From Treponema sp. (GTDB lineage: Bacteria > Spirochaetota > Spirochaetia > Treponematales > Treponemataceae), in contig JAEEWW010000019.1 of the NCBI GenBank assembly GCA_016287815.1, positions 1 through 32,289 on the forward strand: DNA of 32,289 nt, read 5' to 3'. Both the position numbers and the translations under genes were made by a program. The notes under the pieces were generated by a model. The model had not been told where the DNA came from. It saw only the letters and a program-made list of their open reading frames with translations, and did no database searches. Within the stretch, counting starts at the first letter, position 1; the number at the start of each line of letters is the position of its first letter. This document shows, one piece after another, positions 1 through 32,289 of this stretch.

Positions 1-25
1 AAACCGTGTAAACGCAAACCACGAC

Positions 26-105
26 TGTCATGCTGATGAAAATCAGCATCTCCTTATGAATTAGCCGACAGCATTAGGAGATTCTGAGTCAAGCTCAGAA
101 TGACA
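26..105. repeat. Two-hairpin interspersed repeat (REP/MITE-like)
   Basis: Two perfect hairpins sit inside an outer inverted repeat. The first is ATGCTGAT (30-37) with ATCAGCAT (42-49). The second is ATTCTGAG (81-88) with CTCAGAAT (94-101). The ends TGTCA (26-30) and TGACA (101-105) pair, as do the inner CTCC (50-53) and GGAG (77-80), so the whole can fold as a cruciform. Short elements with an ATTCTGAG...CTCAGAAT core are familiar as dispersed intergenic repeats in many bacteria (from memory). The rest of 1-206 shows no gene and no RNA that I recognise. Confidence 0.6.
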
Positions 106-210
106 CATTGTTCTTATAATACACAAACCCACGCCACATAAACACGCCAACTGAACTGATACTGCACGCGTAAAATTGCACCAGAAAACCCATGCGTACT
201 ATAGACATAA

Positions 211-240
211 AAAAAGACCTGCACGAATGCAGGTCTTTTT
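211..240 (-). terminator. Rho-independent terminator of the outer-membrane barrel gene
   Basis: A 13-bp perfect stem (211-223 with 228-240) has a CGAA tetraloop and A/T tracts on both sides, so it can work in either direction. It lies 30 nt past the stop of the minus-strand barrel gene at 271. Confidence 0.9.
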
Positions 241-270
241 AGTTTAGGTTGCGCTTTCTAAGCGGTTAGA

Positions 271-1524
271 TTAGAGAGCAACCTTGAAGATAACTGGGAT
301 AGACATTTCTGTCTTTGTATTGCTAGCTGTTGTCTTTGTCCAGTTGTCATACTGGAGAGCTGCTGTTACAGAAGCTGATTTACCAGCGTTGAGAACAACA
401 CCTGGGCGGAACTTAATAGCACACTTGTCTTTTACAGCATTTCCACTGTCAAGGTCATAGTTGTAGTATCCAACATCAGCAAATACTGTAGCGAGGTCGT
501 TTACGATGTAAGAACCTTCAACTGCAACTACAAGAGCTGTATCAGCAGAACCTGAATCAGGTTTCTGTGATTCGTATTTGATTACAGAAGAAAGTTTAGC
601 CTGATCGTTGATTACATATCCTACACGAGCATCAACAGCATAAGCTGTTCCTTTTGCAGTTCCCTCATTGTCATCTTTACCATATGTGAAACCAAATGCA
701 AGTGGAAGTTCAGCCATTACTTTTGGAGCAGCATAAAGACCAAATACTGTTACTTTGTCTTTTGGAAGTTTTACAAAAGCTTCTGCATCAAATACATCGC
801 TCTGGTAAGCACCGCTGAATACGTATCCAGCAGCCTGTGTTTTTTTGTCTTCTTTCTTATATTCGTTAGAAAGCAAACCAGCTTTGAGTAAGAGTTTTCC
901 GTCACCAGCATCAACTGTGTAATCAGCTACCAAAGAAACAACTCTTCCGTTTTTGATTGTTGAAATGTTATTAGCATCAGATGTATAGTTTTTAGAATCA
1001 AGAAGTGCTAAACCATATTTAGCAATGCTGTCTGAATCCAAAAGACCATCAGAACCTGCTGTTGTATTGTAGCGCTGTGCAAAGCGGCTGTCGAATTTAC
1101 CAAATGTAAGGTTAAGTGCACCGAAGCTCATCCAACCATAGTATTTGTTATCAATCTTCAAATCAGCTGTAGAAATTTCTGCATCTTCGTATTCAGTAGT
1201 AGAATTAGCTTTTAATTTCTGAAGTTTGTCACCACCAGCATAATACTGTGTTGAACCTGCATCGTTTGTTGCTTTTATAGCAAGAACTGCACCTGCATTT
1301 TCACCCTTTGCTTCAAATGTTACACATTCAGCATTAGCACCAGAACCACCGTGTGCATTTGCACCATTCAAGTCAAATGTAGTAGTCTTTGTATCGCCTC
1401 CATCCGGCTTTACAGAATGATACATAGATGTAGCCAATTTTGCATTGAGTTTTACTGCAACGTCTGCAAATGCTACTCCAGCAACCAATGAAGCTGCCAA
1501 TACAGCTCCTATTACCTTTTTCAT
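271..1524 (-). CDS. Outer-membrane beta-barrel protein (porin-like), Treponema type
   Basis: The 417-residue product has a clear Sec signal peptide: MKK, a hydrophobic stretch to about residue 20, and a likely cut after AFA. The mature part is rich in G, A, T, Y and alternating polar/hydrophobic segments. Many end in aromatic residues, such as YYGWMSFGALNLTFGKF, YIVNDLATVFADVGYY and the terminal MSIPVIFKVAL strand. This is the look of an outer-membrane barrel that forms a pore or surface protein. No named domain is recognised. It is monocistronic, with a strong terminator at 211-240. The best ribosome site, an 8-base match to anti-SD (GGAGGTGA, 1543-1550), lies 18 nt from the ATG, which is unusually far. 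No other in-frame start exists, because a stop intervenes. A hairpin fills the gap (see 1527-1550). A divergent recombinase gene starts 141 nt away. Family assignment is by fold appearance only. Confidence 0.75.
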   Translation of the reverse strand: MKKVIGAVLAASLVAGVAFADVAVKLNAKLATSMYHSVKPDGGDTKTTTFDLNGANAHGGSGANAECVTFEAKGENAGAVLAIKATNDAGSTQYYAGGDKLQKLKANSTTEYEDAEISTADLKIDNKYYGWMSFGALNLTFGKFDSRFAQRYNTTAGSDGLLDSDSIAKYGLALLDSKNYTSDANNISTIKNGRVVSLVADYTVDAGDGKLLLKAGLLSNEYKKEDKKTQAAGYVFSGAYQSDVFDAEAFVKLPKDKVTVFGLYAAPKVMAELPLAFGFTYGKDDNEGTAKGTAYAVDARVGYVINDQAKLSSVIKYESQKPDSGSADTALVVAVEGSYIVNDLATVFADVGYYNYDLDSGNAVKDKCAIKFRPGVVLNAGKSASVTAALQYDNWTKTTASNTKTEMSIPVIFKVAL

Positions 1525-1526
1525 AT

Positions 1527-1550
1527 AGGTACTTGTGCTAAGTCACCTCC
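1527..1550 (-). promoter_or_regulatory. Hairpin overlapping the Shine-Dalgarno of the barrel gene
   Basis: On the plus strand AGGTACTT (1527-1534) pairs with AAGT-c-ACCT (1540-1548), giving 8 bp, one bulged base and a 5-nt loop. In the mRNA this buries most of the GGAGGTGA site. It also fills the 18-nt gap to the ATG. It could be an on/off switch for translation, or a folded spacer that brings the site near the start. Confidence 0.5.
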
Positions 1551-1563
1551 AAAAAGAACTTTT

Positions 1564-1591
1564 TTGTCATGCTTTTAATTCAAGATAAAAT
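1564..1591 (+). promoter_or_regulatory. Promoter of the tyrosine recombinase
   Basis: TTGTCA (1564-1569), a 16-bp spacer and TAAAAT (1586-1591) predict transcription from about 1598. That leaves a roughly 68-nt leader and supports the ATG at 1666 over the GTG at 1594. Confidence 0.5.
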
Positions 1592-1665
1592 ATGTGTTAC
1601 AAGAAACTTCTAAACATTCAAGGTTTAGATGCAGTCAATTTAGCAAAAATGATTCTGGAGGAAAT

Positions 1666-3003
1666 ATGAGAGAAGAGAGGAATTACACACATTATAATAG
1701 AAGAAAAGTGAACAAATTTTCATCAGGCGAATCCAGTTCAAATCAAAAAGTGTTAAAAAACCTGCAAAAAATGCTTTTTACCGATTTTTGCATTGAGTAC
1801 TGGAAGCAGAATCCTACATGCAGAAATACAACAATCGGGTATCGGCTTGACAAAATAAAGTGCATAAAAACTTATGCAATTCCATTTTTTAAGTCAGTTC
1901 TTCTAAAAGATATTACTTCCAAAATGATAAATCAATTTTTACAAGAGTTAACAAAAAAGCAGACACGATATTATAAATTAGCCAGAGAAAACAACAGACC
2001 CTATATGCGAAATGAATTTCTGGCAAGAGGAACAATAAAAATCATCAGAATTGCCGTGTTGCAGCCGCTTCAATTCTTAGCGCAAAAGAACACATTCCCT
2101 TCTATAAAAAAGAACTGGAACAAAAATTGTCCGGTTCCTGAATTTCAAGCTAAGACAATTTATTATAAAGGAATGGTTTCGCCGCGAGATATTTTTTCAA
2201 GGCAGGAACTTGAAATTCTAACAAATTCAAAATGGACAAATCAACGTGCATACATGATGTTTCTGGTTGCACGCTATACAGGCATGCGGAACGGTGAATT
2301 ACGGGCATTAAAAATCAAATCAATCCATCCTGATTTTATTGACATTTATCAGGCATACAATAATACAGAAGGGGTAAAAGCAACAAAAAACGGAATAGTG
2401 CGGAAGTTTCCGATTTTTCCGGGACTGTACGAAAAGCTGCAAAAATACATTTTAAGTTTGCCGGCAAAAGAATTAAGGAAAGATGATGCTTTTGTGTTTC
2501 CAAGCCTTGTAAAGCCGGGAAAACCTGTGGGCGCAAGCTTTGCCAATACGTTTCTAACATGCCAGATGCAAAAAGAGGGGATTCCAAAGGAGCGATTTCA
2601 GAACGGGATTCTTGTTACAAGAAGCTTTCATAGTCTGAGGCACTGTATGGATACTTATCTGGCAAATAAAACCACACTTCCGCTGACATCAATTTCTCAT
2701 CTTATGGGGCACAGTACGCAAATGGTGCAGCATTATTCTGATCATTTTTCAGAGGAACTTTATGCAAATGCCGCAAAAATCCTGTCTGACTCTGATTTAT
2801 GGCCGAAGGCAATTACCAAAAGTCCGTTCATCACAAAAGGGCAGAGCATTTTTATAAATCCTGACACCCTAGAAAATTCGGATATCGCAAAAAATCCGGG
2901 CGAGGATGTGGATTTGGTAAAATGCCTTACGCAGGTGTATGCACAACTTGGAATGCTTTTAAGGCAAATGAAAGAAAGTCCCCGGCAACAAGCGGCATAC
3001 TGA
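1666..3003 (+). CDS. Tyrosine site-specific recombinase / integrase
   Basis: The 445-residue protein cuts and rejoins DNA through a tyrosine nucleophile. The start at 1666 is chosen for the GGAGG at 1657-1661. An upstream GTG at 1594 in frame lies at about the predicted transcription start. The N-terminal half holds a SAM-like core-binding domain (about residues 35-140). The catalytic domain shows the full set: Arg208 in TGMRNGE, His322 and Arg325 in HSLRH, His349 in LMGHS, and nucleophile Tyr357 in HYSDH. The C-terminal tail of about 80 residues is longer than in XerC/XerD. The integron-integrase extra patch is not seen. No phage, transposon cargo, tRNA or att site is visible beside it, so it is either a solitary recombinase or the remnant of an island. 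It is divergent from a surface-barrel gene, which leaves open a role in phase variation. Family call is firm; target is unknown. Confidence 0.93.
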   Translation: MREERNYTHYNRRKVNKFSSGESSSNQKVLKNLQKMLFTDFCIEYWKQNPTCRNTTIGYRLDKIKCIKTYAIPFFKSVLLKDITSKMINQFLQELTKKQTRYYKLARENNRPYMRNEFLARGTIKIIRIAVLQPLQFLAQKNTFPSIKKNWNKNCPVPEFQAKTIYYKGMVSPRDIFSRQELEILTNSKWTNQRAYMMFLVARYTGMRNGELRALKIKSIHPDFIDIYQAYNNTEGVKATKNGIVRKFPIFPGLYEKLQKYILSLPAKELRKDDAFVFPSLVKPGKPVGASFANTFLTCQMQKEGIPKERFQNGILVTRSFHSLRHCMDTYLANKTTLPLTSISHLMGHSTQMVQHYSDHFSEELYANAAKILSDSDLWPKAITKSPFITKGQSIFINPDTLENSDIAKNPGEDVDLVKCLTQVYAQLGMLLRQMKESPRQQAAY

Positions 3004-3028
3004 CTTTTTCTTACATATTTGATAGTAT
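3000..3028 (+). promoter_or_regulatory. Promoter giving a leaderless lipoprotein mRNA
   Basis: CTGACT (3000-3005), 17 bp, then TAGTAT (3023-3028), then 6 nt to the ATG at 3035. No Shine-Dalgarno sequence precedes the ATG. The -35 overlaps the recombinase stop codon. Confidence 0.5.
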
Positions 3029-3034
3029 ATTCTT

Positions 3035-4336
3035 ATGAAAAAGACGCTCATTTCCATGTTTTGTGCCGGAATTTTGTTCTTTTTAACTTCCTGTTCCGGC
3101 ATTACAGGTTATTCTGTACTTTTGTGGAGCATTCCCGAACACAAACTTCAGGACACAGATGTTGTTCCTGTTTATATTAAATCCAATATTTCTCATGTTT
3201 ACGTTATAGGTATTCCAGATACAAAAGAAAAAATTGAAATTCCTTTGTGGCAGATTACTGAACCACAGAAAAAACGAAAAGCACTTAAACTTCAGCAGAG
3301 ATTTATTGACTACAAACATCAGTATGCACTTGCAAAAATCGACGGGCTTCCTATACGCAGTGATCCGGTTAATACTTCTAAGCAGGTTTATCGCCTGCGC
3401 AAAAACGAATCTATAAAACTGCTTTATAAGGGCAACGGAACCGCTCCTATGTCCGGCAAAAGCGCCTTAAAAGGAGAATGGCTAAAAGTCCTTACACAGA
3501 ATGGAACAACAGGCTGGTGTTTTTCTTACAATCTGAAACAGCTGGAAATGGATAGTTTTGGAACTTTTATAAGCGACAATAACGAAGCTATTCAGGAAGA
3601 AGATATTATATTGAAGAAAATTCTTGCAAAACGCTGGTATCCTGATTCTTATACGGCAATGATTCGAGATCAGCATATTGACGTGAACAGAATGAACTCT
3701 TCTTACGGCTTTGAAACCGGCGCTGAAAGCGGAACCGTAAAACTTACAATGCCCGGCATAAACGTCAACTGGCAATACAACGGCGTAAAGAAGACACCGG
3801 AAGACACGTATAAATATAACGATGTTCCTATTGAAATTACTGTTCGCAATCAGGATTTTATTGTTGTTCGTTATATGGACGAAAGCGGAAAACCGCAGGA
3901 TTTTAATCTTGTAACAATTGAAGAGAACATCGATGAGCTTGTTGCAAATGAATTAAAACGCCGTACCGATGAATATGCACGTCTTTATGAAAACGGCGGA
4001 AAATTTAAAAGTTCAAACTACGGGCAGATTCAATTTAATATTGACGGAACTTTTTCCTGGCGTGGATACAATAGGCTTGTTCCTTCTCTTATAGTTAAGA
4101 ATGCAGGAAATACAGGAACGGTTTCTATAAAGTATTTTATTTCTAATTCGCTAAAGTCGAATTATACAGGAATTCTCACCCTTAAATTTGAAAAAATGAA
4201 TAAGGAACTGAATTTCCTTTATGAACTTGACGGAAAAAATATCCGCTTAACAGACGCAGGTGGAGCTTCCTTCCGCGGAACTACAGTACAAAATCTTGGC
4301 CCAAGTCCGCTTATTCTTTATTTTGCAGGACAGTAG
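3035..4336 (+). CDS. Lipoprotein with a bacterial SH3-like domain
   Basis: This 433-residue predicted lipoprotein has a lipobox (FLTSC, lipidated Cys20) after a hydrophobic leader. A short region follows (about 40-80), then a bacterial SH3-like fold from about 98 to 172. The SH3 region starts IDGLPIRSDP and includes GEWLKVLTQNGTTGWCF, the usual pattern of SH3b repeats that bind peptidoglycan or peptides. The C-terminal 250 residues are beta-rich and unrecognised. It is probably anchored in the periplasm or at the outer surface. It begins 32 nt after the recombinase but has its own promoter, and its ATG is 6 nt from the -10, so translation is probably leaderless. No terminator is clear before the ABC-F gene 81 nt downstream. 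The SH3 call is fairly sure; the ligand is unknown. Confidence 0.8.
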   Translation: MKKTLISMFCAGILFFLTSCSGITGYSVLLWSIPEHKLQDTDVVPVYIKSNISHVYVIGIPDTKEKIEIPLWQITEPQKKRKALKLQQRFIDYKHQYALAKIDGLPIRSDPVNTSKQVYRLRKNESIKLLYKGNGTAPMSGKSALKGEWLKVLTQNGTTGWCFSYNLKQLEMDSFGTFISDNNEAIQEEDIILKKILAKRWYPDSYTAMIRDQHIDVNRMNSSYGFETGAESGTVKLTMPGINVNWQYNGVKKTPEDTYKYNDVPIEITVRNQDFIVVRYMDESGKPQDFNLVTIEENIDELVANELKRRTDEYARLYENGGKFKSSNYGQIQFNIDGTFSWRGYNRLVPSLIVKNAGNTGTVSIKYFISNSLKSNYTGILTLKFEKMNKELNFLYELDGKNIRLTDAGGASFRGTTVQNLGPSPLILYFAGQ

Positions 4337-4417
4337 GCAAACAGGCTGTTATAGTGGGCGCTGTACTTTTTGATTTTTTGGAAAGGCGCTCATTTTAACC
4401 AACGGAGTTAATGAATT

Positions 4418-6406
4418 ATGGCATTTGTTCAATTTTCACAGGTTTCTCTGGCCTTTGGTGACCGCGACATTCTTAAAAACGTTACGGTAAACCTTCAGAC
4501 AGGTACAAAGGCTGCTCTTACAGGAGCAAATGGAGCCGGAAAATCTACTTTAATAAAAATAATGGCCGGTTTGATAAAACCAGACAGCGGTTCAAGAACC
4601 GTTCAAAAAGATTCTCGGATTGCATATCTTCCGCAGTCTGGACTTACACATCATGGGCGAACGCTTTTAGATGAAGCAGACCAGGCTTTTGAATTCGGCT
4701 ATAAAATTCAGGAAGAAATTGACCGCATAGGTGATTTGCTTACAAAAAATCCGCCTAATACAGAAAATCTTTTAATTCAACAAAGCGATTTAATGACAAA
4801 ACTTGAAGATTCAGGCTGGCACAGGCGCAAGGCAACAGCAGAATCCGTTTTAATTGGTCTGGGCTTTAGTCGCGAAGATTTTTCTAAGATGACGGAAGAA
4901 TTTTCAGGCGGATGGCAGATGCGCATTGCTCTTGCAAAAGCACTTATGCAGAATCCTGATATTCTTTTATTGGACGAACCAACGAATTATCTTGATTTGG
5001 AAGCGCGCACCTGGCTTGAACAGTTTTTGCAGAACTACAAGGGTGGTTTTTTGCTTGTAAGCCATGACCGTTATTTTTTAGACGTTACAATTAACGAAGT
5101 TTACGAACTTTTCGGCGGAGATTTAAAACGTTATCCGGGAAATTTTACACATTACGAAAAGGTGCGCGCCGTAGAACTTGAGACACTTATAAATCAGTAC
5201 GAACAGCAGCAGCAGGAAATTCAGCATCTGGAAGATTACATAAGAAGGTTTGGAGCTAAGGCAAGTAAAGCCGCTCAGGCACAGGACAGACAAAAACGTC
5301 TGGATAAAATTGTGCGTATAGAGATTCCTGAATCTTTGAAAAAAATACACTTTTCTTTTCCAAAAGCACCGCACGCCGGTAAACTTGTTTTACGCCTGAA
5401 CGGAATTACAAAATCCTACGACGGACAAAAAAACGTTCTTAATAATCTTAACCTTACAGTAGAAAACGGCGAGCGTCTGGTTGTAGCAGGTCACAACGGA
5501 GCCGGTAAATCTACTTTGCTGCGCATCATTGCTGGAGAAGACCGCAATTTTTCAGGCGAAATAATTCCTGGAGCAGGCGTACAAATCGGTTATTTTTCTC
5601 AGGATAATGCAGAAACAATTAAAGGCAGCGAAACAATTATTGACTGCATAGAAAAAGAAGCTCCTCTGGAACTTATTCCAAAAATCCGCGACATGCTTGG
5701 AGCATTTTTGTTTCGCGGCGATGATGTATTTAAGACGCTGGATGTGCTTTCCGGCGGCGAAAAAAGCCGTGTAGCTTTGCTGCGCCTGCTTTTGCGTCCG
5801 GTTAACCTTTTGATTTTAGATGAACCGACGAACCACCTCGACATGCATTCAAAGGATGTTTTGCAGGATGCGCTTAAAGATTTTGGCGGAACTGTAATTT
5901 TTGTAAGCCATGACAGACAGTTTATAGAAAATCTTGCAACAAAAGTTCTTGAATTAAAACCAGGACTCTTCAGGGAATTCCCGGGAGACTACCATTATTA
6001 CCAGGAGCGCCTTGAAGCAGAAGCGCAGGGTATAATTGCAGGAGGCACTATAAACGGCAACGATGAGTCTACTTCAAGCACAGCCGCAGGCAAAAGCAAA
6101 GACACAAACGCAAGTTTAGGCGCAGGTAATGGCGCTTCATCATCAGCGCAAACTTCGCTTTCTTACGAAGAACAGAAAGCCTTGCGCGCACAAAAAAGCA
6201 AGATGGAAAAAGAAGTTGCCCGTCTTGAACAAGAAATTACAAAAGCAGAAAATGAAAAGAAAACTTTGGAAAACCAGATGGCAAATCCAGAAGTTTATAG
6301 CAACGGCGAAAAATGCCGTGTAATTCAACAGAAAATTTCAGAACTTGATAAAGTGCTTGAAAGTCTGAATGAACAATGGGAAACAGCAGCCGAAGCCCTC
6401 GGCTAG
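4418..6406 (+). CDS. ABC-F family ATPase (Uup/YdiF-like ribosome-associated factor)
   Basis: The 662-residue protein has two ABC ATPase domains and no membrane segment, the hallmark of ABC-F proteins. These act on ribosomes as translation factors or antibiotic protection. Domain 1 has Walker A GANGAGKST (36-44), signature FSGGW (162-166) and Walker B ILLLDEPTNYLD (182-193). Domain 2 has GHNGAGKST (358-366), LSGGEKS (444-450) and LLILDEPTNHLD (464-475). The linker between them (about 240-315) holds the charged helix pair typical of the P-site tRNA interaction motif. After a Ser/Gly/Ala/Asn-rich linker (536-580) comes a C-terminal coiled coil (582-655), as in Uup and YdiF. GGAG at 4404-4407 is the ribosome site. 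The next gene, galE, starts 9 nt after the stop, so the two are co-transcribed. The exact subfamily cannot be set from this. Confidence 0.93.
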   Translation: MAFVQFSQVSLAFGDRDILKNVTVNLQTGTKAALTGANGAGKSTLIKIMAGLIKPDSGSRTVQKDSRIAYLPQSGLTHHGRTLLDEADQAFEFGYKIQEEIDRIGDLLTKNPPNTENLLIQQSDLMTKLEDSGWHRRKATAESVLIGLGFSREDFSKMTEEFSGGWQMRIALAKALMQNPDILLLDEPTNYLDLEARTWLEQFLQNYKGGFLLVSHDRYFLDVTINEVYELFGGDLKRYPGNFTHYEKVRAVELETLINQYEQQQQEIQHLEDYIRRFGAKASKAAQAQDRQKRLDKIVRIEIPESLKKIHFSFPKAPHAGKLVLRLNGITKSYDGQKNVLNNLNLTVENGERLVVAGHNGAGKSTLLRIIAGEDRNFSGEIIPGAGVQIGYFSQDNAETIKGSETIIDCIEKEAPLELIPKIRDMLGAFLFRGDDVFKTLDVLSGGEKSRVALLRLLLRPVNLLILDEPTNHLDMHSKDVLQDALKDFGGTVIFVSHDRQFIENLATKVLELKPGLFREFPGDYHYYQERLEAEAQGIIAGGTINGNDESTSSTAAGKSKDTNASLGAGNGASSSAQTSLSYEEQKALRAQKSKMEKEVARLEQEITKAENEKKTLENQMANPEVYSNGEKCRVIQQKISELDKVLESLNEQWETAAEALG

Positions 6407-6414
6407 GAGGATAT

Positions 6415-7383
6415 ATGAAAGTTTTAGTTATTGGCGGAGCCGGATACATCGGCAGTCACGTTGTAAAAGAAATGATGAAAGCCGGACACAAAGTTACGGT
6501 TTTTGATAATTTATCAAGCGGTCTTCGCTGCAATCTTTTTCCACAGAATGATTTTATCTACGGAAATATTTTAATTCCGGAAGATCTGGATGCCGCTTTT
6601 GCACAGGGATTTGATGCATTCGTTCATCTTGCAGCTTTTAAAGCCGCAGGCGAATCAATGATAAAACCAGAGAAGTATTCTGTTAACAATATTACAGGCA
6701 CTTTGAATATTATGAATGCAGCCGTAAAGCACAACTGCCTTAAAATGATTTTCAGTTCTTCGGCTGCAACTTTTGGTGAACCGCAGTATCTTCCTATGGA
6801 TGAAAAACATCCGCAAAATCCGATTAACTACTATGGTTTTACAAAATTAAAAATCGAAGAATTCATGGACTGGTACGATCAGCTCAAAAACATGAAATTT
6901 GCAGCCCTCCGTTATTTCAATGCGGCAGGTTACGATGTTGATGGCGAAATCACAGGTCTTGAACAAAAGCCTGAAAACCTTCTTCCACGAGTAATGGAAG
7001 CCGCACTTGGACAGAGGGAACTTAAAATATTTGGTACAGACTACCCTACCCGCGACGGAACCTGTATCCGCGACTATGTTCACGTTACAGACCTTGCACG
7101 CGCACATGTTATGGCTCTTGATTATATAGAAAAGAATAATAAAAGCCTTAAACTGAATCTTGGTACAGAAAAAGGAACAACCGTAAAAGAAATTATTGAT
7201 GCTGCACGTAAAATTACAGGCAAAGCTATTCCTGCTAAAGAAGAAGCACGTCGCCCTGGCGACCCTGCAGAACTTTACACAACATCAAAACTTGCCAAGG
7301 AACTTTTGGGATGGGAACCAAAGTATTCAGATGTAGATACACTGGTTCGCTCAACCTGGAACGCATATACAAATAACCTTTAA
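6415..7383 (+). CDS. galE: UDP-glucose 4-epimerase
   Basis: This 322-residue NAD-dependent epimerase interconverts UDP-glucose and UDP-galactose in the Leloir pathway and supplies sugars for glycans. It is a short-chain dehydrogenase of extended type. It has a Rossmann motif GGAGYIGSH (7-15), the catalytic Ser in FSSSAATFG (113-121) and the YxxxK pair Tyr140/Lys144. A typical substrate-side stretch ends in RDGTCIRDYVHV. Length is normal for GalE. The start at 6415 follows GGAGG (6407-6411), which overlaps the end of the ABC-F gene. An upstream in-frame ATG at 6376, inside that gene, is rejected because it lacks a site and adds non-homologous residues. A related epimerase of other specificity is possible, but GalE fits best. 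Confidence 0.92.
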   Translation: MKVLVIGGAGYIGSHVVKEMMKAGHKVTVFDNLSSGLRCNLFPQNDFIYGNILIPEDLDAAFAQGFDAFVHLAAFKAAGESMIKPEKYSVNNITGTLNIMNAAVKHNCLKMIFSSSAATFGEPQYLPMDEKHPQNPINYYGFTKLKIEEFMDWYDQLKNMKFAALRYFNAAGYDVDGEITGLEQKPENLLPRVMEAALGQRELKIFGTDYPTRDGTCIRDYVHVTDLARAHVMALDYIEKNNKSLKLNLGTEKGTTVKEIIDAARKITGKAIPAKEEARRPGDPAELYTTSKLAKELLGWEPKYSDVDTLVRSTWNAYTNNL

Positions 7384-7388
7384 TGTAC

Positions 7389-7431
7389 ATTCTGAACTCG
7401 CTAGTAGCTTCGCTGCGAATAGAATCAGAAT
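7389..7431. repeat. Intergenic inverted repeat with a 25-bp dispersed motif
   Basis: ATTCTGA (7389-7395) pairs with TCAGAAT (7425-7431). The loop carries the 25-bp block 7399-7423, which matches 20 of 25 positions of 18825-18849 elsewhere in the window. It lies between galE and the peptidase, with a small TTCGC/GCGAA palindrome inside. It has no poly-T, so it is not a classic terminator. Confidence 0.45.
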
Positions 7432-7475
7432 CGATAATACAAAACAAAATCCGTGGTTTATTAGGAGAAAAAACA

Positions 7476-8702
7476 ATGGCAGAATTAGGTAAAATCCGTG
7501 AATATATTAAAAACTCACGCAAAGAAATGATTGAGTTACAGACTTTGTTAACTTCAATTCCTGCAATCGCTCCGGAAAGTGGCGGCGAAGGCGAATATGA
7601 CAAAGCACAGGCTTTGATTGAATGGCTCAAGAAAAACGGATTTACAGACATTCAGGTTTTAAACGCAAAAGATGAACGTGCCAAAAACGGCGTACGTCCA
7701 AACATAATCGTTACAATTCCTGGAGAAAGCGATGACTACGCTCTTTGGATTATGGCTCACATGGACGTTGTTCCGCCGGGAGATTTAAGTGCATGGAATT
7801 CTGATCCGTACAAAGTAATCGAAAAAGACGGAAAACTTATTGGCCGTGGTGTAGAAGATAATCAGCAGGGCTTAGTATCTGCTGTTTTTGCAGCCCTTGC
7901 ACTTATGAAAAACGGAGCAAAACCTTCTCATACAGTAAAACTTGTGTTTATGGCAGATGAAGAATGTGGTTCAACTTACGGAATGCATTATTTAATCAAA
8001 GAGCACCGCGATTTATTCCGCAAACAGGATTTGTATCTTATTCCGGACGGAGGAGATCCAAAAGGCGAAACCATTGAAGTTGCTGAAAAAAATCTTGTAT
8101 GGATTCGCTTTCATACAATCGGACTTCAGTCTCATGGCTCTCTTCCTAACAAAGGACACAATGCAGCACTTGCCGCAAGCGATTTAATGCTGCGCATTAA
8201 CGACCTGGAAAATGTTTACAACAAGCAGGACAATCTTTTTGACCCGCCGTATTCAACTTTCCAGCCGACAATGCGTCTTGCAAATGTTTCAAGCATAAAT
8301 ATCATTCCTGGAGATGACATCAGCTGCTGTGACTGCCGTATCATCCCGGAATACGATGTAGATGAAATCCTGAAGGAAGTTCGTAAGCGCTGCGACATTG
8401 TAGAAAAAAAATATAGCGTTAAAATAGAATTTGAAACAAGACAGAAAGAGCAGTCTCCTGCAACACCAGTTACAGCCCCTATCGTACAGAAGCTTTCAAA
8501 GGTTCTTAAAGAAGTTCACGGCGTTACAGCCAGAACAATAGGTATTGGAGGCGGAACTGTTGGAGCAATTCTGCGCTGCATCGGCTGTGATGCTGCAATC
8601 TGGAGTTCTCTTGACGAAGTTTGCCATTCACCGAACGAATATTGTGTAATCGACTACATGATAAGAGATTCGGAAACTATGGCAGCTTTGATGCTTGACT
8701 AA
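7476..8702 (+). CDS. M20 family metallopeptidase / amidohydrolase
   Basis: This 408-residue cytoplasmic di-zinc hydrolase is of the ArgE/DapE/CPG2 family, which removes acyl or peptidyl groups from amino acids. Visible metal and catalytic residues are His95 and Asp97 (MAHMDVVP), Asp128 (GVEDNQQG), Glu162 and Glu163 (ADEECGS), Asp191 (LIPDGGD) and a late His in VCHSPNEY. The lid domain lies between about 205 and 325. It resembles proteins often labelled succinyl-diaminopimelate desuccinylase, but the substrate cannot be read from the sequence. A dipeptidase is equally possible. The start at 7476 is set by AGGAG a few bases upstream. An in-frame ATG at 7383, touching the galE stop, has no ribosome site and would read through the repeat at 7389-7431. 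A strong terminator follows at 8710-8754. Confidence 0.9.
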   Translation: MAELGKIREYIKNSRKEMIELQTLLTSIPAIAPESGGEGEYDKAQALIEWLKKNGFTDIQVLNAKDERAKNGVRPNIIVTIPGESDDYALWIMAHMDVVPPGDLSAWNSDPYKVIEKDGKLIGRGVEDNQQGLVSAVFAALALMKNGAKPSHTVKLVFMADEECGSTYGMHYLIKEHRDLFRKQDLYLIPDGGDPKGETIEVAEKNLVWIRFHTIGLQSHGSLPNKGHNAALAASDLMLRINDLENVYNKQDNLFDPPYSTFQPTMRLANVSSINIIPGDDISCCDCRIIPEYDVDEILKEVRKRCDIVEKKYSVKIEFETRQKEQSPATPVTAPIVQKLSKVLKEVHGVTARTIGIGGGTVGAILRCIGCDAAIWSSLDEVCHSPNEYCVIDYMIRDSETMAALMLD

Positions 8703-8709
8703 AAAATAC

Positions 8710-8754
8710 GGAAGTGCGCTCTGATTATAAATTATTAGTCCGCACTTCCTTTTT
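8710..8754 (+). terminator. Rho-independent terminator of the peptidase
   Basis: GGAAGTGCG (8710-8718) pairs with CGCACTTCC (8741-8749), a 9-bp stem with an AT-rich 22-nt loop, followed by TTTTT. It ends just before the next gene's ribosome site. Confidence 0.85.
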
Positions 8755-8769
8755 ATGAGGGTTATCAAT

Positions 8770-10440
8770 ATGAATAAAATTATGAAGATTTTGAATCTTT
8801 CTGCTGTGGTAATTACATCTTTACTGCTCTTTTCTTGTGCCAGCTCAGCAAATTATGATTTTTCAAAAATTGATGCCACCATAGAAAAAGGTGATTTTTC
8901 AGAAGCCTATGCAAAAATAGAAGCTGAAAATCAAAAAATCTATTCTAAACATGATGAAGTCCTGAAAGATCTGGATCAGGGTTTACTTTCTCATTACGCA
9001 GAACAATATGAAACGTCAAATGAAAATCTTTCTGCCGGTGAAAAAAAGATTGATGACCTTTACGGAATAAGTATTTCCCAGTCCGTTACTTCTTTCCTTG
9101 TAAATGATACAGTAAAAGACTACGAAGGCGAACTTTATGAAGATATTTACACAAATATTTTCATGGCCTTAAATTACCTGAATATAAATCAATTTGATGA
9201 TGCAATGGTAGAAATCCGCAGGTTTGACAATAAACTAAAAACTGCCGTTGTTGAAAATCAAAAAAAGATTCTGTCCGCAAAAAATTCAATGAAGGAAGGT
9301 TCAGATAAAGTTCCTTCTGCCAACATAAAATTCCATAATTCAGCACTTGCCCGCTATCTCAGTATGCTTTTATATCGTACAGACGGCGATATAGACAATG
9401 CCGCTGTTGATTTAAAAATGCTGAAGGATGCCTTTGTCTTACAGTCAGATTTGTATGATTTTGCAATTCCGTCATGCATTGAAGAAGAACTAGAAATTCC
9501 AAAAGGCAAAGCCCGATTAAACATTCTGACATTCACTGGTTATGCACCTGTAAAAACAGAAGAAGCTTTACGATTAAATCTGGGGTCAACCTATTATAAG
9601 CTGGCTCTGCCAAAAATGCAGAAACGCACAACAACTGTCTCAAAGATAAAAGTAAATATAACCTCAAAATATGATGGTTCAACATTTACAACAGAAGCAA
9701 AGAAACTTGAATCTATTGAAGACATAGCTATTGATACATTCCAGCAGCATTACGCAATGATTTTTATGAAGAGCCTTACACGTTCAATAGCAAAAGCGGC
9801 TACAACGGAGGCACTTCATCAGCAATCTAAGAAAACAGACAATGCTGGTGCAAGTTTAGTGCTTAGCGTATTCTCTCTTGCATCTACAGTTGGAACAGAA
9901 ATTACAGAACGCGCAGACACAAGAACGAGCAGATTTTTCCCTGCAAGCGCCAGTGTTGCAGGACTTACCCTTGATCCGGGCTATTATGATATAGAAGTGA
10001 TTTATTATGACAATCTTGACCACATAGTCGGCAAAAAAACTATAACTGACTATGCTTTAGTGGAAGGCAACCTTAACTTAATTGAAGATATTTGTTTAAA
10101 TCGAAAACCTGATATTTCTGTTAAATTTGAGCCAAAAGCAATATTACAAGTTACAGGTCAGAAAATTTTACCGCCGCCAAGTTACGAAATTAATCGCCCT
10201 GGCTTTTCTGACGGACAGGCAGGAACTAATTCAACCTCACAAGCAGCTGCTTCCGCTCTAGATGCAATTCTAAATAGCAAAACATCAGCAGTTCAGCCAG
10301 AAGAAAAGCAGTCAGAAACAGAGGTTATAAATGAAGCAGTTTCCGCAGAGCCTGCAGCCCCTGTAACTGCAGACCCTGTAAATCAAGATTCGACACAAAT
10401 TAGAAAAGCATCCAAAAAACGAGCAAGGACAGCACAATAA
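8770..10440 (+). CDS. Large lipoprotein, COG3014-like, function unknown
   Basis: The 556-residue lipoprotein has lipobox LLLFSC (Cys23). The start at 8770 is preferred to 8755 because GAGGG (8758-8762) sits 7 nt before it. The region from about 25 to 260 is helical and reads like tetratricopeptide-type repeats (ALNYLNINQFDDAMVEIRRF; ALARYLSMLLYRTDGDIDNAAVDL). A mixed domain follows. About residues 430-475 contain a PxxYEINRPG segment. The C-terminal 80 residues are Ala/Ser/Pro/Glu-rich and end in a basic stretch (KASKKRARTAQ). The N-terminal part recalls COG3014 proteins, an uncharacterised family of envelope lipoproteins (from memory). It is probably periplasmic, attached to a membrane, and perhaps a scaffold. 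It stands alone between a terminator and the convergent mraY. Function is not assigned. Confidence 0.75.
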   Translation: MNKIMKILNLSAVVITSLLLFSCASSANYDFSKIDATIEKGDFSEAYAKIEAENQKIYSKHDEVLKDLDQGLLSHYAEQYETSNENLSAGEKKIDDLYGISISQSVTSFLVNDTVKDYEGELYEDIYTNIFMALNYLNINQFDDAMVEIRRFDNKLKTAVVENQKKILSAKNSMKEGSDKVPSANIKFHNSALARYLSMLLYRTDGDIDNAAVDLKMLKDAFVLQSDLYDFAIPSCIEEELEIPKGKARLNILTFTGYAPVKTEEALRLNLGSTYYKLALPKMQKRTTTVSKIKVNITSKYDGSTFTTEAKKLESIEDIAIDTFQQHYAMIFMKSLTRSIAKAATTEALHQQSKKTDNAGASLVLSVFSLASTVGTEITERADTRTSRFFPASASVAGLTLDPGYYDIEVIYYDNLDHIVGKKTITDYALVEGNLNLIEDICLNRKPDISVKFEPKAILQVTGQKILPPPSYEINRPGFSDGQAGTNSTSQAAASALDAILNSKTSAVQPEEKQSETEVINEAVSAEPAAPVTADPVNQDSTQIRKASKKRARTAQ

Positions 10441-10461
10441 CGACTGTTTTTCAGCTATTAT

Positions 10462-11523
10462 TTAGCGGACTTTCAGGAACATTCCAATCAACGCAACTGT
10501 AATTAAAAGCTGCATAATCATAAATTTGATTAATACCTGAGTTGGTGACCAGCCGCGGTTTTTTCTCATGTGATCATGCAGCGGAAAACGGATATTATCA
10601 AACAAATGTATGTGGCAGAACCTGATTAAGGCAACCTTTACAAGCCCCATGCCGCCGTTTACAAATATAATTGAAGAAGTTGCAAGAATCATAAACGGAT
10701 TTCCTGTAACCATTACGCACACGCCGATAAAAAATCCCAATGCACGGCTTCCTGCATCGCCCATTAAAACCTTGCTTGGGTATGCATTATGCCACAGGTA
10801 GCCCATCAAAACTCCAGACAGGGCAAAAGTTATTACTGCCCATGCTGCACCGCTTGTAAGATGCGGAACTAAAAGATATGTTGCAATAATTTTATGACCA
10901 AGAACAAAATAAAAAAGACTTCCAAGTGTAATAAGCGCAATCATAACCAGTGTAGAAGAAAGTCCATCTACACCATCTGTACAATTGGTTGTATTTATTG
11001 AAAGCCAAAGCATCACTGTTGAAATGATTATATAAACCGGCTCAGGAATATGCACCGGATCTGTAATAAACGGCAGCCAGAAAAAACAGCCTGTTTTTTT
11101 TGCTAGGAAATTATAAAGCAGAAATGAAGCCGCTATGCTTATAATCAAATCAAGAACTGCTTTTCTGTATTCGCCCCAGCTTTTTACGCTTCTGTCATCT
11201 AAAAAACCGGTAAGCATTGTTATCCAGGTTAAACAAACAACAGAAAGCTGAAGTTCATTCATAGGAACTAAAAGAACAGTTAAAACTACAAAAAATGTAA
11301 TAAATACCGAACCAGAGCCTGTAGGTTTTCCTTTTGCGGCTTCAGAACCCGGAACAAATTCCCTGCCTCTGTCATGCGGAAGCAAAGAATAAAACTTTGG
11401 AAGTAAAAATCTTGTAAGTAAAAATCCCGCAAATAAAGCAATTGCTATAAGAACCGTAAAAGAAGTAAACAGACGGGCAGGCCCAAAAAACTGCTCTAAA
11501 TAAGTTCCCAAATAATAAAGCAT
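10462..11523 (-). CDS. mraY: Phospho-N-acetylmuramoyl-pentapeptide transferase
   Basis: This 353-residue polytopic membrane enzyme makes lipid I from undecaprenyl phosphate and UDP-MurNAc-pentapeptide in peptidoglycan synthesis. About ten hydrophobic helices are visible. The key acids are the Asp109-Asp110 pair (GFLDDRSVKS), the NCTDGVDGL loop (180-188) and Asp256 (GDAGSR). The MraY C-terminal signature PLHDHMRKNRGWSPTQVLIKF (314-334) favours MraY over WecA. Two motifs deviate. The usual HHH reads His-Asp-His (316-318), and the usual PTMGG reads PTGSG (67-71). Both may be spirochaete variants. It lies downstream of purH behind a terminator, so it probably has its own promoter. GAGG 5 nt upstream serves as ribosome site. 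It is convergent with the lipoprotein gene, with a 21-nt gap. Confidence 0.87.
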   Translation of the reverse strand: MLYYLGTYLEQFFGPARLFTSFTVLIAIALFAGFLLTRFLLPKFYSLLPHDRGREFVPGSEAAKGKPTGSGSVFITFFVVLTVLLVPMNELQLSVVCLTWITMLTGFLDDRSVKSWGEYRKAVLDLIISIAASFLLYNFLAKKTGCFFWLPFITDPVHIPEPVYIIISTVMLWLSINTTNCTDGVDGLSSTLVMIALITLGSLFYFVLGHKIIATYLLVPHLTSGAAWAVITFALSGVLMGYLWHNAYPSKVLMGDAGSRALGFFIGVCVMVTGNPFMILATSSIIFVNGGMGLVKVALIRFCHIHLFDNIRFPLHDHMRKNRGWSPTQVLIKFMIMQLLITVALIGMFLKVR

Positions 11524-11536
11524 AAAACCTCGGTAT

Positions 11537-11593
11537 AAAAATTAGTCCGACTGCAAGTGCCGTTAAACTCTGATACAGTGCAGCCGGAACTAA
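11537..11593 (-). terminator. Rho-independent terminator of purH
   Basis: On the minus strand an imperfect 14-bp stem (11579-11593 with 11542-11555) is followed by TTTTT (11541-11537). The loop is about 23 nt. It starts right after the purH stop. Confidence 0.7.
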
Positions 11594-11596
11594 AAT

Positions 11597-13225
11597 TTAG
11601 TGTTTAAAGTGGCGTGTTCCTGTAAATACCATGGAAATTCCAAGTTCATCACAGGCTTTTATTGAATCTTCATCACGGATTGAACCGCCCGGCTGAACAA
11701 TAGCTTTAATTCCATATTTTGCAGCTGCACGAACTGTATCGTCAAACGGGAAGAAAGCATCGCTTATTAAAACCGTTGCATTTTCATCGCTTGATGTTAC
11801 ACCAGATTTTACAACATTTTGCGCTCTTTCCAATGCCTGTTCAGCAGCCCAGATTCTGTTTGTCTGACCGCAGCCAATACCGATTGCAGCCTGATCTTTT
11901 ATAACAAGAATTGCATTTGATTTTGCAAACATGGCAATTGTCATACCGAATGCCATTTCGTTAATCTGTGCCTGAGTAGGTTTTGCCTTTGTAACAACAT
12001 CCCATTTTTCAAAGAGTTTGTCGTCATTTCCCTGAATAAGGAAGCCGCCGTCAACAGAAAGATAACTGTGTGTATCTGTAACAGGGATTTCTGCAACAAT
12101 AAGGCGAAGATTTTTCTTTGCAGCAAAAACCTTTAATGCACCGTCTGTAAATCCAGGAGCAACAATTACTTCAAGGAAGCATTTTACCATTTCCTGTGCG
12201 GCTTCTTCATCAATTACAGCACTACAACCGATGATTCCGCCAAAAATAGAAACCGGGTCACAGTTGTAAGTTTTTTTATAAGAAAGAAGAACATTTCTTC
12301 CAAGAGCTGCTCCACAAGGAGTATTGTGTTTTAAGCCGATTGTAAATACGCTTCCGGCAGAAGAAGCAAAAGTTGCAGATGTAGGATTGCCTTCTGTATC
12401 TACTCCGGTTACAGGAGTTGCATTCTTTATGAATTTTGAAAAAGCACATACGCCTTTCCATGCAACATCAAGGTCACGAATATTATTATAAGAAAGTTCC
12501 TTTCCCTGAAGCTGTTTCATGCCGCCAAATGCGCCTTTGTAATCAGCAGTTGTATAAAGACAGGCACTCTGATGTCCGTTTTCGCCGTAGCGCAAAGACT
12601 GCTGTTTTTTAAGCGAAAGTACATAATATTCAGGATATTCATTTTCGCCTTTTTCACCAAGCATGAATCTTGAAATAGCAGCATCATAGGCACTTGTTAA
12701 ATTAAATACTTTACCAGCCAGCTGTCTGCGGAATTCTATTGAAGTTGAACCGCTTTTTATTTCTGAAATTGCAGCATCGTAATCAGCAGGATCTGTTAAA
12801 ACAATTACGTCCTGATAGTTTTTAGCAGCCGCACGGAGCATTGTAGGACCGCCGATGTCAATAAATTCTACTGTTTCATTAAAAGAAAGATTTGCCTGAA
12901 CTTTTTCAAAGAATGGATAAAGGTTTACACAAACTAAATCAATTGGAGCAACCGAAAGCTGTTCCAGTTTTTCCATGTGAGCCGCATTATCACGACGTGC
13001 CAAAATTCCTGCATGAATTTTCGGATGTAAGGTTTTTACACGTCCGTCAAGACATTCCGGAAAGCCAGTAACGGTACTTACATCTGTAACCGGAATATTA
13101 TTCTGGGTTAAATATGCAGCCGTTCCACCGGTTGAAAGAATTTCCCAACCAGACTCATTCAGAAAAGAAGCAAGTTCCAGAACTCCTTCTTTTTTAAAAA
13201 CACTGATTACAGCTCGTTTTTTCAT
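11597..13225 (-). CDS. purH: Bifunctional AICAR formyltransferase / IMP cyclohydrolase
   Basis: The 542-residue protein catalyses the last two steps of de novo purine synthesis, AICAR to FAICAR to IMP. The N-terminal MGS-like cyclohydrolase domain has STGGTAAYL (31-39), GFPECLDGRVKTLHPKIHAG (54-73) and IDIGGPTML (122-130). The AICAR transformylase domain carries the Lys299-His300 pair (GLKHNTPCG), SIFGGIIG and the C-terminal PGGSIRD and TGTRHFKH signatures. An insert of about 25 residues (roughly 270-295) precedes the KH motif, compared with my memory of E. coli PurH. AGGAGA lies about 11 nt before the ATG. It is transcribed alone from a promoter inside the preceding terminator. No other pur gene is nearby and no purine riboswitch is seen in the short leader. 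Confidence 0.96.
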   Translation of the reverse strand: MKKRAVISVFKKEGVLELASFLNESGWEILSTGGTAAYLTQNNIPVTDVSTVTGFPECLDGRVKTLHPKIHAGILARRDNAAHMEKLEQLSVAPIDLVCVNLYPFFEKVQANLSFNETVEFIDIGGPTMLRAAAKNYQDVIVLTDPADYDAAISEIKSGSTSIEFRRQLAGKVFNLTSAYDAAISRFMLGEKGENEYPEYYVLSLKKQQSLRYGENGHQSACLYTTADYKGAFGGMKQLQGKELSYNNIRDLDVAWKGVCAFSKFIKNATPVTGVDTEGNPTSATFASSAGSVFTIGLKHNTPCGAALGRNVLLSYKKTYNCDPVSIFGGIIGCSAVIDEEAAQEMVKCFLEVIVAPGFTDGALKVFAAKKNLRLIVAEIPVTDTHSYLSVDGGFLIQGNDDKLFEKWDVVTKAKPTQAQINEMAFGMTIAMFAKSNAILVIKDQAAIGIGCGQTNRIWAAEQALERAQNVVKSGVTSSDENATVLISDAFFPFDDTVRAAAKYGIKAIVQPGGSIRDEDSIKACDELGISMVFTGTRHFKH

Positions 13226-13261
13226 ACGAAAACTATCTCCTGCAGTTTAAAATGATAGTTT

Positions 13262-13290
13262 ATAATAACAGAAAACCCCGCCGCTTTCAA
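13262..13290 (-). promoter_or_regulatory. purH promoter embedded in the upstream terminator
   Basis: On the minus strand TTGAAA (13290-13285), 17 bp, TATTAT (13267-13262). The -35 lies in the terminator loop and most of the spacer is the terminator's second arm. Confidence 0.6.
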
Positions 13291-13303
13291 TCACGGCAGG
13301 GTT
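13271..13303 (-). terminator. Terminator of the sugar ABC operon
   Basis: AACCCTGCCG pairs with CGGCGGGGTT on the minus strand (13303-13294 with 13283-13274): 10 bp with one mismatch, a 10-nt loop, then TTC. It lies 47 nt past the permease stop. Confidence 0.75.
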
Positions 13304-13349
13304 CTTAAAATACGCCTTAAGCAAACAGCCTTTGCAGGTACCCCTGCGG

Positions 13350-14231
13350 CTAACCTTTGCGCGATTCGTAAACTTCAGCACCGCCTATAAAGTACTTAGA
13401 CAGCGCACCGAACAAAATAAACATCGGAATAGAAGCAAGCAATGCACATGCCATCATGGCACCTTCATCGGTCTGCTTTTCTTCGCTGAATTTTGTAATA
13501 TAAAGAGGAATTGTCTTCATCTTTTCGCTTTGAGCAGCAAGAAGCGGCCACAAAAGGTTATCCCACTGGTTTCTGAAAGAAAGGATACCTAGTGTTGAAA
13601 TTACCGGCGTACAGTTTGGAAGAACAATACTTGAATAGATTTTAAACTCATTCAGACCGTCAACACGCGCTGCATCAAGATATTCTGCCGGGAAAGTAAT
13701 CAAATACTGTCTCATCTGAAAAACACCAAATGCAGAAACCAGGAAAGGTATAATCAAGCCCTGATACGTATTCATCATTCCAAGACGGCTTACAACCATA
13801 TAAAGCGGAATCATGATTGCTTCAAACGGAATCATCATAGTAGCCATGATTGCCATAAAAATCAGGTTACGTGACTTAAACTGGAATTTTGCAAGACCAT
13901 AACCGCAAAGAGAAGCCATAATAACTGTTGTAACCGAACAGGTAACAGCAACTATTAAAGAATTCAATACATTGCGCAGAAAAACAGGGTTTTTGTTGTT
14001 ACCCATAATTGCTTTCTGGAAGTTAGTAAAGAATGTCCTTGTTTCCGTTGTAAAATATGATTTAGATGGAATCCAGTTGAACGGCATGGAAAGAATCTGC
14101 TTTGCGTCCATGAATGAAGCAACAAACATAAACACAATCGGCAGAACCGTAAACATAAATACTAAAAGAAGACAAATCCAGGCAACAATTTCGCCAATGC
14201 CAACACGGCCAACATATTTATTTTGATTCAT
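13350..14231 (-). CDS. Sugar ABC transporter permease, MalG family (CUT1)
   Basis: This 293-residue inner-membrane permease has about six helices. It carries the EAA loop that contacts the ATPase, EYLDAARVDGLNEFKIYSSI (183-202), followed by LP. The N-terminal cytoplasmic stretch is short, as in MalG/UgpE-type subunits. It pairs with the MalF-type subunit upstream and the binding protein at the operon head. AGGAGA with an A-rich spacer precedes the ATG. The spacing to the upstream permease is 34 nt. No ATP-binding subunit is encoded in the window, so the transporter must borrow a shared ATPase, as many CUT1 systems do. The substrate is probably an oligosaccharide but cannot be named. Confidence 0.93.
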   Translation of the reverse strand: MNQNKYVGRVGIGEIVAWICLLLVFMFTVLPIVFMFVASFMDAKQILSMPFNWIPSKSYFTTETRTFFTNFQKAIMGNNKNPVFLRNVLNSLIVAVTCSVTTVIMASLCGYGLAKFQFKSRNLIFMAIMATMMIPFEAIMIPLYMVVSRLGMMNTYQGLIIPFLVSAFGVFQMRQYLITFPAEYLDAARVDGLNEFKIYSSIVLPNCTPVISTLGILSFRNQWDNLLWPLLAAQSEKMKTIPLYITKFSEEKQTDEGAMMACALLASIPMFILFGALSKYFIGGAEVYESRKG

Positions 14232-14265
14232 TTTTTTTCTCCTAAAAACTCCGCGTTGTTAAACC

Positions 14266-15192
14266 CTAGTAATCAACTTCATCTGTCTTAGACAGTTTGA
14301 ACTGCAAATATGTAAAGAGTAGCATTATTATGAACAGAATGATAGACATTGCAGAAGCACGTCCAAGCTTTCCGTTACTGATACCTGTAAAGTAGATGTT
14401 CATAGTGATTACATCAATCGGCTGACGGGCAGCACCTGTCTGCACAAACATGTACTGTGTACTGAAAGTCTTCAAACACTGAAGCATGGCCATAATTGAA
14501 ACCAGAACAACAGTCGGCTTTAATAGCGGCAGCGTAATGTGCCAGAATGTATGCCATTTATTTGAACCGTCAACAGTAGCAGCTTCGTAAATGGAAGGCG
14601 GAATTGAAGCCAGACCTGTAATAAAAAGAATTACAAAGTAGCCTATATACTTCCAGAAATAAACTATCATAGTTGAAATCTGAAGCATCGTATTATCAGT
14701 AAGCCATTTATAATCAATTCCGGATGTAAACAGAACCTTATTTGAAACCTGATTTACAAGACCGCGTGGGTCAAACATAATCATCCAAATTAATGCAGCA
14801 ACTACAGAAGAAAGAACTGCCGGCATATAGTAAGATATCTGGAAAAAGCCTTTCTGCCGTGAGCTTCTAAGCTGCATAAGCAGAACTGCAATAATCAGCG
14901 AAATAATAACCATTGGAACAAAAGTTCCGAATGTAAACACAACTGTAGCACGGATTGAATTCATTAAAGAGAATCCACCGTTGCTCTGTGTAAACAGATA
15001 AATATAATTTTTTAATCCAACAAATTTAGAAGTTCTGGCAATTGCCTGCCTGTTGGTTAAACTTGTCATAACGGCATTAATAATCGGGTAAAAACTAAAA
15101 ACGGCAAAGAAAACCAGACAGGGAATAGTAAAAGCAAATCCCCAGCGTGCCTGTTTCTGCTCGATACTATATTTTTTTACTTTTTTCGGCAT
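14266..15192 (-). CDS. Sugar ABC transporter permease, MalF family (CUT1)
   Basis: This 308-residue inner-membrane permease has a short Lys-rich N terminus, six hydrophobic helices and an EAA loop IYEAATVDGSNKWHTFWHIT (201-220), followed by LP. The start at 15192 is chosen because AAGGA lies 9 nt before it. The ATG at 15219 in the same frame has no ribosome site. It forms the heterodimeric channel with the MalG-type protein. The 167-nt gap from the binding-protein gene holds three hairpins (15250-15358). It also holds a TATAAT at 15234-15239 on this strand without a good -35, so a weak internal promoter is possible. Confidence 0.93.
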   Translation of the reverse strand: MPKKVKKYSIEQKQARWGFAFTIPCLVFFAVFSFYPIINAVMTSLTNRQAIARTSKFVGLKNYIYLFTQSNGGFSLMNSIRATVVFTFGTFVPMVIISLIIAVLLMQLRSSRQKGFFQISYYMPAVLSSVVAALIWMIMFDPRGLVNQVSNKVLFTSGIDYKWLTDNTMLQISTMIVYFWKYIGYFVILFITGLASIPPSIYEAATVDGSNKWHTFWHITLPLLKPTVVLVSIMAMLQCLKTFSTQYMFVQTGAARQPIDVITMNIYFTGISNGKLGRASAMSIILFIIMLLFTYLQFKLSKTDEVDY

Positions 15193-15249
15193 AGCAATAA
15201 ATCCTTTATAAAATCGCATTTTCTGCGGTTAATTATAATAAATGCTTTC

Positions 15250-15358
15250 GCGGAGCTTCATACTCCGCCACTTTTGCGAGAATTAGACTTTGCATAAAAG
15301 TCTAATTCTCGTCGATTTATAAAAATCATCTATAATGATTTAATGATTTTTATAAATC
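15250..15358 (-). promoter_or_regulatory. Three tandem hairpins between binding protein and permeases
   Basis: Hairpin A directly after the stop is a perfect 16-bp stem (15343-15358 with 15314-15329, 13-nt loop). Hairpin B is a perfect 14-15 bp stem (15298-15311 with 15277-15290, loop tgcataa). Hairpin C is 6 bp (15263-15268 with 15250-15255). None has a following poly-U. They look like mRNA-stabilising or attenuating structures that let the binding protein be made in excess, like the hairpins after malE. Confidence 0.75.
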
Positions 15359-15359
15359 A

Positions 15360-16646
15360 TTATTCTTCAATCAATTCCTGAACAGTTTTCTTAAGCTGGT
15401 TGTAAGCAGCTTCAGGAGTTACTCCCTGAAGCATTACACCCTGAACTGCTGTTCCAAGAGCACTCTGAATTGCTGTTGAGCTTGCTCCGTAGTATACAAT
15501 GTGACCGCGGTTCATATCATCAGCAAATACCTTTGAGTATGGAAGATTCTTGTATGTTGTACTGTTCAAAAGAGCATTTGTCGGCTGAACGATGTTTACT
15601 TCTTTCAAGTATTCTTCGCCATGGCTGAGCATGTAACCGATAAGAGCCCATGAAGCTTCCTGTTCTTCTTTAGTAGCATCAGAACTTACCATGTAGTAGT
15701 GACCATAGTAGCATGCTGCTACATCTTTCTTAGCATCCTTGAATTTCGGATATGGAACAACCATCCATTCACCACTGTCATAGAAAGACGGGTTATCGTG
15801 TTTAATACGAGCTTCCTGATAAAGACCTGTTGAACACATAGCAATATCGCCATTGTCTTTGTTAAATGCAGAGCGGGCTGCTGTGTATGTTGGAGAACCT
15901 AAGTTCTTGCCGTTTGGTCCCCACTGCTGTAAATATGTAAGAACTTTAATCCATGCATCTTTTCCAACAATAGCTTCTTTTCCGTCAGCGCTGATAAGTT
16001 CACCGCCAAGCTGTTCTACCATTGGAACTGTGTTTTCAAGATAGTATTTGTAGCGGAAGTCATATCCACGGCGAGTAATTATGTTTCCTTCGCGTTTTAC
16101 AATTTTTTCAGAAACAGCCATCATGTCTTCCCAAGTTTTCGGATAATCTTTATCCGGATCAAGACCTGCAGCACGGAATACTTTCTTGTTTACGAAAATA
16201 GACCAGTTTGTAAGTTCAAGTGGAAGACCATAAACTTTCTTGTTTACAGTTACAGGATCAAGCATTTTTGGTGCATAAGCATTGATTACATCGTTTGCAT
16301 TTTTGTAACCTGCTGCCTTGTAATTCATTGGAGCAACACGTCCAGCCATGATGTATGGATATTCATCATTGATTGAAAGGTTGAACATTGTAGGTCCTTT
16401 TCCTGCAGCAAATGCAGTCTGAACCAATTCAATAATCTTTGTTGCACTCTGACGTGTAACATTTACAGTTACATTAGGATGACTTTCCATAAATTCCTTA
16501 ATGTAGCGGTCTTCGATTTTCTGGCGGTTTGCATCTTCGTGTGTCCAGAATTCGATAGTTACTTTTTTCTTCGCTTTTGCAGCGAACATTGCTGAAGGAG
16601 CAAGGAAAGCTACAGCAGCAAGCATCATAACAACTATTTTTTTCAT
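15360..16646 (-). CDS. Sugar ABC transporter substrate-binding protein (CUT1, family 1)
   Basis: The 428-residue secreted binding protein has signal peptide MKKIVVMMLAAVAFLAPSAM and a cut near AMFA-AKA. There is no lipobox Cys, so it is probably a free periplasmic protein. The mature start VTIEFWTHEDANRQKIEDRY, the PTMFNL and YGLPLELTNWSIFVNKKVF stretches, and the PKTWEDMMAVSEKI segment are typical of the MalE/UgpB cluster. AGGAGG lies 4 nt before the ATG. It heads the operon, followed by three hairpins and two permeases. A promoter at 16779-16807 with an overlapping palindrome suggests repression. The bound sugar is unknown. Confidence 0.93.
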   Translation of the reverse strand: MKKIVVMMLAAVAFLAPSAMFAAKAKKKVTIEFWTHEDANRQKIEDRYIKEFMESHPNVTVNVTRQSATKIIELVQTAFAAGKGPTMFNLSINDEYPYIMAGRVAPMNYKAAGYKNANDVINAYAPKMLDPVTVNKKVYGLPLELTNWSIFVNKKVFRAAGLDPDKDYPKTWEDMMAVSEKIVKREGNIITRRGYDFRYKYYLENTVPMVEQLGGELISADGKEAIVGKDAWIKVLTYLQQWGPNGKNLGSPTYTAARSAFNKDNGDIAMCSTGLYQEARIKHDNPSFYDSGEWMVVPYPKFKDAKKDVAACYYGHYYMVSSDATKEEQEASWALIGYMLSHGEEYLKEVNIVQPTNALLNSTTYKNLPYSKVFADDMNRGHIVYYGASSTAIQSALGTAVQGVMLQGVTPEAAYNQLKKTVQELIEE

Positions 16647-16750
16647 ATTTCCTCCTGAAAATAAATAATAGCCCGGTTTTTAATAAAGACAAATCAACAA
16701 ATTTGTCTCATTCCCACAAAACCCCTTACGCGGTAATTATGAGAAAGTTA

Positions 16751-16773
16751 TATACTTAATGCTTTTAAGTATA
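16751..16773. promoter_or_regulatory. Palindromic operator at the start site of the sugar ABC operon
   Basis: TATACTTAA (16751-16759) and TTAAGTATA (16765-16773) form a perfect 9-bp inverted repeat with a 5-bp centre. It overlaps the predicted transcription start at about 16772. The half-site TTAAGTA recurs twice near the ohrR promoter (17367-17385). A second, smaller inverted repeat (16688-16694 with 16701-16707) lies in the leader. Confidence 0.6.
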
Positions 16774-16778
16774 ATTTT

Positions 16779-16807
16779 ATCCTAAGTCAGGAAAATCACT
16801 TTTGCAA
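16779..16807 (-). promoter_or_regulatory. Promoter of the sugar ABC operon
   Basis: On the minus strand TTGCAA (16807-16802), 17 bp, TAGGAT (16784-16779). The leader is about 125 nt to the ATG. The rest of 16647-16890 shows no gene. Confidence 0.65.
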
Positions 16808-16890
16808 GCGAATACTTTTTTGCAAAACAACGATAATTATTGAAAAAATGCGATTTTGTAGTTTTTTGTAGAAATCTGAAAACTAAGTAT

Positions 16891-17328
16891 TTATTTTGTA
16901 AGTGAAGAAATAAGTGCGTGCAGTTTTGGAAGGATATCTTCCACAGTTTCATGCGTTATGGCAACATTCCCGGAAACTTTTGAGCGGACATCAGCACAGC
17001 TTATCTTTATGGCACGTCCTTTTTCTGTGAGCGAAATAATAACCGTGCGTTCATCTTTTTCTGAACGTTTGCGGACAATAAGCCCGTCTTTTTCCATCTT
17101 CTTTAAAAGAGGTGTAAGAGTTCCAGAATCAAGATACAGTTTATTTCCCAGTTCATTAACAGAAATTCCGTCTTCTTCCCAAAGTCCCATAAGGGCAATG
17201 TAAGATGTGTACGTTAACCCAATCTTTTCAAGATAAGGCTTCATACAGCGGATTATTTCCTTAGAACAAACATAAAGAGCAAAGCATAACTGATTCTCTA
17301 ATTTCAACGGTTCATTTTTGGAATCCAT
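16891..17328 (-). CDS. ohrR: OhrR-type MarR family peroxide-sensing repressor
   Basis: This 145-residue winged-helix repressor is close to Bacillus OhrR as I remember it. The N terminus LKLENQLCFALY places Cys15 exactly where the organic-hydroperoxide sensor cysteine sits. Tyr19 and Tyr40 match the OhrR tyrosines, but the third (position 29) is Met. The DNA-binding part has LYLDSGTLTPLLKKMEKDGL (64-83) and the wing RKRSEKDERTVIISLTEKG (86-104). Extra cysteines at 21, 28 and 111 leave open a two-cysteine disulfide mechanism, as in Xanthomonas OhrR. No ohr peroxidase gene is nearby. It is divergent from the TSCPD gene, and its stop is 245 nt from the sugar ABC operon start. Its ATG lies 6 nt from a perfect TATAAT, so the mRNA is probably leaderless. 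The MarR/OhrR call is firm; the regulon is inferred. Confidence 0.9.
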   Translation of the reverse strand: MDSKNEPLKLENQLCFALYVCSKEIIRCMKPYLEKIGLTYTSYIALMGLWEEDGISVNELGNKLYLDSGTLTPLLKKMEKDGLIVRKRSEKDERTVIISLTEKGRAIKISCADVRSKVSGNVAITHETVEDILPKLHALISSLTK

Positions 17329-17334
17329 GATGAA

Positions 17335-17363
17335 ATTATAAATAGCATTTAAAAGAATTGCAA
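17335..17363 (-). promoter_or_regulatory. ohrR promoter, leaderless
   Basis: On the minus strand TTGCAA (17363-17358), 17 bp, consensus TATAAT (17340-17335), then 6 nt to the ATG at 17328. No Shine-Dalgarno sequence could fit. Confidence 0.8.
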
Positions 17364-17366
17364 TAA

Positions 17367-17385
17367 TTTAAGTACCCTTTAAGTA
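17367..17385. promoter_or_regulatory. Direct repeat of the putative OhrR half-site
   Basis: TTTAAGTA occurs at 17367-17374 and again at 17378-17385, 11 bp apart (one helical turn), just upstream of the ohrR -35 and between the two divergent promoters. The shared TTAAGTA also forms the arms of the palindrome at 16751-16773. Confidence 0.5.
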
Positions 17386-17418
17386 AGGTTAATTTAAAGG
17401 AATTAAAATAAAAGGCAC

Positions 17419-17447
17419 TTGACAAATTCGATTGTGCAAAATATTTT
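17419..17447 (+). promoter_or_regulatory. Promoter of the TSCPD gene, leaderless
   Basis: Consensus TTGACA (17419-17424), 17 bp, TATTTT (17442-17447), then 7 nt to the ATG at 17455. The TTG that would open a longer reading frame is the -35 box itself. Confidence 0.75.
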
Positions 17448-17454
17448 ATTTGCA

Positions 17455-17700
17455 ATGAAAGACGTAACATACAAAACCACAGGAACATGTGCAAAAGTCA
17501 TCCACTTTACAAAGAATGATGACGGAACAATTACTAACGTAAGTTTTGAAGGCGGCTGCGACGGAAACTTAAAGGCAATTTCAAAGCTTGTAAACGGAAT
17601 GAGCGCACAGCAGATTCACGACACACTTATCGGAAACCTTTGCCGTTCAAAAGGAACAAGCTGTGCCGACCAGCTGGCAAAAGCCGTTCTGTCTGAATAG
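17455..17700 (+). CDS. Small TSCPD-domain protein (TIGR03905-like)
   Basis: This 81-residue protein matches the stand-alone TSCPD family. The domain is also found at the C terminus of B12-dependent ribonucleotide reductases. Four conserved cysteines are visible: Cys12 (TTGTC), Cys35 (EGGCDGN), Cys63 (NLCRSKG) and Cys70 (TSCADQLA). The family motif TSCPD reads TSCAD here. The cysteines suggest metal binding. The start at 17455 is chosen over the TTG at 17419 because that TTG is the -35 box; the 81-residue length also fits the family. It is divergent from ohrR, has its own terminator, and may share the redox regulation. Biochemical role is unknown. Confidence 0.85.
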   Translation: MKDVTYKTTGTCAKVIHFTKNDDGTITNVSFEGGCDGNLKAISKLVNGMSAQQIHDTLIGNLCRSKGTSCADQLAKAVLSE

Positions 17701-17706
17701 AGACAT

Positions 17707-17738
17707 TATCCGGACTTTTTTTAGCTCCGGATATTTTT
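17707..17738 (+). terminator. Rho-independent terminator of the TSCPD gene
   Basis: TATCCGGA (17707-17714) pairs with TCCGGATA (17726-17733), followed by TTTTT (17734-17738). Confidence 0.9.
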
Positions 17739-17775
17739 AATTCTGTACTTTTTTCAGCCCCGCACTTTTACTTTT

Positions 17776-18750
17776 ATGGAAAAAACGAAATCCGCACGTA
17801 ACAAAACAATTGATTTTTTACTCAACAGCGATGAAGGCAAACTATACTTTTCACGGTGCATTCAATTAGATAAAAATCGTGCTGAACAAAATCAATCCTA
17901 TTCACTTTCAGAAATTACAGATAAAACTCTTTGCGGCGATACATTTTCTTTTCTTCCATTGCTTCCGCAGAATTTTATAGACCTTGCGATAGTTGATCCG
18001 TTTTATAATCTTTCTAAAACTTTCGGTGAAAATTCATTTAGAAAAATCGACGCAGAAGAATATGCTGAATATACAAAAAACTGGCTTAAATTATTACTGC
18101 CACTTTTGAAGCAGAATTCTTCTATATATATCTGCTGTGACTGGGCAAGCAGCATTCAGATTGCAGATGTGCTTTTTGATTTGCAGGAAGAAAAAAAACT
18201 GTTTATTCAAAACAGAATTACCTGGCAGCGGGAAAAAGGACGCGGAGCACTTTCCAACTGGAAAAATTCCATGGAAGACATCTGGTTCTGTACAGTTGAT
18301 AAAGAAAACTATACATTCAATCTGGATGCGGTAAAATTGCGCCGCAAAGTTATTGCGCCATACAAACAAAATGGACTTCCGAAAGACTGGGAAGAAAACA
18401 GCTGCGGAAAATTCCGGGATACATGCCCCGGAAACTTTTGGGACGATATTTCCGTTCCGTACTGGTCAATGGCAGAAAATACAGCGCATCCAACACAAAA
18501 GCCTGAAAAACTTCTTGCAAAACTGATTCTTGCAAGTTCAAATCCGAACGACATGATTTTTGATCCGTTCCTGGGCTCCGGCAGCACTTCTGTAACGGCC
18601 AAAAAACTTGGCCGGCATTTCTGCGGAATTGAACAGAATCCACAGTATTGTGCATGGGCAGAAAAACGCCTTGAAAATGCAGAAACCGACAAAACAATTC
18701 AAGGCTTTGCCAACGGCGTTTTTTACGAACGCAACACCAGACCGGAATAG
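17776..18750 (+). CDS. Site-specific DNA methyltransferase, beta-class N4/N6 type
   Basis: This 324-residue methyltransferase of the N6-adenine/N4-cytosine group transfers methyl from S-adenosylmethionine. Motif order is that of the beta class. The catalytic motif IV comes first (VDPFYNL, 73-79), then a target-recognition region (about 145-235), then HPTQKPEKLLAKLI (238-251) and the SAM-binding motif I FDPFLGSGST (262-271). Motif IV normally reads DPPY; here it is DPFY. No restriction endonuclease gene is beside it, so it may be an orphan epigenetic enzyme or a relic. No Shine-Dalgarno or clear promoter is seen before the ATG, which follows a T-rich run. It lies 75 nt past the TSCPD gene behind a terminator. 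Recognition sequence cannot be deduced. Confidence 0.92.
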   Translation: MEKTKSARNKTIDFLLNSDEGKLYFSRCIQLDKNRAEQNQSYSLSEITDKTLCGDTFSFLPLLPQNFIDLAIVDPFYNLSKTFGENSFRKIDAEEYAEYTKNWLKLLLPLLKQNSSIYICCDWASSIQIADVLFDLQEEKKLFIQNRITWQREKGRGALSNWKNSMEDIWFCTVDKENYTFNLDAVKLRRKVIAPYKQNGLPKDWEENSCGKFRDTCPGNFWDDISVPYWSMAENTAHPTQKPEKLLAKLILASSNPNDMIFDPFLGSGSTSVTAKKLGRHFCGIEQNPQYCAWAEKRLENAETDKTIQGFANGVFYERNTRPE

Positions 18751-18824
18751 GCAGAATCTCTGAGGGCTCGCCGGTTTTCACAACAAGTGCGTAATATGCA
18801 ATTTCCAGTAAGCTTAGTTGCAAA

Positions 18825-18849
18825 CGCTGGTAGCTGCGTAGCAAATAGA
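18825..18849. repeat. Second copy of a 25-bp intergenic repeat
   Basis: This block matches 20 of 25 bases of 7399-7423. It lies in a 215-nt gene-free stretch (18751-18965) after the methyltransferase. The stretch also holds a small ACGAGC-GAA-GCTCGT hairpin (18913-18927). No gene or clear terminator is visible there. Confidence 0.4.
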
Positions 18850-18965
18850 GGCACTGTCGGCTACGATGCGCAAGTTACGCAAGCGGCAGATTAAAAACTT
18901 CCTTTTATGCAAACGAGCGAAGCTCGTATCCTATGCTCTGCCGTACAATTTATTTTAGGAGATAC

Positions 18966-19196
18966 TCAATCACATGTATATCCTGGTTTCTTATATAATA
19001 ATTCTTTTTCCGAAATAATCGATTTATCCCAAACTTCTTCCTTCCATTTTTCTTCTGGAACATCCTTAATTGCTACTGAAATGCTAGAAGTCTTACATCC
19101 TAATGTTTCTGCGATTACTTCTGAAATTTTTTCAGCACACAATTTCTTTTGATTTTCTGTTCTTCCCGGGAAACATTTGATTTCTACGTGTGGCAT
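18966..19196 (-). CDS. pptA: 4-oxalocrotonate tautomerase family protein (PptA-like)
   Basis: This 76-residue enzyme is of the tautomerase superfamily, which uses an N-terminal proline, exposed after Met removal, as catalytic base. The sequence opens MPHVEIKCFPGRT and continues with a helix, SSISVAIKDVPEEKW (37-51) and a late KKPGYTCD (69-76). The opening IKCFP and closing KKPGY match E. coli PptA/YdcE as I recall it, more than the 62-residue XylH group. GGAGG lies 7 nt before the ATG at 19196. It stands alone on the minus strand, flanked by gene-free DNA on both sides. Physiological substrate is unknown. Confidence 0.87.
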   Translation of the reverse strand: MPHVEIKCFPGRTENQKKLCAEKISEVIAETLGCKTSSISVAIKDVPEEKWKEEVWDKSIISEKELLYKKPGYTCD

Positions 19197-19499
19197 TCAT
19201 TTTCCTCCGATTAAAGCCGTATTTACCGCTACCATCATAAACAATGTAGTTATTGGTCTGTTCTTATCTTCCATATTTTGATTTCCATTTTAATTTTAAG
19301 CGCCTCAGTGCGGGCGACTACATAACAAATCCTATCCGTATCCACAGTAATTTTCTTATTCTGACAGAAAATGTCAGTATAAGATGGAAGAGCAAAGATC
19401 TTATGTTTCAAGTATACAATCAGTTATTCAAAAATCAAACGCTGGCACAAATTACGCGTCTAATTGCGTTTTTCTTATCTTACCGCTATTATCTGTTGC
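19197..19499. other. Gene-free interval with a strong inverted repeat
   Basis: About 300 nt between the tautomerase and the gene at 19500. A 12-bp stem with one T/T mismatch lies at 19355-19366 and 19372-19383 (arms CTTATTCTGACA and TGTCAGTATAAG, loop gaaaa). It has no poly-T on either side, so it could be an operator or a processed RNA hairpin. The promoter of the next gene begins at 19464. No gene is convincing here. Confidence 0.5.
19464..19492 (+). promoter_or_regulatory. Promoter of the small acidic protein gene, leaderless
   Basis: TTGCGT (19464-19469), 17 bp, TATTAT (19487-19492), then 7 nt to the ATG at 19500. As at 17419, a TTG that could be read as an upstream start is the -35 box. 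Confidence 0.7.
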
Positions 19500-19904
19500 A
19501 TGAATAATTCTGAAAAACTTATTGCTGATGCACGCCGTATTATAAAACACGAACGTGCAGAATCTGGCGACCGATACGACGGATTTAAAGCCTGCGAAAA
19601 GATTATAGAACTTTTGCCAGGCGCTAATCCTGCTTTACAGTCTTTGGCACGTTCAGTCGGCGATTACTGGTACAGTTCTTATATTACTTCTTCTGCAAAT
19701 CCTGCTTCTGAACCGACCGAAGAAAATCTTAACAAACTTAGTGCCATGCAGAATTTTCTTGAAGGCGTTGATGATGAAAACGGAACACTTTCGGAAGATG
19801 ACTGGCAGGAACTCGGTCAGATTGTACGGTTTGAAGCAGAAGATATGCCACTGGAACTTTTAAACAGCACAATGTCTCTTATTGTAAGTCACGATGCCCT
19901 GTAA
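19500..19904 (+). CDS. Small acidic protein of unknown function
   Basis: I do not recognise this 134-residue protein. It is soluble, acidic and mainly helical by appearance, with no signal peptide or membrane segment. The N-terminal half reads as two helices (MNNSEKLIADARRIIKHERA; YDGFKACEKIIELLP). The middle has aromatic DYWYSSYITSS. The C-terminal half is Glu/Asp-rich. The start at 19500 is set by the promoter, whose -10 ends 7 nt before the ATG; no ribosome site exists. It is followed 63 nt later by the radical SAM gene with no terminator between, so the two may be co-transcribed. Codon use resembles its neighbours, so it is probably a real gene of the lineage. Confidence 0.7.
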   Translation: MNNSEKLIADARRIIKHERAESGDRYDGFKACEKIIELLPGANPALQSLARSVGDYWYSSYITSSANPASEPTEENLNKLSAMQNFLEGVDDENGTLSEDDWQELGQIVRFEAEDMPLELLNSTMSLIVSHDAL

Positions 19905-19967
19905 GTTTGTTCTTCACTTTTTGTCGTTTAGACATTGCAACAAGCCCTTTTTAATCAGTGTTTTTAT

Positions 19968-20975
19968 ATGAAAGATATTTCAACCTTTTACAATTCATGT
20001 ACTCAGTGCCCCAGAAACTGCAAAGCCAACCGTACAGACGGCAAAGCAGGCTTCTGCAAGGAAGACAAAGAAATCCGCATAGCTTCTGCAGGCCTTCATT
20101 TTGGCGAAGAACCGCTTATCACGGTACACGGCGGAAGCGGTACAATTTTTTTTACAGGCTGTACGCTGCATTGCGCATTCTGCCAGAATTATCAGATAGC
20201 TCATCAGGGAATGGGAAAAGCCGTATCAAAAGATGAATTCATAAAAATCTGCCTTAAGCTGCAGGAAATCGGAGCAGAGAACATCAATCTTGTTACCGGA
20301 AGCCACATAATTCCACAGCTTGCCGAATATTTAAAAGCCGCGAGGGATGCAGGCGTAACAATTCCGTATTGCTGGAATTCTTCTGCTTATGAAAAAGTTG
20401 AAATGCTTGAATTATTAAAAGATCTTGTAACAATATGGCTTCCGGATTTAAAGACTTTGAGTGCACCTTTAGCTTCCAGACTATTTGGCGCAGAAAATTA
20501 TCCCGAAGCGGCGACAGAAGCAATTTCCTGGATGATAAAAAATAATCCGCTTAGAATAGAAGAAGTTAAAAAGGACGGAATTACAAAAGATAAAATGCTA
20601 AGCGGCGTAATTATCCGCCACCTTTTTTTACCCGGCCGGTTTGCAGAAACAGCCGATACCCTTGAATGGCTAAAAACCAATGCCGATAGCAAAGCCTGTA
20701 TTTCCCTTATGTCGCAGTACACACCGGTTCCTTTTAAGGGAACAGAAACGGAAATGAAAAAACGCAGCGAAAGTTTAAATGCAATAGAAAACCGCCTCGT
20801 TTCTAAAACAGAAGATCAGGATTTGCAGGATTTAATAGAAGCATACGATTTTGACTATCTTTTTTATCAGGAACTTTCAACAGATACAGACTGGCTCCCG
20901 GACTTTAACCGAACACAGCCTTTTTCTAACAAACTGGCTAAACCTGTGTGGCACTGGACTTGTGGCGAAATCTAA
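19968..20975 (+). CDS. Radical SAM protein, PflA/PflX-like (COG1313)
   Basis: This 335-residue radical SAM enzyme has the cluster motif CTLHCAFC (Cys65, Cys69, Cys72) that holds the [4Fe-4S] cluster for S-adenosylmethionine cleavage. An N-terminal cysteine set (Cys11, Cys14, Cys18, Cys30; CTQCPRNC...GFC) is typical of COG1313, putative pyruvate formate-lyase activating enzymes. The GGSGTIFFTGC lead-in and NLVTGSHIIPQL (residues about 103-114) also fit. The true target in this family is not settled. No formate-lyase gene is nearby. The start at 19968 is chosen because the conserved cysteine region begins within 11 residues of it. The TTG at 19935 is an unlikely start. No Shine-Dalgarno or clear -10 is seen. 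Confidence 0.88.
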   Translation: MKDISTFYNSCTQCPRNCKANRTDGKAGFCKEDKEIRIASAGLHFGEEPLITVHGGSGTIFFTGCTLHCAFCQNYQIAHQGMGKAVSKDEFIKICLKLQEIGAENINLVTGSHIIPQLAEYLKAARDAGVTIPYCWNSSAYEKVEMLELLKDLVTIWLPDLKTLSAPLASRLFGAENYPEAATEAISWMIKNNPLRIEEVKKDGITKDKMLSGVIIRHLFLPGRFAETADTLEWLKTNADSKACISLMSQYTPVPFKGTETEMKKRSESLNAIENRLVSKTEDQDLQDLIEAYDFDYLFYQELSTDTDWLPDFNRTQPFSNKLAKPVWHWTCGEI

Positions 20976-21004
20976 TAAATTTTCAATGCAAATATTGCCG
21001 ATTA

Positions 21005-21013
21005 TGCTATACT
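21005..21013 (+). promoter_or_regulatory. Extended -10 promoter of the glucanotransferase gene, leaderless
   Basis: TGC-TATACT (21005-21013) is an extended -10, then 7 nt to the ATG at 21021. A -35 is weak (TTCAAT near 20982). The 15 bases from TATGCTATACTTTTA are shared exactly with the thrC promoter on the other strand. Confidence 0.7.
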
Positions 21014-21020
21014 TTTATAT

Positions 21021-23129
21021 ATGATAAAAGAAGGCAAACTTAACAAAAAAAGTGGTTCAACAGCCGGTACAAAACGTACAGGCATTGCAATTCCTCTTGG
21101 AGCAATCCGCACAAAAGATAATTCAATTCCAGGCGACTATCTTTCATTAGAAAAACTGATTCCTTTCTGCAAAAAATCAGGGCTTTCTATAATTCAGCTT
21201 CTGCCGGTAAATGATACAGGAACAAATTCTTCGCCATACAGCGGACTTTCGGCTTTTGCCCTGCATCCGGTTTACATTTCTCTTGAAGCAACAGAAGGAT
21301 TTAATTCACTTTACGAAAGTGATTCTGAATTCCACTCTCAATATGACAAGTTTGTAAAAAAGCATACTCATGCAATTTCAAAAACAAAGAACCGTTTCAA
21401 TTACATTGAAATCTTAAACGACAAGACCGCTCTTCTTAAAAAACTGTTCGTTTACAACTTCCAGCTTGGATTTGATGAAGAAAACGGCACCGACAATACC
21501 GCGGATAAAGAATTTTCCAAATGGATTGAAAAAAATCCGTGGATTAAAGGATACACGGTATTTAAGACCTTAAAAGAAAAATACATGCAGGCTTCGTGGA
21601 AAACATGGAGTAAGGAAGACCAGAAAATTGATGCCGACGGTATCGACAGATTCTGGAAAACCGAAGATGCTGCTATCCGGGAAAAACTTGTATTTTTTGC
21701 CTGGTGCCAGTATGTCTGCCACATTCAGTTTAAAAAAGCCTGCGATGCCGTAAAGAAAGAAGGAATCATTTTAAAAGGCGACATGCCGATTTTAATGGAC
21801 GAAGATTCCTGCGATGCCTGGCAGCATAAAGAAATTTTTAATCATACGCTGCGTGCCGGAAGTCCGCCTGACATGTACAACAGTAACGGACAGAACTGGG
21901 GCTTTCCGATTTATAACTGGAAGTACCTTAAAAAAAATGATTATTCGTGGTGGAAAGACAGACTTATTTCTGCAAGCCAGTATTACAGCGCATACCGTCT
22001 TGACCACATTCTTGGCTTTTTCAGAATCTGGGCAGTACCGGAAAATGACAATTCTGCAATTTTGGGCCACACAGAACCGTACAAAGGAATTACAGCCGAA
22101 GAATTAAGCGCACTTGGTTTTGACGAAGGCCGCATTCACTGGCTTTCTGCTCCGCACATTCCGACTTCTGCAATAAAATCAGAAAATCCTTATGCCGTTC
22201 TTGAAAAATACTGCGACAGAATCGGCAATGAAGAGCTATGGAACTTTAAGAAAGATATAAAAGGTGACAAGTTCATTGACAATGACGAATTGCGTCCGTT
22301 CTGGTTTGACCGGTGTCTTATAGAAATTAAAGACGGAGTTTTCGTTCCTGCATGGAGCTACAGGGATTCAACTTCCTGGAAATCGTTATTTCCAGATGAA
22401 CAGCGAAAGCTTTCTGAACTTTTTGCACAAAAAAATGAAGAGGAAAGCAAGCTTTGGACAAAACTTTCTTCGGATATTTTAAGCGAACTTACAACATGCA
22501 CAAAAATGATTCCGTGCGGCGAAGATTTGGGCGTTGGCCTTGAATGCGTTCCTGCGGTAATGAAAAAGTTTAATATTCTTTCGCTTAAAGTTTTGCGCTG
22601 GTGCCGCCGTTGGGAAAAAGAAGGTCAGCCATTTATTGATGTAAAAGAATATCCTGAAAACTCTGTTACGGTAACTTCCGTTCACGATTCTTCAACTATA
22701 CGGCAATGGTGGGAAGATGAAAAAGAAGGCGTACGGGCATTCTTAAAAATGGCAGAAAACTCTGCAAAGACAAAGAATAGCTGTAACACAGATAAAAACA
22801 CAGCAGAAGCCCCAGGCATGGAAGACGAAAGCTTATTACAAAAAATCGGCGCTATGTCAGAAAATCCGTTCAGTCCAAAATTTGCAAAACTTATTCTGGA
22901 AAAGGCGGCAGAATCCGGCAGTATGTTCTGTATTCATCCGTTACAGGATTTTCTTTATCTTGATAAAAAATACTACCTTAAAAATTCCTGCGATGAGCGT
23001 ATTAACGTTCCGGGAACCGTTACGGATTTTAACTGGACGTATCAGATTCCGGCCACGGTTGAAGAGCTTGAAGATAACGAAAAACTTTGTGAAGAAATTA
23101 AGAAGATTTGTGAAAAGCATAGAAGCTAG
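21021..23129 (+). CDS. malQ: 4-alpha-glucanotransferase, GH77 (DPE2-like)
   Basis: The 702-residue cytoplasmic enzyme moves glucan segments between maltodextrins or glycogen branches. The GH77 catalytic domain begins almost at once (GIAIPLGAIRTKDNSIPGDY, 21-40). Catalytic residues are nucleophile Asp328 (YRLDHILGFFRIW), acid/base Glu501 (CGEDLG) and Asp556 (SVHDSSTIRQWW). The sequence around these resembles the plant disproportionating enzyme DPE2 catalytic domain more than short bacterial MalQ. The insert at about 100-230 makes it long, while the N-terminal carbohydrate-binding modules of plant DPE2 are absent. A Lys/Thr/Asn-rich loop (about 578-595) separates the last part. The GH13 gene follows 13 nt later, so the pair forms an operon for starch or glycogen breakdown. 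ATG has no ribosome site and is probably leaderless. Confidence 0.93.
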   Translation: MIKEGKLNKKSGSTAGTKRTGIAIPLGAIRTKDNSIPGDYLSLEKLIPFCKKSGLSIIQLLPVNDTGTNSSPYSGLSAFALHPVYISLEATEGFNSLYESDSEFHSQYDKFVKKHTHAISKTKNRFNYIEILNDKTALLKKLFVYNFQLGFDEENGTDNTADKEFSKWIEKNPWIKGYTVFKTLKEKYMQASWKTWSKEDQKIDADGIDRFWKTEDAAIREKLVFFAWCQYVCHIQFKKACDAVKKEGIILKGDMPILMDEDSCDAWQHKEIFNHTLRAGSPPDMYNSNGQNWGFPIYNWKYLKKNDYSWWKDRLISASQYYSAYRLDHILGFFRIWAVPENDNSAILGHTEPYKGITAEELSALGFDEGRIHWLSAPHIPTSAIKSENPYAVLEKYCDRIGNEELWNFKKDIKGDKFIDNDELRPFWFDRCLIEIKDGVFVPAWSYRDSTSWKSLFPDEQRKLSELFAQKNEEESKLWTKLSSDILSELTTCTKMIPCGEDLGVGLECVPAVMKKFNILSLKVLRWCRRWEKEGQPFIDVKEYPENSVTVTSVHDSSTIRQWWEDEKEGVRAFLKMAENSAKTKNSCNTDKNTAEAPGMEDESLLQKIGAMSENPFSPKFAKLILEKAAESGSMFCIHPLQDFLYLDKKYYLKNSCDERINVPGTVTDFNWTYQIPATVEELEDNEKLCEEIKKICEKHRS

Positions 23130-23142
23130 TTAGAGGATAATT

Positions 23143-26100
23143 ATGAGAAGTAAAAACATTTCGTATAATGAATTTCACATAAGTAAGGCCGTGCGGAACC
23201 TGTGCGGCGTTAAAGATTCTCTTTTTTCTTCATACGGAAATGTAATAATTCGCGATATAAAATCAATCCAGCTTTTTACGCTCAAACTTAACGAAGTTTT
23301 TGAAAAACAGGGCAAACCCGAAAAAAAAGTTTCCAGCGGAAGCGTTAACGCAATGGGGCTTATTGACGAAGTGTCGCACATTGTCTGCGCGCTTTACCGC
23401 AAGAAAAAAAATGCAGACGTTTTTTCTACACTTCTTGGCGAACTGAACGTTAAATTCGGTAAAGAAAAAATTGACCAGATGCTTCTTTTGTTTACAGAAA
23501 TTTTTCCTCCGACTGAAGTTTATAAAGGAAAAATTTCTGCTCAGGCTTTTCTTGAAAAAAGTGCGGTCGATTCTTTAACTGGCAAAACCCGTTCTAATCG
23601 CGAAGCAACTCTTGAAGAATTGATTTTACTGCGCCTTGCAAATGAAAATCCTGCTTTCCGTCCGTTTAAAATCCTGTTTGACGATTCGCCTTTAGAAGTT
23701 TCTTCTATATATAAAGATTCATGGACAGAAATTCAGCGTTTTTTTGAAAGCCAGCCGGTTTTCGGTCCGTTTGGGAACACGCTTATTGCGATGCTCCGTG
23801 AACCTATGGTTTTCAGCCCCAACGATTTGAGCGGCCAGCTTGAATATATCCGCAAAAACTGGATTCACTTTTTCCCGGAACTTGCAGAATTTTCTTCACT
23901 GTTCTTTTCTTCTATTGATTTGCTTTCCGAAGAAAACAAGGCTTTATGGCATCCTGTAAACGGTGGCGGACAGCTGCCGGATTTGCAGACTTACAGCTAC
24001 GAAAACCTGATGAACGAATACGAAAATTTTACGCCTGACAAGGACTGGATGCCAAAAGTTGTTTTAATGGCAAAAACTGTTCTTGTATGGCTTTATCAGC
24101 TGAGCCAGAAATATAAGCGCAACATTTCTACACTTGATCAGATCCCGGATGAAGAGCTGGATATTCTTGCACAGGAAGGTTTTACAGGGCTTTGGCTTAT
24201 CGGAATCTGGGAGCGCAGTTACGCCAGCCGCCGGATTAAAAATATCTGCGGAAACCCGGAAGCAGCCGCAAGCGCATACAGTCTTTCTGAATATGAAATT
24301 GCACGCAACATCGGCGGCTGGCCGGCTGTGGAAAATCTTCGCGCAAGGCTCTGGCAGCGCGGAATCCGTCTTGCATCGGACATGGTACCGAATCATACCG
24401 CAATGGATTCGCGCTGGATTGTGGAACGCCCGAATTTGTTCATTCAGCGGCGCGACAATCCTTTTCCGCAATACACATTTAACGGCGAAAACCTTTCTCA
24501 GGATTCAAGAGTTTCTGTTTATCTTGAAGACCATTATTACAGCAAAAGCGATTGTGCCGTTGTTTTTAAACGGGTTGATAATCAGACCGGCGATGTTCGC
24601 TACATTTACCACGGCAACGACGGAACAGGCATGCCGTGGAACGATACGGCACAAATAGATTTTTTAAATCCTGCGGCAAGAGAAGCTGTTATTCAGGAAA
24701 TTCTGCATGTTGCCAGAAACTTTCCTATAATCCGCTTTGATGCAGCAATGGTTCTTGCAAAAAAACATATCCGCCGCCTCTGGTATCCGGAACCTGGCCA
24801 TGGCGGAGATATTGCAACAAGAAGCCAGACTCAGCTTTCAACAAAGCAGTTTGAAGATGCCCTTCCGAATGAATTCTGGCGGGAAGTTGTTGACCGCGTT
24901 GCAAAGGAAGTGCCTGATACACTTTTGCTTGCCGAAGCTTTCTGGATGCTTGAAGGTTATTTTGTGCGCACGCTCGGAATGCACCGCGTTTATAACAGTG
25001 CATTTATGAACATGCTTAAAAAAGAAGAAAATCAAAAATACCGCGATTCCATAAAAAACACGTTGAACTTTGATCCGCAGGTTCTTAAACGGTTCGTTAA
25101 CTTTATGAACAATCCGGACGAAGAAAGTGCCGTCGCCCAGTTCGGAAAAGGCGATAAATATTTTGGCATCTGTACGCTCATGGTAACAATGCCGGGACTT
25201 CCGATGTTCGGTCACGGGCAGATTGAAGGTTTTGAAGAAAAATACGGCATGGAATATACCCGTTCCTATAAAAATGAAATTCCGGATCAGGAACTTTTGG
25301 AGCGGCACAAACGGCAGATTTTCCCTTTAATGAAAAAACGATATCTTTTTGCGGAAATTGACAATTTCCTTTTGTACGATGTTTGGGATAAAGGTCATGT
25401 TATAGAGAGCGTTTTTGCCTATTCAAACTGCGTCGGCAATGAAAAAGCAATCGTTTTGTATAACAACTGCTACGAGCATGCTTACGGAACGATTCATACT
25501 TCTGCAACCTTTGCCGTAAAAACCGGCAGCGGCGATGAAGTTGAACTTCAGACAAGGACAATCGGACAGGGAATCGGTGCAAACAATTTTGAACACCGCT
25601 TTATCCTTTTCAGGAACATGATAAACGGTTTGTGGTACATAAGACGAAGCACTGATATTTGCCGCTACGGTTTATTCGTTAGTCTTGCCGGCTACGAGAC
25701 ACAGATTTTTACGGATATCCACGAAGTTATAGATGATTCTGAGCATAAATGGGAACAGCTGCACGATAATCTTGCCGGTAAAGGCGTACAGAATCTTGAA
25801 GATGCATGGCTTGAACTTGAATATAAGGATTTGTACAAGGCATTAAAGCATTTCCTTTACCCGGAATTCTTGAAGAAGGTTTTTGCAAAACTTCATCCGC
25901 AGATTGAAGAAATCGGAGAAGGGGAAAAAGCGAAAAAAACAAAGCCTTTTACCTCTAAGGAATTTGAAGAGCTGCTTGCAGGTATTAAAATTCAGGGACT
26001 GGAATTCTACAGACAGTGTGCACTTTTTGCAGAATCAGAAAAGGCGGAAAATCACTCTGCAAAACAGGCCGAAGTTAAAGCCGGTACTTCTGCGAAAAAA

Positions 26101-26892
26101 CTTACAGCCGCCGATAAGGCAAAACTTGCTGATAGTTTTGCAAAAAAAGAGTTCAAGCTGTTTGGCGAAAATCTGAAAGCTCTTTTTAAACTTGCTGCTT
26201 CTGCAAAAAATAAATTTGCAGCAAAATCAGAGTATTTTGACGCATATTTTGCTCTTACTGTTTTGGGCAGCTCCGCGTTTACCGGAAATGCGGCAAAATG
26301 GAAATTATACAGAAAATTTGCCCACCGCTTTAAAGAAGCTGACATTTCACCTGATTTTGTACGGGCTAACCTTGAAAGCTTTGTAACTCTTGCGCCAGTT
26401 TGCAAAATGAAAAACATTAAAACTGCCGCAGAATTTATCTTTAAGGGTGAAAATGCTCCATTTTTATGCGGCGTAAATCTTTATGACAATATTCTCTGGT
26501 TCAATAAGGAACGCACGGAATATACGATGAACAACATTCAGGTTTTGAAATACTTTGAAGGACTTTACAAGCCCGGTACAAAAAAAGATGTACAGGCACA
26601 AGCTAAAGGAACATCTAAGGACGCAGATTTTGAAAAACTTGTTAAGGCGATTAAAACGGCAGAATACAAAGTAGAAAACGTGTTCAAGTCACTTTCGCCT
26701 GCTAAGATTTCATCTGCAAAAAAGAAAAACTTAGCAAAAGCAAAGCCTGAGCGCAACACAAAATCCGCAATAAAAGCCAAAACGGGCGGAAAAACAAAAA
26801 CTGCGAAAAAGACAAAAACGACTGGAAGCGCAAAATCTGCAACAACAGCTAAAAAAGCGAAGGCTAAAAAGATTCGTGAACCGTCTGAATAA
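23143..26892 (+). CDS. Large cytoplasmic GH13 alpha-amylase family enzyme with a basic tail
   Basis: The 1249-residue enzyme acts on alpha-glucans and has no signal peptide. The first 300 residues are helical and unassigned. The GH13 barrel runs from about 330 to 800. Region I is SDMVPNHTA (412-420), nucleophile Asp533 is in RFDAAM, and acid/base Glu598 in LLAEAFWM. The last acid is Asp659 in MNNPDEES, where the usual NHD reads NPD. A conserved PMFGHGQIEGFEEKYG follows. Regions after 800 are unassigned and include a Lys/Ala-rich linker (about 965-1005). The last 65 residues (1185-1249) hold 20 Lys with many Ala, Thr and Ser, like a histone H1 tail. AGAGGA precedes the ATG and the glucanotransferase stop is 13 nt away, so the genes are co-transcribed. 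Exact specificity, whether hydrolase or transferase, is not clear. Confidence 0.9.
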   Translation: MRSKNISYNEFHISKAVRNLCGVKDSLFSSYGNVIIRDIKSIQLFTLKLNEVFEKQGKPEKKVSSGSVNAMGLIDEVSHIVCALYRKKKNADVFSTLLGELNVKFGKEKIDQMLLLFTEIFPPTEVYKGKISAQAFLEKSAVDSLTGKTRSNREATLEELILLRLANENPAFRPFKILFDDSPLEVSSIYKDSWTEIQRFFESQPVFGPFGNTLIAMLREPMVFSPNDLSGQLEYIRKNWIHFFPELAEFSSLFFSSIDLLSEENKALWHPVNGGGQLPDLQTYSYENLMNEYENFTPDKDWMPKVVLMAKTVLVWLYQLSQKYKRNISTLDQIPDEELDILAQEGFTGLWLIGIWERSYASRRIKNICGNPEAAASAYSLSEYEIARNIGGWPAVENLRARLWQRGIRLASDMVPNHTAMDSRWIVERPNLFIQRRDNPFPQYTFNGENLSQDSRVSVYLEDHYYSKSDCAVVFKRVDNQTGDVRYIYHGNDGTGMPWNDTAQIDFLNPAAREAVIQEILHVARNFPIIRFDAAMVLAKKHIRRLWYPEPGHGGDIATRSQTQLSTKQFEDALPNEFWREVVDRVAKEVPDTLLLAEAFWMLEGYFVRTLGMHRVYNSAFMNMLKKEENQKYRDSIKNTLNFDPQVLKRFVNFMNNPDEESAVAQFGKGDKYFGICTLMVTMPGLPMFGHGQIEGFEEKYGMEYTRSYKNEIPDQELLERHKRQIFPLMKKRYLFAEIDNFLLYDVWDKGHVIESVFAYSNCVGNEKAIVLYNNCYEHAYGTIHTSATFAVKTGSGDEVELQTRTIGQGIGANNFEHRFILFRNMINGLWYIRRSTDICRYGLFVSLAGYETQIFTDIHEVIDDSEHKWEQLHDNLAGKGVQNLEDAWLELEYKDLYKALKHFLYPEFLKKVFAKLHPQIEEIGEGEKAKKTKPFTSKEFEELLAGIKIQGLEFYRQCALFAESEKAENHSAKQAEVKAGTSAKKLTAADKAKLADSFAKKEFKLFGENLKALFKLAASAKNKFAAKSEYFDAYFALTVLGSSAFTGNAAKWKLYRKFAHRFKEADISPDFVRANLESFVTLAPVCKMKNIKTAAEFIFKGENAPFLCGVNLYDNILWFNKERTEYTMNNIQVLKYFEGLYKPGTKKDVQAQAKGTSKDADFEKLVKAIKTAEYKVENVFKSLSPAKISSAKKKNLAKAKPERNTKSAIKAKTGGKTKTAKKTKTTGSAKSATTAKKAKAKKIREPSE

Positions 26893-28180
26893 TTTTTAAT
26901 ACCTCTTCAACAGAAGAAACGCACGGCTTATCAGGGTTTATTTTTGTAAAACATGCCTTTACATTTTCCGGCATTTCAGGCACTTCGCCTATACACTGCC
27001 TGATAAAGTCGCTATCCAGTGACGGATGGTCTCGCATTACAAGAACGACTGTTCCGTCATCTTCGCCGATCATGCTTTTCTTTTTTAAAACTGCGGCATA
27101 GGCACTTGCCGTACTATGATCAGCAAAAACATTATACTTAACAAAAAGTTCTTTTGCGGCTGCCACAATATCTTCTTCCATAACCTTTGCCGTAAAAACA
27201 AGGTCTCGCATCAAAATAGGACTTGTAGAAAAAATTTCTTCAAGACGCTCTATGTTTGAAGGAGAAGCAGGATTTGAACGTTCCCTCTGGTTTATCGGAA
27301 TCATAGAATCAAGCATTGTACATTGACCTAAAGAATCAGATGTAAGCGCATCGGTGGCAGGCAAAATAAAACCTGTAACCGGCATGGCAATTTTCCAGCT
27401 GTAAAGTCCTGCAACTACATTGCTGAAATTGCCGGGTGCCATGGCATAATATATATCCCCTGCAATATGTCCTTTTAATTTAGAAAAGGCAAACGGATAA
27501 AAAAAAGACTGCGGAAAAAGCCTGCCGATATTCGCTGTATTTGCAACCGTCAGCCTGAATTTTTCTATATTTTCGCGGCTTTCAAAAATCTTTTTTATTA
27601 TTTTATGGCAGTCTTTTACTGTTCCTTCAATTTCAACAGGATAAATATTACCGCCGTTCCAGAATAAATCTTCTTCAGAAAGACCTATAACTCCGCCTTT
27701 AGGGAATAAAAGGACGGCCTTTATGTTCTTTTTTCCGCGGATTGCCTTAGAAAGAGTTGGCGCAAGCGAAGCTGTCGTAACGTCAAGAAAAACAGCATTT
27801 GAATCATGCATAAGTAAGATATTTTCAAGCGCCTCGGTCAGATAGCTTATACCAAAATCTTTGTGCCATCCGGTAGGTCCGTGAAAAAGTTCAAGTGTAT
27901 AAAGATTTTCATCCAGCTTATTGATTTTCGGTTCATAGGGAAAAGCCTGAGTGGCAATTGCTTCACAAATAATCGGACTGAATTCTTCATTTACACAGGC
28001 AAGAGTCAATGCACCTGCAATTGAGGCATAAGATGTATTTTCATCTGTGAATAAAATCCATCGGCGCAAGTCGTTAACATCAGCAGGCACATAAAGCCCG
28101 CCGTCAGACGGCATACAGTCGCATATAGCTTTTTCAAAACTTGCATTTAAACTTTTATCTCTTGTACTGGTAAATCGCAT
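26864..28180 (-). CDS. thrC: Threonine synthase homologue with altered PLP loops
   Basis: This 438-residue PLP-fold enzyme is related to threonine synthase, which converts O-phosphohomoserine to threonine. The N-terminal SDGGLYVP (25-32) and the PLP lysine motif GPTGWHKDFG (101-110, Lys107) match the family, as do the LLFPKGG (157-163) and VANTANIGRLFPQ (212-224) stretches. Two functional loops do not match. The Gly-rich SGDTG phosphate-side loop reads LDVTTASLAP (132-141). The SGNFGD loop reads PGNFSN (249-254). It may be a divergent synthase or a relative with another role. The start at 28180 is set by the extended -10 7 nt upstream; a longer frame up to 28273 has no homologous sequence. 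The 3' end overlaps the amylase gene by 29 nt on the other strand. Confidence 0.8.
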   Translation of the reverse strand: MRFTSTRDKSLNASFEKAICDCMPSDGGLYVPADVNDLRRWILFTDENTSYASIAGALTLACVNEEFSPIICEAIATQAFPYEPKINKLDENLYTLELFHGPTGWHKDFGISYLTEALENILLMHDSNAVFLDVTTASLAPTLSKAIRGKKNIKAVLLFPKGGVIGLSEEDLFWNGGNIYPVEIEGTVKDCHKIIKKIFESRENIEKFRLTVANTANIGRLFPQSFFYPFAFSKLKGHIAGDIYYAMAPGNFSNVVAGLYSWKIAMPVTGFILPATDALTSDSLGQCTMLDSMIPINQRERSNPASPSNIERLEEIFSTSPILMRDLVFTAKVMEEDIVAAAKELFVKYNVFADHSTASAYAAVLKKKSMIGEDDGTVVLVMRDHPSLDSDFIRQCIGEVPEMPENVKACFTKINPDKPCVSSVEEVLKIIQTVHESF

Positions 28181-28187
28181 GAATAAA

Positions 28188-28216
28188 AGTATAGCATAAT
28201 AATGTAATTCTTGCCA
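28188..28216 (-). promoter_or_regulatory. thrC promoter, leaderless
   Basis: On the minus strand TGGCAA (28216-28211), 17 bp, then TGC-TATACT (hexamer 28193-28188) and 7 nt to the ATG at 28180. It is nearly identical to the promoter at 21005-21013. Confidence 0.7.
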
Positions 28217-28348
28217 AAGACCGAAAAACAATCGGCTTGTAAACGGTAAAATCTGGCGGCCAAGGTACAGCAATGACCGCTATGGCTGGCAGCAACTTAT
28301 TTCTAAAATCTCTAACTCAAATAAAAACATAATTTTAAAAATTAGATA

Positions 28349-28377
28349 TTGCTAGATTCCCGTTGTTGCGTTAAAAT
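28349..28377 (+). promoter_or_regulatory. Promoter of the DUF3015 gene
   Basis: TTGCTA (28349-28354), 17 bp, TAAAAT (28372-28377), then a short leader with CTGGAGGAAAAC before the ATG at 28407. This is a conventional leadered gene. The rest of the 226-nt gap from 28181 shows no gene. Confidence 0.65.
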
Positions 28378-28406
28378 TCAATCTATTCTTAAAACTGGAG
28401 GAAAAC

Positions 28407-28847
28407 ATGTTTAATAAGAAAATTGCAGCTGCAGTAGCATTTGTTTCACTTGCACTTTCTACAAGTGTTTTTGCAACAAAGGTCGGCCCTGGTCTTGGAT
28501 ACGTAATCTTAGGCGATAAGAGCGGTCCTGGAATGGATCTTCTTGCAGCAACAACAAACGGCTGTTGTTTTACACAGTGTTTTGCCATTACATTCGGAAC
28601 TTCCGGATACAAAGGCGGACTTGTTGGCATGGACGCTACAGAAAAATTTGTTGGCGACAACATGGATGCTCTTGCTGTTGACATTGCAAAAGGTGAAGGC
28701 GAATACGTAGATACTCTTGCAGCAATGCTTGAAGTTTCTGATACAGTAGCTTTCAAGTCTACTTTGCAGGACAACTTTGACAACATCTTTACTGCTGATT
28801 CTTCTGCTAAAGAAGTTAGCGAAAAGATTGTTGCATTAAAATGCTAA
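28407..28847 (+). CDS. DUF3015 family secreted protein
   Basis: This 146-residue periplasmic protein has a Sec signal peptide (MFNKKIAAAVAFVSLALSTSVFA, cut about 23). The mature part starts TKVGPGLGYVILG. It has the family hallmarks LLAATTNGCC and CFAITFGTSGYKGG, where conserved ATTN and TSGTSGC-type motifs of DUF3015 occur. A helical C-terminal half ends KIVALKC. Two cysteine pairs (CC near 52-53, then 57, and the terminal Cys) could form disulfides. DUF3015 genes often lie beside DUF4105 genes in other bacteria, as I recall, and that is the arrangement here. Function is unknown. A terminator follows that also contains the next gene's promoter. Confidence 0.85.
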   Translation: MFNKKIAAAVAFVSLALSTSVFATKVGPGLGYVILGDKSGPGMDLLAATTNGCCFTQCFAITFGTSGYKGGLVGMDATEKFVGDNMDALAVDIAKGEGEYVDTLAAMLEVSDTVAFKSTLQDNFDNIFTADSSAKEVSEKIVALKC

Positions 28848-28864
28848 AAAATACTGGTTTACAG

Positions 28865-28893
28865 TTGAAAAGGTACGGTTTTTATCGTACCTT
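28865..28893 (+). promoter_or_regulatory. Promoter of the DUF4105 gene within the DUF3015 terminator
   Basis: TTGAAA (28865-28870), 17 bp, TACCTT (28888-28893), then 6 nt to the ATG at 28900. The -10 is weak and lies in the terminator's second arm and T-tract. Confidence 0.45.
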
Positions 28894-28899
28894 TTTTTT
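28868..28899 (+). terminator. Terminator of the DUF3015 gene
   Basis: AAAAGGTACG (28868-28877) pairs with CGTACCTTTT (28886-28895) with an 8-nt loop. The 8-T tract (28892-28899) ends at the base before the next ATG. Confidence 0.9.
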
Positions 28900-30879
28900 A
28901 TGTCTGAAAAATCACTTTATAAAAAAAGATTTTCATTTACTATCCTGAGTTTTTTCGTTTTATTGATTTCTCAAACATTGCAAGTCAGCGCTCAGGATTA
29001 CAATACAAATCATCCCGATATTGATTTTACAAGAAAAGAATTTGCCAGACTCGAACAAAAATACCACAAAACTGCTGAAGAAGCCATTCAAAAAGCCCGT
29101 GAACTTGAACTTTACAAAGACCCGTACTGGCATACGCTCATTCATTATAAACCGCTTGACTGCGGCAGTTTTTACAAAAGCCTTGTTGACGACCCTAAAT
29201 TTTTCTTTGCAGAAAACGGCAAAACAAATCCTCAGGCAGAACTGGAAGAAACAATCCGCTCTTTTTTTTCCATGCCGAATGAACATGAAAAACATCCGAC
29301 GGCAAGATTTCCGGGAAGGTATCTTTGGCTTAGAACAAAACTTGGCTTAAATCCAGAAGAGTTTCCTTACGACGGCGATACAGAATACAACGATTTAATG
29401 GGAAAACTTGTACCGGATTCAATTTATCTTGTATTTTCTTCAGGCTACATGAAAAGTCCTGCATCAATTTTCGGGCATACATTTATTCTTGTTGAATCAA
29501 AAGGACAGCCGCGGCTTCTGGCAAACTCAATAAGCTACGGCGCAGAATCCCATGGAGTTGGCGGAATAATGTATGGAATTCTGGGCTTGTTCGGCGGATT
29601 TTACGGTTATTACGGATTTACGCCATACTATGACAGAATCAGAAAATACACTGCCATAGATATGCGCGATATGTGGGAATACAAACTTGATTTTACCGAT
29701 GAAGAAAAAGACCGTATGCTGCGCCATATAATCGACATGCAGGGAATTTATTCGCGTTATTATTTTGTTACAGAAAACTGTTCATACAATCTATTATTTT
29801 TAATTGAAGCGGCAAAACCTGAAACACAGGCAAGTTCCAGACTTTCAGGGGCTGTTGAGCCGATAGCAACCGTAAAATTTATCCATGATATCGGTCTTAC
29901 AAATCAAGCTGTTTACAGGCCTTCTGCCTATGCACAGATAGAAAACTATAAAAAACAGCTTTCAAACAAAGAAAATAAATTTGTAAGAGAGGTTTGTTTC
30001 GGTAAGAAAACAACCGCTGACTATGATTTTTCAAAACTGCCTAAAGAAAAGCAGGCTGCCATGTGGGATTTAGCAGCACTTTATTTACAACATCTTCTTT
30101 CTGAAGAAAAAATTGCGCTTGAAGAATACCGTCCGCGCTATGTTGCCGTTCTTTCTGCCCGCGGAAAATTGGGAAAAGTAAAATCAACAGAGATTGAAGA
30201 AATTCCAGATGCTCCGCATATTTCGCATGATTCAAAATTACTGGCTATCAGCGGAGGCAAATCATTACAGGGAAATTACGCCGGAGCTTCATGGCATCTT
30301 ACAGCACATAATCAGCTGGAAAGACCTGCAGGATACAGCGAAAACTCGCAGCTTGAATTTTTCTCTGCTGAAGTAAGAAGATATTCAGATGACAGGTGGG
30401 AATTAAAAAAAGCATATTTTGCAGATATAATTTCACTACCATCGTCTGACACTTATTTTTGCAACACAGCATTCCAGTTTGTTTTAGGCGCAGAACAGAA
30501 TGCAAATGAAAAAGAAGAAAATGAACTTGCGCTTCGGTTAAAAGTCTGCGGCGGTTACAGTATTAAACCTTCTGAACATATTCAGCTTTATATTATGCTG
30601 GGACCAGATTCATATTTTAATCCGAATTATGAATATAAAACTGATTTACTGCTTGGAGGCCAGGCAGGTTTTATTACGACATTTGGAAACTGGAAAAACA
30701 AAATGGAATCGCAGCTTTTTCAGTCACCGCTGGACAAAGACCATTTAAGGGCAGTTTTTTCTGTACAGGAACAGTTGAATATAAAACGAAATTTAAGTCT
30801 GGCGGCTTCGTATTCATACAACATGGATTACGAAAACCGCTGGCATGACTTAAATTTTTCTATAAATATTAATTATTAG
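28900..30879 (+). CDS. DUF4105 / Lnb-N domain protein with outer-membrane barrel
   Basis: The 659-residue envelope protein has a signal peptide (hydrophobic 12-29, cut near VSA-QD). The DUF4105 domain (about 80-320) includes ARFPGRYLWL (135-144), SPASIFGHTFILVES (186-200; His193) and YFVTENCSYNLLFLIE (288-303; Cys294). The His-then-Cys order with an ENC motif recalls permuted NlpC/P60- and LRAT-like papain folds, so a thiol hydrolase or acyltransferase is a fair guess. From about 435 to the end the sequence is made of alternating beta strands with aromatic ends and finishes in LNFSININY, the usual C-terminal strand of an outer-membrane barrel. It follows the DUF3015 gene with no Shine-Dalgarno. 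Its stop overlaps the stop of the convergent symporter gene by 4 nt. Substrate is unknown. Confidence 0.8.
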   Translation: MSEKSLYKKRFSFTILSFFVLLISQTLQVSAQDYNTNHPDIDFTRKEFARLEQKYHKTAEEAIQKARELELYKDPYWHTLIHYKPLDCGSFYKSLVDDPKFFFAENGKTNPQAELEETIRSFFSMPNEHEKHPTARFPGRYLWLRTKLGLNPEEFPYDGDTEYNDLMGKLVPDSIYLVFSSGYMKSPASIFGHTFILVESKGQPRLLANSISYGAESHGVGGIMYGILGLFGGFYGYYGFTPYYDRIRKYTAIDMRDMWEYKLDFTDEEKDRMLRHIIDMQGIYSRYYFVTENCSYNLLFLIEAAKPETQASSRLSGAVEPIATVKFIHDIGLTNQAVYRPSAYAQIENYKKQLSNKENKFVREVCFGKKTTADYDFSKLPKEKQAAMWDLAALYLQHLLSEEKIALEEYRPRYVAVLSARGKLGKVKSTEIEEIPDAPHISHDSKLLAISGGKSLQGNYAGASWHLTAHNQLERPAGYSENSQLEFFSAEVRRYSDDRWELKKAYFADIISLPSSDTYFCNTAFQFVLGAEQNANEKEENELALRLKVCGGYSIKPSEHIQLYIMLGPDSYFNPNYEYKTDLLLGGQAGFITTFGNWKNKMESQLFQSPLDKDHLRAVFSVQEQLNIKRNLSLAASYSYNMDYENRWHDLNFSININY

Positions 30880-32270
30880 ATAATTCCAAGACCTGTAAGA
30901 AGAATTATAAACAGCAGAACCGGAGCTACAAACTTTATCATAGCAATATAAAGTGGCTTGCGTCCGAATTTTTCACCGTTTAATGTCATTTCATCTATAA
31001 CTGTTAAAGGCTTACAAATCCAGCCTATAAGAATACAAGTTAAGATTCCGATTAAAGGCATCAAAATATTGTTGCTCAGATAATCAAGCACATCAAGAAT
31101 TTGTCCTACAGCACCGTTCGGAAGCGTAAGTTCAAAGTACCAGATGTTGTAACCAAGGCAGACAACCAGAGAAACGGCAAAAGTTGCAACACTCATAAGA
31201 ATAACTGACTTCTTACGTGACCAGCCGTACTTATCTATAAGACTTGCTGTAATTGCTTCAAGAATAGAAACTGCTGATGTAAGGGCAGCAAATAAAACCA
31301 TTACAAAGAAAAGTGCACCAAGAATATTACCGAATAATCCAAGAGAATTAAAAATCTTTGGCAGGGCAACAAAAATAAGGCTTGGACCTGCGGCTTTAAG
31401 ACCTTCTGTACCAGAAAAAACAAATACTGTCGGAATAATCATAAGACCTGCAAGAACTGCAATTCCTGTGTCAAATGCAATAATCTGATTTACAGACTTT
31501 TTAAGGTCAACGTTCTTTTTCATGTAAGAACCGTAGGCAATCATAATTCCCATGGCAATACTGAGCGAATAGAAAAGCTGTCCGATTGCATCAAGACAAA
31601 TACGAAGAATTCCTTTTAAGGTAAGTCCTGAAAAGTCAGGAATTATATAGATTTTTGCTCCCTGCAAACCAGTTCTTGTAACACCGGAAGCATCCGTAGC
31701 TTTAAGGAAAAGTGCATAAATTGAAATGAATACTACGATTATTGCAAGTACAGGCATAAGAATCTTTGAATATTTTTCAATTCCGTCTTCTACGCCTTTA
31801 TAAACAATGTAAAAACATGCTCCAGAAAAAAGAAGTGTATAAACAATCGGCTGCCAGTTACCTGTAATAAATGCACCAAAAAATCCGTCCTGAACGGCAA
31901 CATTTCCTCTTCCAATAATGTAGGTTACCATGTATTTCATTACCCAGCCGCCAATTACGCAGTAATATGGATAAATGATAAATGGAACACCAAAAGACAA
32001 AATACCAAGCCAACGCCATTTTGGATTAATAATTGTATATGCAGTAAGCGGGCCTTGTTTTGTTTTTCTTCCAAGGGCAACTTCTGTAACAAGCAGCGTA
32101 AAGCCGAATGTTAAGGCAAAAATCAGATAAATGAATAAATACAGACCGCCACCGTCTTTAGCAGCACAATAAGGGAAACGCCAGATGTTTCCTAACCCAA
32201 CAGCACTTCCTGCCGCAGCAAGAACAAACCCGAGGGAACCGGTAAAAGAATTTCTTTCTTTACTTTCCAT
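30876..32270 (-). CDS. Neurotransmitter:sodium symporter (NSS) family transporter
   Basis: This 464-residue inner-membrane symporter has about eleven hydrophobic helices. It takes up amino acids or related amines with Na+. The family signature GSAVGLGNIWRFPYCAAKDG (17-36) lies in the unwound first helix that binds Na+ and substrate. TEVALGRKTKQGP (61-73) and the helix-6 region GQLFYSLSIAMGIMIAYGSY follow as in bacterial LeuT/MhsT/TnaT relatives. The eleven-helix length suggests the MhsT/Tyt1 branch rather than twelve-helix LeuT. AGGAAGGA precedes the ATG near the window edge, so the promoter lies outside. No neighbour hints at the substrate, since the convergent gene is an unrelated envelope protein. 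Confidence 0.94.
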   Translation of the reverse strand: MESKERNSFTGSLGFVLAAAGSAVGLGNIWRFPYCAAKDGGGLYLFIYLIFALTFGFTLLVTEVALGRKTKQGPLTAYTIINPKWRWLGILSFGVPFIIYPYYCVIGGWVMKYMVTYIIGRGNVAVQDGFFGAFITGNWQPIVYTLLFSGACFYIVYKGVEDGIEKYSKILMPVLAIIVVFISIYALFLKATDASGVTRTGLQGAKIYIIPDFSGLTLKGILRICLDAIGQLFYSLSIAMGIMIAYGSYMKKNVDLKKSVNQIIAFDTGIAVLAGLMIIPTVFVFSGTEGLKAAGPSLIFVALPKIFNSLGLFGNILGALFFVMVLFAALTSAVSILEAITASLIDKYGWSRKKSVILMSVATFAVSLVVCLGYNIWYFELTLPNGAVGQILDVLDYLSNNILMPLIGILTCILIGWICKPLTVIDEMTLNGEKFGRKPLYIAMIKFVAPVLLFIILLTGLGII

Positions 32271-32289
32271 ACTTTTTCCTTCCTAAATT

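Follow-up and report, generated by a model that had tools for sequence, protein, structure and literature searches.

The window, i.e., the whole stretch of 32,289 nucleotides of Treponema DNA that was analyzed, contains on its forward strand a gene pair whose products are a small secreted protein and a relative of a known enzyme of lipoprotein acylation, the latter protein being anchored in the outer membrane. This pair recurs in many bacteria and probably represents a real, as yet uncharacterized way of handling outer-membrane lipids. The reading that we favor, with a rough probability of 0.5, is a thiol enzyme of the Lnb family that is located in the outer membrane, faces the periplasm, acts on phospholipid acyl chains as acyltransferase or acyl-hydrolase, and is accompanied by an exported partner made in excess. 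The first gene (28407..28847, + strand) encodes a DUF3015 protein of 146 aa (PF11220, E = 5e-26), and the second one (28900..30879, + strand) the enzyme of 659 aa, with a signal peptide at about residues 1–32. Both reading frames and their positions had been correctly assigned in the original prediction, to which the present analysis adds a conserved intergenic hairpin, evidence for partner excess, a lipoprotein replacing DUF3015 and lipid-related neighbors.

Catalytic domain and relation to Lnb and Lnt

In the 659-aa protein, a DUF7843 domain (29107..29337, + strand, residues 70–146; PF25225, E = 1.7e-21), helical in the structural model, is followed by the Lnb_N catalytic domain (29401..29877, + strand, residues 168–326; PF13387, formerly DUF4105, E = 5e-43), the latter scoring 147.1 bits versus a curated cutoff of 22.2. 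H193, N293, and C294 are conserved in 100% of 47 aligned barrel-type sequences. The catalytic His193 and Cys294, the latter in an ENC motif (292–294), had been placed correctly. Moreover, G192, H193, R256, Y287, N293, and C294 are invariant across three subgroups, namely barrel-type, Lnb-like and long Lnb_N proteins. As these core residues are identical between the groups, the catalytic chemistry is probably kept in the barrel-type proteins, as far as can be deduced from sequence. The proposed membership in a papain-like enzyme family (permuted NlpC/P60, LRAT-like) agrees with the Lnb_N match and with the published classification of DUF4105, which was described as papain-like in an earlier paper (PMC10318531) and is grouped with permuted, lipid-acting NlpC/P60 members in PMC12994826. 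The order of His before Cys in the sequence likewise fits permuted NlpC/P60 enzymes. The AlphaFold2 model of the enzyme, built on six sequences, has a mean pLDDT of 68.7, with values below 50 around both His193 and Cys294. A PDB sequence search with the enzyme gave no match, and in the fold search with the full enzyme the matches were filled by the barrel portion. Many peptidases belong to the papain-like superfamily (PMC10318531), and the protein might be envisaged to work, like canonical NlpC/P60 enzymes, as a cysteine peptidase or amidase with peptidoglycan or DUF3015 as substrate; however, the grouping of DUF4105 with lipid-acting members (PMC12994826) and the residues matching those of Lnb make such an activity improbable.

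According to PMC12994826, DUF4105 corresponds to Lnb, the lipoprotein N-acyltransferase of Bacteroides (PNAS 2024, 10.1073/pnas.2410909121, cited therein). The earlier statement that neither of the two proteins has a known function is hence outdated for DUF4105, whereas it still applies to the barrel branch and to DUF3015, both being uncharacterized in the literature searched. Searches for DUF3015, DUF7840 and guessed Acinetobacter locus tags returned nothing on function, and no activity of any barrel-type member is reported in this literature.

An assignment of the 659-aa protein as Lnb orthologue was rejected, since it reaches only 14.4 bits over 105 of 394 positions of the Lnb equivalog NF051878 (cutoff 550), bears a barrel instead of trans-membrane helices and falls into a separate clade. 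Spirochaetota Lnb-like proteins score 153–235 bits over about 340–380 positions of NF051878, also below the cutoff of 550, and those examined show 2–6 hydrophobic segments with C-terminal trans-membrane helices. In the maximum-likelihood tree of the domain, barrel-type sequences form one clade (support 95/96) and Lnb-like sequences another (100/99). Three short Lnb-like membrane proteins from Treponema (L018, L019, and L164), in which a GH...NC motif of the usual spacing was not found, are possibly inactive paralogues, judging from their sequences. Besides, five Lnb_N proteins of 900–1150 aa (L150, L016, L017, L151, and L152) gave no DUF7840 match in the searches made. Several members of this long group have barrel-like C-termini, and the group is sister to the barrel type in the tree; its architecture is possibly another outer-membrane version.

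The source Treponema genome has two LNT_N matches, and LNT_N is kept in 44 of 47 genomes with a barrel-type gene, which is about the background rate in the 296 Spirochaetota genomes analyzed. A role of the barrel type as Lnt replacement was therefore dismissed, and plain lipoprotein N-acylation would be redundant in the source genome. The Lnb_N domain with its identical core residues could also be taken to indicate a second lipoprotein acyltransferase, modifying a subset of lipoproteins after their transport to the outer membrane, for which the small lipoprotein encoded upstream of the enzyme in a DUF3015-less clade (see below) could be a substrate. Such a function appears unlikely, however, with Lnt already present at about the same rate as in genomes lacking the barrel gene and with DUF3015 being devoid of a lipobox. 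As a separate observation, LNT_N was not found in three Treponema-order genomes (G037, G049, and G057), each of which encodes a short Lnb-like protein. These are all the Lnt-less genomes of the first sample and likely represent a natural Lnt-to-Lnb replacement outside Bacteroidota, the association between Lnt absence and short Lnb-like proteins being a weak trend in the larger sample (p = 0.055).

The outer-membrane barrel and its orientation

The C-terminal DUF7840 domain (30208..30867, + strand, residues 437–656; PF25222, E = 4e-35) is modeled by AlphaFold2 with 12 long strands forming a barrel. In line with the anticipated outer-membrane barrel, comparison with solved structures of this type resulted in VIA-align Z scores of 17.9 for EstA, 17.8 for NanC, 17.3 for KdgM, 14.8 for LpxR, and 11.5 for OMPLA. 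The protein ends with Y659, and a C-terminal F, Y, or W is found in 41 of 45 barrel-type relatives. Ahead of the first barrel strand, the model, which is of moderate quality, shows a loop with the conserved residues P439 and H443 and no pore-filling helix. Because an even-stranded barrel has both of its ends in the periplasm and no helix plugging the pore is predicted, the enzyme domain is most likely located at the periplasmic side of the outer membrane, as far as the model allows. The tethering to the cell surface that had originally been proposed is not supported by these features. Display of the enzyme at the surface in the manner of the EstA autotransporter might be suggested by the best barrel fold match, as EstA is an esterase on a 12-stranded barrel. 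Yet the Z scores of unrelated porins are tied with that of EstA, and with a linker predicted as loop and not as pore-filling helix this topology is very unlikely. In one genome (G178), a 279-aa barrel-only remnant without Lnb_N match is encoded (L109:7992-9584), preceded by a TRL-family lipoprotein (PF13146).

The DUF3015 partner and its pairing with the enzyme

The DUF3015 protein matches PF11220 with 91.7 bits versus a curated cutoff of 25. By eye, a signal peptide with cleavage near residue 23 (SVFA|TK) is predicted, and a lipobox is missing. In the AlphaFold2 model (mean pLDDT 65.6), a glycine-rich hairpin at the N-terminus, predicted with low confidence, precedes a C-terminal region of five helices, with the helices at 49–121 well predicted. 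Searching the PDB gave no significant sequence match and no fold match above Z = 4.

As predicted, the two-gene module is recurrent. In the 296 Spirochaetota genomes, DUF7840 was detected in 47 and DUF3015 in 38, while 36 encode both (Fisher p = 4e-34), with DUF3015 directly upstream of the enzyme gene on the same strand in 33 of these 36. In two further cases, the locus is interrupted by contig breaks: in G269, the contig ends within the enzyme gene that follows DUF3015, and in G065, DUF3015 is located just before the first part of an enzyme gene split across two contigs. Tandem DUF3015 copies occur in four genomes. The same arrangement is present on plasmids from the gammaproteobacteria Acinetobacter, Pseudoalteromonas, Photobacterium, and Salinivibrio, with DUF3015 just upstream of the enzyme gene in eight of nine records and ISAba1 occupying its position in the ninth. 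On the Acinetobacter baumannii plasmid pJ9-3 (L047), the enzyme gene together with blaADC lies between two ISAba1 copies, and DUF3015 is not annotated there. A single-protein scan of the whole genome collection yielded five close loci only, the nearest ones to the Treponema pair being from T. parvum and T. berlinense; the wider set was obtained from the genome search and the plasmids.

Several deviations at the DUF3015 position were observed. In genome G010, it is taken by a 136-aa protein (L006, 2484-2894, − strand) showing the glycine-rich N-terminal motif twice and lacking the helical part. In-frame stop codons in DUF3015 were found in L042 (TAG, about 5400-5867), G252:C62 (TAG), and G246:C277 (TGA), the adjoining enzyme genes being apparently intact. 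A DUF3015 call in L143 (G081) by a custom HMM was discarded, as the gene encodes a different lipoprotein. Among the barrel-type proteins without DUF3015, five form one clade (97/88), and in all five loci a homologous small lipoprotein is encoded just upstream in the same direction; a Pfam scan of two of these five lipoproteins gave no match. Downstream of the lipoprotein gene, a hairpin resembling the one described below was recognized by eye. With the occupant changing and the hairpin being kept, it is the slot for a small exported protein before a hairpin that is conserved.

Intergenic hairpin and partner dosage

Between the two Treponema genes lies a terminator-like hairpin (28867..28896, + strand) with a 13-bp stem, a 4-nt loop, and a T run (MFE −18.9 kcal/mol, z = −5.3), ending just before the ATG of the enzyme gene. 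When scoring intergenic hairpins with a folding energy of −12 kcal/mol or better, and after removal of near-copies, 28 of 30 pairs were positive compared to 39 of 246 control pairs, i.e., other same-strand neighbors from the same stretches (p = 1e-17, a value overstating the evidence somewhat, as related pairs are not fully independent). A stricter hairpin pattern was found in 18 of 31 pairs versus 13 of 245 controls. The lipoprotein locus L143 was left out of the former count and is still within the 31 pairs of the latter. The stem sequences differ between groups, so that it is the structure which is kept and not a copied sequence. In addition, in 15 of 18 genomes the small gene resembles ribosomal genes in its codon usage more than the enzyme gene does (p = 0.002, likewise somewhat overstated due to relatedness). 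The simplest reading of the hairpin would be a leaky terminator keeping the enzyme low and DUF3015 high. Hairpin, ribosomal-like codon usage, and the occurrence of tandem DUF3015 copies (four genomes) together indicate that the partner is probably produced in larger amounts than the enzyme. Alternatively, the hairpin could stabilize the DUF3015 transcript or define its end, without fixing the ratio of the two products.

Neighboring genes and lipid context

Further genes recur around the pair. The gene following the enzyme encodes an alpha/beta hydrolase in 13 of 48 loci, and those hydrolases that were read carry a lipoprotein signal. Nine loci, including L106:11777-12355 and L107:8289-8933, code for a secreted CPxC-motif protein of about 190 aa without Pfam match, which recurs downstream of enzyme or hydrolase. 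In one family, the enzyme gene is followed in three loci by genes for an AsmA-like protein (NF047499, 344.7 bits) and for a lipoprotein of the DUF1318 (YdbL) type; PMC8593681 connects YdbH, TamB, and YhdP with lipid homeostasis of the outer membrane. LpxC was not found in the source genome, in six other barrel-carrying Treponema tested and, overall, in 23 of 40 barrel genomes. Lipid A is therefore unlikely as a common substrate and was set aside.

These neighbors also bear on a possible role resembling that of OMPLA (PldA), with the periplasmic cysteine enzyme remodeling or clearing phospholipids as phospholipase A or lysophospholipid acyltransferase of the outer membrane, and DUF3015 having a lipid-binding or regulatory function. 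Such an activity would be in agreement with the hydrolysis of PG and PE by Tox-Act1, a sister clade of DUF4105 (PMC12994826), with the adjoining alpha/beta hydrolase in the 13 loci and with the AsmA-like and YdbL-like neighbors in view of the lipid homeostasis link (PMC8593681). On the other hand, the nearest characterized family with an Lnb_N domain transfers acyl chains to protein, and the neighboring genes are conserved in some families only. Hence, we consider this role conceivable though doubtful.

Proposed function

According to the reading favored here, the thiol enzyme domain would be held by the barrel on the periplasmic side of the outer membrane, where Cys294, aided by His193, might take over a phospholipid acyl chain as thioester. 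The acyl chain could then be passed to an outer-membrane lipoprotein, a lysophospholipid, the partner, or water. Due to a leaky intergenic terminator, secreted DUF3015 would be present in excess over the enzyme; it might be an acceptor, carrier, or regulator more likely than a 1:1 subunit. The acyl chemistry is suggested by family membership and the identical residues, and the Lnb_N match, the shared core residues, the barrel, the absence of LpxC, the lipid-related neighbors, and the probable partner excess all count for this reading. Against it stands the distance from Lnb (14 bits versus 550), because of which the substrate may differ, as well as the low pLDDT of the active-site region, which is modeled too poorly to confirm the papain-like fold or the His–Cys contact. 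A more specific and rather unlikely version would be an outer-membrane system for protein lipidation or lipid scavenging, in which abundant DUF3015, or the small lipoprotein in the one clade, serves the barrel-anchored cysteine acyltransferase of Lnb type specifically as acyl acceptor or carrier.

Comparison with known systems

Among systems combining an enzyme with a barrel, EstA of Pseudomonas aeruginosa likewise carries, within a single chain, an enzyme domain N-terminal to a barrel of 12 strands (barrel Z = 17.9). EstA is a GDSL esterase displayed outside the cell, whereas the Treponema protein is a cysteine enzyme of another fold and probably periplasmic. OMPLA (PldA) and LpxR are lipid-active outer-membrane proteins that also form 12-stranded barrels (Z = 11.5 and 14.8, respectively). 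Their active sites lie on the barrel, while in the Treponema protein catalysis is assigned to a domain of its own, and the source genome yielded no LpxC and hence no sign of lipid A. The Salmonella T6SS effector Tox-Act1 and the LRAT/PLAAT proteins share with it the superfamily, the His–Cys pair and, in characterized members, lipid acyl chemistry (PMC12994826). However, Tox-Act1 is a secreted toxin, whereas the Treponema enzyme belongs to a two-gene module and has a signal peptide and a barrel; the kinship is taken from PMC12994826.

The closest relation is to Lnb of Bacteroides (PF13387/NF051878), which has the Lnb_N domain and the invariant core of G-H, R, Y, and N-C in common with the Treponema enzyme. 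The latter differs from Lnb by its outer-membrane barrel, the N-terminal DUF7843 domain, the small partner gene, and the coexistence with Lnt, and from the Lnb-like proteins, a clade by themselves with multiple trans-membrane helices at the C-terminus. Lnb itself was identified as recently as 2024, as an enzyme taking the place of Lnt. If the favored reading is true, a separate branch of the Lnb family has moved to the outer membrane, is kept alongside Lnt and is tied to a small partner. Acyl transfer would then take place also at the outer membrane, both in spirochaetes and in gammaproteobacteria, among them species seemingly without lipid A. The pairing places the functionally uncharacterized DUF3015 family in a concrete context.
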